Part shown: one piece after another, positions 1 to 64,000 of the stretch
Layout: every line of letters starts with the position of its first letter
How positions within the stretch are numbered: position 1 is the stretch's first letter
Notes under the pieces: generated by a model
Told to the model about the DNA's origin: nothing
The model's database searches: none
Seen by the model: only the letters and a program-made list of their open reading frames with translations
Program-made: the position numbers and the translations under genes
NCBI GenBank assembly: GCA_025934645.1
Contig: JAICWY010000008.1
Span: 1 to 64,000 of the forward strand
Reading direction: 5' to 3'
DNA from: Vulcanimicrobiia bacterium
GTDB taxonomy: Bacteria > Vulcanimicrobiota > Vulcanimicrobiia > Vulcanimicrobiales > Vulcanimicrobiaceae
Length of the DNA stretch: 64,000 nt

Positions 1-184
1 GGTGCATTTTCCGCTCCGGCTCCATCTCAGCAGCGCGTTCCATTTCGCGTACGAAAGACTGCGACGTGTTTTGAACTTCGCGCATGATGCGGCCGGCTTG
101 GCGCATGATGCCGGGGAGTTTCTGTTCGCCGAAAACCAGGAGCGCCAGGACGCCCAGGATCGCCATATCGGGTAGAGAGAGCAC
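1..184 (-). CDS. tatA: Sec-independent protein translocase TatA/TatB family (3' end outside window)
   Basis: Pore- or receptor-forming subunit of the twin-arginine export system in the cytoplasmic membrane. The first 61 codons are visible and run off the left edge. A short N-terminal hydrophobic helix (LPDMAILGVLALLVFGEQ) is followed by the FGxxKLP hinge and an amphipathic helix rich in R, E and Q, the standard TatA/B layout. The GTG start at 184 keeps the residues before the helix that the family needs; the ATG inside the helix (LPDM) would cut them off. AGGAAG lies about 10 bases upstream. TatA and TatB cannot be separated without the C-terminal part. It is divergent from the next gene, with a 110-bp shared upstream region. 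Confidence 0.85.
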   Translation of the reverse strand, partial: MLSLPDMAILGVLALLVFGEQKLPGIMRQAGRIMREVQNTSQSFVREMERAAEMEPERKMH

Positions 185-294
185 GGCCCTGCATCTTCCT
201 GGCGCCGCGCCCCTCAGCCTGTCCCCGCCGCGGAGGAAGGCCGGGCGGCGGTCGGCAGGGCAGTCCTCCGGCCCCGTGCAAGGTTGGGCGGCCC

Positions 295-762
295 GTGAAG
301 ATTATCTACACGCGAGGGAATCGCACCGAAACGCTCGCGTCCCTCGCTACGCTTCGAAAGATTCTGAACCGGTTTGTCGCGCATCGCGTCTTCTACGAAG
401 TCTCGAGCCGCAACAAGCGCGGGCACGAATTCTTTTCGGCCAAAAACGTCTTCGTTGTGGGCTCGATCGAGGTGGTCAATCGCGACTACCTCACGATTAC
501 TATTTTCGATGCGAACAGCCAGTGTCACTCGATCGAGATTTTGAATCCCGCGACGATGCGCATCTACGACGAGATGCCGGGAAAAGGGTTCGCGGTTTCG
601 TTTATCAGCGACGGCGAAAGCGGCGTGGAGTCGCGCTGCTACCTGCGTGACGAAGGCGAAGAAGGCGACGGCAATCTGCAGCGTACGGCGCTCGAAAAAA
701 TTACGCTGCCGCAGCTCTTCGAATATCTCGAAGAGATTACGTCCGCCGATTTGGTGAAGTAA
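295..762 (+). CDS. Hypothetical protein, 155 aa
   Basis: Not recognised. The protein is soluble, has no signal peptide or membrane helix, and is rich in short beta-strand-like stretches (VFVVGSIEVV, YLTITIF), followed by a strongly acidic segment near residues 115-130 (DEGEEGDGN) and a C-terminal helix. The GTG start at 295 was chosen because a purine-rich stretch precedes it and coding-like composition begins there. It is divergent from tatA and converges on the Clp-N-like gene, with only the stop codon between them (762/763). The codon composition matches the neighbours, so I judge it real. Function unknown. Confidence 0.7.
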   Translation: MKIIYTRGNRTETLASLATLRKILNRFVAHRVFYEVSSRNKRGHEFFSAKNVFVVGSIEVVNRDYLTITIFDANSQCHSIEILNPATMRIYDEMPGKGFAVSFISDGESGVESRCYLRDEGEEGDGNLQRTALEKITLPQLFEYLEEITSADLVK

Positions 763-1251
763 CTACAGCTTGTAGATCGCGTCGGCCAGGAAACCCGGCT
801 CGACGCGGATTGCCGCTAATACGCCCGGCGAATGCACGGCTTCGGCCGCAAAACCCAGCGCCAACTGCTTGGGATAATACTGTTCGCCCGCGCGCAGCGC
901 GCCTTCCACAAAAATCCGGAGCGCTTCGCGCGTGAGCCACATGCTGGCGCGGCTGTCGGGCGTTTTGAACGCAAGCGTGTCGTAGCGCGTTATTGCGGGC
1001 TGTTCCCCTTCGGGAAAGAACTCCTCGATGGCGCGGACCGTGCCGAAGTTCTCATCGAGGTCGGCCGACAGAACTTTCTCGCGGTTCACCACACCGGCAA
1101 TCGCGGGACCGATGCCCGGATCGTCCAGCAGCGCGAGCAAAAGCGCACGCGGCGTGATAAACGGTTCGCGCAACTCTTGGGCTTTTCGCGCGGCGTTGCG
1201 CATGACTCCGAGCAATTCTTCGGAGAGCGCAATCTGCTCGAGCTCGGCCAT
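763..1251 (-). CDS. Clp N-terminal-domain-like protein without ATPase
   Basis: 162-aa soluble protein. Residues about 5-60 resemble one Clp repeat (double Clp-N domain) of ClpA/B/C: a helix with SEELLGVMRNAARKAQ, then TPRALLLALLDDPGIGPAI, like the T-x-HLLLALL core of those domains. A second similar helical segment may lie at 105-160 (MWLTREALRIFVEGAL). There is no Walker A motif and no AAA+ module, so if the assignment is right it is a stand-alone Clp-N domain, perhaps an adaptor or substrate-binding protein. ATG at 1251 has AAAGGAAG upstream. It lies 3 bases after the TPR gene and is almost certainly co-transcribed with it. Confidence 0.6.
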   Translation of the reverse strand: MAELEQIALSEELLGVMRNAARKAQELREPFITPRALLLALLDDPGIGPAIAGVVNREKVLSADLDENFGTVRAIEEFFPEGEQPAITRYDTLAFKTPDSRASMWLTREALRIFVEGALRAGEQYYPKQLALGFAAEAVHSPGVLAAIRVEPGFLADAIYKL

Positions 1252-1254
1252 TGG

Positions 1255-1737
1255 TTACTTCCTTTGCTTCTTGACGACGCGGCCCTCCAAGCGCGTCGCG
1301 CGCCGCAATGCCCGGACCGCATCGCCGGTGCGCCCCAACCGTTTGTAGGCGACCCCGAGGTTATGGTGCGCGGGCGCATAGTCTTCGTCGCTGAGCATCG
1401 CGCGTTCGTACCAGCGGATCGCTTCTTCAACGTCCCCGGCTTCCAGATGCAAATTTCCCGCGTTGACCAGCGCGGGTGCATAGCGCGGATCCGCGGCGAG
1501 CGCGTCGTCGAATGCCGCGCGCGCGTCCTGCGGCCGGTGCAGATCGATCAGCGCGACGCCGCGCTTGTTGTGGATCGCCGGCAGTTCGGCGCGCGGCGTC
1601 GCCGGATCCGCGAGCAGCGCGTCAAGGCGCGCCAGCCCGTCTTCGTACCGGTGCTGCGCGATGTCGCGTAGCGCCAGTTCGAACGGCGTGTAAAGCGCCG
1701 GGCGGAAAAGAGCGAGAAATCTGCGGAGGTTGAACAC
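1255..1737 (-). CDS. TPR-repeat protein
   Basis: 160-aa protein of tetratricopeptide-like helical pairs. Repeats are visible around residues 50-85 (AIHNKRGVALIDLHRPQDAR), 85-118 (APALVNAGNLHLEAGDVEEA) and 119-152 (APAHHNLGVAYKRLGRTGDA), each with the W/Y/L-G-A pattern of TPRs. An N-terminal basic stretch precedes them. TPRs mediate protein contacts, so this could be the partner of the downstream Clp-N-like protein. GTG at 1737 is chosen because longer forms would run antisense through trmD. It is divergent from trmD with a 9-bp gap. Confidence 0.7.
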   Translation of the reverse strand: MFNLRRFLALFRPALYTPFELALRDIAQHRYEDGLARLDALLADPATPRAELPAIHNKRGVALIDLHRPQDARAAFDDALAADPRYAPALVNAGNLHLEAGDVEEAIRWYERAMLSDEDYAPAHHNLGVAYKRLGRTGDAVRALRRATRLEGRVVKKQRK

Positions 1738-1746
1738 TCGAAGCCT

Positions 1747-2448
1747 ATGTTCACGATCGACGTCCTCACGCTCTTCCCCGAGGTGTTCGCGCCGTTCGTG
1801 GGCCTCTCGATCGTCGGCCGCGCCGTGGAGGCGGGCATCGTTCAGGTGCGCTACCACCACGTGCTGGACGCCCTTACCGGAAAGGAACGCGCCGACGATG
1901 TGCCGTTCGGCGGCGGACCCGGCATGGTGCTGCGCATAGAACCGCTCGCCCGCATTCTGGACGAGATCGTCGCCGCTGCCCCGGTTGATGAGCGCCGCCT
2001 CATCGCCGTCCCCTCGCCCGGCGGTAAGCCCTTCACGCAGACGGACGCCAAGCGTTTTGCCGGCGAACTCGACCGGCTGGTTTTTATTTGCGGCCATTAC
2101 GAGGGCATCGACGAGAGGCTCGCGGCGCTCTACCCCATCGAGGAGTTCTCGCTCGGCGATTTCGTGTTGACCGGCGGCGAGCTGCCGGCGCTTGCGATGA
2201 TGGATGCGACGGTGCGCCTGCTGGAAGGCGCCGTCCGGGCCGAGTCTCTCGAAGAGGAGTCCTTTGAAGGCGGCACCCTTGACTACCCCAGCTACACCCG
2301 CCCGGCCGTCTTCCGGGGGATCAGCGTGCCGGACGTGCTCCTCTCGGGCAATCATGCAGCCATCGCGGCCTGGCGCCGGGAAGCTTCCCGCGAGCGCACC
2401 CGGGCGCGCCGCCCGGATTTAGGGTTGCCGGGCCCCGAGAAGGCGTGA
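1747..2448 (+). CDS. trmD: tRNA (guanine-N1-)-methyltransferase TrmD
   Basis: Methylates N1 of G37 in tRNAs reading CNN codons, using S-adenosylmethionine, and thereby prevents +1 frameshifting. 233 aa, normal for the family. The trefoil-knot SPOUT signatures are present: GGGPGM near residue 57, ICGHYEG near 114, and [13 protein letters not shown] near 140. The C-terminal YTRPAVFRG and [14 protein letters not shown] segments are also typical. The ATG at 1747 begins with the family's standard [12 protein letters not shown]. It leads the plus-strand operon; rplS follows by 70 bp, the conserved trmD-rplS order. Confidence 0.97.
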
Positions 2449-2518
2449 TAGAATCCGTTGGTTGCCGTGGGTTCTCCATGGCTTTCGCAGTTTTCGTGCT
2501 TATCATAAGAAGAGTGTC

Positions 2519-2869
2519 ATGAACGTCATCGATGTTTTGAACCAAGAACAGCGCAAGGAGAGCGTTCCGGAATTCCGTCCCGGCGACACGGTCAAGGTGT
2601 ACTCGAAAGTCGTCGAAGGCGGCAAAGAACGCGTTCAGATGTTCGAAGGCGTCGTGACGGTGCGCAAGGGCGGCGGAGCCCAAGAGTCGATCACGGTGCG
2701 CCGCGTGGCGCACGGAGTGGGCGTCGAGAAGTCTTTCCTCGTGCACAGCCCGCGCGTCGATCGCATCGAGGTCAGCAAGCGCGGCATCGTACGCCGCAGC
2801 CGCCTGTACTATCTGACCGAGAAGATCGGTAAGGCCGCGCGCATCAAAGAGAAGAAAGCTGCCCGCTAA
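2519..2869 (+). CDS. rplS: 50S ribosomal protein L19
   Basis: Large-subunit protein at the 30S-50S interface. 116 aa, matching the usual length of about 115. Typical segments are [35 protein letters not shown] and the C-terminal [18 protein letters not shown]. The ATG at 2519 has AAGAAGAG just upstream; an upstream in-frame start at 2462 would add a 19-residue tail not seen in L19. Its 3' end overlaps the likely non-canonical start of the first lepB gene by 11 bases. Confidence 0.97.
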
Positions 2870-3623
2870 TCTCGCTCTGACGCCACTGCAGTTACTCGGG
2901 TTAATCGGCGTTTTCGCCGTCGCCCGGGTCGCGCTCAGTTTACGGCCCGTTGCAACGGCCGGAGATACACCGGCCGCAACGGCGGTCGTGCGCGAGTACC
3001 TCGACGCGTTTATCGTCGCGGGACTACTCGCGCTTTTTCTTATCACGTTCGTGGTGCGCACGTTCTACATTCCATCGGAGTCGATGCAGCCGACGCTGCA
3101 GCAGCGCGACGTTCTGCTCGTAAACGAATTCGCGTACCGCTTGGGCGCGCCGCACCGCGGCGACATCGTGGTTTTCCGGCCGCCGATCGCTTCGACGAGC
3201 AGCTTCATCAAACGGGTGATCGCCGTGCCCGGCGATACGCTGCGCATCGAGAACGGCGTCGTTTACGTAAACGGCAAACCGCTGCGCGAGCCGTACATCG
3301 CCGAGCAGCCCGACTACAATTTAAAAATCGCCCATTACGGCATCGACGTCGATAACGGCGCTGGTTACGAACCGCTGAACGCGGCCGAAGCGAACATCCC
3401 GCCGCGTAAACTTTGGAGCGCGCCCGACCGCGTGCCCGCCGGTTTTTACTTCGTAATGGGCGACAACCGGAATGATTCCGAAGATTCACACGTGTGGGGT
3501 TTCGCGCAGATGCGCGGACATTTCGCCTCGGGCCCGCTTGCGAAAACCGCAACAACCGCCGATTTTACGGGTAGGGCATTCTTACTGTTGTGGCCGTTCG
3601 ACCGGCTGCGGATTCTAAATTGA
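2859..3623 (+). CDS. lepB: Signal peptidase I (first of three)
   Basis: Membrane serine/lysine endopeptidase that removes signal peptides from exported proteins. Box B SESMQPT carries the catalytic Ser, box [12 protein letters not shown] the catalytic Lys, and box [11 protein letters not shown] is intact, so the enzyme should be active. The first canonical start is GTG 2988, just before the membrane helix. However, the frame upstream, open from 2817, encodes [16 protein letters not shown] and SLRPV, clearly homologous to the N-terminus of the next lepB. No ATG, GTG or TTG lies in that stretch. CTG 2859, with GAGAAGAAAG just upstream, is the best candidate. If GTG 2988 is used, the first helix is lost. 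Confidence 0.92.
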
Positions 3624-3690
3624 ACGTTGCATTGCGGCGCCCACGGGGAGAGTTTATGTCGCCAGAAAGGTTTATGCGCCATGAGGCAAT

Positions 3691-3737
3691 GGGGGCCCCA
3701 ACTTGTTGGGGGGCGCGGAGCCTAGGGCGGAGCGCCG
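3691..3737. repeat. GC-rich inverted-repeat element between lepB copies
   Basis: CCCCAA (3696-3701) pairs with TTGGGG (3706-3711) around a CTTG tetraloop. GGCGC (3712-3716) pairs with GCGCC (3732-3736). GCGGAGC is directly repeated at 3715-3721 and 3727-3733. No T-tract follows, so it is not a standard terminator. The tight nested structure resembles dispersed intergenic palindromes (REP-like). It lies in the only sizeable gap of the operon, between the first and second lepB. Whether it recurs in the genome cannot be seen from this window. Confidence 0.45.
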
Positions 3738-3744
3738 TTTAACA

Positions 3745-4500
3745 ATGGGCGCGATCGCTGTTACACCATTTGAATTACTTGGCTTAGTGGCCGTCTTTGT
3801 CGTCGCGCGGATCGTTTTGACGCTGCGGCCGGTAAAGGCGAACTCGCAAGGCAAGTCGACCTCTTTCGCGCGCGAATACCTGGACCCGTTCATCTATGCG
3901 GGCATCGCGGCTTTTCTGCTGATCACGTTCGTCGCGCGGACGTATTACATTCCGTCGGGTTCGATGATTCCGACGCTGCAGATCGGCGACGTGCTGCTCG
4001 TCAACAAGTTTCAGTACCGCTTTCAAGCGCCGCACGAAGGCGACGTCGTCGTCTTCCCGCCGCCGGTGCCGACCACCGACGATTTCATCAAACGCGTCAT
4101 CGCGCGTCCGGGCGACACGCTTCGCATCGAGCACGGCGTCGTGTACGTCGACGGGAAAGCGCTCGACGAGCCCTACATCGCCGAACGTCCGAATTACAAT
4201 CTAGTCGTAAAGGACTACGGTGTTTACGTCGACACGGGAGCGGGCTATCAAGCGCTCACGCCCGATTCGGCGAATATTCCGCCGCGTAAAGACTGGAGCG
4301 CGCCCGACCGGATCCCCAAGAACTGCTACTTCATGATGGGCGATAACCGCAACGATTCGGAAGATTCCCACATCTGGGGCTTCGCGCAAAACAGCGGTAC
4401 GTTCGCTACCGGACCGGAAGCCGGAAAAGCCGTGCACTTCACGGGTCACGCATTCTTGATATTCTGGCCCCTCAGTCACGCCCGGATTTTGAGCCGCTAG
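3745..4500 (+). CDS. lepB: Signal peptidase I (second of three)
   Basis: Paralogue of the preceding lepB, very similar along its length. An extra N-terminal hydrophobic segment (TPFELLGLVAVFVVARIVL) precedes a second membrane helix (FIYAGIAAFLLITFVARTYYI). Box B is SGSMIPTL with the catalytic Ser, box D FIKRVIARPGD with the catalytic Lys, and box [12 protein letters not shown]. The 251-residue product is complete. ATG 3745 was preferred over TTG 3703, because 3703 lies inside the upstream hairpin and adds an arginine-rich tail absent from the family. The tandem position and closeness to the first copy indicate a local duplication. Confidence 0.95.
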   Translation: MGAIAVTPFELLGLVAVFVVARIVLTLRPVKANSQGKSTSFAREYLDPFIYAGIAAFLLITFVARTYYIPSGSMIPTLQIGDVLLVNKFQYRFQAPHEGDVVVFPPPVPTTDDFIKRVIARPGDTLRIEHGVVYVDGKALDEPYIAERPNYNLVVKDYGVYVDTGAGYQALTPDSANIPPRKDWSAPDRIPKNCYFMMGDNRNDSEDSHIWGFAQNSGTFATGPEAGKAVHFTGHAFLIFWPLSHARILSR

Positions 4501-4518
4501 CGGAGAAGCAAAGCTTCC

Positions 4519-5025
4519 GTGCTCCAACTGCATTGGCGTTCGGTCGCAAGCGCAACAGTACAAATAGCGGTCCTCGCTTTATTGGCGCTGGCCTTCTTCT
4601 TGCGCACGCCGCAGGTTTCAGGCCTCTCGATGGCGCCGCATATCGCGTCGGGAGAGTTCGTGCTCATCAACACCATGGCGTACCGCCTGCACGGGCCGGC
4701 ACACGGCGACATTATCGCGTTTCACCACGACGGACCCACGGCCGAGACGTTCATCAAGCGCGTCATCGGTTTGCCCGGTGACCGCATTCGCATCGATCGC
4801 GGACGCGTATTCGTCAACGGCGCGCCGCTCGACGAGCCCTACGTGCGGTTCCCCGACGACCGCAGCTTTGCTGAAGTAACGGTTCCGGCCGGCTCCCTTT
4901 ACGTGCTCGGCGACAACCGCGCGGACAGCGAGGATTCGCGCGCCTTCGGGTTCGTCGCGCAGAGCGAAGTGATGGGCCGGGGGGTCGCGGGTATCTGGCC
5001 GATCGCGCATCTCGGCGCATTATGA
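4519..5025 (+). CDS. lepB: Signal peptidase I (third, short form)
   Basis: 168-aa signal peptidase, shorter than the two upstream copies and less similar to them. One N-terminal membrane helix (VQIAVLALLALAFFL) is followed by SGLSMAPHI with the catalytic Ser, FIKRVIGLPGDRIRI with the catalytic Lys, and GDNRADSEDSRAFG. It lacks the insertion between box D and box E found in the first two (the segments [17 protein letters not shown] and NLVVKDYGVYVDTGAGY). The GTG at 4519 has GGAGAAG about 11 bases upstream. It follows the second lepB by 18 bp, in the same operon. Confidence 0.94.
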   Translation: MLQLHWRSVASATVQIAVLALLALAFFLRTPQVSGLSMAPHIASGEFVLINTMAYRLHGPAHGDIIAFHHDGPTAETFIKRVIGLPGDRIRIDRGRVFVNGAPLDEPYVRFPDDRSFAEVTVPAGSLYVLGDNRADSEDSRAFGFVAQSEVMGRGVAGIWPIAHLGAL

Positions 5026-5032
5026 CGAGTGC

Positions 5033-5869
5033 GTGATGAATAACACCCCTAGCCTGCGCAACGAATTCGAACAGGTCGTTCAATGGTATCCCGGCCACAT
5101 GGCCGCGGCCATGCGCCGCATCGACGACTACATGAAGCTCATCGACATCGTGATCGAGGTGGTCGATGCGCGCGTGCCGCACAGCGGCGCGAATCCTATG
5201 CTCGACGCCATCGCAGGCAAACGGCCGCGCCTGCTGGTTCTGAACCGTGAAGATCTTGCCGACCCGCTTGCAACGGCGCGCTGGCTGAGCTATTTTGCCA
5301 AACGCCGGCGGGTCATCGCGATCAACGGACGCGAACAAAGCAGCGTCGCGAAAGCCAATTACTATTTGGGACAGCTCGCGCAAGGCGCCCGCGGAACGCA
5401 GCGCGCCATCGTCGTCGGTCTACCGAACTCCGGCAAATCCTCCATCATCAATGGTTTGCTGCGGCGCGCGGCAGCGAAAACCGAAGACCGCGCCGGCGTG
5501 ACGCGATCGCTGCAGTGGTTTAGAGTCGGCGCAAATTTGGAATTGATGGACTCGCCGGGCATCCTCGTGCCGAAGATATCCTCGCCCGATGCGCAGTGGA
5601 AGCTTGCGCTCGTGGGCGCGGTGCCCCGCGAACGTTACGACCCCGAAGACATCGCCATCCGTTTTCACCGCTGGCTCACCACCGGCACGAACGGCCGCAC
5701 GAAAGTGCCGGACTTGGAAACATTCTCCCGCGCGCGCGGTTTCATGCGCCGCGGCGGCGAAGTGGACTATCACAACGCCGCTCAGTCGTACATCAAAGAC
5801 TTCAACGACGGAAAATTCGGACGCATCACCTTGGAGCAAGCACCTAAAGATGACGCCGAAACAGCGTAA
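5033..5869 (+). CDS. rbgA: Ribosome biogenesis GTPase RbgA (YlqF)
   Basis: Circularly permuted GTPase needed for late assembly of the 50S subunit. The motif order is permuted: G4 LVLNRED near residue 65 comes before G1 GLPNSGKSS near 130 and G3 DSPGI near 175, diagnostic of the YlqF/YawG family. The N-terminal WYPGHMAAAMRRI segment is the family hallmark. A C-terminal ANTAR-like helical part is shortened. Start GTG 5033 or ATG 5036 cannot be separated. It overlaps rnhB by 20 bases; the rbgA-rnhB pair after trmD-rplS-lepB is a well-known conserved order. Confidence 0.94.
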   Translation: MMNNTPSLRNEFEQVVQWYPGHMAAAMRRIDDYMKLIDIVIEVVDARVPHSGANPMLDAIAGKRPRLLVLNREDLADPLATARWLSYFAKRRRVIAINGREQSSVAKANYYLGQLAQGARGTQRAIVVGLPNSGKSSIINGLLRRAAAKTEDRAGVTRSLQWFRVGANLELMDSPGILVPKISSPDAQWKLALVGAVPRERYDPEDIAIRFHRWLTTGTNGRTKVPDLETFSRARGFMRRGGEVDYHNAAQSYIKDFNDGKFGRITLEQAPKDDAETA

Positions 5870-6551
5870 AGCCAAGAACGCCTACGAACGGGAGCGCCGC
5901 CGTTTGCAGCGGCTGCACGCCTTCGAGAACGCCGCGCGCGAACGCGGGTTCACCTACATCGGCGGCGTTGATGAAGTGGGACGCGGCCCGCTCGCCGGAC
6001 CGGTCGTCGCCGCGTGCGTGGTCTGCGACGGTCCCTTGATGATCCGCGGCCTGAACGATTCCAAACAAGTGCGCCCCGAACTGCGCGTCGAGATCGCCGG
6101 AGAGATCAAAGAGCGCAGTTGCGCGTGGGCGGTCGGCGTTGCCAGCGTCGAAGAGATCGACCGCCTCAATATCTATTGGGCGAGCGTCCTGGCCATGGAG
6201 CGCGCGATCGCCGCGCTGCACGTCGCGCCCGAGTACCTGATTACCGACGCCGTGCGCATCAAGTCGTTCGCCGCGCCGCAAGAGCCGCTGATTAAGGGCG
6301 ACGCGCGCAGCGCCATGGTCGCGGCCGCTTCCATCGTCGCGAAAGTGTACCGCGACGGCCTCCTGACTCAGCTGCACGAAACGGATCCTCGTTACGGCTT
6401 TGCCGATCACAAGGGCTACGCCACGCCCGACCACCTTGCGGCGCTCAAGGCTTACGGTCCCTCCCCGCACCACCGGTCCGGCTGGTATCGCGTTCGCGAG
6501 GCTCAGCTGGCCTTCGGCTTCGAATCCGGTGAGCCGGTTGCGGCCGGATAA
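5850..6551 (+). CDS. rnhB: Ribonuclease HII
   Basis: Endonuclease that cuts the RNA strand of RNA-DNA hybrids and single ribonucleotides in DNA. Visible acidic metal ligands are the Asp and Glu of GGVDEVGRGPLAGP near residue 39, the Asp of ITDAVRIK and the Asp of KGDARSAMVAAASI. The HKGYATPDH and PSPHHRSG segments are typical. 233 aa. ATG 5850 gives a basic N-terminal helix (MTPKQRKAKNAYERERRR) and overlaps the end of rbgA; longer in-frame forms would run through rbgA. The 3' end overlaps yraN. Confidence 0.95.
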   Translation: MTPKQRKAKNAYERERRRLQRLHAFENAARERGFTYIGGVDEVGRGPLAGPVVAACVVCDGPLMIRGLNDSKQVRPELRVEIAGEIKERSCAWAVGVASVEEIDRLNIYWASVLAMERAIAALHVAPEYLITDAVRIKSFAAPQEPLIKGDARSAMVAAASIVAKVYRDGLLTQLHETDPRYGFADHKGYATPDHLAALKAYGPSPHHRSGWYRVREAQLAFGFESGEPVAAG

Positions 6552-6879
6552 CGGCTCGAAAGGCCGCGCGGGCGAAGACGCCGCGGCCGCATATCTGGAG
6601 CATGCCGGCTACCGCATCGTGCGGCGCAACTTGCGCCTGCCGGGGGGCGAGGTCGATCTGCTCTGCCGCGACGGCCAGACCATCGTGTTCGTCGAGGTCA
6701 AAGCGCGCACGTCCGCCCGCTTCGGCCGGGCCCTGAGCGCGGTGGACGCGCGGAAACGCGCTACGCTTCGCAGGCTCGCGGCCGATTACGTACAAATCGT
6801 TGCTCCAAACGCCGGCGTCCGGTTCGACGTCGTAGCCGTGGACGGAGACCGCATCACGTTGCACCGGAACGCGTTCTGA
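6529..6879 (+). CDS. yraN: UPF0102 family YraN-like endonuclease-fold protein
   Basis: 116-aa protein of the YraN family, whose members have a restriction-endonuclease-like fold and are commonly found next to rnhB. Family features are GRAGEDAAAAYLEHAGY near the N-terminus, the GEVDLLCRDG and IVFVEVKAR motif with the D-ExK pattern, and FDVVAVDG near the end. The biochemical role is not firmly known. GTG 6529 gives the usual family length and overlaps rnhB by 23 bases; TTG 6538 is an alternative. The kinase gene follows 5 bases later. Confidence 0.88.
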   Translation: MSRLRPDNGSKGRAGEDAAAAYLEHAGYRIVRRNLRLPGGEVDLLCRDGQTIVFVEVKARTSARFGRALSAVDARKRATLRRLAADYVQIVAPNAGVRFDVVAVDGDRITLHRNAF

Positions 6880-6884
6880 GGGGA

Positions 6885-8138
6885 ATGGACACTTTTATTG
6901 GGCGCACCCTCACGGGCCGCTATGAGATCAAGGAGCTTATAGGGCGCGGAGGCACGGCCGACACGTACCGCGCGCTCGACAAAACGCTCGAGCGTGAAGT
7001 TGCGATCAAGGTCCTCATCGATCGTTCCGATGACGTTAATTTGCGTTTCCTTCGCGAAGCGCAAGCGATGGCGAAACTCAACCATGCCAACATCGTGCAG
7101 GTTTTCGACGTCGGGCAAGAATCCGGCATCTCGTACATTGTGATGGAGCTCGTGCGCGGCAAGACGCTGCGCGATCTCGAAGGCGGATCGCTCTCCTACC
7201 GCCAGGCGCTCGGGTATCTGACCGACATCTTGGAAGCGCTCGAGTACGCGCACAACGAAGGCATCATCCACCGCGACATCAAGCCGTCGAATATCATGAC
7301 GGTCGAAGACGCGAAGCACGTGAAGGTCATGGACTTCGGTCTCGCGCGCCGCACGAGCGACATGACGCAGACCACGCGCACGGGCCAGATCGTGGGAACG
7401 ATCGGGTATCTCGCGCCGGAACGCTTCTTGAGTAAACCGGCCGACATTCGCAGCGATCTGTATTCCGTCGGCATTGTGATGTACGAGATCTTCACCGGCA
7501 CCGTGCCGTTCCGCAACGACAAGGACGATCTGGTAGCGACGATCTTCTCGCACGTACACGATGCGCCTACGCCGCCGCACGAGATCAACCGCAACATTCC
7601 CGAGGCGCTCGAGCGCGTCATCATGAAAGCGATCGACAAAGACCCGGGCAAACGCTATCAGACCGCGCGCGACTACATGAACGATCTGCAGTTCTTGCTC
7701 TCGCCCTCGCCCGTTGCGAAGAAATCGCCGCCCACCGAGCGCCGTGCCGCGCCGCAAGCCGACCCGGGATTGCGTCAGGCCCTCGACCGCGCGCTTGCGC
7801 CAAGCCGTAACCGCAACGACGCCTATGAAGCCGTGCTCAAGGGCATGCTGGCCACGCGCCGCCGCCGGTACGACGAGGCGAAAGATCACTTCATGGGCGC
7901 GCTCGCCGAACTCGCTGCAGTCGACAACCGTTTGGAGCATGCGAAGACTGCGCTCAAATACGGCACGATGATCTTGCAGAAGGCCTCGGACGGCATTCGC
8001 GAGCGCACCGAGATCCGCGACGGACTGAGCAAACTGAGCGACGCGCTCGAAGTGTTCCGCGACTACGATCTCGCAGAGCAAATGAGCGAGACGGAATACC
8101 TGATAAATGCCCTGGAGCGAACAGCGATAGGCTATTAG
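6885..8138 (+). CDS. Serine/threonine protein kinase (Hanks type), soluble
   Basis: Eukaryotic-type Ser/Thr kinase. The kinase domain occupies residues about 10-270, with the glycine-rich loop IGRGGTADTY, catalytic Lys in VAIKVL, HRDIKPSN catalytic loop, DFG, and GTIGYLAPE in the P+1 loop. A Pro/Ala-rich linker (about 275-300) leads to a C-terminal helical domain of about 130 residues with TPR-like character (YDEAKDHFMGALAEL). There is no transmembrane segment and no PASTA domain, so it is probably cytoplasmic. GAGGGGA precedes ATG 6885. It ends the housekeeping operon; the link to translation or secretion genes is positional only. Confidence 0.93.
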   Translation: MDTFIGRTLTGRYEIKELIGRGGTADTYRALDKTLEREVAIKVLIDRSDDVNLRFLREAQAMAKLNHANIVQVFDVGQESGISYIVMELVRGKTLRDLEGGSLSYRQALGYLTDILEALEYAHNEGIIHRDIKPSNIMTVEDAKHVKVMDFGLARRTSDMTQTTRTGQIVGTIGYLAPERFLSKPADIRSDLYSVGIVMYEIFTGTVPFRNDKDDLVATIFSHVHDAPTPPHEINRNIPEALERVIMKAIDKDPGKRYQTARDYMNDLQFLLSPSPVAKKSPPTERRAAPQADPGLRQALDRALAPSRNRNDAYEAVLKGMLATRRRRYDEAKDHFMGALAELAAVDNRLEHAKTALKYGTMILQKASDGIRERTEIRDGLSKLSDALEVFRDYDLAEQMSETEYLINALERTAIGY

Positions 8139-8141
8139 CCC

Positions 8142-9716
8142 GTGAGCGAAGAGCAGCAGCTCCGGCGTTCCGTTACGCCCTGGGGCTCGTATTCGTGGGG
8201 CTACGCCGACGTAGGCGCAGACATCTTTGTCGCGCTCGGGCTCGTCATCGGCGTTGCGGGCGGCGCATCGAACGTCGCCTTTTTATTTGCGGGCCTCGTA
8301 TACGTGTGCGTAGGGCTTGCGTACACCGAACTGGCCGCGGCTTATCCCGTGGCGGGCGGCGGACAATATTTCGTCATGCGCGGCCTGGGCGATTTTCTGG
8401 GCTTCATCGCCGGCTGGGCCGTGTTGCTGGACTTTACGATCGACATCACGCTGTTCGCCTGGGGCTGCGTCGGCTATCTGAGCCATCTTCCGGTACTCGG
8501 CGTGCTCGACGCGAGCTCCCATCCGATCCTGCACTTCTGGATCGTGCTCGCGCTCATTGCGGGCCTTGCGATGCTGAATATCATCGGTGTGCGCGAGAGT
8601 ACGGCCTTCAACGGTTTCGTGAGCGCCATCGACGTCTTCAGCGAAGCGTTGATCCTCTTGTTGGGCTTTCTCTTCACGTTCCGCCCCGAGCTGCTCATCC
8701 ATAGCATGCAAACCGGCTGGCCCAACACGTTCCAATTGATGAACGGCATCTCGCTGGCCATTATCTCGTTCGTCGGGTTGGAGTCGATCTCGCACGCCGC
8801 CGAAGAGACGAGCCGCCCCGCGTCGATCGTCCCGCGCACTTCGATCGCGCTCATTCTAACGATCCTGATCTTCGCGCTCGCGTACTCGAACTTAGCCCTC
8901 GGCATGCAGCCGTGGTATCCCGTTCCGCACGATGCCGCGGGCCACGCACAAGCGTTCTGGCAATTTTTGGGCACGACGCAAAACCAAGACAAAGCCGTCG
9001 CCGTCATGGCCTCAAATATTCCGTACTTCGGTTTGCTCGCTGCCTTCTACGTTCCGGTGTTCGGCGCGACGCTGCTGCTCATCTCAAGCAACTCCGGGGT
9101 TTTCGGCAGCTCGCGCATCGCGTACTCGATGAGCCAATTCCAATTGCTTCCAAGCGTTTTTAAACGCGTGCACCGCAAATTCAAAACGCCGGTAGTATCG
9201 ATCGTCGTCTTTTGCGTGCTCGCCGCAATCGAGCTCATTTTCGCGGCGCTGCAAGGCGACTTCGGCTACGAATTTTTGGGCGATCTCTACGCGTTCGGCG
9301 CCGCGGCGAGCTATACGCTGGTCTTCATCGCGCTCATCGCACTACGCATGACCGACCCGCTCACGCCGCGCAAGTTCCTCATTCCGTTCAATATCAAAAT
9401 GCGCTTTCGCGGCGAAGAGATCTATTTTCCGCTCGTGGCGGTCATCGGATTCATCGGCATCTTCGCGATCCTGGTTTTCGTGCTGCTCACGCATCACATC
9501 GGCCGCATCGCGGGTCCATCCTGGCTGCTGTTCGGCGTGATCGTCTACGCGGTCTACCGCCTGCGGAAGAAATTGCCGCTCTTCTCTTCGGTGAAACGCG
9601 ACTGGAACCGCGATCAGGTGCAAATTTTGAAGAACGCGGGCGAACTCGAACTCATGGACGAGCTGGTCGGCAAACTCAAAGCGCGCGATCCGGATTTTAC
9701 CGCGAAGGTGACGTGA
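8142..9716 (+). CDS. APC-superfamily amino acid permease
   Basis: 524-aa integral membrane transporter with about 12-13 hydrophobic helices. The N-terminal TPWGSYSWGYADVGADIF with VAGGASNVAFLFAGLVYV, and AYPVAGGGQYFVMRGLGDFLGFIAGW in the second to third helix region, match the APC substrate-binding unwound segments (GG-A-Y). A conserved GLESISHAAEE segment follows helix 6. The cytoplasmic C-terminal tail is about 45 residues. Substrate not deducible. GTG 8142 is 3 bases after the kinase stop, so co-expression is likely. A small membrane protein and a UspA protein follow directly, suggesting a transport-and-stress unit. Confidence 0.9.
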   Translation: MSEEQQLRRSVTPWGSYSWGYADVGADIFVALGLVIGVAGGASNVAFLFAGLVYVCVGLAYTELAAAYPVAGGGQYFVMRGLGDFLGFIAGWAVLLDFTIDITLFAWGCVGYLSHLPVLGVLDASSHPILHFWIVLALIAGLAMLNIIGVRESTAFNGFVSAIDVFSEALILLLGFLFTFRPELLIHSMQTGWPNTFQLMNGISLAIISFVGLESISHAAEETSRPASIVPRTSIALILTILIFALAYSNLALGMQPWYPVPHDAAGHAQAFWQFLGTTQNQDKAVAVMASNIPYFGLLAAFYVPVFGATLLLISSNSGVFGSSRIAYSMSQFQLLPSVFKRVHRKFKTPVVSIVVFCVLAAIELIFAALQGDFGYEFLGDLYAFGAAASYTLVFIALIALRMTDPLTPRKFLIPFNIKMRFRGEEIYFPLVAVIGFIGIFAILVFVLLTHHIGRIAGPSWLLFGVIVYAVYRLRKKLPLFSSVKRDWNRDQVQILKNAGELELMDELVGKLKARDPDFTAKVT

Positions 9717-9717
9717 C

Positions 9718-9915
9718 GTGCGCAATTCTCCCGCCTACGGCGGCTTCAAAGCGCTCAACGGCGCGCTCTTTATCGTCCTGGGTGCCGCGATCGTCGTTCG
9801 GATGTTCAATACGCCTGCGCCTCTGTCGTACAAAATCCCGGGCCTCATTCTGGGCGCTGCGATGTTCGCGCTGGGCGTGCACCGTTCGCTGCTGATCCTG
9901 CGAGCGCGCCGGTGA
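9718..9915 (+). CDS. Small two-helix membrane protein, 65 aa
   Basis: Short protein with two hydrophobic helices (LNGALFIVLGAAIVVRMF and IPGLILGAAMFALGVHRSLLIL) and a basic C-terminus (RARR). It begins one base after the permease stop with GTG 9718 and overlaps the UspA gene by 4 bases, so it is translated as part of the same operon. No family recognised. It may be a small accessory subunit of the permease, but that is inferred only from the spacing. Confidence 0.75.
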   Translation: MRNSPAYGGFKALNGALFIVLGAAIVVRMFNTPAPLSYKIPGLILGAAMFALGVHRSLLILRARR

Positions 9916-10550
9916 ATCCCATCCACGTCACGACGGCAGGCGCGATCGCCGGCTTCGCGACAATCGCGGCGGTATTCGCGACGCTGTGGTGGATGCTGCA
10001 CCCGCCGAAAACCAAAGCCGAGATTGCGGCCAAACGCGCCGAAACGACGCTGCGCGAAAGGCTCGGCACCGTCGTCGTCGTCTTCTCCTCGGAAATCCAA
10101 TCCGAGCACATGATGGCGCTCGCCGCGCGGCTCGCCCGCGGGCAAAGTTCCGAGCTGCTGGCTATTTACGTCATCGAAGTGCCGTTCACGCTTCCGACGA
10201 ACGCCGTCATGGAAGAGGAAGACCGCACAGGTCTCGACGTGCTCGCGTCGGCGGAAGCGATCGCCAAAGGCAGCGGCGTGGAAGTGCGCACGGAGATCGT
10301 TCACCAGCGGGAAACGGCGCAAGCTGTCTTGAGCATCGCCAAGCGCGAACGCGCCGACCTTATCATCATGGGCTCCTACCGGGAAGGCAAGTACACCGGA
10401 GCGCCGCTGGGACGCGACATCGAACGCGTGGCGGCCGACGCGAAGTGCGACGTCCTCATCGGCGTGGAGGGCAAGCACGGCTCGCTCTTGGTCGACGAAG
10501 CGACGCAGCCGAGCGGAACGGATGAGCCGCGCGAGAATAGCACGGCATGA
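9912..10550 (+). CDS. Membrane-anchored universal stress protein (UspA domain)
   Basis: 212 aa. An N-terminal membrane helix (GAIAGFATIAAVFATLWWML, residues 9-28) is followed by a basic linker and a UspA fold (about 50-195) with TVVVVFSSE, ADLIIMGSYREG and a G-2x-G-9x-G-like ATP-binding stretch (GSYREGKYTGAPLG). UspA proteins are usually soluble; fusions to APC permeases are known, and here the domain is tethered separately, three genes from the permease start. It overlaps the next gene by 4 bases. It probably senses or buffers stress or ATP status near the transporter; this is inference. Confidence 0.82.
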   Translation: MNPIHVTTAGAIAGFATIAAVFATLWWMLHPPKTKAEIAAKRAETTLRERLGTVVVVFSSEIQSEHMMALAARLARGQSSELLAIYVIEVPFTLPTNAVMEEEDRTGLDVLASAEAIAKGSGVEVRTEIVHQRETAQAVLSIAKRERADLIIMGSYREGKYTGAPLGRDIERVAADAKCDVLIGVEGKHGSLLVDEATQPSGTDEPRENSTA

Positions 10551-11215
10551 AGAAGGCATCACGGCTGCTTAGCAGCGTCCCGGTTTTCGCTTTGGCGCTT
10601 TCGCTCATTCCGCACGCCGCATCCGCGGCCACGGTGCCCGCCATCGCGGCGTTCGACGAAGCGTTTTCGAAAGTAAACGACTACACCGTCACCGTGCGCG
10701 CGCATGAAGTCAAAGGCGAGCGAACGCAAGACCGAACCTATCATTATTTCTTCAAACGCCCGTCACTTGCGAAAACCGACATCGTGAGCGGCGACGGTGC
10801 CGGCAGCGGCGGCGTTTGGATCGGCACGGATCAAGTGCACGGCCACCTCAAAGTCGGTCCTTTTACTTTCGGCAAAAAGGTCGACATCCACGACTCGCAG
10901 GCGACATCGCTGCGCGGCTACACGCTGCCCGAAGGCCTCATCCAAAACGAAGTTGCGAAATTCACGCAACTCAAAGGCGATCTTACAGAGCGCGGCGGCC
11001 CCGTGATCGACGGCACGCCGACCGAAGAAGTCGATCTCAAACTCGCCGACCCTGCGGAAGCCGGCAGCGTAACGCGGATGGCCATCTATCTTTCGAAGCA
11101 GACGCACTTCCCGGTCCGTCAAATCCGGTGGGACGGCGACAAAATCGTAGCCGACGAAACCTTCTCCGACCTGAAAACAAACGTGGGATTATCTCAGAAC
11201 GATTTTCCGTTCTAA
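10547..11215 (+). CDS. Secreted LolA-like / outer-membrane lipoprotein-sorting-like protein
   Basis: 222 aa with a clear Sec signal peptide (KKASRLLSSVPVFALALSLI, cleavage near ASA-ATV). The mature part begins with a helix (FDEAFSKVNDYTVTVRAHE) and continues as beta-rich sequence with YHYFFKRPSLAKTDIVSGDG, the pattern of LolA/DUF1571-type half-barrels that bind lipids. The assignment rests on pattern only. ATG 10547 overlaps the UspA stop by 4 bases, so the gene closes the permease operon. An imperfect hairpin follows (GGAACGGC 11221-11228 with GCCGTTCC 11245-11252), with no T-tract. Confidence 0.7.
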   Translation: MKKASRLLSSVPVFALALSLIPHAASAATVPAIAAFDEAFSKVNDYTVTVRAHEVKGERTQDRTYHYFFKRPSLAKTDIVSGDGAGSGGVWIGTDQVHGHLKVGPFTFGKKVDIHDSQATSLRGYTLPEGLIQNEVAKFTQLKGDLTERGGPVIDGTPTEEVDLKLADPAEAGSVTRMAIYLSKQTHFPVRQIRWDGDKIVADETFSDLKTNVGLSQNDFPF

Positions 11216-11255
11216 GAGCTGGAACGGCAGCATGATTTAAACCCGCCGTTCCGGA

Positions 11256-11336
11256 ATGCGCTCTCTACTTCACACAGCAAGCGCAGTCGCCTTGGCAGCG
11301 CTTGCCTTCTATTCTGTGGAGGGTGAAGAGCAATGA
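11256..11336 (+). CDS. Possible 26-aa leader peptide coupled to DUF1259 gene
   Basis: A short reading frame, ATG 11256 to TGA 11334-11336, encodes a mostly hydrophobic peptide (LLHTASAVALAALAFYSVEG). Its stop overlaps the ATG of the next gene as ATGA, the arrangement used for translational coupling. No strong ribosome binding site is seen before it, while GGAGGGTGAAG inside its 3' end serves the next gene. It could be a real small membrane peptide, a leader, or a chance frame; only the overlap and hydrophobicity support it. Confidence 0.3.
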   Translation: MRSLLHTASAVALAALAFYSVEGEEQ

Positions 11337-12232
11337 ACGTTTTCACTTTCGCGCCCATCGGCCGTGTTGTTGCTGCGATGGGCGCGATTTTTTTTCTGCT
11401 GCCGATAGCTGCCCCGGGCGCAGGTGCACTCGATACGAACGGCATTCAAAGCGCGATCGGATTCAGCGGTAAAACGCTGCCCGGCGGTGTTTTCCGCGTT
11501 TCAATACCTCGCGGCGACCTGCACGTGAGCATCAACGGTGTGCCTTTGAAGACCGCGTTAGCCCTGGGCGGTTATGCGGTCTATGAGGCAACTCCCGAGG
11601 GCGCCTTGGTGATGGGCGATCTGCCGCTGCTTCAGGCGGAGGTTCCGGCGGTCCAGCGCGAGCTGCTTGGCGCCGGCTTCGACATCACCGCCTTGCACAA
11701 TCATCTGCTGAACGACACGCCGCACGTGATGTACATGCATTACATGAAGACCGGCGATGCGGTGGCGATTTCACGGCAACTGCATCAAGCTCTTATGCAT
11801 ACCGGTGTATCATTCGTCCAAAGTGCTGCAGCGGCAACGCCATTTCCCGATCCTGCGCGGATTGACGCAGCGCTCGGCCTCAAGGGCATGGCGCATGATG
11901 GAATCTATTCGGTAAGTCTTCCGCGTCCCGAAAAGATCGTGGAACACGGCACGCTGCTGCCGGCCGGCATGGGCGTAGCGACATCGATCAATTTCCAGAC
12001 GGCAGGACGCGATGCGATCGCATCGACGGGCGACTTCGTTTTGACCGCGGATGAAGTTCAACCGGTAGCGCGCGCACTTGCATCCCACGGTATTGAAGTA
12101 ACCGCGCTGCATCAGCATCTTGTCGGCGCCGATCCGATGCTGTATTTCATGCATTTTTGGGCGGCAGGCCCGCCAACCGCCGTGCTGCCGGGCTTGCGCG
12201 CAGCGGTCGACGTGTTGCGGCAAAAGCCATAA
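11333..12232 (+). CDS. DUF1259 (LppY/LpqO-like) secreted protein
   Basis: 299 aa with an N-terminal signal peptide (VVAAMGAIFFLLPIAAPGAG). The mature protein has two DUF1259 repeats, about residues 30-155 and 170-290. Both contain the family markers GVFRVSIPRGDL / GIYSVSLPRPEK, AVVMGD-like strands, ALHNHLL / ALHQHLV and PHVMYMHYM / PMLYFMHFW. The family is best known as mycobacterial LppY/LpqO lipoproteins of unknown function; no lipobox Cys is visible here. The conserved His residues suggest metal binding (inference). A good Shine-Dalgarno (GGAGGGTGAAG) precedes ATG 11333. An MFS carrier follows by 14 bp. Confidence 0.88.
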   Translation: MNVFTFAPIGRVVAAMGAIFFLLPIAAPGAGALDTNGIQSAIGFSGKTLPGGVFRVSIPRGDLHVSINGVPLKTALALGGYAVYEATPEGALVMGDLPLLQAEVPAVQRELLGAGFDITALHNHLLNDTPHVMYMHYMKTGDAVAISRQLHQALMHTGVSFVQSAAAATPFPDPARIDAALGLKGMAHDGIYSVSLPRPEKIVEHGTLLPAGMGVATSINFQTAGRDAIASTGDFVLTADEVQPVARALASHGIEVTALHQHLVGADPMLYFMHFWAAGPPTAVLPGLRAAVDVLRQKP

Positions 12233-12246
12233 CCTCTTGCACGCGT

Positions 12247-13389
12247 GTGCTCTACTGTGCTAAGGCGCTCAGACTCTTCGCATATGGCAGCGCTTCGATC
12301 GCGCTGCCGGCGCGGCTTATAGCGCTGCACGTTCTGCCGGTATGGATTGGGACCGTACTGGCAGCAGCGCTCTGCATGGGCGCGGCACAAATGCTTTTCA
12401 CGAACCGTCTCACGCGCCGGTTCGGCAGCACCGCGGTCGGCGTTACCGCCGCTATAGGGATGGCTCTGGGCGGTCTGCTGACGGTTAGCGGGGCTCTGAC
12501 GCTTACGATCGTTGCCGCTGCCCTCGGAATTCTCAATGCAAGTTCGCAAGAGATCGGACCGTTTCTACCGCTCGAACAAGTAGCGCTGGCAGTACCCGAT
12601 GGCGGTACGGCTCGTCTTGCGCTGTATAACGCAGTGGGCACGGGAGCTCTCGCGCTTGGAACAGCCGCGGGCGGGGCGCTGCCGTTCACGGTGACGTTCC
12701 TGTTGTATGCGGCCTGCGGCGCGGGCATCGCGATTTTGTACCGCCTTGCCGGCCTCCCCAAGTCCGCTCGAGCAGCCGTTCCGCATCCCGTTATGCCACG
12801 GGTCGGCATTAGCGAGCAACTTGCCGCGCTGTTTGCGGTCGACGCCTTCGCCGGCGGACTTGTGGTTCAAGGATTCATCGCGTACTGGTTTTTAACACGC
12901 TTTCACGCGTCTGCGTCCATGGTCGGGTTTATTTTGAGCGCCGGAAATATCCTAAGCGCGCTCTCACTGCCTGCGGCGGCGTGGTGCGGCAAACGTTTCG
13001 GTCTGCTCAATACAATGGTCTTCACGCATTTGCCCTCGAACATTTTGCTCGCGGCAATTCCGTTCGCGCCGACGTTACCAGCGGCTGCCGCGTTGCTGCT
13101 CGCGCGTTTTTCACTCTCACAAATGGACGTTCCCACGCGTCAAGCGTTCGTCGTGGCAATCGTACCGGAAGACCAGCGCGTGCATGCGGCGGCAGTTACA
13201 TCCGCTGCGCGGCCGGTTGCAGCGGCCGCATCGCCGCTCTTATCCGGTCTTGCCATGCAATTCGCGGGTGCCGGAATCCCGTTCTTCGCCGCCGGTGGAA
13301 TTAAGGCGTGCTACGATCTCGCGATCTACTTCTGGTTCCGCGATAAACGGATTCCGGCTAGATCCGAACCTCAACTCCGAATTCGATAA
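12247..13389 (+). CDS. Major facilitator superfamily transporter
   Basis: About 380 aa with 10-12 hydrophobic helices. The N-terminus (LYCAKALRLFAYGSASIALP) matches MFS drug/sugar carriers, and a QEIGPFLPLEQ segment and SQMDVPTRQAFVVAIVPEDQR occupy loop positions. GTG 12247 was chosen because a longer form would overlap the preceding gene by 75 bases. The substrate cannot be told. Its 3' end overlaps kup on the opposite strand by 32 bases. Placement behind DUF1259 suggests co-transcription. Confidence 0.85.
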   Translation: MLYCAKALRLFAYGSASIALPARLIALHVLPVWIGTVLAAALCMGAAQMLFTNRLTRRFGSTAVGVTAAIGMALGGLLTVSGALTLTIVAAALGILNASSQEIGPFLPLEQVALAVPDGGTARLALYNAVGTGALALGTAAGGALPFTVTFLLYAACGAGIAILYRLAGLPKSARAAVPHPVMPRVGISEQLAALFAVDAFAGGLVVQGFIAYWFLTRFHASASMVGFILSAGNILSALSLPAAAWCGKRFGLLNTMVFTHLPSNILLAAIPFAPTLPAAAALLLARFSLSQMDVPTRQAFVVAIVPEDQRVHAAAVTSAARPVAAAASPLLSGLAMQFAGAGIPFFAAGGIKACYDLAIYFWFRDKRIPARSEPQLRIR

Positions 13390-15280
13390 CGTTATTGGCC
13401 GGCAGCTCCAGCGAGTCCGTGATAGGCCGCGCGTTACGGTTCATCCAGCGGAAGAGATTGCGCTGCCAGTTCGGAAGGCCGTGCTCGCTATGATCTTCAC
13501 GGATCGCCGGCCGCGCCAAATAATACGTTGAATGGGCAAAGTCGACATCCGGGCGGCACTTGCGCAAATGCCGCAAAATATCGTGAATGTTCGGCTCTTG
13601 CATGAAGCCGTACCAGGCCTTCACGCGCATAAGGCGCGGCGTCAGATTCTCGACCTCGATACGATTCTCGGGATGCACGAAAGGTTGCGACGCGTGCATC
13701 ACCGTCAGTAGAACCACGGTATCGAAAATGATGTGATTGCGCATCCATTGATGGTGCATCACGTAAGGAATGCCATGCGGATCGGGGCTCAGGAAGAACG
13801 CCGTTCCGCTTATAACCGTCGGTTCTTTCGCTTCGCGCAGGAACTCATCGACCGGCATGGTGTGCTCGAGCACGCCCGCCATGAGACGGCGGCGGCCCCG
13901 GTTCCACGTCGTGAAGAGCACGAATAGCGCGAGCGCCATCGCGAACGGCACCCAGCCGCCGGAGATGAACTTCGAGGCGTTCCCGACTAAAAACGAGACT
14001 TCCCATGCCAGGAACAGCACAATGAGCGGGACCCATTGCCATGCCGGCCACATCCAGCGCAGGCGCAGCAATTGCGAGAACGCGATGGTGTCGGTGAGCA
14101 TGGTAATCGTCACGGCCAAGCCGTATGCGCCGCCAAGATGCTCGGACGAGCGGAACGTTATCACCAGAATGATGCAGGCGACGCCGAGCAGCGCGTTAAT
14201 CGTCGGCATGTAGATCTGCCCGGCAAAATGGCGGGACGTGTGCACGATCCGGAAGCGCGGCGTGAAGCCGAGCTGCATCGCTTGCTGCGTGAGCGAGAAC
14301 ACGCCGGAAATGAGCGCTTGCGATGCGATCACCGTTGCGAGCGTCGCCAGCAGCACCATCGGGATGATGCCCCACGAGGGGACGAGCCGGAAGAATGGCG
14401 CGTGAATCACGTGCGGATCGGCGAGCGTGAGCGCGCCTTGTCCGAAGTAGTTCAGCAGCAGCGCCGGAAAAACGGCGAAGACCCACGCCGCCGTGATCGG
14501 TTTGCGGCCGAAGTGCGCCAGATCGGCGTACAATGCTTCGCAGCCGGTGACGCACAGCACCACGGCGCCGAAGATCAGCAAACTGCGCGCGCCGTTGTGC
14601 ACGAAAAATTCGGCGGCGTATACCGGATTGAGCGCGGCGAAAATGCCGGGATTGTGAACGACCGAAAACGCGCCCGCCGTTCCGATCGCGGCAAACCACA
14701 CCAGCATGATCGGGCCGAACAGCACGCCGATGCGTCCCGTTCCGCGTTTTTGCACGGCGAACAAGCCGATGAGGATGATGACGGCGATCGGGACGATGAA
14801 CGGATGCGCCGCGCGCGTCCAGACATCCAAACCTTCAACCGCGGAAATTACCGAGATCGCGGGCGTCATCGCGCCGTCGCCGTAGAGCATCGACGAACCG
14901 AACAGCACAAGCAGCGCAAGGCCGCCCAGGCCCATCGGCGTGGCAGCGCGTTTGGGTGGAATGAGCTGCGCGAGCAACGCCAGCGTGCCGCCTTGGCCGT
15001 CGTAATCGGCGCGCAGCAAGAACGTGACGTACTTCAAGCACACCACGACGACCAGCGCCCAGAAAATGAGCGAAAGAATCCCGAGCACGTTCTGCGTCGT
15101 CACGGCAGCCGGGAATTCGCCCGTAAAACACTGCTGGAAGGCGTAGAGCGGGCTGGTCCCGATGTCGCCGAAGACGACGCCAAGCGCCGCAAGCGAGAGC
15201 GCGCTCAACGGCTCCGTGCGATGACGGCGCGAGCGGACTGCGCCCTCTTGCCCGTGCCCCTCGGTGGTTTGCACCGCCAT
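13358..15280 (-). CDS. kup: KUP-family potassium uptake protein
   Basis: 640-aa K+/H+ symporter of the KUP/HAK/KT family. Hallmarks are GVVFGDIGTSPLYAF in helix 1, DGQGGTLALLAQL after helix 2, YGDGAMTPAISVISAVEGL, ALYADLAHFG and SLTQQAMQLGFTPR. There are about 12 membrane helices to residue 460, then a soluble C-terminal domain with GIPYVMHHQWMRN and a PNIHDILR segment. Length and order are normal. The start ATG 15280 lies 8 bases from the sugar permease gene on the same strand, so kup may be read through from the sugar ABC operon, an unexpected pairing. Confidence 0.95.
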   Translation of the reverse strand: MAVQTTEGHGQEGAVRSRRHRTEPLSALSLAALGVVFGDIGTSPLYAFQQCFTGEFPAAVTTQNVLGILSLIFWALVVVVCLKYVTFLLRADYDGQGGTLALLAQLIPPKRAATPMGLGGLALLVLFGSSMLYGDGAMTPAISVISAVEGLDVWTRAAHPFIVPIAVIILIGLFAVQKRGTGRIGVLFGPIMLVWFAAIGTAGAFSVVHNPGIFAALNPVYAAEFFVHNGARSLLIFGAVVLCVTGCEALYADLAHFGRKPITAAWVFAVFPALLLNYFGQGALTLADPHVIHAPFFRLVPSWGIIPMVLLATLATVIASQALISGVFSLTQQAMQLGFTPRFRIVHTSRHFAGQIYMPTINALLGVACIILVITFRSSEHLGGAYGLAVTITMLTDTIAFSQLLRLRWMWPAWQWVPLIVLFLAWEVSFLVGNASKFISGGWVPFAMALALFVLFTTWNRGRRRLMAGVLEHTMPVDEFLREAKEPTVISGTAFFLSPDPHGIPYVMHHQWMRNHIIFDTVVLLTVMHASQPFVHPENRIEVENLTPRLMRVKAWYGFMQEPNIHDILRHLRKCRPDVDFAHSTYYLARPAIREDHSEHGLPNWQRNLFRWMNRNARPITDSLELPANNVIEFGVEVRI

Positions 15281-15288
15281 GGCTAGCG

Positions 15289-16338
15289 TTATGCCCTGCG
15301 CAGATACCGCTTACGCAGTTCGTCCACGACGACCGCGAGCAGAATCACAGCGCCCAGAACGATCTTTTGCGTGTAGGATTCGATGCCGAGCAGGTTCATG
15401 ACGTTGTAAAGCATGCCGATGAGCAGCGCGCCGAAAAACGTGCCGACGATCGTGCCGCGGCCGCCCATCAAACTCGTGCCGCCGACGACGACCGCCGCGA
15501 TGGCCTCCAGCATCTCATCGCCGGTGCCGGTTTGCGGGGAGCCGGACGAAAAGAGCGCCATCAGCAAGAAGCCGGCGACTGCCGCGCACATGCCGCTAAT
15601 AACGTAGACGAGCGTCTTTACGCGCGTTACGTTCACGCCCGCGAGGCGCGCCGCTTCTTCGTTGCCTCCGAGCGCAAAGACGTAGCGCCCGAAACGGGTG
15701 CGCATTAACAGAATCGATGCGGCCACCACGATGACCAGCATCCAAATCACCGGGATCGGCAAGCCGGGCAAATGCAACGAGCTGAAGAGCGGTCCCAAGA
15801 AAAACCCAATGCCGGTATTTTGAAAATCCGTGCTTTCGAGCGGCACGGGGCGTCCGTGCGAGAGTTTGAACGAGAGTCCTTCGGCCATCAACATCATCGC
15901 CAGCGTGGTGATGAACGGCGGCAGATTGAGCTTGACGACGGGAACGGCGTTGACGAAACCGGCGGCCGCGCCGAGCGCAAGGCCCACGCACAGTGTTGCG
16001 GCGATGAGCGGAAATCCGCCGATGTGCAGCGAGTTGGCGAACATCGCCATCACCACGCCCGAGAGCGAGATGAGCGAGCCGACCGAGAGATCGATGCCGG
16101 CGGTGATTATTACGAACGTTTCGCCTACCGCTAAAATGCAGCCGTACGTGATTTGCCGCAGGACGCGAATAATGTTGGCGGGCTCGAGGAACGCGCCTTT
16201 GGCGGCGACGTTGATGAGCAGCGCAATGATGACGAGCAGTGCGATAGCGCCGCCGACGCGCAGCCAATAGGCGCGCGTCTGTTTTGCCTTCTCTTCTTTA
16301 ACGTTTTGGGTCAGTTCGGCTTGAATACCGGCGTTCAC
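15289..16338 (-). CDS. Ribose-type sugar ABC transporter permease
   Basis: 349-aa inner-membrane permease of the RbsC/AraH (BPD_transp_2) family with 8-10 helices. Typical segments are VGETFVIITAGIDLSVGSLISLSG near residue 75, LPPFITTLAMM, ALGGNEEAARLAGVNVTRVK, and a VVVGGTSLMGGRGTIVGTFFGALLIG stretch near 290. GTG 16338 overlaps the ATPase stop (GTGA). It is the third gene of a complete SBP-ATPase-permease operon. Since the ATPase has two nucleotide-binding halves, one permease homodimer is expected. The sugar is not deducible. Confidence 0.93.
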   Translation of the reverse strand: MNAGIQAELTQNVKEEKAKQTRAYWLRVGGAIALLVIIALLINVAAKGAFLEPANIIRVLRQITYGCILAVGETFVIITAGIDLSVGSLISLSGVVMAMFANSLHIGGFPLIAATLCVGLALGAAAGFVNAVPVVKLNLPPFITTLAMMLMAEGLSFKLSHGRPVPLESTDFQNTGIGFFLGPLFSSLHLPGLPIPVIWMLVIVVAASILLMRTRFGRYVFALGGNEEAARLAGVNVTRVKTLVYVISGMCAAVAGFLLMALFSSGSPQTGTGDEMLEAIAAVVVGGTSLMGGRGTIVGTFFGALLIGMLYNVMNLLGIESYTQKIVLGAVILLAVVVDELRKRYLRRA

Positions 16339-17876
16339 GCGGCAGCTCCCGTTGCAGCGGCGATGACGGCGTCGGGCGAGGCTTGCTCGCGCGAGAATTC
16401 GCGGGCGATCGTGCCGTCTTTAATCACCAAAATGCGGTGCGACATGCCGAGCACCTCGGGCAGTTCGCTGCTTACCATCACGATTGCCGCTCCATTTTCC
16501 GCCAGTTTGACCATAAGATTGTAGATTTCGGCTTTCGCCCCGATGTCGATTCCGCGCGTCGGCTCGTCAAAAAGAAAGACGCGCGCGTCACCCAAAAGCC
16601 ATTTCGCGAGCACGACCTTTTGCTGATTTCCACCCGAAAGATTCTGCGCGAGCTGCTCGGGACCGGGCGTGCGGATGCGCAGCTCCTCGATGAACCTATT
16701 GGCCTCGCGGTCTTCTTTCGCGCGGTTCACCAGCAGATCGCGGTTCACGAACTGCGAGAGATGCGCGAGCGTGATGTTTTCGCGGATGCTCAGGCCTAGG
16801 ACCAGGCCCTGCGCTTTCCGATCTTCCGTGATCAGCGCGATGCCTGCAGTAATTCCGTCGGCCGGTCCCCGCGCGTGCAGCGGTTTGCCGTCCACCGAAA
16901 TCTCGCCGCTCTTTGGAATGTCGGCGCCCGCGATCGCGCGCACGATCTCCGTGCGTCCGGCGCCGACGAGGCCCGCAAGGCCGACGATTTCGCCGCGGCG
17001 CACTTCGAACGAAACGCCGTTCACCATCGGCGGGTTCAGCAGGCCGCGCACCGAGAGCATCACCGGCGCGCCGGACGGAACCGGCGGCAGATCCGGGAAG
17101 TGCGATTCGAGCCGGCGCCCGACCATCGCGCGAACGATTTCATCGGGCGGGAACTCTGCTATGGCGCGCGTCTCGATGGCTTGTCCGTCGCGCAGCACCG
17201 TAATCCGGTCCGCAATGCGCGGCAACTCTTCCAGACGGTGCGAAATATAGATGATCCCGGCGCCCTTACTCTTCAGCGTTTGAATGATGGCGAAAAGCGC
17301 GTCGATCTCGCGGTCCGTCAAGGCCGCGGTCGGTTCGTCCATGACGATGATCCGCGCGCGGCGCGAGAGCACTTTGGCGATCTCGATCGTCTGCTGCTGC
17401 GCAACGGAAAGTCGCGACGTTTCCACGTTGAGAGGAATGGTGATGCCCAGTTCGGCGAACGCGGCGGCTGCGCGCGCCCGCGCCGCACTTTCATCGATGA
17501 ACGGCCCGCGACCGGGCTCGCTGCCCAGCACGATGTTGTCGATCGCGTTAAGCGCCGGCACGAGATTGAATTCTTGATAAATCATGCCGACGCCCAGATT
17601 CTCGGCCGCGCGCGGCGAGTCGATGTGCGCGGCTTGCCCGTCGATGAGAATCTCGCCGGTATCTGCAGGCTGAGCGCCCGCAAGAATCTTCATGAGCGTG
17701 GATTTACCGGCGCCGTTTTCGCCGACGAGCGCGTGCACTTCGCCCGCGCGCAGGTCGAACGTGACGCCGTTCAATGCGCGGACACCGGGAAACGATTTCC
17801 CGATGCCGCGCATCTCTAGAAGGGGTGCGGTACTCAGGGCAGCGTTACTTTGCGTTGGCTTTGGTGTAGGTTCCAA
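16335..17876 (-). CDS. Ribose-type sugar ABC transporter ATP-binding protein (double domain)
   Basis: About 513-aa duplicated ATPase of the RbsA/MglA family energising sugar import. Domain 1 has Walker A GENGAGKST, signature LSVAQQQ and Walker B IIVMDEPTAALTD. Domain 2 has the degenerate A-loop GLVGAGRTE, signature LSGGNQQK and FLFDEPTRGIDIGAK. The start is uncertain: TTG 17876 keeps LLEMRGIGKSF, which the family needs; GTG 17915 is further upstream and the first internal ATG would cut strand 1. Either good start overlaps the binding-protein gene by 32-71 bases. Confidence 0.93.
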   Translation of the reverse strand: MEPTPKPTQSNAALSTAPLLEMRGIGKSFPGVRALNGVTFDLRAGEVHALVGENGAGKSTLMKILAGAQPADTGEILIDGQAAHIDSPRAAENLGVGMIYQEFNLVPALNAIDNIVLGSEPGRGPFIDESAARARAAAAFAELGITIPLNVETSRLSVAQQQTIEIAKVLSRRARIIVMDEPTAALTDREIDALFAIIQTLKSKGAGIIYISHRLEELPRIADRITVLRDGQAIETRAIAEFPPDEIVRAMVGRRLESHFPDLPPVPSGAPVMLSVRGLLNPPMVNGVSFEVRRGEIVGLAGLVGAGRTEIVRAIAGADIPKSGEISVDGKPLHARGPADGITAGIALITEDRKAQGLVLGLSIRENITLAHLSQFVNRDLLVNRAKEDREANRFIEELRIRTPGPEQLAQNLSGGNQQKVVLAKWLLGDARVFLFDEPTRGIDIGAKAEIYNLMVKLAENGAAIVMVSSELPEVLGMSHRILVIKDGTIAREFSREQASPDAVIAAATGAAA

Positions 17877-18819
17877 CCGGAACGTCGACTCGCGCCGGAA
17901 CTTTCTTCCCGGCAAAATAACTCTGAATTGCGTCGATAGTCAGCTTGCCGATCTGATCCGGATGCTGCAACACGTCCCCGTACATCGTTCCATTTTTGAT
18001 CGCGGTACGCGCCTCGGTTTGCGCGTCGTATCCGACGATCGCAATGCCCGACAGACCCGCCGCCCGCACCGCGGTCATCGCGCCGAGCGCGGAGTCGTCG
18101 TTCACGCCGAACACGCCTTTTATGTCTTTGTTGCGCTGCAGAATATCGCCCATATCGGAGTTCGCTTTGTCGCGAGTGCCGCCGGCGTCCACGTCGGCGA
18201 CGATCTTCACGTTGGGGCAATTCTGCGCCAGCGCGGCCTTGAAGCCTTTGACGCGATCTTGCACGCTGGTGACTTCCGGCTGGTCGATGATTGCGACGCT
18301 GCCCGAACCGCCCGTCGCTTTGCACATGAGCATCGCAGCCTGCGCGCCGCCCTGAACGTTGTTGGAGGCGATGTGCGAGATGACTTTGCCTTGTTTGCTC
18401 GTGCTTGCGATATCCGCGGTGAACACCGGAATGTTGGCGTTATTGGCCTCGGCAATCGCGCTTCCGATCGCTTGCGAGTCGGCCGGCGTCAGGACGATGG
18501 CATCGACTTTCTTCGAGATGAAGTCTTCAACTTGCGATTGCTGCTTGGAGCTGTCGCGGTTGGCATCGACGAACGTTACCTTATAACCGTCCTTTGCGGC
18601 TTCGGCTTGCATGCCGGCTTCCATGGACTGATAGAACTGCGCCTCGGAGTCTTGAATCGAGACGCCGATGGTCTTGGCGCCCGGCGCAGCCGAGGCGGAC
18701 GTCGTGGTAGTCGTCGTGGTCGTGCTCGACGACTGCTGTCCGTTGTGGTTCGAACCCGAGCATGCGGCGAGCGTCGCGCCAAGCGCGGCCGCAATGCCAA
18801 GGACGCGGAAATGCTTCAA
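17845..18819 (-). CDS. Sugar ABC transporter substrate-binding lipoprotein
   Basis: 324 aa. The signal peptide ends in the lipobox TLAAC, so the protein is lipid-anchored. A Thr/Ser linker (TTTTTTTT) follows, then a periplasmic-binding-protein type 1 (Peripl_BP_4) domain with KTIGVSIQDSEAQFYQSMEAG, DAIVLTPADSQAIGSAI, GVFGVNDDSALGAMTAV and IVGYDAQTEARTAI. This matches ribose/galactose binders. TTG 18819 is chosen because GGAGGAG lies about 7 bases upstream and the signal peptide starts right after. First gene of the operon; its upstream region carries DnaA-box-like repeats. Confidence 0.93.
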   Translation of the reverse strand: MKHFRVLGIAAALGATLAACSGSNHNGQQSSSTTTTTTTTSASAAPGAKTIGVSIQDSEAQFYQSMEAGMQAEAAKDGYKVTFVDANRDSSKQQSQVEDFISKKVDAIVLTPADSQAIGSAIAEANNANIPVFTADIASTSKQGKVISHIASNNVQGGAQAAMLMCKATGGSGSVAIIDQPEVTSVQDRVKGFKAALAQNCPNVKIVADVDAGGTRDKANSDMGDILQRNKDIKGVFGVNDDSALGAMTAVRAAGLSGIAIVGYDAQTEARTAIKNGTMYGDVLQHPDQIGKLTIDAIQSYFAGKKVPARVDVPVGTYTKANAK

Positions 18820-18905
18820 AGTGAGGGCTCCTCCGAAAGTATTCGGACGGGGGTTCGTGGCGCGCTTCGGGCTGCCTTCGCGCGGGCCGTCTAGGTCCAT
18901 TGGTC

Positions 18906-18949
18906 CTATCCACAGATTAACACTTCGATCCTGTGGGTGATGTGGATAA
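18906..18949. promoter_or_regulatory. Cluster of DnaA-box-like 9-mers upstream of sugar ABC operon
   Basis: The minus strand carries the exact DnaA-box consensus TTATCCACA at 18949-18941. The plus strand carries CTATCCACA at 18906-18914 (8 of 9). A weaker TCACCCACA lies on the minus strand at 18940-18932 (7 of 9). They sit 87-130 bases before the TTG start of the sugar-binding gene. One exact 9-mer is expected about every 130 kb by chance on two strands, so the grouping is more telling than the single match. No dnaA, dnaN or AT-rich unwinding region is near, so I do not call an origin. Confidence 0.35.
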
Positions 18950-18968
18950 GTCTCCCTCCCATGCAGTC

Positions 18969-19002
18969 CGGCGGGCCCGCGTGAAGCGGCGCGGGCCCGC
19001 CG
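18969..19002. repeat. Perfect 13-bp GC-only inverted repeat
   Basis: CGGCGGGCCCGCG (18969-18981) pairs exactly with CGCGGGCCCGCCG (18990-19002) around an 8-base loop. It lies 5 bases past the stop of the heptad-repeat gene on the minus strand. It would make a very stable hairpin in RNA. There is no run of T, so it is either a factor-dependent terminator, an mRNA 3'-end protector, or a barrier between the two minus-strand transcription units. Confidence 0.55.
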
Positions 19003-19007
19003 CGCTC

Positions 19008-19505
19008 TCAAAAGAGCAGCTTCGCGTGGGTGATTTTGCGGGTCATCGCGTCGATACGCGCCTCCATGCCTGCGAGCGTGGTGTTGGTCTGATGCAGCCT
19101 AGCGTTGGTACTGGAAAGGCCGCGGACGGTGAGGCGCAGATTAACGGCCATGCCGGCTAGGGTGGCGTTGGTGTGACCGAGGAGGCCGTTTGTGGCGCCG
19201 AGGCGGCCGGCGGTCGTGCCCAGTCTGCCGTTCGTCACTCGGATTTGCGCGTTCGTTCCGCGCAAAAGTACCGTCATCCGGTTCAGCCGGGCGTTGGTGC
19301 CGGAGAGCTGCAGATTCGTTTTAGCGAGGCCCGTTTGCATGCTATCGAGCGTTTCGGCCATGCGATTCAGCGTTAGAGCGGTATAAACCGCAAATGCTAA
19401 CGCGACGAGCGCCGCTAGCGCGATCGCCGCGATACGGACAGTTCGCGCGGCTATTCGCCGTTCGGTGAAAATGCGGCTCCCGGAATATGCGTGGGCGGTC
19501 TTCAT
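19008..19505 (-). CDS. Membrane-anchored heptad-repeat (Leu/Thr-Asn) coiled-coil protein
   Basis: 165 aa: a basic N-terminus, one membrane helix (residues about 24-44), then an uninterrupted coiled coil to the end. Leu or Ile occupies every seventh position from 46 to 158 (17 positions in a row). The position three residues later is Thr or Met throughout (mostly Thr), and Asn often follows it, giving the unit LxxTNxx (e.g. LSGTNAR, LGATNGL, LGHTNAT, LSSTNAR). Such a regular a/d core with Thr at d suggests a parallel multimer projecting from the membrane. No family recognised. Its 5' end is 14 bases from the next lipoprotein gene. Confidence 0.8.
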   Translation of the reverse strand: MKTAHAYSGSRIFTERRIAARTVRIAAIALAALVALAFAVYTALTLNRMAETLDSMQTGLAKTNLQLSGTNARLNRMTVLLRGTNAQIRVTNGRLGTTAGRLGATNGLLGHTNATLAGMAVNLRLTVRGLSSTNARLHQTNTTLAGMEARIDAMTRKITHAKLLF

Positions 19506-19519
19506 CGTTTTTGCACCGC

Positions 19520-19963
19520 CTACGGGCGCGCTACGGTAAACGTTCCGCCGCTCGCCGCAACGTTCTGGCCGTTCGCCATGCCCGCAGCGGTATCGCCCGT
19601 AAACGTGTAGAGCGGGTGCCCTTTATACGCCCACTGTTGTCCGCCGCCCATGCGCATGATGACGGTAAAATTGCCCGTTGGCTGCGCGCCGGCGCTTGCC
19701 ATAAAGGGCGGCCAAACCGCCGCGCACGAGGCCGTGCAGTTTGAAACGTCGGTACCGTCGCCGCTGAACTCGTACAACGTGAATCCGTTCGGCGTCGCAA
19801 GGCCGGGCGATCCGAGAATTGTTTGCGTAATGGCGGGCGTCGCGGAAGCCGGCGCGCCGTTACTCGCTCCCGGCGGCATGTACTTCGACGATCCCCCGCC
19901 GTAGCCGCCGCAGCCGGCCAACAACAATGTGAGCGCCAGAGCCGCTGTGATTCGATTGTTCAT
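19520..19963 (-). CDS. Lipoprotein with COG4315-type secreted repeats
   Basis: 147 aa. The signal peptide ends in lipobox LLAGC, followed by a Gly/Ser-rich linker. Two repeats of the PF03640-like secreted repeat are visible: TLYEFSGDGTDVSNCTASC-AAVWPPF around residues 62-90 and HPLYTFTGDTAAGMANGQ around 115-135. The Cys pair and WPP motif are characteristic. Function of the family is unknown. It lies upstream of the heptad-repeat gene on the same strand (14 bp apart), so both may be expressed together at the cell surface. Confidence 0.88.
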   Translation of the reverse strand: MNNRITAALALTLLLAGCGGYGGGSSKYMPPGASNGAPASATPAITQTILGSPGLATPNGFTLYEFSGDGTDVSNCTASCAAVWPPFMASAGAQPTGNFTVIMRMGGGQQWAYKGHPLYTFTGDTAAGMANGQNVAASGGTFTVARP

Positions 19964-20031
19964 GTGTGCCTCCGCAATCGGAATGATTGCGTTGGCGACC
20001 TACCCGAAGGTCTGAAGAAACTGTGAAAATG

Positions 20032-20913
20032 CTACGGTGATTCGCGCTCGCGCGAGCGTATTTCGATCATCCCGGCGGCTACGCGCGTCTCGAAGCACGG
20101 CTGCGGACTGGTGGCCGGCCCCTCCAGCACGGCGCCGCCCTCAAGCGAGAAGCGCGAGCCGTGCCAAGGGCATCGAATGCTGTCGCCTTCAACGCTTCCT
20201 TTTTCGAGCGGTCCCGCCTGGTGCGCGCAACGCGCGTAGAGCGCGTGTATGCGTTCGCCACGACGAACGAGCACCACAGGCATTCCGTTGTAATCGGCTC
20301 GCTGCGGCTCGTTTTCTTTCAATTCGCCGGCGGGAAGCACGGGACGAAACTCCAGCGGTAAGTGAGTTTTCGCCGCGTGATTGACGCCGGTTTGCTGAGC
20401 GAAAACCAAATGTCCGCCTAGGTACGCACCGAGCAGCATGATGCCATAACCGCCGTACGCGAGAGCGACACGCGACGTCCGCGAATCTTTACGCGCGAGG
20501 AGAGCGGCGGCGTATAGAGCAGTAGCGGTCACATTGAGGATCGCATGCACTTCACCGATGCGCCGCGCGCGGCCGGTCGTATCCGACCAATCCGATAAAC
20601 CGGTAACGGCCGAGGCAACCGCACCGGCAAGACCGGTCAAAATCGAAACATCCGCAGCGCGCTCGAAGTCTTTACCCGGAGCAACCACGGCGAGCGCGTC
20701 GAATACGGCCGCCATCGTCCATCCGCCTACCGGTACATCTTTGAGAATCGGATGCAGCGGATGGCCAATCGACGTTCCGCTCAGTATGTTTTTGAGCGTC
20801 CGTCCTGCGCCGGATGTCTGGCGGAACGCGCGCCGCGCCGGCGGCTGCACAATGTCGGCGATGCGATCGGCGAGCGGCTGATCCTGGATTGCTTTTACGA
20901 GTTGCTGCATCAT
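20032..20913 (-). CDS. DUF2231 membrane domain fused to Rieske [2Fe-2S] domain
   Basis: 293 aa. Residues 1-190 form a DUF2231-like membrane domain with GHPLHPILKDVPVGGW and about 4 helices (e.g. YGIMLLGAYLGGHLVF). Residues about 198-290 form a Rieske domain with the Cys-x-His (CAHQAGPLEKG) and Cys-x-x-His (CPWHGSRF) cluster ligands spaced as expected. It probably transfers electrons at the membrane; partners unknown. The neighbouring gene 5 bp upstream encodes a stand-alone DUF2231 protein, so the two may form one complex. Confidence 0.88.
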   Translation of the reverse strand: MMQQLVKAIQDQPLADRIADIVQPPARRAFRQTSGAGRTLKNILSGTSIGHPLHPILKDVPVGGWTMAAVFDALAVVAPGKDFERAADVSILTGLAGAVASAVTGLSDWSDTTGRARRIGEVHAILNVTATALYAAALLARKDSRTSRVALAYGGYGIMLLGAYLGGHLVFAQQTGVNHAAKTHLPLEFRPVLPAGELKENEPQRADYNGMPVVLVRRGERIHALYARCAHQAGPLEKGSVEGDSIRCPWHGSRFSLEGGAVLEGPATSPQPCFETRVAAGMIEIRSRERESP

Positions 20914-20918
20914 CGCAG

Positions 20919-21410
20919 CTACGAGCGCTGCGCCGGCGCCCTCATCGTTTCTGCCGACCGGCCTTCAACGGTGGTTTCTTTAGCCGGCTTTGTTCCGACG
21001 AGTCCGACATACACGAGATGCCCGCCATACCATCCCGATACGACAAGCGTGCCCAGCCCGATATACGTCAGCACGTAACCGAGCGTACTGATCGGATTGC
21101 CGTACCGCACGAAAAACGCTGCAATGTAGATCGCCACAACGATGAGGTTCAGGATCATGTGAGTGGTCGCAGTACGCTTCGCCGCCGCCGGCATGGGCGC
21201 GGTGAAGTAATCGACAAAGCCGAAGAGCGCGGCAATAAGAGCACCTACAACACCGAAGGCAATAAGCCACACGCTCATGTGTGGCCAAAAACCGGGATTG
21301 CCCCAGATCGATATCACGTCGCTAACCAAAACCGCGCCGAAAAATCCGATCGGAAAGGCAACCAACATGGGGTGAATCGGGTGATCCGCGAGTGTTGCTT
21401 TCCCTTGCAT
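20919..21410 (-). CDS. DUF2231 membrane protein
   Basis: 163 aa with four membrane helices. Begins with the family motif ADHPIHPMLVAFPIGFF; later segments are VWLIAFGVVGALIAALFGFVD and GLGTLVVSGWYGGHLVYV. ATG 21410 is chosen because GGAGG lies 6 bases upstream; a longer start (21446) would lack it. It is the first gene of a two-gene unit with the DUF2231-Rieske protein and is divergent from comM. Confidence 0.88.
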   Translation of the reverse strand: MQGKATLADHPIHPMLVAFPIGFFGAVLVSDVISIWGNPGFWPHMSVWLIAFGVVGALIAALFGFVDYFTAPMPAAAKRTATTHMILNLIVVAIYIAAFFVRYGNPISTLGYVLTYIGLGTLVVSGWYGGHLVYVGLVGTKPAKETTVEGRSAETMRAPAQRS

Positions 21411-21562
21411 GCAAAACCTCCAGCCGAGCTTGCTTATCTTACCCAATTAACGGGACGGGGCATGCCACGGATGCCTGCGCAACGGTTTTTTATCTGGTAG
21501 AGAAGCGAGCAGTCCCTTGCGGCACGGTAAGGACCGTGGGATTGAAAGAGCGGAGGATCGCT

Positions 21563-23101
21563 GTGCTCGCTCTTGGCTTTTCCGCCGCAATGCTCGGCAT
21601 TGACGGTTACGTAGTCCGCGTCGAGGCCGACACCTCGCCGGGAACGCCGGAATTTTCGATCATCGGATTACCCGACCGCGCCTTGCGCGAGGCGCGCGAT
21701 CGTGTACGTGCGGCGATCTTCAACTCCGGCTTTGCCTATCCGCCTGGACGCGTGCTGGTCAATCTTTCACCTGCCGACGTGCGCAAAGAGGGCCCCGCGT
21801 TCGACTTACCGATCGCCCTGGCGTTGCTCGGTATCGACGGGCAAATCGATCGCGGTGCGTTACAAGGCTACGTGGCGCTCGGCGAGCTCATGTTGGACGG
21901 CACTGTGCGCGCAGTCAGCGGCATCTTACCGATGGTACTGGGTGCGAAGACGGCCGGGCTCAGAAAACTGATCTTGCCCCGCGGAAACGCCGACGAAGCC
22001 GCGCTGATCGACGGCATCGAAATCTATGCGGTCGACACGTTGCATGCCGCGATCGCAGTGCTCGGAGGCAACGGTGCGAAATGGCGCGTGGAGCCGCGCG
22101 TTGCGATACGTACGGTTTCAAACGACGCGTTCTATGGGGATTTCGCCGACGTTCGCGGGCAAGCCGGTGCGAAGCGCGCGCTGGAAATTGCCGCCGCGGG
22201 CGGGCATAACGCGCTGTTCGTCGGCCCGCCCGGATGCGGAAAGACGATGCTCGCGCGGCGTCTGCCGTCAATTCTTCCGCCGATGAGCGCGGCAGAGGCA
22301 CTGGAAGTTACGAAAATCTACAGCGTCGCCGGATTACTGGGAACGCAGCCGGGCATCGTACAGGCAAGGCCGTTTCGCTTTCCGCACCACACTATTAGCC
22401 AAACAGCGCTCGTCGGCGGTGGATCTGCCGTAAAGCCGGGAGAAATATCGCTCGCGCATAACGGCGTGCTCTTCCTAGACGAGCTTCCCGAGTTTACCCG
22501 CTCTGCGATTGAGGTTATGCGTCAGCCGTTGGAAGAAGGGTCCGTGACTATCGCGCGCGCGGCCGGCACGTTTACCTACCCGGCGCAGTTTATGCTCGTA
22601 GCATCCATGAATCCGTGTCCGTGCGGATACCGCGGAGCGCGCAGCGCGGAATGCCGGTGCGATGACGCCGCGGTTGCCAAATACGTCTCTAAACTTTCCG
22701 GCCCGCTGTTGGACCGTATCGATTTGCAAATCGAAATTACGCGCGTTGCGTTCGATGACATGGTTGCGCCCGAGCGCGCGGAACGCTCCGCGGTCATTCG
22801 CGAACGCGTTATCGCCGCGCGCGAACTTCAGCGCAAGCGTTTTGCGGGCACGCCGATCGCGTGTAACGGCGAGATTCCGGGGAACGCGGTAAAGACATAT
22901 TGCGCGCTGGACGCCGATGCGATGCACGTTCTTGCAAACGCGAGCGCCCGCCGTCAGTTTTCCGCACGCGCGTTAGACCGGATCGCTCGCGCGGCACGCA
23001 CGATTGCGGATCTAGCGCGTTGCGAACGCATTACGGCCGAACACGTCGCCGAAGCGATCCACTATCGCAGCCTAGAGCGCCTAGATACGCGCGCCGCCTA
23101 G
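21563..23101 (+). CDS. comM: ComM / YifB family Mg chelatase-like AAA+ helicase
   Basis: 512 aa. ComM is a hexameric helicase that promotes branch migration during natural transformation. The N-terminal ChlI-like Lon-type domain shows SAAMLGIDGYVVRVE and GLPDRALREARDRVRAA. The AAA+ core has Walker A GPPGCGKTM near residue 220, the FPHHTISQTALVGGG segment, Walker B-like GVLFLDELPEF, and NPCPCGYRG with Cys residues. GTG 21563, after CGGAGG, gives the family N-terminus. dprA lies 5.7 kb downstream. CACGGT/ACCGTG with an AAGG loop (21523-21538) sits in its leader. Confidence 0.93.
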   Translation: MLALGFSAAMLGIDGYVVRVEADTSPGTPEFSIIGLPDRALREARDRVRAAIFNSGFAYPPGRVLVNLSPADVRKEGPAFDLPIALALLGIDGQIDRGALQGYVALGELMLDGTVRAVSGILPMVLGAKTAGLRKLILPRGNADEAALIDGIEIYAVDTLHAAIAVLGGNGAKWRVEPRVAIRTVSNDAFYGDFADVRGQAGAKRALEIAAAGGHNALFVGPPGCGKTMLARRLPSILPPMSAAEALEVTKIYSVAGLLGTQPGIVQARPFRFPHHTISQTALVGGGSAVKPGEISLAHNGVLFLDELPEFTRSAIEVMRQPLEEGSVTIARAAGTFTYPAQFMLVASMNPCPCGYRGARSAECRCDDAAVAKYVSKLSGPLLDRIDLQIEITRVAFDDMVAPERAERSAVIRERVIAARELQRKRFAGTPIACNGEIPGNAVKTYCALDADAMHVLANASARRQFSARALDRIARAARTIADLARCERITAEHVAEAIHYRSLERLDTRAA

Positions 23102-23154
23102 GGCCAGTGTTGCCGAAGTTAAGCGACCTGTCCGCCACTTGCCGGGAGCCGCGG

Positions 23155-23379
23155 TCAGCCGCGCTCCAGCCGGCTCCCTGACTCTCTTTCGAAGGCTTCG
23201 ATCTCGCCGATGATCGCGTCGTATTTCGGCCATGCCGTCAGATCGCGATCTTTGTGCGCGCCGTGCAGAAGCTCGACTGCTGCGTTGTGCTGTTTTACTG
23301 CGTCATCGATCGTACGAATTCGCTGCAGTTGCAGCTCGTATTCTTCCGGCTCGCGCACATTGTGTTCTCCGGACGCCAT
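23155..23379 (-). CDS. Small acidic helical protein, 74 aa
   Basis: Not recognised. The sequence looks entirely helical and charged (YELQLQRIRTIDDAVKQHNA, YDAIIGEIEAFERES), with no membrane segment, suggesting a short coiled coil. ATG 23379 has GTAGGAT about 6 bases upstream. It converges on comM with a 53-bp gap; an inverted repeat (GGGAGCCG 23144-23151 with CGGCTCCC 23171-23178) overlaps its 3' end. Likely a real small gene by codon composition, but without a known relative. Confidence 0.5.
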   Translation of the reverse strand: MASGEHNVREPEEYELQLQRIRTIDDAVKQHNAAVELLHGAHKDRDLTAWPKYDAIIGEIEAFERESGSRLERG

Positions 23380-23462
23380 GATTGTATCCTACCCTGCAGA
23401 ACGAAGATAACCGTAGTGCACTTTGCGCGCTTCACTAGTTTCGCGCTGCAAACACGCGTACA

Positions 23463-23732
23463 ATGGTATGTATGTTTTACCTGGCAGAGTCGCAAATACG
23501 CCTTCTGTTGTGCCGGCCGGACCATCAGATGGCCGCTTCGCAAGGAGAGTTTCTTCATTGGCATTGCGGATGTTCCGCAACGCGCCAAGCGGGCGCCCTA
23601 ATGGCCGTCGAAGCCTGCAAATACCACAGCGCTTTACTCGCGGCCGTCACGCCGATCTCCGATGAGCGAGGCAGCGGAATGGGCTACCGTTTCGTGCCCG
23701 CGTCGCGTCACGGCCGGGTCGCAAGCGACTAA
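23463..23732 (+). CDS. Possible Cys/His-rich small protein, 89 aa
   Basis: Frame of 89 codons with Cys and His clusters (HWHCGC near residue 31 and ACKYH near 50) that could bind a metal. ATG 23463 and ATG 23472 are both possible; GTACAATG precedes the first. It stops 1-4 bases into the phzF stop region on the opposite strand. No family recognised. Opposing frames here look less like coding sequence, but the support is modest. Confidence 0.4.
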   Translation: MVCMFYLAESQIRLLLCRPDHQMAASQGEFLHWHCGCSATRQAGALMAVEACKYHSALLAAVTPISDERGSGMGYRFVPASRHGRVASD

Positions 23733-24616
23733 GTTTCGAGCACCATCGTCGCACGCGTAAGCGGCGCGACGTAACCGCCGACTTCAATACCGTGTTCACC
23801 GCGATCTCCGTCCAACCGGATGTGGAGTTCGCTTTTGCGTCCCATCTTTGTGCCTTGCTCGCTGATAAAGCGCGCGCCGGCAGCGGTGTGCGGCGCAAGT
23901 CCATGTGCGAGCATGAACGCCGCAAGCGGACCGGTTGCGCTGCCGGTTGCGGGATCTTCCGGCACGCCGAGATCCGGCGCAAACATCCGCGAATACGCGC
24001 CGCGCGTGACGGGTGCAAAAACGAAGGTGCATACGGGTTCGCCGACCGGGGCGTGCAGCGCGCGCAACCGCGTCGTGTCCGCTGCCGCGCGATCGACGGC
24101 CGCTGCATCGCGCGCGGCAATATAAATGGTCGGGTTGCCGGCGGACCACAACTCGCACGGAACGCCGGGCAAAAGATCGTCGACGCCCAAACCGACGGCC
24201 TGCGCGCACGCGTCCGCATCGAAGCGCGCGCCGCGGTCGATCTTGGGAGTGCGCAGCCAGAGCAGCGGATCGTTCGGGCTCTCCACGCGCACGGGTACCG
24301 GGCCGATTAATTCTTCGAGCACGAACGCCGCAGCATCAGCCGGCACGAAACCATTCGTGCGCGCAACGTACGCGGAGCCGATCGTCGGATGTCCTGCGAA
24401 CCGCATCTCTTTCGCCGGCGTGAAGATCCGGACACGCACAGCGCAGCCGTCTTGCGTTGCGGGAAGAATAAACGCCGTCTCGGCAAGGTTCAGCTCTTTG
24501 GCAATACGCTGCATGAGCGCGCCGTCGATGTCTCGAGCGTCCGTGAAGACGGCCAGCGGGTTGCCTTCGAGGGGTGTTTTTGTGAAGACGTCCACGACCT
24601 GATAATGCAGTTCCAC
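23729..24616 (-). CDS. PhzF family isomerase-like protein
   Basis: 295 aa with the diaminopimelate-epimerase-like fold of PhzF. Markers are QVVDVFTKTPLEGNPLAVF at the N-terminus, NLAETAFILP with the catalytic-type Glu, FAGHPTIGSA near residue 75 and EDPATGSATGPLAAFM near 235. Many members are of unknown substrate; phenazine genes are absent here, so no phenazine role is implied. GTG 24616 after GGAGAGCC was chosen over longer forms that invade the divergent gene. 27 bp separate it from the dehydratase-like gene. Confidence 0.9.
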   Translation of the reverse strand: MELHYQVVDVFTKTPLEGNPLAVFTDARDIDGALMQRIAKELNLAETAFILPATQDGCAVRVRIFTPAKEMRFAGHPTIGSAYVARTNGFVPADAAAFVLEELIGPVPVRVESPNDPLLWLRTPKIDRGARFDADACAQAVGLGVDDLLPGVPCELWSAGNPTIYIAARDAAAVDRAAADTTRLRALHAPVGEPVCTFVFAPVTRGAYSRMFAPDLGVPEDPATGSATGPLAAFMLAHGLAPHTAAGARFISEQGTKMGRKSELHIRLDGDRGEHGIEVGGYVAPLTRATMVLET

Positions 24617-24643
24617 GGGGGCTCTCCTTCGAATTGCAGCGGT

Positions 24644-25591
24644 ATGTCCGACACGCATTCTTCGCAGATCGCCCGTGACCGCTTTCTGGCTACGGCCAAG
24701 CTCATCGAACCGCACATCCGCCGCACACCGCTCATCGCAGCGAGCGCGTCGGAATTCGGTCTGAGCGGTTTCTCGCTGGGCATCAAGCTGGAGTTATTGC
24801 AGCATGCCGGCTCGTTCAAAACGCGCGGCGCGTTCGCGAATATGCTATCGCGCGAGGTGCCCGGCCCCGGTGTAGTTGCTGCGTCCGGCGGCAATCACGG
24901 CGCTGCGGTGGCGTATGCCGCGATGCGGCTACGCACGCCTGCACGCATCTTCGTGCCGACCGTTTCATCGGCGGCGAAAATCGAGCGCATCCGCAGCTAC
25001 GGCGCAGAGCTTGTCGTGGGCGGCGAGCGTTACGCCGACGCGCTAGCCGCGAGTGAAGAATGGCTGCTCGAAAGCGGCGCGATGCCGGTGCACGCGTTCG
25101 ATCAAGTGGAAACGCTGCTGGGACAAGGCACGATCGCGCTCGAGATCGGCGAGCAGTTTTCCGGCGTCGATACGGTCCTCGTCGCTGTGGGCGGCGGCGG
25201 TCTCATCGGCGGTATCGCCGCATGCTTTTCAGGCGACGTCAAGATTGTCGCCGTCGAACCGGACGCCGCGCCGACGCTGCAGCGCGCTCTTGAAGCCGGC
25301 CATCCGGTGGACGCAGAGACGGGCAGCATCGCAAACGATTCGCTCGCTCCGCGCCGCGTCGGCGAGCTGATGTTTCCCATCGCGCAACGCTACGTCGATC
25401 GCGTCATTTTGGTCAGCGACGAGGACATCATTGCGGCCCAGCGCACGCTATGGCAAAACCTCACCATTGTCGCCGAGCCGGGTGGCGCGGCGGCGTTTGC
25501 CGCCGTGCTCTCGCGCAAATACCGGCCGAAACCCGGCGAACGCGTCGCGGTCGTCGTCAGCGGCGGAAATACGAGCGCGGTGGCTCTCTAA
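24644..25591 (+). CDS. Threonine/serine dehydratase-like PLP enzyme (fold type II)
   Basis: 315 aa. The PLP-binding Lys is in GSFKTRGAFAN near residue 58. The SGGNHGAAVAYAA loop, the phosphate-binding GGGGLIGG (about 180) and the C-terminal Ser/Gly motif SGGNTSAV are all present, as in catabolic threonine deaminase or serine racemase. There is no ACT domain, so it is not the allosteric IlvA form. Likely makes 2-oxobutyrate or pyruvate plus ammonia. ATG 24644. It ends in a 4-base antisense overlap with hemQ. Confidence 0.9.
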   Translation: MSDTHSSQIARDRFLATAKLIEPHIRRTPLIAASASEFGLSGFSLGIKLELLQHAGSFKTRGAFANMLSREVPGPGVVAASGGNHGAAVAYAAMRLRTPARIFVPTVSSAAKIERIRSYGAELVVGGERYADALAASEEWLLESGAMPVHAFDQVETLLGQGTIALEIGEQFSGVDTVLVAVGGGGLIGGIAACFSGDVKIVAVEPDAAPTLQRALEAGHPVDAETGSIANDSLAPRRVGELMFPIAQRYVDRVILVSDEDIIAAQRTLWQNLTIVAEPGGAAAFAAVLSRKYRPKPGERVAVVVSGGNTSAVAL

Positions 25592-26445
25592 GCGTTGGCG
25601 GTTTCGCGCGCTTTGAATTCCGGAACGCCGGCTCCGGAAAGGAACGTGGGCAGCGACTCCACCGAAAACTGCACGCCGCTGAAGAACGGGCCGAATGCCG
25701 CAAAGCGCGCGCTGGCTTCATCGAAGCGCATTTCGTAGATCAACTTTTTGAAGACGATTGGATCGTCGGCGTAGAGATCGACGCCCCATTCGTAATCGTC
25801 GTAGCCGATGGAGCCGGAGATCACTTGCGTGACCAGTCCGTGGAACGAACGCCCGATCTTGCCGTGATCGAGCATCAACTTCGCGCGCTCTTCAAAAGGC
25901 AGCGTGTACCAGTTGTCGGCGCCTTCGCGCTTTTTGTCCATCGGGTAGAAGCAGACGTACCGGCGTTGAGGAATTCGCGCCCACAAGCGCCCGGCGTTGC
26001 GCGGATGATTTGCCTGCTCGCCGAGCATCTCGTCGAACGCGGCGTTCCAATCCGGCGAGTACGGTTTCAGATCGCGCTCCTTGAGCGCGGCGTGAATCTT
26101 TCCGGTCGCTTCGTACAAACCAAGTTCGAGGATGGAAACGTACGAATCGCGCGGTTCTAAAAACTCGAACAGCTCGCATGCGTCGAGCTGCATTTGTGCC
26201 GCCGCCAGACCATCGTACGATTTTGCGTAGTGCGTGAACATGAGATCGGCCTTGTGGCCGACGATCTGCGCAAGGCTCACATCGCCCGCTTCATCCGACG
26301 CGAGTCCTCGCAGCACGTCCGCCGCTTCACGCGTGATGCGCTCGTGCGATTCCGCGGCGCCGGCCCAGCGGCGGCGATCGAACGCGAACATGCGGTGGAG
26401 AATCCACCAGCCTTCGATGGTTTCGTTGACATCCGGATGACGCAC
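25588..26445 (-). CDS. hemQ: Coproheme decarboxylase HemQ (chlorite dismutase family)
   Basis: 285 aa. Converts coproheme III to protoheme using H2O2, the last step of the coproporphyrin-dependent heme route. The second half matches HemQ closely: YVCFYPMDKKREG with the active-site Tyr, LMLDHGKIGRSFHG and VISGSIGYDDYEWGVDLYADDP, then KKLIYEMRFDEASARFAAFGPFFSG. The N-terminal half (GWWILHRMFAFDRRRW) is the second ferredoxin-like domain. GTG 26445 follows AGAGGAAGAG. No other heme genes are in the window. It is 13 bp upstream-facing from panE on the same strand. Confidence 0.92.
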   Translation of the reverse strand: MRHPDVNETIEGWWILHRMFAFDRRRWAGAAESHERITREAADVLRGLASDEAGDVSLAQIVGHKADLMFTHYAKSYDGLAAAQMQLDACELFEFLEPRDSYVSILELGLYEATGKIHAALKERDLKPYSPDWNAAFDEMLGEQANHPRNAGRLWARIPQRRYVCFYPMDKKREGADNWYTLPFEERAKLMLDHGKIGRSFHGLVTQVISGSIGYDDYEWGVDLYADDPIVFKKLIYEMRFDEASARFAAFGPFFSGVQFSVESLPTFLSGAGVPEFKARETANA

Positions 26446-26458
26446 GGCTCTTCCTCTC

Positions 26459-27442
26459 TTACGCGCGGGCCAGCGCTTTGACGCGCCGCATTTCCGCTTC
26501 GACCTCCGAGGCCAGCGTATCAGGACGCTCGCGATATTTCGCCCACAATTGCGGCATGTGCGCGATATCTTCGAGCACGCGCGCGTACACCGAGTTGACC
26601 GGGACCGGCACGCCGTTGTCACGCCCCGCGCAGGCGACCGCGCCGTTGAGATAATCCACCTCGGTCTGTGCTTTGCCGGCCCGCAGGTCGAGCAGCAGCG
26701 AGGGCGGCTTGGTCCCGCGCGCGCCCGCAACGCGCCCCGCGAGTAGCCGGCGTGCGATCGGGCTCGGCAACGTCGCGATGCCTTGCAGCGCGCGGACGGG
26801 GTAGCGCGGTAGATCGATCGGCGTAATGTTCATTGCCTGCATCACGGCACGGACTTCGCGGATCGCGCGGATCTCCAGCGTGAAAACCTCTTCAAAATGT
26901 ACGAGACGGTTGGGCAGCACGTTGAGGATCGCGCAGCTCGCATTGGCCACCACGTTGAGCGCGAGTTTCGACCACTTGAGCGCGCGCCAATCATCGACGA
27001 CTTGCACTTTAATTCCGCTGCTCGCAAACGCCGCAGTCAGCCAGTTATACGCGTTCGCGCCCATGGGTGAGAATGCCAGGCCGCCCTCTTTCGCCGTCGC
27101 AACCTTCGCATGGCCGTCATCGAGCGGGCGATCGACCGGCGTGGTGAGCGCCGCGGCTACGACGTTGTCTTTGCCGAACGCGGCGGCAATTTTCTCTTCG
27201 TTGCCCACGCCGTTTTGCGGACTGACGAACACGCATTTCTCGGGATAGGGGATCGCGCGGCGCAACGTCTCGATCGCGCCGTCGGTGTCGTACGCCTTTA
27301 CGGCCACGATCGCAACGTCGGCGTCGACTTGCGTGACGCGCTCCATGTCGCGCGGCGCGTACGTTACGTCGATGTTGATGGATTGCAGCAGATCGCCAAG
27401 GTAGGTTCCGACCGCTCCCTCACCGACGATATAGACCTTCAT
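26459..27442 (-). CDS. panE: 2-dehydropantoate 2-reductase (ketopantoate reductase)
   Basis: 327 aa NADPH-dependent reductase of the pantothenate pathway (or a related ketopantoate/2-ketoacid reductase). The Rossmann motif [11 protein letters not shown] is at the N-terminus, [14 protein letters not shown] and [12 protein letters not shown] follow, and the C-terminal domain has [18 protein letters not shown] with the catalytic Lys/Asn pattern and [21 protein letters not shown] with the Asn/Gly motif. ATG 27442 overlaps the dut stop (ATGA). Other pan genes are not here, so the exact substrate is probable rather than shown. Confidence 0.88.
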
Positions 27443-27894
27443 ATGCTCGCGATACCCGTATGCCCAAAACCACCGCCCGCGCGCGCGCTTTCGGGCAAGT
27501 CCTCGACCACGTCGAAGGCCGCTCGCGAGACCGGCGCGACGATCATCTGCGCGATGCGGTCGCCGCGGCGCACGACGAACGGCTCGCTGCCCAGATTCGC
27601 CAGCACCACGCAAACTGCACCGCGGTAATCGGCGTCGATCGTGCCGGGCGTGTTCAAGCACGTCACGCCGTGCTTGAGCGCGAGTCCGCTGCGCGGACGG
27701 ATCTGCGCTTCATAGCCCTCGGGAAGCGCGATCGCAAAACCGGTCGGTACGAGCGCGCGCGCGCCGGGAAGCAACGTGAGCGCGTCGCGCACGGCAGCGC
27801 AGAGATCCGCGCCCGCGGCGTGCTCGGTCATGTACGCGGGAAGCGGAAGTCCCTCGCCTTCAGGCAGGCGTTTGAGTGACACGGAGATGGGCAT
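27439..27894 (-). CDS. dut: dUTP diphosphatase
   Basis: 151 aa trimeric dUTPase hydrolysing dUTP to dUMP and pyrophosphate. All five motifs are visible: AGADLCA (1), [11 protein letters not shown] (2), [12 protein letters not shown] with catalytic Asp (3), [10 protein letters not shown] (4) and the C-terminal GGFGHTG (5). ATG 27894 lies 6 bases after the nrdR stop. nrdR-dut-panE are packed on one strand, linking nucleotide-pool control genes. Confidence 0.96.
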
Positions 27895-27900
27895 CGCCTC

Positions 27901-28353
27901 TCACTTGGAGAGCAGCGTCGCCAATTCTTCTTGGAAGCTTTCGACGTCGTGGAACTGGCGGTACACGCTCGCGAAGCGGATGTACGCGACTTTGTCCAAG
28001 TTGCGCAGCGCTTCCATGAGCTTCTCGCCGATGGTGGTCGAGGGCACTTCGCTCTCGCCGCGCGCGAACAGATCGCGCTCGAGGTCGGCCGCGACCGCTT
28101 CCATCTGGCTTTCCGAGACCGGGCGCTTCTCGCACGCGCGGCGCAAGCCGGCCAAAATCTTCTCGCGGCTGAACTGCTCCCGGCGGCCGTCCTTTTTCAC
28201 AACGAAAAGACGCGGCGCTTCCATCCGCTCGTATGTGGTGAAGCGGTGCTTGCAGCGCGGGTCCAAACATTCGCGCCGGCGCCGGACGACGTTCTCGTCG
28301 TCCCGGGAATCGACGACGCGCGTTTCGCTCTTACGGCAGGTCGGACAGATGAT
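27901..28353 (-). CDS. nrdR: Transcriptional regulator NrdR, non-canonical start
   Basis: Repressor of ribonucleotide reductase genes; a zinc ribbon binds DNA and an ATP-cone senses ATP/dATP. The zinc ribbon is complete: ICPTCRKSETRVVDSRD at the start and RRRRECLDPRCKHRFTTYE with the second Cys pair. The ATP-cone (about 45-135) has VVKKDGRREQFSREKIL and LDKVAYIRFASVYRQF. Normal length (about 150) needs a start at ATC 28353 or ATC 28350. No ATG, GTG or TTG exists in frame before TAA at 28374-28376. The first canonical start, TTG inside ECLDPRC, would delete half the ribbon. Confidence 0.92.
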   Translation of the reverse strand: MICPTCRKSETRVVDSRDDENVVRRRRECLDPRCKHRFTTYERMEAPRLFVVKKDGRREQFSREKILAGLRRACEKRPVSESQMEAVAADLERDLFARGESEVPSTTIGEKLMEALRNLDKVAYIRFASVYRQFHDVESFQEELATLLSK

Positions 28354-28376
28354 GGGGCGGTCCCTCTTCTGGACTT

Positions 28377-28426
28377 ACCACATATTGTGGTCCACTCATT
28401 ATAAGGCACAAGAAGTAGTTGCGCAA
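28377..28426 (-). promoter_or_regulatory. nrdR promoter with 15-bp palindrome
   Basis: On the minus strand: -35 TTGCGC (28426-28421), a 17-bp spacer, perfect -10 TATAAT (28403-28398), then the palindrome ACCACA-ATA-TGTGGT (28391-28377) starting about where transcription should begin. The palindrome is AT-centred, as NrdR boxes and many repressor operators are, but I could not match it to a known consensus. Position over the start site fits autorepression. Confidence 0.65.
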
Positions 28427-28460
28427 AAAAAGCCGCCGGGAGCGCTTGCTCACCGGCGGC
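28425..28460 (-). terminator. Intrinsic terminator of the 49-aa zinc-ribbon gene
   Basis: On the minus strand, GCCGCCGG (28460-28453) pairs with CCGGCGGC (28439-28432), 8 bp with a 13-base loop, followed directly by seven T (28431-28425). It lies 24 bases past the stop of the zinc-ribbon gene, and its T-tract touches the -35 of the nrdR promoter. Confidence 0.85.
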
Positions 28461-28483
28461 TTCTTGCGATTTACGAGGCGGGT

Positions 28484-28633
28484 TTAGCTCGCCGCGCCGA
28501 TCTTGAACATCTTCGTCCCGCACTCCGGGCACTTGCCCTCGGTCGCCGGGCGTCCGTTTTTCATCGTGATTTGGACCGCGTCTTTGATCTGACGCTTGGT
28601 CTTGCACTTCACACAGTAGGCTTCTGCTGCCAC
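28484..28633 (-). CDS. Small zinc-ribbon protein (DUF5679-like), 49 aa
   Basis: 49-residue protein with two Cys pairs: AYCVKCKTKR near the N-terminus and GKCPECGTKMFKIG near the C-terminus, a classic zinc ribbon. This matches the short DUF5679 family often found near competence or nucleotide genes; no function is established. GTG 28633 has GGAGGA upstream (8 bases), and an intrinsic terminator follows. It is therefore a complete one-gene transcription unit between nrdR and dprA. Confidence 0.85.
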   Translation of the reverse strand: MAAEAYCVKCKTKRQIKDAVQITMKNGRPATEGKCPECGTKMFKIGAAS

Positions 28634-28665
28634 GTTTGGTTCCTCCGAATGCCGGCGATGATTGG

Positions 28666-28681
28666 TCGCCCCTGGGGGCGA
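28666..28681. repeat. Short perfect palindrome before dprA
   Basis: TCGCCCC and GGGGCGA (7-bp arms, TG between) lie in the 124-bp divergent region between the zinc-ribbon gene and dprA. It could be an operator for either gene or a chance GC palindrome. It is about 33 bases upstream of the zinc-ribbon start and 77 before dprA. Confidence 0.3.
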
Positions 28682-28757
28682 TAGTTCGCGCGCTTTATTC
28701 CCAGGCGCGTGCGGGTTTCCCCCTTGCGCGCCTCAGGGACCGGCGTGAAGGGAAGGC

Positions 28758-29627
28758 ATGAACCCACCCGAGCTGGTCCCGTTCGAGCATTTCGCCGCGC
28801 TGCGCCCGTCCCGTGCCCTGCCCGCGGACTTCGACGCTCTGTGGGTCTCGGGAAGCCTGGAAGGCTTGCGCCGGCCTGCTATCGCCATCGTGGGCACCCG
28901 GGCTGCGACGGCGTACGGGAAGGCGCTCGCGCAGCGCTTTGCGGCCGACCTCGGCGCTGCGGGCTGCGCGATTCTCTCGGGTCTGGCCCTGGGCATCGAC
29001 GCCGCCGCTCATTCCGGTGCACTCGACGCGCACGCACCGACCATCGGCGTGCTCGGAAGCGGGCACGGCCGGTTCTTCCCCACGCGCAACCGCGGCTTGG
29101 GCACCCGGATCGTCGAGGCCGGCGGCGCCGTGATCTCGCCTTACCCGCCATCGATGCTCGCGATGCCGCACCAGTTTCTGGAACGCAACGGCATCGTGGC
29201 GGCGCTTTCCGACGCGGTCGTCGTAATCGAAGCGCCTGCGCGGAGCGGCGCATTGAACACCGCGGGGTGGGCGGCCGGGCGCATTCCGGTCTTCGCGGTG
29301 CCGGGCGATGTGGATCGCCCGCACGTGGCCGGCTGCCACGCGCTCATCCGCGACGGCGCGATTCTGGCTCGCAGCGCGCAAGACGTGCTCGACGATCTCG
29401 GCTTGAGCGCGCCGCCCGGTGCGAAAGCGTCCTTGCTCGAGCCGGCGCGGGCGCACGATGCCCTTCAACAGCGCCTGCTGGAACGGCTGCGTGAAGGGGA
29501 GGCGACGCTCGACGACCTGTTTCAAGCGGCGGACGAACCGGCGCCGCGCGTGATCGCGGCACTCTCGTTCCTGGAATTAGCCGGCGCGATCGACGCTCGA
29601 GCCGGACAGCGTTACGCTTTGCGCTGA
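28758..29627 (+). CDS. dprA: DNA processing protein DprA (Smf)
   Basis: 289 aa. Binds incoming single-stranded DNA and loads RecA during transformation. The extended Rossmann fold has AIVGTRAATAYG near residue 44, SGLALGIDAAAH near 73, VLGSGHGRFFP and a later RNGIVAALSDAVVVIEA-type stretch. A C-terminal winged-helix-like region (about 230-285) has LREGEATLDDLFQAAD. GGAAGG precedes ATG 28758. The last 16 bases overlap alkB on the opposite strand. Together with comM this supports competence. Confidence 0.94.
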   Translation: MNPPELVPFEHFAALRPSRALPADFDALWVSGSLEGLRRPAIAIVGTRAATAYGKALAQRFAADLGAAGCAILSGLALGIDAAAHSGALDAHAPTIGVLGSGHGRFFPTRNRGLGTRIVEAGGAVISPYPPSMLAMPHQFLERNGIVAALSDAVVVIEAPARSGALNTAGWAAGRIPVFAVPGDVDRPHVAGCHALIRDGAILARSAQDVLDDLGLSAPPGAKASLLEPARAHDALQQRLLERLREGEATLDDLFQAADEPAPRVIAALSFLELAGAIDARAGQRYALR

Positions 29628-30190
29628 CGCAGCGCGATAGAAATACGCGGCGCGATAGCACGCGGCACTTTCGGAATGTGGTGCTCCCAGAAATCCTGCG
29701 CCCGCGCGCTCATCACGAAGAGACTTCCGGGGTCAAGATCGCACGAAAACGTCCGGCGCGGACGGCCTTTGCTGCGGACGAGCATCTCCCGCGCCGCGCC
29801 CAAACTGACCACCGCGATCGTGGGCCGGTCAATCAGTTCTTCAGTATGATCGCTATGCCAGGCCACGCTGTCGGCGCCGCTGCGATAGTATTGCACGGAG
29901 CACGCTGTGAAGCGTTGGCCTAAAAACGTTTCAACGCGGCGCTGCACGCCGGCCAGTTCGTCCGGCATCGGCTCGCCGGGAAGAAACCGCGCGATGAGCC
30001 GCGGCACGCTCACCGTCTTGTCATACATCCACATGGACTCTTGCGTCCACGGCAACGTACGTTCGAAATGCTCGAACAGCGCGGCGCTCTCGTCCGCCGC
30101 GAACACACCGGGATAATAGACGATGCCGCCGCTCTCGTCGTTCACAAAGACGCGCGGCTGCGAACCGAACAGCCCCAGTTGCTGCGCCAC
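29612..30190 (-). CDS. alkB: AlkB-like 2-oxoglutarate/Fe(II) dioxygenase
   Basis: 192 aa. Repairs alkylated bases by oxidative demethylation. Fe ligands fit HxD...H: WHSDHTEEL near residue 115 and HHIPKV near 168; the 2OG-binding Arg pair is in PRISIALRQRK at the end. SVQYYRSGADSVAWHSD and FVMSARAQDFWEH are typical of the ALKBH2/3-like bacterial branch. The start 30190 is the first of several candidates. The start region overlaps the upstream region of rlmH, which is divergent. Confidence 0.9.
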   Translation of the reverse strand: MAQQLGLFGSQPRVFVNDESGGIVYYPGVFAADESAALFEHFERTLPWTQESMWMYDKTVSVPRLIARFLPGEPMPDELAGVQRRVETFLGQRFTACSVQYYRSGADSVAWHSDHTEELIDRPTIAVVSLGAAREMLVRSKGRPRRTFSCDLDPGSLFVMSARAQDFWEHHIPKVPRAIAPRISIALRQRKA

Positions 30191-30238
30191 ACCGGGATCA
30201 ACACGGACGAGCGCAGGCGCGTTGCGAACGGGGCAAGC

Positions 30239-30700
30239 ATGCAGATCAGGATCGTCGCCGTCGGCAAAGTGCGCGAGCGCTACGTCGCTGCCGCGTGCGG
30301 CGATTTCCTCACGCGGCTGCAGCCCTACTATCCCGTCGAGGTCATCGAGGTCAAGGCCTCGCTGGGGTCACAGCCGCAGACGGCGATGGCCGATGAGGCA
30401 CAGCGCGTGCTCCGCCAGGTGCACGAGGACGACGCGATGTGGCTGCTCGACCGCACCGGCACGCAGATATCCAGCGAAGAATTGAGCGGCAAGATAGCCG
30501 CAGCCGGCAACGCGGGCACGCGCCGCCTGACGCTGGTTATCGCGGGGACCTACGGTGCGGCCGATGCGCTGCGCAAGCGCGCGGACTACGTGTGGTCGCT
30601 TTCCAAACTCACGCTTTTACACGAGTGGGCGCGCATGTTCGTGCTGGAACAGCTCTACCGGGCGGCGAAGATCGCGCGGAATGAACCCTACCATCACTAA
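30239..30700 (+). CDS. rlmH: 23S rRNA (pseudouridine1915-N3)-methyltransferase RlmH
   Basis: 153 aa SPOUT methyltransferase modifying Psi1915 in helix 69 of 23S rRNA on assembled 70S ribosomes. Family segments: MQIRIVAVGKVRERYV, ALDRTGTQ-like WLLDRTGTQISSEEL, VIAGTYGAADALRKRAD, and the C-terminal LTLLHEWARMFVLEQLYRA. ATG 30239 gives the family length. It overlaps argS by 20 bases. Confidence 0.95.
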   Translation: MQIRIVAVGKVRERYVAAACGDFLTRLQPYYPVEVIEVKASLGSQPQTAMADEAQRVLRQVHEDDAMWLLDRTGTQISSEELSGKIAAAGNAGTRRLTLVIAGTYGAADALRKRADYVWSLSKLTLLHEWARMFVLEQLYRAAKIARNEPYHH

Positions 30701-32372
30701 GCCGCAGCCGCTGCCTCACGATGACGCGCTTGCGACTTTTGCCGCAACGCTGCAAGAAGCGATCGGCGCGGTTTATCCCGATGCGCCGCAATCCGCGATC
30801 GCCTTCGAAGCGCCGCGCAATCCGCAATTCGGCGATTTCGCGACGAACGCGGCCTTTTCGCTGACGCGCATTGCGAAGCGCTCGCCGCAAGACATCGCGA
30901 GCGCGCTAGTAGCTGCGGTGCTCGAACGGCGTCCCGAGCTGCGGGAATCGTTCGCCGAGATTACGCCGACGGCGGGGTTCATTAATCTGCGCATCGCGCC
31001 GGCGATCTGGCAGGCGGTGACGGCGCGCGTTCTTTCCGACGGTGCGAAATTCGGCGAGTTTGCGGCGCGCAACATGCGCATCTCGCTGGAGTTCGGCAGC
31101 GCCAATCCGACCGGACCGCTCGTGGTCGTGCAAGGCCGCACGTGCAGCCTCGGCGCGACGCTCGCGAATGCGATGCGCTATTGCGGCTACGACGTGTTCG
31201 TGGAGTGGATCATCAACGACGCGGGAGGCCAGCTGGATACGCTGGGCCGTTCGCTGTACGCGCGGTACCGGCAGATCTTCGATCCGGCGTTTCCCATGCC
31301 GGAAGAGGGATATCCCGGCGACTATCTTCCGCCGATCGCGCAAAGCATTGCCGATAACGACGCCGATCGCTGGGTGAACGCGCCCGAAGACGAATGGCTG
31401 CCGTATTTTTCGAAGACGGGGCGCGATACGCTCGTTGCAGAGCAGCGTGAAACCGTACAGCGGTTCGGCGTGGGGTACGATCTCTGGCAGAGCGAGAAAG
31501 AACTGCACGACACCGGCAAGATCAAAGCCGGACTCGAACGGTTAAAAGAAGCGGGCCATACCTACGAGCAGGACGACGCGCTCTTCTTCAAAGCGACGGA
31601 GTTCGGAGACGACAAGGACCGCGTGCTCGTGCGCCGCGACGGCCGTCCGACGTATTTTGCAAACGACGTCGCCTATCATTACGAAAAGCTGAAGCGCGCG
31701 GACAAGGTCGTCGACATTCTGGGTCCGGATCATCACGGCTACATCGGCAGGCTCAAAGGTCTTGCGGAAGCGCTCGGCTACAGCCGCAGCCATCTCGACG
31801 TAATGATCGCGCAGCAGATCACGCTCGTGCGCGGAAATGAAATCGTCAGCATGAGCAAACGCGCCGGCCACATCGTCACGCTCGACGACATCATCGACGA
31901 GGTCGGCGTCGATGCGGCGCGCTTCTTCTTCGTGATGCTCGCGCCCGAGTCGCCGCTGACGTTCGATTTGGAGTTGGCCAAAGAGCAGAGCAATGAAAAC
32001 CCGGTGTATTACGTGCAGTACGGACACGCGCGTATCGCGTCGGTCTTCAAAAACGCCGATGCAGGCGACGTAGAAGCCGCCCGCACCGCGTCACTGGAAC
32101 CGCTGACGAATCCGGCGGAGATTGCGCTCGCGCGCCGTCTTGCCGAGTTGCCGCGCGTGGTCGAAAACGTGGTCGAGAATCTCGCGCCGCACCGCCTTAC
32201 GCGCTACGCGCGCGACATCGCAACGGATTTTCACCAGTTCTACCATGAATGCCGCGTGCTCGTGGACGACCGCAATCTGCGTTTTGCGCGGTTAGGCCTC
32301 TGTCTGGCAACGCAAACGATCCTGGCCCGCACGTTGAGCCTTATGGGCGTGAGCGCACCGGAGAGCATGTAA
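30681..32372 (+). CDS. argS: Arginine--tRNA ligase with degenerate HIGH motif
   Basis: 563 aa class I synthetase charging tRNA-Arg. The N-terminal Add1-like domain (about 15-110) has NPQFGDFATNAAF. The catalytic core follows with FGSANPTGPL, but the HxGH ATP-binding motif expected next is replaced by VVVQ (31122-31133, residues 148-151). ILGPDHHGYIGRLKG and the KMSKS-like VSMSKRAG are present, as is the C-terminal anticodon-binding DALR domain (YYVQYGHARIAS, LPRVVENV). ATG 30681. The only argS seen here, so presumably functional. Confidence 0.93.
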   Translation: MNPTITKPQPLPHDDALATFAATLQEAIGAVYPDAPQSAIAFEAPRNPQFGDFATNAAFSLTRIAKRSPQDIASALVAAVLERRPELRESFAEITPTAGFINLRIAPAIWQAVTARVLSDGAKFGEFAARNMRISLEFGSANPTGPLVVVQGRTCSLGATLANAMRYCGYDVFVEWIINDAGGQLDTLGRSLYARYRQIFDPAFPMPEEGYPGDYLPPIAQSIADNDADRWVNAPEDEWLPYFSKTGRDTLVAEQRETVQRFGVGYDLWQSEKELHDTGKIKAGLERLKEAGHTYEQDDALFFKATEFGDDKDRVLVRRDGRPTYFANDVAYHYEKLKRADKVVDILGPDHHGYIGRLKGLAEALGYSRSHLDVMIAQQITLVRGNEIVSMSKRAGHIVTLDDIIDEVGVDAARFFFVMLAPESPLTFDLELAKEQSNENPVYYVQYGHARIASVFKNADAGDVEAARTASLEPLTNPAEIALARRLAELPRVVENVVENLAPHRLTRYARDIATDFHQFYHECRVLVDDRNLRFARLGLCLATQTILARTLSLMGVSAPESM

Positions 32373-32377
32373 GGGTC

Positions 32378-34474
32378 TTACGGTGCGCTCGCCCACATAT
32401 GCCAGCGCGATCGCATCATGCTCTCCCCGCGGCGTGCTGCCGGTTGCGCCGGATGCGGGCCATTCATCGCATCGTACGCTGCAGGATCGAACAAGAACAG
32501 CACGCCGGTGGTTTGATACACCCACAGTTTTCCATCCGGACGAGCGCTGATGCCATAACTCGCTCCAATGTTCGTCGGCAGCAAGTATTGCAAGACTTGG
32601 CCGGTTGGCGTGATCCGGACGATGCCGCCGCCCCAATTGCCTTCGTCGCTCCAAATGGAACCGTCCGGCGCAACCGTGAGATTCACCGGATCGCAATTTC
32701 CGCAAACCGTGTAGTCGTGCTCCGATCCCGCCGCCGTGAAACTCGCCAAGCGAGTCGCCACGTCCGTAAACCACAAGGTTGAGTCGCTCGAGCGATACTG
32801 CAGGCTATTAATCGAATAGAGCGTCGTGGGATGCGTTGCCGTGACTTGTCCGTTCAATGCGGCAAAGTCTATAGCGGGCTGGCTGTTCGAAGTCGTTCCC
32901 ACAGCGATCGTTCCGCCGGGACCTGGCGCGATCGCGTTCGGCACGGTGGACGTCGCGTATTGCGTTACTGCATGTGTCGCCGCATTCACGAACCCGAACG
33001 ATCCGCCGTACAACGACGTTTCGCTTTCGGTAAACCATGGATTGCCGTCGGGCCCTATGGTGACGGCCTCCATAGTAATGAAGTTCGATGCGCCGGCATG
33101 TTGCGGTGCCGCCGCCGAATACGTTTGCGCGCCCGACGGTGTGACTTCCAGAATGCCTTGGTCGACGGGAACGCCGGAAGAGCCCATGTGCGAAGCGAGG
33201 TACCACGCATTGCCGTTCGCATCCACGGCAACGTGCCAGGTGGGATGGATGCCGTTCGATGAAGCGTATTTCGTTATCGACCCGGTGGGTGATATTCGAT
33301 CCGCACTTGCGCCGTTCGGGTCGGCCGCCCAAGCGCCGCCATCCGGTGAAGCGGCTAGCGCATCGGCCAACAAGCCGTTGGGGACGTAAATCTTCGTCGC
33401 GGGAATAATCGCTGCAGGCGCCGCGCTTCCCGCGGTAGAGTACGCTGCGATTTCCTGCTGTGAATTCGACGCGTACTCAAGAATGTCGACGGATTTGCTT
33501 GCGGATTGAAACGTGATGGAGCTCGGATTCCAAAGAAACGCCGACAACCCATTTGCGTCGACGTTGATGGGCGCACCGTATCCCGCTACGGGCTGCGCAA
33601 CGCCGCTCGCCGATACGCTCCACAGCTCGTTGTCAAAGGTATCGGCGACATAAAGCGTGCCGGTTGCCGCATCGTACGCAACGCCTCCGGGCGCGCCAAA
33701 ATTTGCGTTGGTGCCGGTACCGGGCTGGCTTACGCGCCAACAAACTCCTGCAGTATTCGGCGGACCGACGCCGGTAGCGTTTTTGCAGCTGCCGGCCAGC
33801 GCTATAATCGTACCGGTGCTTGTGACGTGCCACACGGCGTCGTTGAGCGGATCCGAAACAAGCAGCGAACCATCGGACGCGACGGCCAGCGATGGTGTTG
33901 CACCGTCGTAGCTGTAACCGAGGCTACCGGGCGCGGTGACGTTTTCCGGAACGCCGCCGGCGATCTTGATGATATGATCGGTATCGAAGGCGTACACCGT
34001 CCCATCAGCGGCGGCGGCAAGCGACAAGATGTGTTGCGTATTAATGGCCACGGTCAGGACCGGCCCGCTTGTGCCCTTCGAATAGATGTCCGTCGGCGTC
34101 GCGAATACGATGCTATGAGTGTTTGCGGAATATGCAACCGCGCTGACGTTATTATTATCGCCTGCCGTTGCAAGAACAGTGCCGTCGGCAGCATTGACAA
34201 TGGCATTGCCCGCTGCAACGACGACGATATTGTAGTCAGGCCAATACGCGATCGCATTCGCCCCAGCACCAACGGCCAGCGTTTTTACATCGCCCTGGCG
34301 CGACGACGCCGGCGCGAGCGTCGCGTAAGGAACCGGTGTTGCCGTGGGCGCGGAACTTGGCGTGGACGTAGGATTGCCGACGGGCGGAGTTCCGCCGCCG
34401 CCTCCGCCTCCGCCTCCACCGCATGCCGCGAGAACGGTCAAGGCAAACGCTGAACAAATCGCGCGCAGTCGCAT
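32378..34474 (-). CDS. NHL/SMP-30-like beta-propeller lipoprotein, 698 aa
   Basis: Signal peptide ending in lipobox TVLAAC, then ten consecutive Gly and a Pro/Ser/Thr linker. The rest is beta-propeller sequence: repeating units such as VSYDAATGTLYVADTFDN-like strands (residues about 255-270), SPDGGAWAADPNG, IGPDGNPWFTES and VAPDGSIWSDEG. Such propellers bind ligands or act as Vgb-like lyases; the active-site His/Glu of Vgb were not located, so no catalysis is claimed. It lacks the N-terminal module shared by the three other large lipoproteins. Start overlaps the previous stop as TAATG, so it is co-translated with the next gene upstream. Confidence 0.85.
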   Translation of the reverse strand: MRLRAICSAFALTVLAACGGGGGGGGGGTPPVGNPTSTPSSAPTATPVPYATLAPASSRQGDVKTLAVGAGANAIAYWPDYNIVVVAAGNAIVNAADGTVLATAGDNNNVSAVAYSANTHSIVFATPTDIYSKGTSGPVLTVAINTQHILSLAAAADGTVYAFDTDHIIKIAGGVPENVTAPGSLGYSYDGATPSLAVASDGSLLVSDPLNDAVWHVTSTGTIIALAGSCKNATGVGPPNTAGVCWRVSQPGTGTNANFGAPGGVAYDAATGTLYVADTFDNELWSVSASGVAQPVAGYGAPINVDANGLSAFLWNPSSITFQSASKSVDILEYASNSQQEIAAYSTAGSAAPAAIIPATKIYVPNGLLADALAASPDGGAWAADPNGASADRISPTGSITKYASSNGIHPTWHVAVDANGNAWYLASHMGSSGVPVDQGILEVTPSGAQTYSAAAPQHAGASNFITMEAVTIGPDGNPWFTESETSLYGGSFGFVNAATHAVTQYATSTVPNAIAPGPGGTIAVGTTSNSQPAIDFAALNGQVTATHPTTLYSINSLQYRSSDSTLWFTDVATRLASFTAAGSEHDYTVCGNCDPVNLTVAPDGSIWSDEGNWGGGIVRITPTGQVLQYLLPTNIGASYGISARPDGKLWVYQTTGVLFLFDPAAYDAMNGPHPAQPAARRGESMMRSRWHMWASAP

Positions 34475-36159
34475 TAGTGAACGACGATCCTTCCATAAGT
34501 GTTACCGCGCACGTACCACATGCTGCCGTCGGCCGCGCGGGCGAATTGCGTTATCTGCGGCATTCCGTTCCCGGGATCGCCCGGATAAGGAATGTCGATA
34601 GCGGACGCCGCGCCGCCGGCGCTCACGCGGTCGATCGCCGAACCGCCGGCGACGTCGCCGCCTGCCAACATCCAGACAGATCCGTTCGATGCAGTCGTTA
34701 ATGGGCCACCCGATGGAAAGACCGGGAGCGTATATGTTGCCTGAACCGCGCCGGAGGCGTCGAGCTGATAGAGCATATTACCGAACGTGACGTCGAAACG
34801 GGAGCCTTGCGTCGCAATGGCGCCGGTCATGTTTACTGCAACTGGAAAAAACGTCATGGTACCGGACGGCGTGATCCGAAGCAAGCCGGTTTGCCCGCCT
34901 ACGGTAGCCCATACGTTTCCGTCAGGGCCGGCCGTAATATCGCCGAAAGAAGCGGCGGAGCCGTTCGGCGTTGACAGATATGCGTAGAACGTAAACGTTC
35001 CCGACGTATCGATTGCGCCGATCCCGCCGCGTTGTACGAACCACAGCCGGTTGTCGGGTCCGACGACGATCCGTCCCGGATACGATAGACTCGCGCTCTT
35101 ATACGCGGTCGCATTTCCGGACGCATCGATGCGCACGATCTCGGAAGAAAGCGGTCCGTAGTTCGGGCCCGTGCTGCACCACACCGCTCCGTCGGGGCCC
35201 ACGACTGCCGAAGCGACGCCTTGTCCCAACGTTGAACTGAGCGGTATCTCAGTGGCATTCCCGGTGGACGCGACATGTGCGAGCGCCATCGTCACCCCGA
35301 ACGGGGTACCACCTTCGATTACGAATAGTGAGCCGTCGGATGCGGCCGCGATCGCAACCGCGTTGCGTCCCGAGGGCGTGTTGTATTGCGCATACTGTGG
35401 AACGACGCGAAGCAGACCCGTTGCTTGGCCTTGACTGCTAAAATTACCGATCCGGGCGGTGACGTCCAAGCCGAATACACTGCCGGAGCCGTTCCACGTT
35501 ATCACTCCCTGCGCGCCCGGTCCCGTGACACTTGCCGTTACGCCGGTAGCGCCGCTTACGTCCGAATCGCTCAGCGCAACAGGCGCCGTATAGTTCCCGG
35601 GTCCCACAATCGCCGATCCGTCGGCGTCGTATGCCGTAACGGTCACGGGGATGCTGGTAGCGATCCCTTCGGGAAGATCGATCGCCTTTTGAACGCTCGC
35701 AGTTACCGGAACGCCATCGAGCACCGCTTTTATGTCGTTCGTGCCGGGCGCGACGTTCGCGGTGACTTGCGTCTGCGAGAGAACCCTGCCCGAACCGCTG
35801 TACGCATCATACGCAGTGATTCCGAATGTATCCGAGCCGACCAGCGCAGTAAATTGTATCGTACAAACCACATTGGGAATCGCGCCGGTACATCCGTTCG
35901 AACCTTGTATGAAGTCGACCACGTAGGACTTCCCGGCATATGTGACGGCAACTGATTGCGTATGCGGAGAGAAATATTGCGGCCGGCGCGCGCTTTGCAC
36001 GTTCTGACCGTTGCCGATCGTAAACCGCACTGTCGCGGTTGTTACCGCCGGTGGTCCACTTGGCCCAGGCGTTGGTGCGGCCGGTGTCGTCGAACCGCCG
36101 CCTCCGCATGCGCAAAGCGCCAAAACGCCGGCTGCTGCAAAGAAAAATCGCGCCTGCAT
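34474..36159 (-). CDS. Vgb-like propeller lipoprotein with shared N-terminal module, 561 aa
   Basis: Lipobox VLALCAC at the N-terminus, Gly-rich and Pro/Thr linker, then a module at residues about 45-260 seen also at 36655-38340 and 38740-40341. Its marks are FSPHTQSVAV, a Cys pair (GCTGAIPNVVC), an Asp-Thr-Phe strand and SGRVLSQTQV, then DGVPVTASV. The propeller follows from about 280, with units VGPDGAVWCST, VGPDNRLWFVQ, AGPDGNVWATV and AADGSMWYVRG. GAGGTGTAG precedes ATG 36159. First gene of a two-gene minus-strand operon with the 698-aa lipoprotein. Confidence 0.85.
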   Translation of the reverse strand: MQARFFFAAAGVLALCACGGGGSTTPAAPTPGPSGPPAVTTATVRFTIGNGQNVQSARRPQYFSPHTQSVAVTYAGKSYVVDFIQGSNGCTGAIPNVVCTIQFTALVGSDTFGITAYDAYSGSGRVLSQTQVTANVAPGTNDIKAVLDGVPVTASVQKAIDLPEGIATSIPVTVTAYDADGSAIVGPGNYTAPVALSDSDVSGATGVTASVTGPGAQGVITWNGSGSVFGLDVTARIGNFSSQGQATGLLRVVPQYAQYNTPSGRNAVAIAAASDGSLFVIEGGTPFGVTMALAHVASTGNATEIPLSSTLGQGVASAVVGPDGAVWCSTGPNYGPLSSEIVRIDASGNATAYKSASLSYPGRIVVGPDNRLWFVQRGGIGAIDTSGTFTFYAYLSTPNGSAASFGDITAGPDGNVWATVGGQTGLLRITPSGTMTFFPVAVNMTGAIATQGSRFDVTFGNMLYQLDASGAVQATYTLPVFPSGGPLTTASNGSVWMLAGGDVAGGSAIDRVSAGGAASAIDIPYPGDPGNGMPQITQFARAADGSMWYVRGNTYGRIVVH

Positions 36160-36232
36160 CTACACCTCGCAAGACTGTGAACGTTATTTCGTCGAGCAGG
36201 CGTGCGGTACATTCAAAGCGTACGCATCGATC

Positions 36233-36658
36233 ATGTGTGCCGGGTTGATGCGCCGTTGTGTGACGGTTGCGATTGTTGTATTACTCGCCGCATGCGGCGG
36301 CGGCGGAGGAACCGGCGGCGGCACGCCCCCTGTGGCAACACCTGCGCCGACCCCAACGCCGACGCCCGTTCCGGCCACGACTCCGTCAGGTAGCATTCAA
36401 GTCGCGCCATCCACTATTGCGCTGATGGATCTCAATGCCACGCAGACGCTCACGCTCGGCGATACGGCACCGGATGCGGCGTACTCGGTGGATGCGAGCC
36501 GGTGCAAAGGCATTGCGAACGCCACTCAAAGCTCTTCGACGACCTACAACGTCAGCGCGGTCGCGATCGGAACGTGTAACATCGTCGTCTCGGACAATCA
36601 TGGCAATTCATTAGCGGTTTTTGTAGCGGTTACGACGACGAGCGTGGGCATTCAATGA
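36233..36658 (+). CDS. Small Ig-like lipoprotein (paralogue pair member)
   Basis: 141 aa. Lipobox VLLAAC, then five Gly, a TPTPTPTPVP linker and one beta-sandwich-like domain of about 85 residues with SVDASRCKG and GTCNIVVSDNHGN. The two Cys probably form a disulfide. The same domain, with CANVAG and GTCTIAVSDSYGQ, occurs in the small lipoprotein at 38345-38731. ATG 36233 or ATG 36248 (giving MRRCVTVAIVVLLAAC) are both possible. Overlaps the large lipoprotein gene by 4 bases (ATGA). Confidence 0.8.
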   Translation: MCAGLMRRCVTVAIVVLLAACGGGGGTGGGTPPVATPAPTPTPTPVPATTPSGSIQVAPSTIALMDLNATQTLTLGDTAPDAAYSVDASRCKGIANATQSSSTTYNVSAVAIGTCNIVVSDNHGNSLAVFVAVTTTSVGIQ

Positions 36659-38340
36659 GAGTGCATGCCGGATCGATCGGCGCCGCCGCCGCATTCGCCA
36701 CGTTCCTCACGGCGTGCGCGGGCCATACGGCCGGTACGCTCCCGCCCCGCGCGCAACAAAGCGCTTCCGTCCAATTCACCATCAAAGTGCCCCAAGCGGC
36801 CGGCCTGCGCGCGCAATACATCTCACCGGCCACGCAATCGGTTGCGATCAACTCGCAAGCCTTTAACGTGACCCCGTCTTCGCCCGGCTGCAGTACGCAG
36901 AGCGGCGCGCTGATTTGCACATTCACAGTAGATGCGCCGAATCTCGGACAAGCGGTCTTTACCGTCGTAACGTACGATCGGTCTTTGACTTCGAGCGGAG
37001 CGGTGCAAGGCAATCCACTCTCCAGCGGCTCGACGACAGTAAATATCGTGGCCGGCACGGCAAACGCCGTCAAGGTCACAACGAGCGGCGTGCCGGCCTC
37101 GGCGACGTTCTCCATCGCCAATCTGACGCCGCCGATGGGAACGGCTACGAAGATTCCCGTAACGTTCAACGTGAAAGACGCGGACGGTTATACGATCGCC
37201 GGCGGCTACACGACATCGTTCCAACTCCAACCGCTTTCGAGCGGCGGGAATCCCGTCATGTTCCTCGTCAACGGCACCGATGCGTGCTGCGCGTACATTT
37301 GGTCGTCGAACGACTCCGTCGCGATAGACTATCCCGGCCACGGCGTGAGCCCGACCACCATTGCGGCGGTATTGAATAATACCACCATTGGCAGCGTGCT
37401 GTTCGACCCGCAGCCGGCGTTCGGTTCCGAGACAACAGTAAATACGCCGTTGAATAATGCGGAGGCATTCCGCGATACCGGTGCTCCGGTTACGACGTAC
37501 TTCACCGAACCGGCGAAGAACAGCTTCGGGACGATGCAGGGCGGGACGAATGTGATGGAATTCCGGACGCCCTCGGGCGGAACGCCGCTTCACCTTACCC
37601 ACACCTTCATTCCCGAGGGAGTGATGTTTACCGAATCCAACGGCGAGATCGGCAGCATCGGCATCGTCAATGGCCAGATCGCCATCTCCGATCGTGCGGT
37701 CTCGAACGCGACGCCGAATGCGGGATTCTATCAGCTTGCGCAATTCGGCTTGAGCGGCACGCAAGCCGTTACGGAATACAACGCGGGCAAAGTGGGCGAG
37801 TTCGTAAACGAGGGCGATCCGTTGGCCGGAGGCGCAGGTATTGTTTTCGTCGAGTACGCTACCGGTGTGGCCAACAGCACACCCGCCGGAATAATTCCAC
37901 TTTTTAACGGGTTCGAATTTGCCGATCCGGGTGCAAACGCGATTGGATTTCTTTCGAGCTCGAATACATTCACATTTTATCCCGTACCGAGCCCCGGAGC
38001 GCATCCCACGGCGATCGTTACGGACCAAAACGGCAACGCTTGGTTTACGGAACCCGGGGTTTCAAAAATCGGAAAGATCGACTCGAACAATCACATCACG
38101 GAATACGCTTGCGGCGGATCTCCGCTCGCACTCGTCGGTCAGTACCAATACCTCGGCGTGCTTACGTCCGCCGGCAACATCGATATTTACAAAACCGCCG
38201 ACGGTTCTTATAAGGAATACGTGCCGCCAAGCTCGCCGGCGGGACCCGTCGTCGGCATCGGCGACGGAGGCGAGGGCGATATCATCGTCCTTCGCAGCAA
38301 CGGCACAACGGGAGCGATCGAAGACTTCTACTACTTGTAG
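36655..38340 (+). CDS. Propeller lipoprotein with shared N-terminal module, 561 aa
   Basis: Lipobox TFLTAC. The shared module (about 40-260) shows YISPATQSVAIN, Cys pair (GCSTQSGALIC), FTVVTYDRS, TVNIVAGTANAV and SGVPASATF. The later half has a degenerate propeller: TESNGEIGSIG, DQNGNAWFTEPGVSKIGKID and a final YL-terminated strand. A GTDACCAYIW segment with paired Cys near residue 204 is unique to this copy. Translated from ATG 36655, overlapping the preceding stop. It converges with the small lipoprotein at 38345, only 4 bp apart. Confidence 0.85.
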   Translation: MRVHAGSIGAAAAFATFLTACAGHTAGTLPPRAQQSASVQFTIKVPQAAGLRAQYISPATQSVAINSQAFNVTPSSPGCSTQSGALICTFTVDAPNLGQAVFTVVTYDRSLTSSGAVQGNPLSSGSTTVNIVAGTANAVKVTTSGVPASATFSIANLTPPMGTATKIPVTFNVKDADGYTIAGGYTTSFQLQPLSSGGNPVMFLVNGTDACCAYIWSSNDSVAIDYPGHGVSPTTIAAVLNNTTIGSVLFDPQPAFGSETTVNTPLNNAEAFRDTGAPVTTYFTEPAKNSFGTMQGGTNVMEFRTPSGGTPLHLTHTFIPEGVMFTESNGEIGSIGIVNGQIAISDRAVSNATPNAGFYQLAQFGLSGTQAVTEYNAGKVGEFVNEGDPLAGGAGIVFVEYATGVANSTPAGIIPLFNGFEFADPGANAIGFLSSSNTFTFYPVPSPGAHPTAIVTDQNGNAWFTEPGVSKIGKIDSNNHITEYACGGSPLALVGQYQYLGVLTSAGNIDIYKTADGSYKEYVPPSSPAGPVVGIGDGGEGDIIVLRSNGTTGAIEDFYYL

Positions 38341-38344
38341 AAAT

Positions 38345-38731
38345 CTAATGACCGCCGATGAACGTTTGCGTTACGCTGACGTTTACACCGGCGGACTGTC
38401 CGTAGGAATCGCTTACCGCAATCGTGCACGTGCCGCTGCCGACGGGATTTACGTTAAACGTGGTCGCACTCGTAGACGTCGCTCCGGCAACGTTCGCGCA
38501 ACTTGCGGTCGAGATCGTGTAAGTTCCCGTATATCCGGCCTCGGTAATCGTCACGGCTTGCGGCGTATCGCCGAGTGACGTATACGCTACGCTCGCCGGA
38601 GAGACAGCGAGTTTTGCGGGCGACAAGGTTGCCACGGGTGTCGACGGTGTCGTGGAGCCGCCACCGCCCCCGCCGCACGCGGCCAAGGTTATCGCTAAAA
38701 GTATTGCGCCACAAAAGCGGTCGGCTTGCAT
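38345..38731 (-). CDS. Small Ig-like lipoprotein (paralogue pair member)
   Basis: 128 aa after choosing ATG 38731, which has GAGGTG 5 bases upstream; a longer start (38788) would overlap the large lipoprotein gene. Lipobox ITLAAC, six Gly, a TTPSTPVATLS linker, then a beta-sandwich-like domain with VSPASVAYTSLGD, SCANVAG and GTCTIAVSDSYGQ. It is clearly related to the protein at 36233-36658. It follows the large lipoprotein on the same strand by 8 bases. Confidence 0.82.
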   Translation of the reverse strand: MQADRFCGAILLAITLAACGGGGGGSTTPSTPVATLSPAKLAVSPASVAYTSLGDTPQAVTITEAGYTGTYTISTASCANVAGATSTSATTFNVNPVGSGTCTIAVSDSYGQSAGVNVSVTQTFIGGH

Positions 38732-38739
38732 ATCACACC

Positions 38740-40341
38740 TCAAATGGAAACACGATCGATTTGGCCGTTTGAAAGATTCACGCCCCAAAGCGCGTTGTCA
38801 GGCCCCAGCACCATTTGCCACATGCGCGCGTCTGACGGGTAGTCCGTCATTTGTCCCGTCGCGCTAATCCGGCCGACACCGTCCAGCGTGGTGAACCAGA
38901 CGGCCCCGTCGGGCCCCACGCAGATGTTGGCTCCGGGCGTGACCGCGAAATTGCGCGGGAATTCCGTCATGGTGCCGTCCGTTTTCATGTGCCCGATTTC
39001 ATTCGTCCACGTATCGGTAAACCAGAGATAACCATCCGGACCGGCGGTAATGCCGGTTGCCGCAGTGGTAGTCGACGGCAGCGGAAACTCTGTTTCCGTT
39101 CCAGACATCGTTATACGTCCGATGTAACTCACGCTACCCGGACTGGGCTGCGTAAACCAAACTGCGCCGTCGGGCCCGACCGTCATACGCTGAACCGCGG
39201 GCGAGGTTCCCATCTCCGTCTGAACGCACGCCGGCGTAACGCGGCCTACCGTCCCGGGAGATTGATTAGCATACCAGATATTGCCGTCGGGCGCTTTTAC
39301 GAGCGCGATAGCTTCCAAATTCGTTCCGGTGCACGTCGAATATGAACCGCCGGTCGTCATGCGGCCCATATCGCTCGCGCCCGCGCTGCCGTCGCCTATC
39401 CAAATGGCGCCGTCCGAACCGGCAGCGAGCGCGAAGGGTTCGTATGTCGAGGGTGTTGCATATTCGGTAACCGTTCCGGTCGTCGAAATGCGGCCAATAT
39501 AGCCGTAACGTTCGGTGAACCAGAGCGCTCCGTCCGGCCCCGGCGCGATCGCCGCGGTTATCGGGCTGCCCGTAACGCCTGCAAAAGCCGTTGCAATGGG
39601 CTGCGGGCTGATCTGGAACGCCGCACTTATGCCGGTGCCGGGAATCGTCGCCGTTATATGTGCAGATGCATCGCCCGCGCTAATCCAAGCACCGTTATAG
39701 GTTACGTCGATAGGCGTACCGGGCGCGGACACCGATGAGGCGCCCAGGACGATCGTTCCGCTCGTGTCGTCGTTTGAGACATCGATGACCGGATACGCGC
39801 CGGGACCAATGATGACGTTCCCGCCCGCGTCTTCGGCCTGAACAGTAAGGTGCAGCGTTTTCGGGGAGTGCACGACCGGCTGCGCATCGATGGAAATTTT
39901 AATCGAAGCCGGCACGCCGTCGAACGTCATGGACACGGTATTCGTTTGGTTTGCCACGATGTTGGCTGTCGCGGACCCCGCTGAAAGCACTTGCCCCGTT
40001 CCGTTCGATCCATTGTAGAGCGAGACGTCGAAACGATCGGTGCCCACAGGGGCGGAAACCTGAAACGTGCACGTGCTCGTGCAGTTCGTTTGCTGCGTTT
40101 GGCTCGACGCGGTGCCGCCTTGCGGCGTCACCTTAACGGTCGCCGATTTGGTAGAGGGCGATACGTACATGGCATGTGCCATGGTATGAGTGGAATCGGC
40201 AACCGGCACAACGATCGTGATCTGTACATCGGCAGCCGCCGCCCCGGTCGGGATCGCTGCCGGTGGGACCGTGGAGCGGCCGGAGCACGAACAAAGGAAA
40301 AACGACGCCGTTAAAACGGTCCACAAGCGGTTTCGAGCCAA
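38740..40341 (-). CDS. Seven-unit Vgb-like propeller lipoprotein with shared N-terminal module
   Basis: 533 aa from TTG 40341, preceded by GGGAGGG 6 bases upstream; this gives the lipoprotein signal (ARNRLWTVLTASFFLCSC). GTG 40359 is an alternative. The shared module (about 40-255) has MYVSPSTKSATV, Cys residues (NCTSTC), TDRFDVSLYNG, GQVLSAGS and DGVPASIKIS. Seven propeller units follow, each with a PDG-W core: GPDGALWFTE, SDGAIWIGD, APDGNIWYAN, VGPDGAVWFTQ, AGPDGYLWFTD, VGPDGAVWFTT and LGPDNALWGVN. The best Vgb-like propeller in the window. Confidence 0.86.
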   Translation of the reverse strand: MARNRLWTVLTASFFLCSCSGRSTVPPAAIPTGAAAADVQITIVVPVADSTHTMAHAMYVSPSTKSATVKVTPQGGTASSQTQQTNCTSTCTFQVSAPVGTDRFDVSLYNGSNGTGQVLSAGSATANIVANQTNTVSMTFDGVPASIKISIDAQPVVHSPKTLHLTVQAEDAGGNVIIGPGAYPVIDVSNDDTSGTIVLGASSVSAPGTPIDVTYNGAWISAGDASAHITATIPGTGISAAFQISPQPIATAFAGVTGSPITAAIAPGPDGALWFTERYGYIGRISTTGTVTEYATPSTYEPFALAAGSDGAIWIGDGSAGASDMGRMTTGGSYSTCTGTNLEAIALVKAPDGNIWYANQSPGTVGRVTPACVQTEMGTSPAVQRMTVGPDGAVWFTQPSPGSVSYIGRITMSGTETEFPLPSTTTAATGITAGPDGYLWFTDTWTNEIGHMKTDGTMTEFPRNFAVTPGANICVGPDGAVWFTTLDGVGRISATGQMTDYPSDARMWQMVLGPDNALWGVNLSNGQIDRVSI

Positions 40342-40433
40342 CGAAAAGCCCTCCCACACACGCGACGTGGTGCAGCTATTCGCGCGGCAGCGGACGGCGC
40401 TCCTGTGCTAAATCGCGATCCGTACCATATGGC

Positions 40434-41591
40434 TCACGACGAGAGTGGTGGGGCAGCCTCTACAACGACGATCGGTTCGACCGCCGTTGCGATGATCGGT
40501 TCGAGTTGCTGTTCGTCCACTGCGTCGATTTGGCCGTGCATCCACGGGCCTAAGAAATAGCGCCAGAGTAACCGAGCGATCGCGGCGGCGGGGATGCCCA
40601 AGATCAAGCCGGGTAAGCCGAAAAGTTCGCCGCCCGCAAAGACAGCGAACATGACGGTGATGGGAGAAACGCCTACCGTGCCGCCCATAATCTTCGGCAC
40701 CAGCACGTTGTCGCTGATCCGCGCAAGGCCGAACATCACGGCCTGCGTGATGACGATCATCACAGGCCCCTGCGGCGCGGCCAGAATCAGTGCGAAGACT
40801 TGAGCGACCAGCATACCGATAATCGGCACGGCATACCCGATCGCGCTGATGATGCCGACCAGCAGCGCGTATTTGAAGCCGAACGCCGCAGTTATCGCGG
40901 CGATTAAAGCCCCGGTAATCCCACTGACGATGACCTGTCCCGCGATGTAACCGCCGAAAACGCCAACCGCTTCAGTAGAAAGGTTGCGCGCCGTCTCCCG
41001 TTTGCTGGGCGGGAAAAATCCGGCGAAGCCTCTGGCGAGCTGTTGATGATTCAACAGAAAGAAAAACGATAGAATAAGCGCCGAGAACGCGATGAAAAGG
41101 CCGGTCGCCAGATTCAGCGCGAGCGTTCCGAGTGAAGCAATCGTGAGCGTGAGCAGCTCCGTGATGCGCTGCGCCCCCAGCTGTTGGATGTTGAAGCCGC
41201 GCGCCGGAATATTCAACTCGGGGAAGTGTGCGCGCAGCGCGTTCTGCAAGCCGAGCGCCCAATTCTGCGCTACGGTCAGATACGACGGCACATTGAGCAG
41301 CAGCGCTTGGATCTGCTCGACCGTCAGCGGCACGATCACCAATAACACGATGATAGTTAACGCGATGAGCGCCACATACACGGCGGTGATCGCCCAGATG
41401 CGGGCAACGCGCCGATTCTCCAGCCAACCGACAATCGGGTGGACCGCCGACGCGACGAACGCCGCGATCACGAAAATCGCGATGGTCTTGGGAATGCGCG
41501 TTGCAAACCAAAGCGCAAGGCCCAGCAAGACGATGACCGCGACCGTTAGCCAGACGCGGCGCCGGTTTTGCGAATCTACAACGGCTTGCAC
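40434..41591 (-). CDS. AI-2E family (PerM/YdiK-type) membrane transporter
   Basis: 385 aa with about 8 membrane helices. The N-terminal pair (VWLTVAVIVLLGLALWFATRI, TIAIFVIAAFVASAVHPIVGWLENRR) and the extracytoplasmic loop with LNVPSYLTVAQNW are typical, as are AIGYAVPIIGMLVAQV and VSPITVMFAVFAGGELFGLPGLILGIP at the C-terminus. Substrates of this family include AI-2, Na+/H+ and unknown solutes. The start ATG is inside the acetyltransferase 3' end (overlap 16 bases), so it is the last gene of the pyr operon. Confidence 0.9.
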   Translation of the reverse strand: MQAVVDSQNRRRVWLTVAVIVLLGLALWFATRIPKTIAIFVIAAFVASAVHPIVGWLENRRVARIWAITAVYVALIALTIIVLLVIVPLTVEQIQALLLNVPSYLTVAQNWALGLQNALRAHFPELNIPARGFNIQQLGAQRITELLTLTIASLGTLALNLATGLFIAFSALILSFFFLLNHQQLARGFAGFFPPSKRETARNLSTEAVGVFGGYIAGQVIVSGITGALIAAITAAFGFKYALLVGIISAIGYAVPIIGMLVAQVFALILAAPQGPVMIVITQAVMFGLARISDNVLVPKIMGGTVGVSPITVMFAVFAGGELFGLPGLILGIPAAAIARLLWRYFLGPWMHGQIDAVDEQQLEPIIATAVEPIVVVEAAPPLSS

Positions 41592-42058
41592 AGAAGCCGC
41601 CTTTCGGTCAGGTATCCGGCGCGCTCGTACACGGCGCGCGCGGCGGCGTTGTCTTCAGTCACCATCAACCCCATATACGGCAGTCCCCGGGCCCGTGCCT
41701 CATCTTCGGCGGCGGCCAGCAATTGTTTTGCTATACCTGCGCCGCGGGCCGCGGGTTCCACGGCCATGTACGCCACGAAACCTTGCGGCATGCGCGTCAC
41801 CTCGTCGGGCATCGTCAGCAACATGAGGAGAAATCCGGCCTGGACGCCGCCGCACTCGGCGATGAGCGCGAGATGCGGTTGATGGTAGACGAAGTCGAGC
41901 AAGCCGTCGTAGCTTGCCTCGAGCATCACTTGATTGGCGATGCGAAAGTGCGCCACGGAATCACCGAGGGTGCGTTTTCCGAGGTCCTCGATAAAGGCGC
42001 GATCGGCGAGCGCGGCCTGGCGGACCGCGGCGCGGCCGGTTATGCGGCGGCCTTCCAT
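41576..42058 (-). CDS. GNAT-family N-acetyltransferase
   Basis: 160 aa acetyl-CoA-dependent acyltransferase. The GNAT core has AYMAVEPAARGAGIAKQLLAA with the acetyl-CoA-binding (R/Q)xxGxG/A motif (RGAGIAK) and YMGLMVTEDNAAARAVYERAGY. The N-terminus has AFIEDLGKRTLGDSVAHFR. ATG 42058 overlaps hisC by 19 bases; longer frames would run through hisC. The substrate is unknown; many relatives acetylate ribosomal proteins or small amines. Confidence 0.87.
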   Translation of the reverse strand: MEGRRITGRAAVRQAALADRAFIEDLGKRTLGDSVAHFRIANQVMLEASYDGLLDFVYHQPHLALIAECGGVQAGFLLMLLTMPDEVTRMPQGFVAYMAVEPAARGAGIAKQLLAAAEDEARARGLPYMGLMVTEDNAAARAVYERAGYLTERRLLCKPL

Positions 42059-43131
42059 GCCGGCAGCAACTGTTCCAATGCATCGGCCAGCGCCGCGTTC
42101 TCCTCGGGCGAGCCGATCGTGATGCGCAGACGTCCGGGCATCCCGAGCGCGTCGCCCGATCGCACGATGATCCCGCGCGCAAGCAAATCTTCGTAGGCGC
42201 GCGTCGCGCTCACGGGCACCGATACGGCGTAAAAATTCGCTTCGGTCGGATACGCCTGCAGGCCGAGCGTCTCGATCTGTTTGTACATGAAAGCCTTGCC
42301 GGCCAGATTCGAAGCGAGACTCATCGCGACGAACTCTTCGTCGTCGAGCGCGCCGGCCGCGCCCAGCGCTGCCGGCCGCGAGATATTGAACGGCAGCCGC
42401 ACGCGGTTGAGCCAGCCTGCCAGCTCCACATCGGCGAAGCCGTAGCCGAACCGCAGTGACGCAAGGCCATAAACCTTCGACATCGTGCGCAGCACGATGG
42501 TGTTTTGACGTTCGCGCACGATGTCGGCCGCCTCGAACGTGCCTGCGCCCATGTATTCCCGGTAGGCCTGATCGACGAGCACCGTGACGCGTTCCGGCAC
42601 GCGCGCGAGGAACGAACGCCATGCATCGGGGGGAAGCGCGGTTCCCGTCGGATTGTTCGGATCGCAAATGAAGAGCAGCTTGGTGCGTTCCGTAACCGCT
42701 TCCAACATCGCATCGAGATCGTGCACGCCCTCGCGCAAAGGGACTTCAATCACTGCAGCGCCTTGAAGCACGGCGGCAAGTTTATAAAGCGAGAAGCTTG
42801 GCGTTGCCATCACCGCTTCATCACCCGCTTCCAGCAGCGTTTCGCACGCGATGTTTACCAGTTCGTTGCTGCCATGTCCGAGCACGACGTTCGAGGCGTG
42901 CAAGCCGTAAGGCGCCGCCAGACGTTCGCGTAATTCCGGATATGCATCGTCCAAATACAAATGCAAACGATCGATATGGCGCAGCGCCGCCATCGCTTTC
43001 GGTGAACTGCCGAGCGGATTTTCGTTCGACGCAAGTTTGATGATGCGCTCCAGGCCCAGCACCCGCTGCACTTCTTCAATCGTTTTACCGGGAACGTACG
43101 GCGCTAGTTTGCGCACCGTGGGTCTGCTCAT
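42040..43131 (-). CDS. hisC: Histidinol-phosphate aminotransferase
   Basis: 363 aa class I/II PLP aminotransferase. The PLP Lys is in RTMSKVYGLASLRFGY near residue 218. Other markers are LASNENPLGSSPKA, GHGSNELVNIACETLL and FICDPNNPTGT. Length and motifs fit HisC. Some family members act on aromatic amino acids or cobyrinic-type substrates, so the substrate is not absolutely fixed. ATG 43131 overlaps the pyrE stop by 4 bases. The histidine and pyrimidine routes both use PRPP; a shared operon could reflect that (inference). Confidence 0.9.
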   Translation of the reverse strand: MSRPTVRKLAPYVPGKTIEEVQRVLGLERIIKLASNENPLGSSPKAMAALRHIDRLHLYLDDAYPELRERLAAPYGLHASNVVLGHGSNELVNIACETLLEAGDEAVMATPSFSLYKLAAVLQGAAVIEVPLREGVHDLDAMLEAVTERTKLLFICDPNNPTGTALPPDAWRSFLARVPERVTVLVDQAYREYMGAGTFEAADIVRERQNTIVLRTMSKVYGLASLRFGYGFADVELAGWLNRVRLPFNISRPAALGAAGALDDEEFVAMSLASNLAGKAFMYKQIETLGLQAYPTEANFYAVSVPVSATRAYEDLLARGIIVRSGDALGMPGRLRITIGSPEENAALADALEQLLPAWKAAA

Positions 43132-43700
43132 TTATTGCGGCGCGAACCCGGATCGGTGATGCTCTCGCCGTTGCGGCACTGCGGACACTCTTGCGGCTCG
43201 TACGACACGATGGGCATATCCAGCAGCGCGTGCACCGGCACGCCGAACTCCGCCGGACCGCGCTGCACGATGACGCCGACACCGGCCACATCCGCGCCGG
43301 ACGCACGCACGACTTCGAGCACTTCTTTTACGGAACCGCCCGTCGTCACCACGTCTTCGACGACAAGCGCACGGTCCGAACGCGAGAGATGGAAGTTGCG
43401 CCGCAGCACCGCCGCGCCGTTCTCTTTCTCGACGAAGATCGCTTTGGTACCCAGCGCGCGCGCGACTTCATAACCCAGGACGATGCCGCCGATCGCCGCG
43501 CTCACGACGACCGTCGGCTTCACGCTCCGAAATGCGTCGGCGATTTTGCGTGCGACCGGTTCGACGATCGCCGGATCTTCCAAGATGCGGAATTTTTGAA
43601 TGAACCGGTTACTGTGCCGTCCGGAACTGAGTTTAAAGTGCCCTTCGAGCAGTGCGCCGCGATCTTTGAGTTCGCGTTCGAGATCCAGTGAAGCCATCAT
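43128..43700 (-). CDS. pyrE: Orotate phosphoribosyltransferase
   Basis: 190 aa. Joins orotate and PRPP to OMP. The PRPP-binding motif VEDVVTTGGS is near residue 115, and GHFKLSSGRHSNRFIQKF marks the N-terminal hood. The C-terminus has a CPQC pair with an extra tail. ATG at 43700 or 43697; overlaps both neighbours by 4 bases. Part of the pyrK-pyrD-pyrF-pyrE unit. Confidence 0.94.
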   Translation of the reverse strand: MMASLDLERELKDRGALLEGHFKLSSGRHSNRFIQKFRILEDPAIVEPVARKIADAFRSVKPTVVVSAAIGGIVLGYEVARALGTKAIFVEKENGAAVLRRNFHLSRSDRALVVEDVVTTGGSVKEVLEVVRASGADVAGVGVIVQRGPAEFGVPVHALLDMPIVSYEPQECPQCRNGESITDPGSRRNK

Positions 43701-44425
43701 GCCGTTACCTTTTGCATTTCATCGAGAATTGCGCGCGCGGCCGCAACCGGATCCGCAGCTTCGGTAATCGGACGTCCGACCACCAGATAGTCCGAACCGG
43801 CGCGCACCGCTTGCGAGGGCGTCATCACGCGCTGTTGGTCGCCGTGCGCGGATCCGCCCGGACGAATGCCCGGCGTAAGAGTGAGGAAGTCGCTGCCGAT
43901 CGCGGCTTTGATGCCGGCCGCTTCGTGCGCGCTGCAGACTACGCCGCTGCATCCCGAATCGCGCGCCAGACGCGCAAGGCGCATCGCGTTTTCAAGCGCA
44001 TCGCCGTGCAGGCCCACGTCGCTCAGGTCGCCGGCGCTCATGCTGGTCAGCACGGTGACTGCGAAAACGTGCGGAGGCGTCATGCCAAGCTCTTGCGCGC
44101 GTTCGCGCGCCGCATCGGCCGCCGCGCGCATCATCGCGCTTCCGCCCAAGGCGTGCACGTTAACGATATGCGTGCCGTGGCGCACGAGCTGTTTGATTGC
44201 GGCGGCTGCGGTGCGCGGAATATCGTGCACCTTCGCGTCGATGAAATGCCGCACGTCGCGCGCTTCCAGGTACGAGAAAATGCGTTCGCCGTATCCGTAA
44301 AGCGGCTCCATGCCGACCTTATAGACGAGATCGAGGTCGTATAGCGCGTCGACGAGTTGCTCTGCGCGATCGGGATTTGGAACGTCTAGGGCGACGACGA
44401 GTTGCGCCACGGGGTTATCCTTCAT
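43697..44425 (-). CDS. pyrF: Orotidine 5'-phosphate decarboxylase
   Basis: 242 aa TIM-barrel enzyme converting OMP to UMP. Catalytic K-x-D-K: the pattern is in DLVYKVGME and FIDAKVHDIPRTAAAA, with the DxKxxD signature. TPGIRPGGSAHGDQQRV near residue 190 and GRPITEAADP at the end are the phosphate-binding loops. ATG 44425 was taken because longer forms read antisense-like sequence inside pyrD. It overlaps pyrD by 11 bases. Confidence 0.94.
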   Translation of the reverse strand: MKDNPVAQLVVALDVPNPDRAEQLVDALYDLDLVYKVGMEPLYGYGERIFSYLEARDVRHFIDAKVHDIPRTAAAAIKQLVRHGTHIVNVHALGGSAMMRAAADAARERAQELGMTPPHVFAVTVLTSMSAGDLSDVGLHGDALENAMRLARLARDSGCSGVVCSAHEAAGIKAAIGSDFLTLTPGIRPGGSAHGDQQRVMTPSQAVRAGSDYLVVGRPITEAADPVAAARAILDEMQKVTA

Positions 44426-45374
44426 CTCCTTCGTACTGATACGGATTGGCAAATCCGACGTTGGCTTTGCCGACGATCTCGCGCAGCGAACGCACTCCGC
44501 GCGCGGCCAAATAGGCGTGCAGCTCTTCCACGATGCGCACCGGAATGCGCGGATCCGTGAAGTTGCCGGTGCCGATCGAGATTGCGCTTGCGCCGGCCAA
44601 GAGAAACTCCAGAGCGTCGCTCGCCGTTTCGATGCCGCCTTGTCCGACGATTGGAATGCGCACGGCGCGCGCGACCTCGTACACGGCAAGCACGGCGACC
44701 GGCCGGATCGCCGGACCCGACAAACCGCCGGTCACGTTCCCCAGCCGCGGTTTCCAGGCATTCACGTCGATCGCCATGCCGCGCACGGTGTTGATCACCG
44801 CCAGCGCATCGGCGCCGGCGGATTCCGCTTCGCGCGCGATGCCCGCGATGTCCGTCACATTCGGCGAAAGTTTGACGATCAGCGTTTTGTCCGTGGTGGC
44901 GCGCACGGTTTTTACTACGCGCGCGGTCAGGCGCGGGTCGCAAGCGAACGTCTCGCCCTCCGCGGCGACGTTCGGACACGAAATGTTCAGTTCGAGCGCG
45001 TGAATCTCGTCGCGCGCGGCAAGCCTCTCCGCGACATAGGCGTAATCGTCGACGGAAAAACCCGCGACGCTTCCGATCACGGCGCACGGACGCGAAGCGA
45101 ACTTTGCGACGTCGTGCTCCAAATACCAGTCGATGCCGGGGTTCTGCAAGCCTATCGCGTTAAGCATGCCCGCCGGGGTCTGCACCAGGCGCGGCGTCGG
45201 ATTGCCGAGCCGCGGGGCGCGTGTGACGCTCTTGAGCACCACGCCGCCGATCTTCGAAAGGTCGATGAACGGCGCGAACTCTTCTCCGGAACCATAACAG
45301 CCGCTGCCCATGAGCGTGGGATACGCCAGCTCGAGAGAGCCGATGCGCACGCTCAGATCGACATCCGTTACCAT
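44415..45374 (-). CDS. pyrD: Dihydroorotate dehydrogenase B, catalytic subunit
   Basis: 319 aa class 1B enzyme oxidising dihydroorotate to orotate with FMN. ELNISCPNV near residue 127 holds the catalytic Cys; LKSVTRAPRLGNPTPRL, VKLSPNVTDI and PIVGQGGIETASDALEFLLAGA are family sites. It pairs with PyrK, whose gene overlaps upstream by 7 bases. Class 1B passes electrons to NAD+ rather than quinone. Confidence 0.95.
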   Translation of the reverse strand: MVTDVDLSVRIGSLELAYPTLMGSGCYGSGEEFAPFIDLSKIGGVVLKSVTRAPRLGNPTPRLVQTPAGMLNAIGLQNPGIDWYLEHDVAKFASRPCAVIGSVAGFSVDDYAYVAERLAARDEIHALELNISCPNVAAEGETFACDPRLTARVVKTVRATTDKTLIVKLSPNVTDIAGIAREAESAGADALAVINTVRGMAIDVNAWKPRLGNVTGGLSGPAIRPVAVLAVYEVARAVRIPIVGQGGIETASDALEFLLAGASAISIGTGNFTDPRIPVRIVEELHAYLAARGVRSLREIVGKANVGFANPYQYEGDEG

Positions 45375-46192
45375 CGCAGCTCGTGCGCCCAAAATACGGG
45401 TCCCTCTTTGCAGATGCGCGCGTACACGACCTCGCTGCCGCCTTCGTCTTGACCGGGAAAGCCCGGCGCTTGCGCGCTGTTGCGGTCCAGCGGCACGACG
45501 CAGCCCCAGCAGCCGCCCACGCCGCACGCGAACGTTTCTTCCAAGGAGAGTTGCGCGGCAACGCCCAGCTCGCCGGCGACGAACGCCGTCGCGCGAAGCA
45601 TCGGCGACGGCCCGCACGCCAGAATCAGATCCGGTTTATCTTCGGTCGCAGCCAATGCTTGCGTGATGAAACCGCGATGCCCGAACGATCCGTCGTCGGT
45701 CGCGCATATCACTTCGCAACCTTCGCGTTCGAACCGCTCGCGGTCGACCAGCAATTCAGCGGTGCGCGCCCCGTAAAAAAGCCTCGTGCGTACGTGCGAA
45801 CGGACCAGCGCCTGGGCCGGAAGCAGCACTGAAGCGATACCAACGCCACCTGCAACGATCGCCACGTTTTTGGCACCATCGAGAGTGAAGCCGTTGCCGA
45901 GAGGGCCGCTCACCGAAAAACGATCGCCCTCGCGCAAACCGGCGAATTCGCGCGTGCGTGGACCGCAAACAAAAAACATTACGCTCGCGCGGTCGCCTTG
46001 AGCTTCGTATATGCCGAGCGCAACTGCCGCGCGTTCGCCGCCGGGCGGCACTGCCATTACAAACTGTCCGGGTTGCGTCACGGCGGCGAGCTGTGGAGCG
46101 TGAAAACCAAGGAGAACCACACCGGGCGCGAGTTCGGTTCGATCGAGAACTAGAACATCGTGCACGGATGCCGGCGACTGCAGCGCTCGCAT
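45368..46192 (-). CDS. pyrK: Dihydroorotate dehydrogenase B, electron transfer subunit
   Basis: About 274 aa FAD and [2Fe-2S] subunit passing electrons from PyrD to NAD+. The FAD region has QPGQFVMAVPPGGERAA; the NAD region has GGVGIASVLLPAQAL and LILACGPSPMLRA; the cluster ligands are FACGVGGCWGC plus the Cys of ARICKEGPVF. ATG 46192 gives the family start (SVHDVLVLDRTELAPGVVLL); TTG 46252 is longer and has no good site. First gene of the operon. The 145 bp before it also hold the promoter of the divergent 46-aa gene. Confidence 0.94.
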   Translation of the reverse strand: MRALQSPASVHDVLVLDRTELAPGVVLLGFHAPQLAAVTQPGQFVMAVPPGGERAAVALGIYEAQGDRASVMFFVCGPRTREFAGLREGDRFSVSGPLGNGFTLDGAKNVAIVAGGVGIASVLLPAQALVRSHVRTRLFYGARTAELLVDRERFEREGCEVICATDDGSFGHRGFITQALAATEDKPDLILACGPSPMLRATAFVAGELGVAAQLSLEETFACGVGGCWGCVVPLDRNSAQAPGFPGQDEGGSEVVYARICKEGPVFWAHELRW

Positions 46193-46337
46193 GCCGTGGG
46201 CATTCTCGGAACCGCCATGACATACTTGCGTAACAAAACTTTTAATCTCCAATGCGACTAAAGACTGAACTTCTTCCTCGATTTAGCCGTTAATGGGTAT
46301 AGAACCAGAAAAATTCGGAAAGGAGGGTCCACGAAAA

Positions 46338-46478
46338 ATGGCAGGTCTGATGGTCTTCAAATCGTTAGCCGACGCGCTGCGAGCGGGCTACCAGGTTTAC
46401 GACCGCACGTCCGACGGATATTTGGTTCGGACGAGAACTGCGGCTGGATGGGCAATAGCCCTGGTCAGTTGCAGATGA
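46338..46478 (+). CDS. Conserved-looking 46-aa protein
   Basis: Small protein: helix (MVFKSLADALRAGYQVYDR), then short strands (GYLVRTRTAAGWAIALV) and a basic end. Not recognised as a named family. The start at ATG 46338 is favoured over ATG 46293 by AAAGGAGGG 8-10 bases upstream, the strongest Shine-Dalgarno in the window. A strong intrinsic terminator begins 18 bases after its stop, so it forms a complete one-gene unit. Confidence 0.7.
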   Translation: MAGLMVFKSLADALRAGYQVYDRTSDGYLVRTRTAAGWAIALVSCR

Positions 46479-46495
46479 CAGGATCCTCCGGCTGT

Positions 46496-46532
46496 AAAAA
46501 GGCCCCTGGTAACGCAGGGGCCTTTTTGTTTT
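46496..46532 (+). terminator. Strong intrinsic (bidirectional) terminator
   Basis: GGCCCCTG (46501-46508) pairs with CAGGGGCC (46515-46522) around loop GTAACG, extended by AAAAA/TTTTT on the outside and followed by TTTTTGTTTT. It terminates the 46-aa gene; the mirror run of A (46496-46500) makes it usable for the minus-strand gene 46531-47118 as well, whose stop codon overlaps it. Confidence 0.92.
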
Positions 46533-47118
46533 ATCTCACGTCCGGCGGAGGCGCCGGTTTTTCGAGTTCCGTGGTCGGACCGGGCCGCCAAGCGTAAGGA
46601 CCGGGCGGCACGTCCTGCGGCGGAGCCCCGAAGGGTGGGGGCGCCTGATATTGCTGTCCGCTCGGCTGCTGCTGGGAACCGGGCTGCGGCGGAGGCCCGA
46701 AGGCGAACCGTGCGCCCGACATCATGGCGATGATGATCTGGGCGATACCGATGAAGAGCGGGATGAGTCCGCCGAGCAGCCAGGGCCCCGGACGTCCCGG
46801 GTTGATGAACGAGAGCCCGACGACCAGCGCAAAGCCGATCATCGAGAGCGTCACGCCTTTGCGCAGAGCGCGGTCAGCGTGAAACTGACCGTATGCGTCG
46901 ACGCCATAGTCCGGCACGCATCCACCCTGCGGCGGCATCGCGTACGGACCGGCGCGCCGGCTCCAGCGCGTATCGGGCGGCGGCACCATGCCCCGGCGGA
47001 TCATCTCCACGCGTTCCTGATGCGCGAACACGCGGTTGACGATGACGTACGACAGCGGTAATCCGAAGATGACCACGATGCCGACGATGGGGACCAGAAC
47101 GTCTGCGAGATTTTCCAT
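46531..47118 (-). CDS. DUF6249-like membrane protein with Pro/Gln-rich tail
   Basis: 195 aa. N-terminal helix (VLVPIVGIVVIFGLPLSYVIV) with a cytoplasmic ERVEMIRRGMVPPP segment matches DUF6249-type membrane proteins. Two further helices (VTLSMIGFALVVGLSF and LLGGLIPLFIGIAQIIIAMM) are followed by a disordered tail rich in Pro, Gln and Gly (residues 140-195). ATG 47118 is 3 bases past the DUF4097 gene stop. Function unknown; its place beside the sigma factor suggests envelope regulation. Confidence 0.75.
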   Translation of the reverse strand: MENLADVLVPIVGIVVIFGLPLSYVIVNRVFAHQERVEMIRRGMVPPPDTRWSRRAGPYAMPPQGGCVPDYGVDAYGQFHADRALRKGVTLSMIGFALVVGLSFINPGRPGPWLLGGLIPLFIGIAQIIIAMMSGARFAFGPPPQPGSQQQPSGQQYQAPPPFGAPPQDVPPGPYAWRPGPTTELEKPAPPPDVR

Positions 47119-47121
47119 GGC

Positions 47122-47991
47122 TTAGCGGGCTCCGTTCGAGGTGATATGAATGCTTCCGTCTTGTGTCGTGACTTGGAGCGAGCCGCCGCCCGCGCCGACT
47201 GTATAGTCGCCGCTCGACGCGTCGTCGTCGCCCCGTTGCGCCCGCCGGCCGTCGAACGTTAGCCGTCCGTCACCGGTCCGGGCATGCACAGCGAGATTTG
47301 CGTTCGGGGCGAACGCGACGGTGATGGACCCGTCGCCGCTTTGCAGCGTTCCGCCTCCGGTTTGCAGATTATCCGCGTGAATCGATCCGTCTTTGGTACT
47401 CGCGTCCAGCGCGGCGGCGCTGACGTTATCGAGCGTCAAGCGTCCGTCGTCGGATGCCAGCGTCAGGTTTTGCGTGCGCACATCGGTCGCCGTAATGTGT
47501 CCGTCGACTGAATGCACGCGCACCGCGCCGTTCAAGCCGCTGATCTCGGCAGCCGAACAGCGCTGCACGTCGAGCTGCGCGCCTGCCGGCACTTGCACTT
47601 CAATCCGCTCGTCCAAGTAGCCGAACATCACGTTCAAATGCGAGTTACCGGGCCGGACGATCGAGACTCCGCCGGCGATCCGCGCCACTTGCAGCGGCGC
47701 GCGTTTTTCGTTGCCCCACATCCAGCCTTGGGCAACCGTTGCATCGGTCACGTGCACTTTGCCGTCGGCCGATACGGCGACGTCGACGCGTGAATCCGGA
47801 TCGTCCACCACGACGCGCGGTGAATTGCCGGCATCGATCGGAGCAAACGCTTTACCTTGCTCCGCCGTGCGGTGCATGCCGGCCGCGTTTACGGTGAAAT
47901 TGTGGCCGTTGACGAGCCATACGATCGCGCCGGCCACGAACACTTCGGCTGCCAGAAGGACGGCGATGATGCCGCCGCGTGAATAACGCAT
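47122..47991 (-). CDS. DUF4097 beta-helix-like envelope protein
   Basis: 289 aa with an N-terminal membrane anchor (GGIIAVLLAAEVFVAGAIVWLV), then a repetitive region (about 130-285) of DG-S/H-I-x-A units: VHSVDGHITATDV, ASDDGRLTLDNV, STKDGSIHADNL, QSGDGSITVAFA and TQDGSIHITSNG. This fits the DUF4097 adhesin-like right-handed beta-helix. ATG 47991 is chosen; GTG 48054 is longer but adds an Arg-rich tail. It is divergent from the sigma factor gene by 84 bp and co-oriented with the DUF6249-like gene. Confidence 0.85.
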   Translation of the reverse strand: MRYSRGGIIAVLLAAEVFVAGAIVWLVNGHNFTVNAAGMHRTAEQGKAFAPIDAGNSPRVVVDDPDSRVDVAVSADGKVHVTDATVAQGWMWGNEKRAPLQVARIAGGVSIVRPGNSHLNVMFGYLDERIEVQVPAGAQLDVQRCSAAEISGLNGAVRVHSVDGHITATDVRTQNLTLASDDGRLTLDNVSAAALDASTKDGSIHADNLQTGGGTLQSGDGSITVAFAPNANLAVHARTGDGRLTFDGRRAQRGDDDASSGDYTVGAGGGSLQVTTQDGSIHITSNGAR

Positions 47992-48075
47992 GCCCCATAT
48001 ACGGAACCGCGCCCGCCATGTTTCAGCGGAGCGCAGGCCGGCGGCGCGAAACATCGGGCTGTACGCACGCGTACA

Positions 48076-48666
48076 GTGAACGTGGCGGCAGCGCTTTTGG
48101 AGGCTCCTCTCATCCAGTCAATCGACGACGACCAGGCGTTGGTATCGGCGGCCATGGGCGGCCGGCCGGACGCGTTCGGCACGCTCGTCGAGCGGTACGA
48201 TCGCGCCGTCTACCACCTGGCGTACCGGACGCTGCGCGACCAAGAAGAGGCGCGGGACGTCGCCCAAGAGGCATTCTTCAAAGCGTACCGCAGCCTGCGC
48301 ACATTCAGGCCCGGCTCCAAGTTCTCGACCTGGATCTTCGCCATCGCCTACCACGCCTGTTGCGATCGCCTCGCGCGCCGCAAGCGCTACTCGAACGACG
48401 AGCTGCCCGAGCGGGCCGATCCGGGCGCCGGCCCGGAGCAGCAGGCCATCGCAGGCGACGAGGCGCGGCGGCTGCGTGCCGCCATCGAAGCGCTTCCGGA
48501 AAAGTACCGCACGGTCATCACGCTCTACCACTTGCAGGGCCGCCAGTACGACGAAATTGCCGAGGTGCTGGGTATTCCAATGGGAACGGTGAAAACGCAC
48601 TTGTTCCGCGCCAAAGAACAGCTGCGGCGCCTGCTCGCGCAGGGTGCCGCCGGAGTCGAACAATGA
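48076..48666 (+). CDS. ECF-type RNA polymerase sigma factor
   Basis: 196 aa sigma-70 family, extracytoplasmic-function type. Region 2 has VERYDRAVYHLAYRTLRDQEEARDVAQEAFFKAYRSL with RPGSKFSTWIFAIAYH; region 4 has LPEKYRTVITLYHLQGRQYDEIAEVLGIPMGTVKTHLFRAKEQLRR. Sigma regions 1 and 3 are absent, as expected. GTG 48076 is the likely start. ATGA overlap with the next gene implies translational coupling to a putative partner membrane protein. Confidence 0.93.
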   Translation: MNVAAALLEAPLIQSIDDDQALVSAAMGGRPDAFGTLVERYDRAVYHLAYRTLRDQEEARDVAQEAFFKAYRSLRTFRPGSKFSTWIFAIAYHACCDRLARRKRYSNDELPERADPGAGPEQQAIAGDEARRLRAAIEALPEKYRTVITLYHLQGRQYDEIAEVLGIPMGTVKTHLFRAKEQLRRLLAQGAAGVEQ

Positions 48667-49034
48667 AATCCTACGACAGCGACGACGAACTGGAACGCGC
48701 GCTCTTCGCGCTCGAATTGGAAGAGCCGCCCGCGGATTTGCGGGCCTCGATTCTTACAGCGACGATCTACCGTCCGCCGCTCCCGGTCAAGCCGTGGGAA
48801 GTTTGGGCGCTCGGCGCGGCGTGCGCTCTGCTCGTGTGGCTGCTTGTCGCGGTGTCTCAAGGCGCGGCGGCTCCGGCGATGGCGGCGCTCACCGGCTACC
48901 TGTCCGAGGGCCTCGCATCGTTCGCTCAGCCGGCGACCTTCTTCTGGATCGCCGTGGGCGGCGGGGCCGTCGTGTGGATCTCTCAGTTGAATTTAACGTT
49001 GGCACCGGGGGCCCAGCAAGCGCAACGCCGATAA
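48663..49034 (+). CDS. Small two-helix membrane protein, possible anti-sigma factor
   Basis: 123 aa. An acidic N-terminal cytoplasmic stretch (DSDDELERALFALELEEPPADL) precedes two membrane helices (VWALGAACALLVWLLVAVSQ and FFWIAVGGGAVVWISQL). It overlaps the sigma gene (ATGA), the usual place for an anti-sigma factor. The N-terminal part lacks a ZAS zinc motif (no HxxxCxxC), so an anti-sigma role is inferred only from position. A two-component pair follows in 9 bases. Confidence 0.65.
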   Translation: MKSYDSDDELERALFALELEEPPADLRASILTATIYRPPLPVKPWEVWALGAACALLVWLLVAVSQGAAAPAMAALTGYLSEGLASFAQPATFFWIAVGGGAVVWISQLNLTLAPGAQQAQRR

Positions 49035-49043
49035 TGCTACCGT

Positions 49044-49724
49044 ATGGAAAAGGCGGAGAACGCATACCGGATCCTCGTCGTTGAAGACGATGCGGCCATC
49101 GGCCGCGTGCTGCAGCTGGAGCTCGAGCACGAAGGCTATCGCGTAGAACTCGCACGCGACGGACTCTCCGGTCTGGAACGCGCGCTCAAAGAACCGGATC
49201 TGGTCATCCTGGATCTCATGCTTCCTCGAATGGACGGCATGGAAGTCTGCAAACGCGTGCGCGCGAAGAGCCGCGTGCCGATTATCATGCTCACGGCAAA
49301 GGATCGCGTACCGGATCGCGTCGCCGGGCTGGACATGGGCGCGGACGATTATCTTACCAAGCCGTTCTCTACCGACGAACTGCTCGCGCGGGTGCGTGCG
49401 CGGCTGCGCGACAAAGAGCCCGCGGTCAACGTCATCACCTACCGCGACCTGATCATGGATCGCGACCGCCATGAAGTCTCGCGCGCCGGCACGCCCATCG
49501 CACTGACCGCGAAGGAGTACGCCCTGCTCGAGTATCTGCTGCTGCACCGCAATAAGGTCCACTCGCGCGACGAACTTTTCAACGGCGTGTGGGGCAGCGA
49601 TTTTCTGGGCGACTCGAATTTGATCGACGTGTACATCCGCTATCTGCGCGGCAAGATCGACGAAGGTTTCGACGACAAACTGATCACGACCGTCCGCGGC
49701 GTCGGCTACACGATCAAAGACTGA
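49044..49724 (+). CDS. OmpR/PhoB-family response regulator
   Basis: 226 aa. Receiver domain residues about 8-120 with acidic patch VEDDAA, phospho-acceptor Asp in LVILDLMLPRMDGM and Lys in DYLTKPFSTDELLARV. The winged-helix domain (about 130-225) has LTAKEYALLEYLLLHRNKV, DVYIRYLRGKID and TTVRGVGYTIKD. It is followed 7 bases later by the cognate kinase. Confidence 0.96.
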   Translation: MEKAENAYRILVVEDDAAIGRVLQLELEHEGYRVELARDGLSGLERALKEPDLVILDLMLPRMDGMEVCKRVRAKSRVPIIMLTAKDRVPDRVAGLDMGADDYLTKPFSTDELLARVRARLRDKEPAVNVITYRDLIMDRDRHEVSRAGTPIALTAKEYALLEYLLLHRNKVHSRDELFNGVWGSDFLGDSNLIDVYIRYLRGKIDEGFDDKLITTVRGVGYTIKD

Positions 49725-49731
49725 CGCGGCG

Positions 49732-51135
49732 ATGATGCACACGCTGCGCTGGCGCATCGCGGTATCGTACGCGGTGCTGCTGATCGTCATCATTCTTGCG
49801 CTGGGATTTGCGATATCCGTCCGCTTCGAGCAGATCCTGCGCAATCAGGCGCAGCAACACGTCTCCTCCGCCATGCAAGACATCGCGCACGCGGTGTTAC
49901 CGCCGCCGGGCGCGTTCGGCTTTGCCGAAGGCGATCAAATACTCGCCCTGGAGAATCCCGATAATCTGGAGCATTGGGCATCGCCCACCACGTTCGTAGA
50001 GATCGACGATCTGCGCGGCTACCCGCTCGCCAAAAGTTTGAACATGGGGCGCGTGGTGAGTTTCGGATCGCCCGGCATTTCTCCGCAGCATCCGTCGGAC
50101 ATGCGCGAAGTCGTGGTCGAAGGGCGGCGTTTTTTGGTTTTGAGCGCGTTGCTCGCCGGACCGGCGCACGCGGCGATCGTGCAAGTCGCGGAGCCGCTCG
50201 ATCAACTGTACCGCGCCTTCCACGAAACGCGGCTCTCGATCGCGATCATCTTGATCGTCGCGATCGTCGCGATGGTGCTGCTTTCGTTCGCGCTCTCCTC
50301 GCAGATGGCCGGCCCGATCAACGATCTCGCCGTCGCCATGACGCAGATCGGGTCCGAGGGCTTGCACAAACGGCTGCGTTGGAGAGGCCGGCGCGACGAG
50401 ATCGGTCATCTCGCGCAGACGTTCGACGATCTGTTGGCACGTTTGGAAGAAGCCTTCGCGAGGGAACGGCAATTCATCTCCGACGCTTCGCACGAACTCA
50501 AGACCCCGTTGACGTCGATCAATGCCAACGCGCAAATGCTCGTGCGCTGGGGCGACCGCGACGAACAGATCCGCAAAGAGAGCTTGCAGACAATCGTCAA
50601 CGAAAGCTCGGCCCTCGCCGAAATGGTCAACGGCATGCTCACGCTGGCGAAAGCCGACTCCGGCGACGCGATTCCGAAAGAGCCGCTCTCGCTTGCGGCC
50701 CTTGCAAACGAAGCGGTGCAAGCGACATCGGCGCGCGCAGCCGGCAAAGGCCTGCGTTTGGAATTCGAAACGCCGGCGGAATCGTCGATCGTGGAAGGCG
50801 ATGCGGCGCTGCTGCGTCAGATGATCACCAACCTCATCGACAATGCGATTAAATTCACCGAAACCGGCGGCGTGACGGTGCGCGTAGGATCCGACGCACG
50901 GCACGCTATTGTCGAGGTGCAGGATACCGGCCCGGGAATCGACACGGCGGAGCTTCCGCTGGTGTTCGATCGTTTCTACCGCGCGGACAAATCGCGTACG
51001 CGGCAAGCCGGCGGAACCGGGCTCGGACTTGCGATCGTGCGGTCCATCGTGCGCGTGCACGGCGGCACAGTGGAAGCGCTGCGCCCGCAGGAGGGGGGCA
51101 CGCTAATCCGCGTGCGCCTGCCGCTAATTCATTGA
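49732..51135 (+). CDS. Sensor histidine kinase, HAMP-HisKA-HATPase
   Basis: 467 aa. Membrane helices at about 5-28 and 162-185 (IAIILIVAIVAMVLLSFAL) flank a periplasmic sensor of about 130 residues with no recognised fold. HAMP (186-235) follows; HisKA holds SDASHELKTPLTSI with the phospho-acceptor His; the ATPase has NLIDNAIKF (N box), DTGPGID (G1), FDRFYRA (F) and GTGLGLAIV (G2). GTG/ATG pair at 49732. Partner of the upstream OmpR-type regulator. The stop overlaps the next gene's longest frame. Confidence 0.96.
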   Translation: MMHTLRWRIAVSYAVLLIVIILALGFAISVRFEQILRNQAQQHVSSAMQDIAHAVLPPPGAFGFAEGDQILALENPDNLEHWASPTTFVEIDDLRGYPLAKSLNMGRVVSFGSPGISPQHPSDMREVVVEGRRFLVLSALLAGPAHAAIVQVAEPLDQLYRAFHETRLSIAIILIVAIVAMVLLSFALSSQMAGPINDLAVAMTQIGSEGLHKRLRWRGRRDEIGHLAQTFDDLLARLEEAFARERQFISDASHELKTPLTSINANAQMLVRWGDRDEQIRKESLQTIVNESSALAEMVNGMLTLAKADSGDAIPKEPLSLAALANEAVQATSARAAGKGLRLEFETPAESSIVEGDAALLRQMITNLIDNAIKFTETGGVTVRVGSDARHAIVEVQDTGPGIDTAELPLVFDRFYRADKSRTRQAGGTGLGLAIVRSIVRVHGGTVEALRPQEGGTLIRVRLPLIH

Positions 51136-51170
51136 ATTCTCATGGCCGCTCCCGCCGTGCCATTTACAAT

Positions 51171-52214
51171 GTGATCGTGGACCGGACTCCCTTCACGTCA
51201 GCCGCAGCCGCCGCGGTGGCGCTGCTGATGCTTCTGCTCGGTCCGGCCCGGGCTGCTGCGCAATCCGGAACCGGCATCACGCTTCCCGTGGGCAGCTCGC
51301 CGGTCGTGCGCGTGCAGATGCGGGCGGGCACGCTGATCGTCCGGACGTGGGATCAACTGCAGGTACAAGTGACTTCCGGCGATGCGGTGCAAGTGCATCA
51401 TTTCGATTCGGGCGCCGTCGATCGGGCGCTGGCGGGCGGCGACATTCCAATCTTCTCGACCACGATTCTGACCGCACAAGGTCCGCTGATCTTGCCGGCC
51501 GAGGAATTTCCGCTAACCGGTATCGGCGGCGGACACGACGGCGTGATCGTGCGCGCCGAGGATTCACCATCCACCGTTACGGTAACGATTCCAACGGGGA
51601 CGGCCCTCTTGTGGGCGGCCATGGGACGCGGCGATCTGGAGGTGCACGACTACCGCGGCGGCGCTTTCGTCACGCGCGTGCGCGCGGGCCGCATCACGTT
51701 GCAGAACGTCTCCGGCCAGGGGTACGTCGAAGCGGTGCGCGGACCGATCGCAATCCGCGACTCCGCGCTCGACCGCGTACGCGCGCGCACTGCAGCCGGC
51801 AATATCCTATTCGAGAATTGCACCGCGCGGCAGATCGAAGTCTCCAGCATTCTCGGCAGCATCGCATACGATAACGGCACGTTTGCGCCGGGCCTCGCCC
51901 GTTTCGAATCGCAGCGCGGCAACGTCGCAATCGGCATCGCGGGCGGATCGCTGCAGATTGGCGCGCATACTTCCGGCGGACATATCTTCGAGCAGCTTTC
52001 GAATGCGCGCGTGAGCGGCAGCGGCACCGACGCGCAGGCGATGCTCGGTTCGGGCGGCCCCGTCGTAACTGCGAGTTCGGGAACGGGAAACGTGTATCTC
52101 TACAGCGGCGGATTCAAACAGCACGCCATGCCGCAGGCTTGGCGTCCCGTCGGACGCATCATCAAGCACCCGGCGGTGCTACAGCAAAAATTTCCGCATC
52201 GCCGCCATATCTAA
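51171..52214 (+). CDS. Secreted DUF4097-like beta-rich protein
   Basis: 347 aa. The signal peptide (TSAAAAAVALLMLLLGPA) cleaves near ARA-AAQ. The mature part begins with LPVGSSPVVRVQMRAGTLIVRTWDQLQV, and continues with repeating short strands (GDLEVHDYRGGAFV, RITLQNVSGQG, AIRDSALDRVRARTAAGNILFENCT), a DUF4097-type right-handed beta-helix. GTG 51171 was favoured; the frame is open from TTG 51132 at the kinase stop. It overlaps the acetyltransferase antisense by 36 bases. Second DUF4097-like protein in this cluster. Confidence 0.75.
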   Translation: MIVDRTPFTSAAAAAVALLMLLLGPARAAAQSGTGITLPVGSSPVVRVQMRAGTLIVRTWDQLQVQVTSGDAVQVHHFDSGAVDRALAGGDIPIFSTTILTAQGPLILPAEEFPLTGIGGGHDGVIVRAEDSPSTVTVTIPTGTALLWAAMGRGDLEVHDYRGGAFVTRVRAGRITLQNVSGQGYVEAVRGPIAIRDSALDRVRARTAAGNILFENCTARQIEVSSILGSIAYDNGTFAPGLARFESQRGNVAIGIAGGSLQIGAHTSGGHIFEQLSNARVSGSGTDAQAMLGSGGPVVTASSGTGNVYLYSGGFKQHAMPQAWRPVGRIIKHPAVLQQKFPHRRHI

Positions 52215-52613
52215 CTTGAACGTGTGCTGCGGCAGCACCGCTTCTTCGCGGTAGCCGCAGCGCTCGAAGAATTGCTGCGCCGCGCCGCGGTGCGGCACGA
52301 GCGTCGTCAGCTTATGGCAATTGTAATAGTTCGCGACGTCGGCCGCAGCATCCAGAAGGTCACGTCCGATGCCTTGGCGCCGGTGCTGCGGAAGCACGAT
52401 AACGTGTTCCACGTGCGCGAGCGACGCCGCAATCCGGACTTCCGCGACGCCCACGGTTTCGCCGTTCTGTTCCGCGGCGAACGCGTGGCGCTGCTCGTGC
52501 CAGATGACGCTGAAATCGTAAAACGTTTTGAGCGCTTCGCGTTCCGCTTTGCGAACGAACTCCAGCACCTGTTCGGGTTGAACGCGGATAATCTCAACCG
52601 GCAAGCGCGGCAA
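52179..52613 (-). CDS. GNAT-family N-acetyltransferase
   Basis: 144 aa. Acetyl-CoA motif VLPQHRRQGIGRDLLDAA with RxxGxG; then YYNCHKLTTLVPHRGAAQQFFERCGYREEA. The core is a typical GNAT domain with a short N-terminus (FVRKAEREALKTFYDFSVIWHE). Substrate unknown. It overlaps the metallo-hydrolase gene by 20 bases and is third in a padR-MBL-GNAT unit on the minus strand. Confidence 0.88.
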   Translation of the reverse strand: MPRLPVEIIRVQPEQVLEFVRKAEREALKTFYDFSVIWHEQRHAFAAEQNGETVGVAEVRIAASLAHVEHVIVLPQHRRQGIGRDLLDAAADVANYYNCHKLTTLVPHRGAAQQFFERCGYREEAVLPQHTFKLDMAAMRKFLL

Positions 52614-53388
52614 CCTCGGTATCTACGTCGAGCAGCATGTTATCGTAAGCCGCAATTGCGCGAATGCCCAGCGCGTCCTCCAGTTCGCGAGCCAGACGCG
52701 CGGGATTTTGTTCGAGCATCTTCGTGCCGAAGTGCTGCAGCACGACCACGCGTGGCGCAATATGCCCGATCGCAGCGCGCGCCTGATCGAACGTGAGGTG
52801 ATCGACGTCCATCGCGTCGCGGTAGCGCAGCACGTTGACGATAAGCACGTCCGGTTTGTGGGCGCGATAATCCGGGGCCAAACCGTCGAAGTGGCGGCCG
52901 CAGGGCAGATACGAGACCGTACGTCCGCCGTAGCGGAAATGCATGCCGTACGTCTCGACGGCATGCACGTGTTTGATCGACGTGTGAATTTCCACCTCGC
53001 CGATGCGGTACGGGCCGCTGCGTTCGCGCGAGATCTCGATGCGGTCGACGAACTTTTGCGCGTATGGGAAGACGACGGGTTCGCCGTGCAGCGCGTCGTC
53101 GGGCGCCAGCAGCACGCCGCGCCGTCGAAAACCGCCCGACGTCATCGCCTCGATCATCACGTTCACGTCGTTCGCGTGATCCAAGTGCTTGTGCGAGAGC
53201 ACGATGCCGTCCAAATCGCGCGGATTGCACGGCGGCACGTGCGAGAGCGCGCGCACCAGCGCGCCGGGGCCGGGGTCCACGTGAATCTGCGTGCCGCCGA
53301 AGCGCATCCACATACCGCCGGACGCGCGAAACTGACGTGCGACTACGAACCGCGCACCGCCGGTACCAAGGAATAGGACTTCGATCAC
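52594..53388 (-). CDS. Metallo-beta-lactamase-fold hydrolase (RNase Z-like)
   Basis: 264 aa. The metal-binding HxHxDH is in SHKHLDHANDVN near residue 65; LFLGTGGARF and DPGPGALVRALSHV precede it and YRAHKPDVLIVNVL, a later His-containing strand (LQHFGTKML) and the Asp of DVLIV follow. The layout resembles RNase Z / PhnP-type phosphodiesterases. GTG 53388 overlaps the padR stop by 4 bases, so it is expressed from the padR operon. Substrate unknown. Confidence 0.87.
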   Translation of the reverse strand: MIEVLFLGTGGARFVVARQFRASGGMWMRFGGTQIHVDPGPGALVRALSHVPPCNPRDLDGIVLSHKHLDHANDVNVMIEAMTSGGFRRRGVLLAPDDALHGEPVVFPYAQKFVDRIEISRERSGPYRIGEVEIHTSIKHVHAVETYGMHFRYGGRTVSYLPCGRHFDGLAPDYRAHKPDVLIVNVLRYRDAMDVDHLTFDQARAAIGHIAPRVVVLQHFGTKMLEQNPARLARELEDALGIRAIAAYDNMLLDVDTEVAALAG

Positions 53389-53789
53389 TCTATCGCTGCT
53401 TGTTGCCACCGGCCGCTGTATAAGTGGAAAAACGCGTCGAGATTCGAACGGTATTGCTCGAGCGCGATGCTCCACTGCGCCAGCGCTTGATGTCCTTCCT
53501 CGGTAAGCGTGTAGATGCGGCGCGCGGGACCTTGATCTTTGGGGTCCCACCACGACGAGATGTAACCGTCACGCTCCAATTGCCGCAGCGCGCGGTACAC
53601 AGTCCCCGCGTCGGAGATCACGTCGAAGTTGGCGCGCAGCGCCTTCATGATTTCGTAGCCGTGGAGATTGCGCTCTTTGAGCATCACCAGCAGCCACGCC
53701 ATCAAATAATTCTTAGGAGTGCCCTTGGGCGGGAGGCCTGCTTCCTTGCAGGCTGCCGTCAGTACGCCGGGTTCGAGCGTACCTTTCAT
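53385..53789 (-). CDS. PadR-family transcriptional regulator
   Basis: 134 aa winged-helix regulator. The DNA-binding core has LLVMLKERNLHGYEIMKALRANFDVISDAGTVYRALRQLERDGYI, the PadR pattern of Y-E/xI then LY/RxL-x-x-L-x-x-G, and YTLTEEGHQALAQW closes the domain. A 20-residue N-terminal extension precedes it. ATG 53789. Probably autoregulates its operon with the hydrolase and acetyltransferase (inference). 253 bp of upstream sequence hold its promoter and that of 54043-55032; no clear operator was found by eye. Confidence 0.92.
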   Translation of the reverse strand: MKGTLEPGVLTAACKEAGLPPKGTPKNYLMAWLLVMLKERNLHGYEIMKALRANFDVISDAGTVYRALRQLERDGYISSWWDPKDQGPARRIYTLTEEGHQALAQWSIALEQYRSNLDAFFHLYSGRWQQAAIE

Positions 53790-54042
53790 GGCGAGTGCGT
53801 ATCAGGCATAGGTCCAGACACCGCTCCATTGCGCTCGTAGTTTTATTCAGTTTCTAAAACTCGGGTCTCCCCGGGGCGCAGGCGGTGCGATGGTCCATGA
53901 GCCCTATTGTGCAGGAGCGGGCCGAGTGCAGCAGAGCGGTCTTTTCACACGCCCGCATGCTCACCCTGCGAGAAAAGTCCTCGAAAACCGGGCCGCTCGC
54001 CCGTATCGTTAGGTCTGCCTAATTGCACCCGTAGGAGAGCCT

Positions 54043-55032
54043 ATGCGTAAGAGGATCGCCGCTTCCGTTGCGCTCGCGGCATTGCTGCTGCCGGGCGGCC
54101 GCGCTTTGGCGTTGCCGGTCTTCGCACACCGTTTCGGACTCTCTTGTCAGGCCTGCCACACGACCGTGCCGCACCTGAACGCGTTCGGCCAGGCCTTCCT
54201 GAAGAACGGCTTTCGGCTGCCCGTCGCGCATCCGGACGCCGTGCCCGTCGCGGTCAAAGTAAATCTCGCCTATAGCAGCGAGGGTGGGGATGGATTGCCG
54301 AAGGCCGTCGTCGATGAGGTCGAGCTGCTCACGGGCGGCGCGATCGGCACGAAGTTCAACTATTTCCTGGAGCAGTACGCGATCGACGGCGGCGAACCGG
54401 GCCGGCCGCGCGACGCCTGGCTGCAGTACAACTCGGGCAATGCGCATATTCGGGCGGGACAATTCACGTTGCCGCTGCCGGTGGATCCGGAAACCCAGCG
54501 CGATACCGAAGCGCACTATCTGGCGTTCGATCAAACGGTCGGCGAAAACCGGTTCGCGTTTTTCGATCCACGCATCGGCGTGGACGCGTATGTCGACCGC
54601 GGCGATTTTAGTGCTCACATCGCGGCGCTGCAAGGCGGCGGCACTATGGCGTCGCTTTCAAAAAATGTTGGAAACACGACGCTGTACGCGTACCGCTACC
54701 AAGGGGATGCGTTTTACCGTCAAGGCTTCGGCGCACAGTACGGATTACAAAAATTCACTTTGACCGGCGTGCTGCAGCACGGAAACGACGGCGATCCCGG
54801 AACCGGTGCGCCGGCCGCATCGTCGGCGTCATTTCTCGAAGGCCGCTACGCGTTTTCGGATTCGCTCGCCGCGGTCGCGCGCGTCGATCGCGCGTGGAAC
54901 GCACTTTCCGGCGCGCAGCACCAAACCGTTCTTTCGCTAATCACGCGTCCGGCTCGCAACATGCGCTTTACGATCGAAGATCGGATTACGGATCACCACA
55001 CGCTCGATCTCGGATGGCTCTTCGCGTACTGA
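54043..55032 (+). CDS. Porin-like outer-membrane protein with one c-type heme motif
   Basis: 329 aa. Signal peptide (ASVALAALLLPGGRA) followed at residue about 35 by FGLSCQACHTTVPHLNAFGQAFLKNGF, with a CxxCH heme-c site and a conserved His/Gly segment. The rest (80-329) is beta-strand-rich with alternating polar/hydrophobic residues, ending in Phe-Ala-Tyr, typical of outer-membrane barrels. AGGAG precedes ATG 54043. Such proteins are known in several phyla and may move electrons across or at the outer membrane; not shown here. It converges on the DUF1501 gene. Confidence 0.75.
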   Translation: MRKRIAASVALAALLLPGGRALALPVFAHRFGLSCQACHTTVPHLNAFGQAFLKNGFRLPVAHPDAVPVAVKVNLAYSSEGGDGLPKAVVDEVELLTGGAIGTKFNYFLEQYAIDGGEPGRPRDAWLQYNSGNAHIRAGQFTLPLPVDPETQRDTEAHYLAFDQTVGENRFAFFDPRIGVDAYVDRGDFSAHIAALQGGGTMASLSKNVGNTTLYAYRYQGDAFYRQGFGAQYGLQKFTLTGVLQHGNDGDPGTGAPAASSASFLEGRYAFSDSLAAVARVDRAWNALSGAQHQTVLSLITRPARNMRFTIEDRITDHHTLDLGWLFAY

Positions 55033-55040
55033 TGCAGCTT

Positions 55041-56258
55041 CTAGACGGCCGCAATCGTCGGGAACTTGCCTTGCAGAATGCCTTCGGAAGGACGGCCGAG
55101 CCAGCGTTCAAGCACGGTGGCGTAAACACTGCGGAAATCCGTTCCGAAGCGCAGGTTGCCTTGGTTCGTGTCGCCGAGGTCGGGATACGCGCCATAGACG
55201 CCGCCCTTCACGCCGCCGCCGGCTAAGAACAGCGGGGATGCTTCGCCGTGATCCGTGCCGCGGCTCGCGTTCTCCGCGATGCGGCGCCCGAACTCGGAGA
55301 ACGTCATCGTAAGCACCCGCTTGTCGTTTCCGTGCGCCTCGAGGTCGTCGTAGAATGCCTTCATGGCATCGGCGAGCTCGCCGAGCAGCCGATCCTGCGT
55401 GGCTTTCTGATTGATATGCGTGTCGAATGAGCCGTGCTGCACGTAGAGAACGCGCGTTCCGGCTTTGCTTGCGATAATCTGCGCCGCAAGCGAGAGGCTG
55501 CGTCCGAGCGGCGTCGCGGGATAGGCGCCCGCGGGTTTATAGCCGGCGATCAACTTCGGCAGCTCTTCAGAGCCCTTTTGCGCATGATCCTCGATTTGCG
55601 CGACGTGCGCGAGGTACGGCGAATCGAACGGCAGCCGGTCATCGCCGACCAATTTGCGGTACGCGCTGCGCGAATCGCTTTGCCGGTCGCTCAATAACCC
55701 GTATCCGTTCACCTGCGCGATTGCCGGCACGTCGGTGCGTTCGGCCACGAGCGCTTCAGGCAATACTTGCGCGATCGCGACGCCGTTGAAGAGATTGTCC
55801 TTCGGAAGAGCCGCTTCGTCCAAGTACCGTCCCAGCCAACCGGTATGCTCGTATTTCGCCGGAACCGCCGTTTGCCAAATCTCGGTCGAGCGGAAATGCG
55901 AGTGATCCGGATCGGGATACCCGACGCCCTGCACGACGGCCAGCATGCCTTTGTCATAAAGCGCCTTCATCGACCGCATCGCCGGATTGAATCCGATATG
56001 GTTATCGATGCCGAGCACGTCGCCGCGCGGCACCGCGATGCTCGGGCGGAGCTGATAGTACTGGGCATCGCCGTGCGGGACGATGCAGTTGAGCCCGTCG
56101 TTGCCGCCTTGCAAGTTGACGACGACCAAACAGCGGTCCGCAGCACCCGGCAAGCCCGGCAGCGGCGTATCGGCGAGTGCGCGCGCGAACACATGCTGCG
56201 TGTTGGCAACCATGACGATCCCGCCGAGCGATCCGAGTAAGAACTGTTTGCGGTGCAT
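55041..56258 (-). CDS. DUF1501 family secreted protein
   Basis: 405 aa, signal peptide with MHRKQFLLGSLGGIVMVANT and a Tat-like RK pattern. Family marks are CLVVVNLQGGNDGLN, HSHFRSTEIWQTA, VLYVQHGSFDTHINQ, and FSEFGRRIAENASRGTDHG. DUF1501 proteins are sulfatase-like and are usually paired with DUF1800 proteins; here they are 14 bases apart. Function remains unknown, often tied to cell-surface structures. Confidence 0.93.
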   Translation of the reverse strand: MHRKQFLLGSLGGIVMVANTQHVFARALADTPLPGLPGAADRCLVVVNLQGGNDGLNCIVPHGDAQYYQLRPSIAVPRGDVLGIDNHIGFNPAMRSMKALYDKGMLAVVQGVGYPDPDHSHFRSTEIWQTAVPAKYEHTGWLGRYLDEAALPKDNLFNGVAIAQVLPEALVAERTDVPAIAQVNGYGLLSDRQSDSRSAYRKLVGDDRLPFDSPYLAHVAQIEDHAQKGSEELPKLIAGYKPAGAYPATPLGRSLSLAAQIIASKAGTRVLYVQHGSFDTHINQKATQDRLLGELADAMKAFYDDLEAHGNDKRVLTMTFSEFGRRIAENASRGTDHGEASPLFLAGGGVKGGVYGAYPDLGDTNQGNLRFGTDFRSVYATVLERWLGRPSEGILQGKFPTIAAV

Positions 56259-56272
56259 GTGTGATCGCGCTC

Positions 56273-57757
56273 CTATGCAAGTTGATACGCGGGCATGGCC
56301 ATCGTTAGATAGGCCGCGCCTCTGACGCGCTCTTGGTAATTTTCAGCCGAGAGCATGCCCAGGGCCGACGTACCGCTTCCGTTCAAATACGATGCGAGTT
56401 GCGCGCGCGCGGTCGCGGACGCGTCATCCTGCAGAATCGTCGCAATCAGATCCGACGATGCTTGCGCGGCTTTCATCGGAACGTCTTGCATCCAGCCGCC
56501 TTGCTCCATCTCCGGCGAATTTACCAGCCCCGCCAGAAAATTTTGGCGCGCGATCATGGTTTGGCTCGTGAGCCAATTCGCGCCGCCGGGCCAGCCCGCG
56601 ACGTTCGGCGGATAGAACAGAATTTGTCCCATCTGCACGAGCGCGCGTTGAGCGCGTTCGTCGAGCTGCGTTAAGCCAAGCGCCTTGTACGTGCCCGTAA
56701 CGAACTCCACCGGACTCTTCACGAGCGCGCGATACGCTCGCGGCGAGTAAAATATGGTGCTCCGCAGCAGCGTGGACATCACCGGCGCAAGATTATAATC
56801 ATTCTTACGAAGCAGGCTTGCGACCGCGGAGACCAGCTCGGGTTCCGGATCGTTGTACAGGAAGAAATTGAGCAGGCTCGTCGCCCAAAATGCGGCGCTC
56901 GCCGGCTGTTTGTAGATGATGTCCACGACGTCGCGGCCGCTCCAGTTTCCGGTTTCGCCCAGGAACGTCTTGCTGCCGTTGTCGTGGCGGCTTGCAACGA
57001 ACTGCGATTTCCCCGTGCGCCGCGCCACGATCCATCCTGTCCACGCGCGCGCGGATTCGCGCACGTCTTTTTCCGCATATTGATCCACGCCGAGCGTGAA
57101 AAGCTCCATCAATTCGCGCGCGTAGTTTTCGTTGGGATGCGCGGCGTCGCTGCGCGCGTTGTCTAGATACAGCATCATGCCGGGATCGATGGAGACTTGC
57201 CAGGTGAGTTCGCGCAGATTTCCGAGCGCATTGGTGCGGAACAGCCGGTTTTGATTCAGCAGCATCTGCGGCGTGACGCCTTTTTGGATGGCGGCCGTCG
57301 TGAAGTGCCCGTGAAAGTACAGCGTCAGTTTCTCTTGAAGAGGCGCAGGCGTCTGAATCATGCGGTTCAGCCACCAGCGCTGCAGATCGATGAGCGAGCG
57401 CCGCTCGCCTTGGCGGATCTGTTTGCCAATCTCGCGTTTCTGCGTGTCGTCGGGCTTCAGGGAGATCTGCCCGGCGAAAAGCATGTCGCGCAGCATCGCG
57501 CGAGGATCGAAGAGCTGCGGGGGCTGCGGCAACGCGTCCGTGGACGGGAAGTGCACCAACGCATCCACCGCGCCATTCATGGAGTGCGACGCGGCGCGTT
57601 CGATGTCCGCGGGCGTGCCCCCGAAGCCCGCGCGGCGCAGCAAATGCGCGGCAAGGCGAACGTTCCAGGGCCCCGTGTACTCGCGAAGCGCCGAGCCGAT
57701 ATCCAGTCTCCCGGCGGGGCGATCCATGCCCGCCACATCCGTATGCGCGATAGCCAT
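56273..57757 (-). CDS. DUF1800 family protein
   Basis: 494 aa. Family marks: LAAHLLRRAGFGGTPADIE at about 35, WWLNRMIQTPAPLQEKLTLYFHGHF near 130, HPNENYARELMELFTLGVDQY near 215, and the C-terminal LAGWPGGANWL-type segment. No signal peptide is plain, although the partner DUF1501 has one. First gene of the DUF1800-DUF1501 pair, divergent from mccB with 64 bp between. Confidence 0.93.
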   Translation of the reverse strand: MAIAHTDVAGMDRPAGRLDIGSALREYTGPWNVRLAAHLLRRAGFGGTPADIERAASHSMNGAVDALVHFPSTDALPQPPQLFDPRAMLRDMLFAGQISLKPDDTQKREIGKQIRQGERRSLIDLQRWWLNRMIQTPAPLQEKLTLYFHGHFTTAAIQKGVTPQMLLNQNRLFRTNALGNLRELTWQVSIDPGMMLYLDNARSDAAHPNENYARELMELFTLGVDQYAEKDVRESARAWTGWIVARRTGKSQFVASRHDNGSKTFLGETGNWSGRDVVDIIYKQPASAAFWATSLLNFFLYNDPEPELVSAVASLLRKNDYNLAPVMSTLLRSTIFYSPRAYRALVKSPVEFVTGTYKALGLTQLDERAQRALVQMGQILFYPPNVAGWPGGANWLTSQTMIARQNFLAGLVNSPEMEQGGWMQDVPMKAAQASSDLIATILQDDASATARAQLASYLNGSGTSALGMLSAENYQERVRGAAYLTMAMPAYQLA

Positions 57758-57821
57758 GACCTCAGTCTAGCGGACGCCGGGCGAAACGGGGTTAAACCGC
57801 CATTGGAAGAAACGGCCGCAC

Positions 57822-59405
57822 GTGAGTGTACTGGAGACGCGCCTGGACCGGCGCAGCGATGAATACCGTCAAAATTCCGAACGCATGGAGGGCATGGTCG
57901 CGCAGTTGCGCGGCGAGCTCGAACGCGTGCGCGCGGGCGGCGGCCCCGAGGCGGTTGCAAAGCACCGCAAGCGCGGCAAACTCCCGGCACGCGAACGCAT
58001 CGACCGTCTCGTCGATCCCGGCTCGGATTTTTTGGAATTCTCCGCACTCGCGGCGCATGAGATGTACAAGGGCGATGCGCCCTCCGCGGGTGTCATTACG
58101 GGCGTCGGCATCGTCGGAGGCCAGCATTGCGTGATCGTCGCGAACGATGCGACCGTCAAAGGCGGCACCTACTACCCGATGACGGTCAAGAAGCATTTAC
58201 GCGCGCAAGAGATCGCCGAACAGAATCATCTGCCGTGCATCTACCTTGTCGATTCCGGCGGGGCGTTTCTGCCGCTGCAGGCCGATGTGTTTCCCGATCG
58301 CGATCACTTCGGGCGCATTTTCTACAACCAGGCGCGCATGTCGGGCAAGAAGATTCCGCAGATCGCGGCCGTCATGGGCTCGTGCACCGCAGGCGGTGCG
58401 TACGTTCCCGCAATGTCGGACGAAACGATCATCGTCAAGGGAAACGGTACGATTTTTTTGGGCGGCCCGCCGCTCGTAAAGGCGGCGACCGGCGAAGTGG
58501 TGACGGCGGAAGAACTCGGCGGAGCCGACGTGCACACGCGCATCTCGGGCGTCGCGGATCATTTCGCAGATGACGACGAACACGCGCTCGGCATCGTTCG
58601 ATCCATCGTTGCGAATTTGCACCGCGAGCTGCCTCGCCAATGGGACACCTGCGAGCCGCGCGCCCCGAAATACGATCCGCGCGAAATCTACGGCGTCATT
58701 CCGGCCGACAGCCGCACCGGCTACGACGTGCGCGAGGTGATCTCGCGCTTGGTCGACGCCTCGGAGTTCCACGAGTTCAAAGCACGGTACGGCACGACAC
58801 TCGTCACCGGCTTCGCGCGCATCGAGGGGCATCCGGTCGGCATTATTGCGAATAACGGCATTTTGTTCAGCGAGAGCGCCCTCAAAGGCGCGCACTTCAT
58901 CGAACTGTGCGTGCAGCGCGGAACGCCGCTGCTCTTCTTGCAGAACATCACCGGCTTCATGGTCGGCAAACAATACGAAAACGGCGGCATCGCCAAAGAC
59001 GGCGCGAAGCTGGTCACGGCGGTCGCGTGCGCGGAAGTGCCGAAATTCACCGTGGTGATCGGCGGCAGCTTCGGCGCGGGAAATTACGGCATGTGCGGAC
59101 GCGCGTACTCGCCGCGGCAGCTGTGGATGTGGCCGAACGCGCGCATCTCCGTCATGGGCGGTCCGCAGGCGGCCAGCGTGCTTTCAACGGTGAAAGGCGA
59201 GATGACGCCGGAACAAAAGGCAGAATTCGAACGCCCCATTCTCGAAAAATACGAGCACGAGGGTAGTCCGTACTATTCGACGGCCCGTCTCTGGGACGAC
59301 GGCATCATCGATCCCCTCGACACGCGAAAAGTCATCGCGATCGGCCTAGAAGCGGCAGCGAACGCGCCGATCCCGGCTACCAACTACGGCGTATTCCGCA
59401 TGTAA
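57822..59405 (+). CDS. Acyl-CoA carboxylase beta subunit, MccB-like
   Basis: 527 aa carboxyltransferase. The sequence fits methylcrotonyl-CoA carboxylase beta best: [76 protein letters not shown] and [34 protein letters not shown]. It would transfer CO2 from biotin to 3-methylcrotonyl-CoA in leucine breakdown; the biotin-carrying alpha subunit is not in the window. GTG 57822. The hydratase at 63248 could be the next step. Confidence 0.9.
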
Positions 59406-59416
59406 GGAGAGCGCGC

Positions 59417-59983
59417 ATGAGCCCCGAGTGGGTAACCGCAATTGCGACCGTCTTCACCGCCTTGGTTATCGCGGCGTCCGCGCTAGCTGCGTTGTTTCAG
59501 ATCCGCCATATGCGCAAAAGTAACGAGATCGCGATCATCGACAAGTGGACGGAAGCGATCGAGAGCGAGCAGTTTCAGCAGGCCCGGATGTTCGTGCTCC
59601 GTGAGCTGCCGCGCATTCTGGCGGACCCCGTAGCTTTGCGAGAACTTCTCTGGGATCCGGTTCCTCCCGAGATCGCGCCCATGCGCACGGTGTGCAACCA
59701 CTTCGAGTCGGTAGGAGCCTTCATCAAACTGGGCAGCGTCGAAGCCCGAGTCGCGTGCGAACTCTGGGCGCTCGTCGTACTGGAATGCTGGCGCGGCATC
59801 GCGCCGGTGGCGGCATACATACGCAAGCGGTACGGCACCGATGCGGTTTGGGAAAATTTCGAATATCTGGCCGTGCTGGCGGAAGACTATATTGCGACGC
59901 ACGCCGGCAACACGTACCCGCGCGACACGCGGCGGATGCCCTTGGATTCATCGCTCATCGAAAGCCTCGAGGGCAACACGTGA
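59417..59983 (+). CDS. Membrane-anchored hypothetical protein (DUF4760-like)
   Basis: 188 aa. One N-terminal helix (AIATVFTALVIAASALAALFQI) and a helical cytoplasmic domain with SEQFQQARMFVLRELP, VCNHFESVGAFIKLG and ACELWALVVLECWRGIAPVAAYIR; this resembles DUF4760 by pattern, not certain. AAGGAGAGC precedes ATG 59417. It follows the carboxylase by 11 bases. Confidence 0.65.
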   Translation: MSPEWVTAIATVFTALVIAASALAALFQIRHMRKSNEIAIIDKWTEAIESEQFQQARMFVLRELPRILADPVALRELLWDPVPPEIAPMRTVCNHFESVGAFIKLGSVEARVACELWALVVLECWRGIAPVAAYIRKRYGTDAVWENFEYLAVLAEDYIATHAGNTYPRDTRRMPLDSSLIESLEGNT

Positions 59984-60030
59984 ACTAGACGCAACCACGC
60001 GTGCTTGGCCCGAGTTGCACGGTATGTCCA

Positions 60031-60945
60031 ATGCAGCATCGCAGAACGCTACCAAAACCGCGCGTGCTTATCCTCGCCGCGTACGTCGGGATGTGCCTGA
60101 TTTGGGGCACCACATGGCTCGGCATCAAAATCAGTTTGCACTACATTCCGCCGATCGCCGGTGCGGGCGTGCGCTTCATTATCGCCGGATTGGTAATGTT
60201 CGCGATTGCGGCGGCGCAGCGCAAACTCGTGCCGCCGGCGCAACTGCCGTGGAAGTTAGTGCTCGTGCTTGCCGCGTTTCTGTTCGGCCTGAATTACGTG
60301 CTTACGTACACCGCCGAAACGCACATCAGCTCCGGTCTCGTCGCGGTGTTGTTCGGCGTGCTGCCGTTCTTTATGTTCGGCATCGGGCATTATATGATCG
60401 GGGAACGCACCACGCCGAAGACGTGGATAGGCGCCCTGCTGGCGTTCGGCGGCGTCGCTGTCATTTCGCTGACCGCAACGATGGGCGGTTCGCTCTGGTA
60501 CGCGCTAGCCGCGGTCGGGGCTGCGCTTTCCTCGGCCTTCGCGAACGTATACGCCAAGCGTCACGCGCATAACGACCCGCTCGTCACGCTGCCTCCTGCA
60601 ATGCTGATAGCCGGAATCGTGGTCGCGGCGTGCGGATTCCTCACCGAGCATCCCGACCTTTCTCGCGCGTTCTCAGCGCCGTCCTGGGGAGCGCTGCTCT
60701 ATCTCGCGCTGCTGGGCAGCGGTCTTGCGTTCTTTTTGAACCTGTGGCTCTTCAAATACATCGCGGCCTGGATCGTCGGCTTATCGGCGCTGATCATACC
60801 GGTGATCGCCGTAGCGGTCGGCGTCGCATTCGGCGGCGAACATTTCGGGCCGCGCGAGTTGCTCGGCGCGGCCCTTGTAATCGTAGGCGTATGGGTTGCG
60901 CTAACGCCGCAACGCGTCAGCGATGAGCTGCAAGCGACGCGCTGA
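60031..60945 (+). CDS. EamA/DMT-family transporter
   Basis: About 304 aa, ten membrane helices in two EamA repeats. The first has YVGMCLIWGTTWLGIKISLHYIPP and AGVRFIIAGLVMFAIA; the second has ALSSAFANVYAKRHAH and LLYLALLGSGLAFFLNLWLFKY. Likely exports metabolites or amino acids. ATG 60031 is favoured over GTG 60001, which would add a Cys-containing tail. The 3' end overlaps the next gene antisense by 29 bases. Confidence 0.88.
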   Translation: MQHRRTLPKPRVLILAAYVGMCLIWGTTWLGIKISLHYIPPIAGAGVRFIIAGLVMFAIAAAQRKLVPPAQLPWKLVLVLAAFLFGLNYVLTYTAETHISSGLVAVLFGVLPFFMFGIGHYMIGERTTPKTWIGALLAFGGVAVISLTATMGGSLWYALAAVGAALSSAFANVYAKRHAHNDPLVTLPPAMLIAGIVVAACGFLTEHPDLSRAFSAPSWGALLYLALLGSGLAFFLNLWLFKYIAAWIVGLSALIIPVIAVAVGVAFGGEHFGPRELLGAALVIVGVWVALTPQRVSDELQATR

Positions 60946-61621
60946 TCGTGTAGTACTGGGGCGTCATGCTCCACGTGCCGCGCGCGTAGGAGAGCAGCGC
61001 GCTCGCCTTCGGTTTGGTAGGGCAGCAGAGCGGCGCTTTAGGCCCGTAATACGGACCGGAGAGCCGCACCGCCGAAAGGCTGCCGTGCTTCACGATGGCG
61101 GCGCTTAAATCGCAGCCGTTCTCCACGTGCACGCGCTGCTGCACTCGTCCCTTCGCATCTGCGCCGAAGACCGTGACGTCGGCCGTACCGCAATCCGCAC
61201 CGGTTTGGTGGTCCCACACGACGACGTCTTGAACGCCGGATTTCTCAAACTCGGCCGCTCCCGCAATCTTTACGTCTTGCTGCGGGAAGTACATCGCCGC
61301 ATTGGGCGCCTTCACTACGCGAGAGAGCAGATCGCCGTTTTTGTTGGGCAGGCGGTACGCGAGTTTCCCGCCGCCGTTTCCGTCGGGCGCGTAAAACGAC
61401 AGATACCATTGATACACCGGCGTCGTGCCCATTTGCTTTCCGACCATTTTGCGGCTGGCGACGACGTGCCACTTCGAATTCATGGCTTCGCCGGACAGAT
61501 ACGCGGTGACGTCTTGCATGATTTGACCCGGCGGCGGCGAGTCGTATTTCTGTGCGGCGCCGGCGTGTGCGCCGGCGGCGGCGAGAAGCGCTGCGAGGAC
61601 GAGCGAACCCAAAGGTTTCAC
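60917..61621 (-). CDS. Secreted hypothetical protein with CCP motif
   Basis: 234 aa. The signal peptide (GSLVLAALLAAAGAHAGAA) is preceded by AAGGAGG and GTG 61621. Mature protein is beta-rich, with YQWYLSFYAPDG, DCGTADVTVFGADAKG and PYYGPKAPLCCPTKPKA. The paired Cys before Pro (LCCP) resembles the LppP/LprE type of secreted protein, but overall relation is uncertain. Function unknown. Located next to the Mo-oxidoreductase pair on the same strand, with a 54-bp gap. Confidence 0.65.
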   Translation of the reverse strand: MKPLGSLVLAALLAAAGAHAGAAQKYDSPPPGQIMQDVTAYLSGEAMNSKWHVVASRKMVGKQMGTTPVYQWYLSFYAPDGNGGGKLAYRLPNKNGDLLSRVVKAPNAAMYFPQQDVKIAGAAEFEKSGVQDVVVWDHQTGADCGTADVTVFGADAKGRVQQRVHVENGCDLSAAIVKHGSLSAVRLSGPYYGPKAPLCCPTKPKASALLSYARGTWSMTPQYYTISASLAAHR

Positions 61622-61675
61622 GAGGGCCTCCTTTTGCAGCGGAAATTGCACCCGCGGCCTCGTGCTTCCCTCAGA

Positions 61676-62413
61676 CTAGATGCCCGCGTACCACTCGTAG
61701 CCCTGGTCTTCCCAGTAACCGCCTTTCCCGCTTCCGAGCGGGCGCATCGAGGCAACCACCTCAATCCGGCGCACCCACTTCGCGCTCTTATAGCCCAGCT
61801 GCGTCGGAACTTTGAGCCGCACCGGCGCTCCGCGATCGGGCGTGATGGGTTTGGCGTTCTGGCGCAGTGCTAGCAGCGTTTGCGGATGCGCGGCTTGTTC
61901 CAGGCTCAAACTCTCGTAATAAAGCGTGCCGTTACCATCGCTGTCGTAGCTGTGAAAGACGACATAGCGCGCTTGCGGTTTTGGGGCAGCCATTGCAAGG
62001 ATGGTCGAGAGCCGCACGCCTTGCCACCGCGCGATTGCGCTCCAGCCTTCCACGCAATCGTGGCGCGTGATCTCGTCGACGTTCGAGAGATGCTGCAGGT
62101 GTGCGAGCGGGAGGGCCTGCGGGTGATCCACGAGGCCATCCACGACGAGCTTGTAGGAACGAAATCCGTTCGCCGCGAGCCGTTCGTACTCGCCGGTCGA
62201 CGGCGTATCGAGCGAATTCACCGGAAAGTCCGCCGAGATATCAGCGGGCGAATACAATCGCGCGCGTCCGCGCGTGCCGATGACGCGTTCGTTCAGTGCC
62301 TCGGCGCTTTCGAGCGCGCTGTGAAATCCCGCGCTGTTGTTGAGCTTCGTGCCGATAGGCGAACAAGCGGCAAGCGCGGCGGCGCCGGAGGCTAAAAAGA
62401 TCTTGCGGTTCAT
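61676..62413 (-). CDS. Molybdopterin-dependent oxidoreductase (YedY/sulfite-oxidase-like), lipoprotein
   Basis: 245 aa. Sulfite-oxidase-fold domain with the Mo-ligand Cys in ITRHDCVEGWSAIARWQG near residue 125; YKLVVDGLVDHP and LKVPTQLGYKSAKWVRRIEVV are family strands. The N-terminus has a lipobox ALAAC and a basic NRKIFL stretch; no clear twin-Arg motif, though a Tat route is usual for this family. ATG 62413 overlaps the cytochrome b stop (ATGA). Probably reduces or oxidises a small organic or inorganic substrate in the periplasm, with electrons via the cytochrome. Confidence 0.87.
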   Translation of the reverse strand: MNRKIFLASGAAALAACSPIGTKLNNSAGFHSALESAEALNERVIGTRGRARLYSPADISADFPVNSLDTPSTGEYERLAANGFRSYKLVVDGLVDHPQALPLAHLQHLSNVDEITRHDCVEGWSAIARWQGVRLSTILAMAAPKPQARYVVFHSYDSDGNGTLYYESLSLEQAAHPQTLLALRQNAKPITPDRGAPVRLKVPTQLGYKSAKWVRRIEVVASMRPLGSGKGGYWEDQGYEWYAGI

Positions 62414-63225
62414 ACGCCGGTTCCATCGTGAGCGCCCAAGCGGTACCAGCCCGTCGCCATCGATCGCAAGTGATTGAACACGCCGGTCGTCGTGACGAGA
62501 ATCACGTGCATTACAAAAAACCCGATGAGCGCGAGCATGAGCACGAAATGCCAAAGCCGCGCGAATTGCCGTCCACCGAAAAGATGCGGCAGCCACGGCA
62601 TCCACGCGTCGAATGCGGGTGAGAGCGCCAAGCCGCTCAAGACGATCAGCGGCGCGAAGACGAAGAGCACGAGCGTGTACGCGCTCTTCTGCAGCGGGTT
62701 ATACTTGCCGTGCGGCGGCGCGTCTTTTCGCAAACGCAAATAGTACAGCTGCATCGGCAAGATCTTGGAGGCGTCGCGCGGACGCAAGATGAGTTCGCGC
62801 AGATCGCGCCGCCCAAAACCCCAGATGATATACGCCACGCCGCAGACGATCATGATCCATGCGAAAAATAGATGCCAGCGGCGGCCGTCGGCGAGATCCT
62901 GATACGCCGGGATCGTAATCCACCCCGGAAAGGCGCGCGTCGTTTTTCCGCCCATGCCGTCGTCGGTCCATCCCAGCCACCCCGTCGTAGCAAAGGCACG
63001 GCCGAAAATGACCGTTTGTCCTTGGCCGTCGCGCGGCGCATTTATCTGCAGGACGCGATGATGGGGGTCGGTTTTATCGGAGGCGTCCAGGAACGGCGCC
63101 GCGTTGAAAATCTGCAGCCCGCTGCTTACCAACGCCAAGAACGCGATAAAAAAGAGCCAATGCGTGATACGCGTGACTGCCGAGTGGCGATAAACGACCT
63201 TACGCTCCTGCACCATCTTTATCAT
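62410..63225 (-). CDS. Cytochrome b561-type membrane subunit
   Basis: 271 aa, four main membrane helices. Possible heme His ligands are in SAVTRITHWLFFIAFL (helix 1), DGRRWHLFFAWIMIV (helix 2) and ARLWHFVLMLALIGFFVMHVILV (last helix), the pattern of NarI/b561-like quinol-linked cytochromes b. An extracytoplasmic loop of about 65 residues separates the first two helices. ATG 63225 (or ATG 63216). It pairs with the downstream Mo-oxidoreductase in one operon, so it likely exchanges electrons with the quinone pool. Confidence 0.87.
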   Translation of the reverse strand: MIKMVQERKVVYRHSAVTRITHWLFFIAFLALVSSGLQIFNAAPFLDASDKTDPHHRVLQINAPRDGQGQTVIFGRAFATTGWLGWTDDGMGGKTTRAFPGWITIPAYQDLADGRRWHLFFAWIMIVCGVAYIIWGFGRRDLRELILRPRDASKILPMQLYYLRLRKDAPPHGKYNPLQKSAYTLVLFVFAPLIVLSGLALSPAFDAWMPWLPHLFGGRQFARLWHFVLMLALIGFFVMHVILVTTTGVFNHLRSMATGWYRLGAHDGTGV

Positions 63226-63247
63226 AACGCTTGCGAGGCCCGGCCGG

Positions 63248-64000
63248 ATGATGGATAGAACCTGGACGCTCGCCATGGCCAACGAACAAGTTTTGACGCG
63301 CTCGATGGAGGGCCCGGTCGCCCACGTGCGCCTGAGCCGACCCGACGTCCGCAACGCCTTTAACGCCGGACTCATCACCGCCCTTACGGCGGCCTTCGAA
63401 GAGATCGGCAAGGACGATGCCGTTCGCGCCGTCGTGCTCTCGGGCGAGGGGAAGGTCTTCTGCGGCGGCGCCGACATCTCGTGGATGCGCAGCTCGCTCG
63501 ACCTCTCTTATGAAGAGAACGTCGAAGACGCGAAGCGCATGTCCGATATGTTCCGCGCGATCGATCGCTGTCCCAAGCCGGTCATCGCCAGAATTCACGG
63601 CGCCGCGCTTGGCGGCGGCGCGGGTCTGGCGGCGGTTTGCGACATCGCGGTCGCGGGCGCGGAAACGGTGTTCGGATTCACCGAAGTCAAACTCGGCATC
63701 ATTCCGGCCGTCATCTCGCCGTTCGTGCTCGCGAAGATCGGCGTCTCGCACGCGCGCGCTTTGTTCCTGACGGGCGAACGGTTCGATGCGAAACGCGCGC
63801 ATCACATCGGCTTGGTGCACGAAGTCGTGGTCGGCGACACGCTCGACGTCTGCATCGAACGCATCGTCAATGAAATTTTGAGCGCAGGGCCCCAAGCCGT
63901 CGCCGCGGCGAAGGCGCTTGTCCCGCGCGTGCAGGCATCGGGCTACGATGATTCCCGCGGGCTCACCGCGGAAGCGATCGCAGAGCGGCGCGCGTCGGCC
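63248..64000 (+). CDS. Enoyl-CoA hydratase/isomerase family protein (3' end outside window)
   Basis: The first 251 codons are visible; the frame runs off the right end. Crotonase-fold enzyme with FCGGADISWMRSSLD (oxyanion loop) and GAALGGGAGLAAVCDIAV, the catalytic-type Glu in FTEVKLGIIPA. Fits methylglutaconyl-CoA hydratase or a related hydratase; given the MccB-like gene at 57822 a leucine-degradation role is possible but not shown. ATG at 63248, 63251 or 63275 are all in frame. Divergent from the cytochrome gene with a 22-bp gap. Confidence 0.9.
   Translation, partial: MMDRTWTLAMANEQVLTRSMEGPVAHVRLSRPDVRNAFNAGLITALTAAFEEIGKDDAVRAVVLSGEGKVFCGGADISWMRSSLDLSYEENVEDAKRMSDMFRAIDRCPKPVIARIHGAALGGGAGLAAVCDIAVAGAETVFGFTEVKLGIIPAVISPFVLAKIGVSHARALFLTGERFDAKRAHHIGLVHEVVVGDTLDVCIERIVNEILSAGPQAVAAAKALVPRVQASGYDDSRGLTAEAIAERRASA

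Follow-up and report, generated by a model that had tools for sequence, protein, structure and literature searches.

A 165-residue protein encoded on the minus strand of the window, the 64,000-nucleotide stretch of DNA from a soil bacterium (phylum Eremiobacterota) that was analysed here, is a member of a real, apparently undescribed Eremiobacterota family. The family is new and its architecture is ordinary: intact members have one N-terminal membrane helix, a coil built of LxxT or LxxM heptads, and a conserved C-terminal tip. Together with the anchor segment, heptads and tip, we observed variable coil length, purifying selection, and one tip form met only in this phylum. We tentatively favour, with a little less than even confidence, a reading of the protein as a self-associating stalk that is anchored in the inner membrane and would present a docking tip some 8–15 nm into the periplasm.

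Layout and heptad pattern of the window protein

The open reading frame (19008–19505, ATG start, stop codon at 19008–19010; all features here lie on the minus strand) is assigned to a membrane-anchored coiled-coil protein from its heptads, its homologues and dN/dS. Residues 1–24 (19434–19505) form a basic flank with six Lys/Arg and one Asp/Glu, and are probably cytoplasmic. They are followed by a single transmembrane helix at residues 25–45 (19371–19433), uninterrupted heptads at residues 46–156 (19038–19370; Leu or Ile at a, Thr or Met at d, often Asn at e), and the tip KITHAKLLF at residues 157–165 (19011–19037), which is supported by a tip profile and the homologue alignment. The initial annotation had proposed anchoring by one membrane helix, and this was borne out: the protein has a single hydrophobic segment at about residues 25–46 (hydropathy peak 2.41, with 0.77 in the next scanning window), and homologues share the layout. 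Neither Cys, Trp nor Pro occurs in the coil (residues 46–156). AlphaFold2, given 17 sequences, modelled the protein as one helix spanning residues 11–164, the membrane segment included (mean pLDDT 89.2, pTM 0.39), and a homologue (L019) as one continuous helix at residues 5–154 (mean pLDDT 85.6). These predictions are of monomers, and a lone helix with a pTM of 0.39 says nothing on self-association.

The heptad pattern is far stronger than expected by chance. All 17 a positions (46, 53 and so on to 158) carry Leu (14) or Ile (3), exactly as the initial annotation described, and the heptad score of residues 46–161 was 33 compared with a mean of 14.8 in shuffled sequences (sd 1.3, maximum 22), none of 100,000 shuffles reaching the observed value. 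The hydrophobic residues give a spectral peak at a period of 3.50. Thr (ten heptads) or Met (six) occupies d as described in 16 of 17 heptads, but the last has Ala; the further description, that Asn usually comes next, fits most Thr and not Met, with Asn at e in 8/17 heptads overall and eight LxxTN motifs in the protein. Combinations of Leu at a and a beta-branched residue at d lean towards assemblies of more than two chains in coiled-coil design work; among the titles that a literature search on Thr at d and oligomer number returned, none offered anything usable.

With its threshold set to the minimum, Tandem Repeats Finder reported no array within the gene, so the repeat is a feature of the protein rather than of a recent DNA duplication. 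A local low-complexity expansion, for which homologues without heptads would have been the sign, was rejected on this lack of a DNA repeat, on conserved homologues, all of which keep LxxT/LxxM heptads where intact, and on dN/dS.

A family defined by its C-terminal tip

Searching with the single protein gave matches in 10 of 98 genomes, its own included; six of the nine others proved to be family members and three (L008, L010 and L011) did not, and a scan of genome contigs with the window protein alone returned no match. A profile of six members (A2) matched 86 of 149 genomes of the phylum, a count that we did not use since many of these matches were generic coils without a tip. We therefore sought a feature outside the coil by which to define the family, and built a tip profile (A4) from the last 30 residues. 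At a threshold of E 0.05, which is the source of our family count, the tip profile matched 22/149 Eremiobacterota genomes, once in each, the window's included, across two families of the class; among good-quality genomes it matched 15/85. The window protein carries this defining tip (E 7.5e-12, the window protein being itself a row of the profile). One further genome (G075; L028 / L066) encodes a protein that resembles the members and has a third kind of tip, VGKSHLLHI; it was matched by the whole-protein profile and is not listed for the tip profile.

Seventeen intact members, the window protein and 16 others, were aligned (A3). Broken, truncated or gapped copies (L006, L025, L030, L035 and L092) and the copy with a variant tip (L028) were left out, and for L021 and L024 we chose a first residue at which there is no start codon. 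The tip, which the initial annotation had not mentioned, is the most conserved region of the family. The mean majority frequency was 0.59 over the last 25 residues and 0.54 over the 15 residues after the membrane, compared with 0.40 in the membrane helix, 0.37 in mid-coil (where gaps count against it) and 0.29 at the N-terminus. Two forms of the tip were found: KITHAKLLF in six of the 17 members (the window protein, L003, L004, L005, L018 and L020; the first two positions vary as K/R and I/L), and KIxGSFLFRxVK, with I/L/V variation, in the other 11.

A DNA pattern for the second form, run against one genome per species of 84,980 species, found ten stretches, all of them known copies of the family and two of them truncated or gapped. 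Nine of the records are labelled Candidatus Eremiobacterota or Eremiobacter and one Proteobacteria. The latter (L044, JAJPHJ010000011.1) encodes the same protein as a genome of the window's class (G070) and is probably a mislabelled metagenome-assembled genome. Restriction to Eremiobacterota is shown for exact matches of one tip form only, the second.

No Pfam or NCBIfam model scored above cut-off for the window protein. Scans of the 17 members against NCBIfam and Pfam returned coiled-coil families with best E values of about 1e-5 to 0.1 among the 25 matches listed of 59 and of 90. Among solved structures, phmmer gave a best E of 0.15, and the profile found generic coiled coils (such as designed bundles and tropomyosin) with a best E of 3.2e-6. 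In literature searches on Eremiobacterota, alone or combined with coiled-coil, we noticed nothing on this family among the titles and abstract openings listed.

Coil length, selection and gene loss

The coil varies about twofold in length. The spacing between the conserved Met49 and Met147 is 52, 73, 76, 83, 87, 90, 98, 101 or 104 residues in the 17 members, equivalent to about 7.7–15.4 nm of helix. Modulo 7 these spacings give 0 in four members, 3 in six and 6 in seven, that is, three of the seven possible register classes. The chance of nine lengths falling into some three of seven classes is about 2% (35 x (3/7)^9), a figure that ignores relatedness and was chosen post hoc, so that a non-random distribution of coil length over register classes is suggestive only. 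The strict Leu–Thr core, which the initial annotation called rare for a short bacterial membrane protein, is special to the window protein and three members of the sister genus g26. The remaining 13 of the 17 aligned members are offset in register by 3 or 6, which makes the unbroken run a feature of the window and g26. LxxM also outnumbers LxxTN in 13/17 members. LxxTN occurs in 16/17 members and is enriched in them, with 59 instances in 2,491 residues versus 36 in the 87,918 residues encoded by 291 nearby ORFs that a script had called.

dN/dS was 0.13–0.49 in all ten member pairs compared, one of which included the window gene, with dS above 1 and near saturation in eight. By this measure, selection on the family is purifying. 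Some copies have decayed. In two genomes of genus g26 the gene is a remnant, with only the tip region retained in one (G025, L092) and the front missing and the frame broken in the other (G057, L069); the decayed g26 copies, with their tip region retained, adjoin an AIR-synthase-like gene. The copy in G021 is truncated, that in G132 is interrupted by a frame break, perhaps through an assembly error, and that in G016 contains a run of N. Given tip matches in only 22/149 genomes and the remnants in G025 and G057, the gene looks dispensable from its distribution.

Neighbourhood, envelope position and possible function

Directly upstream of the gene lies a lipoprotein gene with Lipoprotein_15 (PF03640) repeats (19520–19963), and the coiled-coil gene starts 14 nt past it. 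A possible ribosome-binding site read from the sequence, AGGCGG (19516–19521, 10 nt before the ATG), overlaps the lipoprotein stop codon. The lipoprotein gene is part of a group at 19520–21446, with two DUF2231 membrane proteins (one fused to Rieske), which looks like a small membrane electron-transfer set. The short gap and shared strand suggest that the coiled-coil gene may be co-transcribed with these DUF2231, Rieske and lipoprotein genes; a promoter scan found nothing. The initial annotation had put forward the lipoprotein as a partner. We compared the locus with 20 others (19 of the 21 other tip-bearing genomes, all but G016 and G025, plus G075), each taken with at most some 8 kb of flanking DNA, several ending at contig ends and with ORFs called by a simple script. 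Although the lipoprotein adjoins the gene in the window, no similar called ORF was found in these 20 loci at E 1e-6 or at E 1, which rules it out as a conserved partner. Neighbours are shared among the four g26 loci and among those of g9, and not beyond close relatives. An apparent neighbour cluster shared by g9 and g44 was rejected as conserved, being of the alpha/beta-hydrolase superfamily with a best cross-genus identity of 22%. Among the proteins encoded beside four homologues are an AIR-synthase-like protein (which we take to be thiL), a class II tRNA synthetase, a dihydroorotate dehydrogenase and a trypsin-PDZ protein.

The orientation of the protein was read from charge. In 16 of the 17 members (the exception is L029), of the two flanks of the membrane helix the N-terminal one is the more positive, opposite to what we found with the same script for DUF948-like proteins of the same phylum, in which the C-terminal flank was more positive in 10 of 14, with two ties and two the other way (four of 18 were skipped because the stretch used showed no clear helix, and start codons were unsettled for several). 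On this basis the coil probably lies on the periplasmic side of the inner membrane. The assignment is weakened by the coil itself, which is net basic in 16/17 members (the exception is L024). The window genome encodes an Omp85 protein and has two MlaD matches. Vulcanimicrobium, a relative in culture, is reported to have an inner membrane, a thin peptidoglycan wall and an outer membrane covered with LPS (PMC9758169). The earlier suggestion of a stalk or spacer in the periplasm thus agrees with the charge bias and with a diderm envelope, and less well with the basic coil.

In the stalk reading, the basic N-terminus would sit in the cytoplasm, as the charge bias suggests, and the membrane helix would run unbroken into a long coil standing in the periplasm. 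The coil would self-associate, probably in parallel and with two to four chains, through packing of Leu at a against Thr or Met at d, and would act as a spacer whose length evolves freely. The short, conserved basic-hydrophobic tip may dock with a wall or outer-membrane partner. Counting against this reading are that no partner was found, that neighbourhoods are not conserved past close relatives, that coil lengths spanning a twofold range speak against a fixed ruler or bridge, that the coil is net basic, that the gene looks dispensable, and that a weak similarity to DUF948, unseen in decoys, points to a possible cytoplasmic relative.

A familiar comparison for such a spacer is Braun's lipoprotein Lpp, which has a lipid anchor in the outer membrane and attaches to the wall through a C-terminal Lys. 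The window protein would be anchored in the inner membrane, by a membrane helix; it has no Lpp-type lipobox (it contains no Cys), and it ends in LLF, its tip closing on Phe without an Lpp-type C-terminal Lys, whereas the other tip form ends in VK. What the two would share is a periplasmic coiled-coil spacer whose length can change by whole heptads: E. coli tolerates Lpp engineered to be two or three heptads longer (+14 and +21 residues), and the inter-membrane distance is reported to be set by the length of Lpp (PMC5736177). This makes a stalk of evolving length plausible. A bolder version, in which a phylum-specific, heptad-quantised stalk anchored in the inner membrane keeps the tip at a distance that differs by species, thereby helping to set the gap between the inner membrane and the wall or outer membrane as a mirror image of Lpp with its anchor in the opposite membrane, seems to us rather improbable.

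A possible but doubtful alternative turns the protein around, as a membrane-anchored scaffold in the cytoplasm like FacZ (DUF948). Both the coil and the basic tip would then be intracellular, and the tip would touch the membrane or a division protein. FacZ and the window protein are alike in having one N-terminal membrane helix and a long coil, and FacZ is predicted to form assemblies of three or four chains that reach about 15 nm into the cytoplasm (PMC10914604). The window protein matched DUF948 (PF06103) at E 7.8e-5, while none of eight hydrophobic-framework decoys did at E 0.01; profile–profile comparison gave a probability of 61 compared with 2–31 for eight decoys, five of the 17 members matched at E up to 0.1, and the coil is net basic in 16/17. 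However, the score of 23.2 bits is under the 37.2 cut-off, the charge bias is opposite, and DUF948 matches occur elsewhere in 105/149 genomes at E 1e-3 (five of them exceed the cut-off, and some fall in long frames, perhaps of other coiled-coil proteins), including the window's own (G000:C149), with no tip-bearing locus among the match places listed. We therefore rejected DUF948 membership; a remote relation is possible, judging by these similarities. The family's C-terminal tip was not seen in the DUF948-like proteins of the phylum that we read (L099–L116). These have stretches of their own in common, for instance TLxHVGGIADTAD and a basic end, and their charge bias suggests that the coil is in the cytoplasm.

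We assign only a small probability to an inner-membrane spanin or tether that bridges or fuses membranes with the adjacent lipoprotein, in the manner of phage Rz/Rz1. An N-terminal membrane helix followed by a coiled coil is the layout of i-spanins, the lipoprotein gene is immediately adjacent with its stop codon over the likely ribosome site, and 8/17 members matched the Rz-like spanin phrog_739 at E up to 0.1, the lowest value being 5.6e-8, while 4/17 matched phrog_89. In a control at E 0.01, three of five real members (best 5.6e-8) matched phrog_739 compared with one of five decoys (9.6e-5), so that the match reflects partly, perhaps not wholly, helix-plus-coil composition. The extreme C-terminus of spanins is described as variable (PMC6139136), but is the most conserved part of this family. 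tblastn with two members met no phage record at E 1e-3, viral contigs contained neither tip pattern, and a phage or prophage setting was likewise absent among the neighbours of four homologues. The window lipoprotein, which would be the o-spanin and carries Lipoprotein_15 repeats, showed no similarity to any called ORF of the 20 loci searched with it. The phage searches, chromosomal neighbours and conserved C-terminal end disfavour a spanin, even though real members outmatch decoys. A drifting low-complexity coil without specific function, which would account for the patchy occurrence, the low identity in the coil and the decayed copies in G025 and G057, appears just as unlikely given the dN/dS values, the conservation of the tip in two families of the class, the confinement to three of seven register classes and the lack of a DNA-level repeat. 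FtsB, FtsL and DivIC are short bitopic division proteins with a coil adjoining the membrane helix, the same size class and layout as the window protein, and a protein of this type would combine its single helix and periplasmic coil with a C-terminal binding tail. That identity is very improbable: FtsB/DivIC (PF04977) did not match the window protein at E up to 1, the sole DivIC match in the genome is separate, below cut-off and on another contig (C154), and a tip found in so few genomes is a poor fit to an essential division protein.

The stalk reading remains the one that we tentatively favour, and the patchy, decaying distribution of the gene suggests that such a stalk would be an accessory, not a core, part. 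What is known of envelope tethers comes mostly from a handful of model bacteria. This small, simple family of a little-studied diderm phylum, its tip conserved and its coil of varying length, offers a clean route to two questions: which partner the tip binds, and whether envelope spacing goes with coil length.
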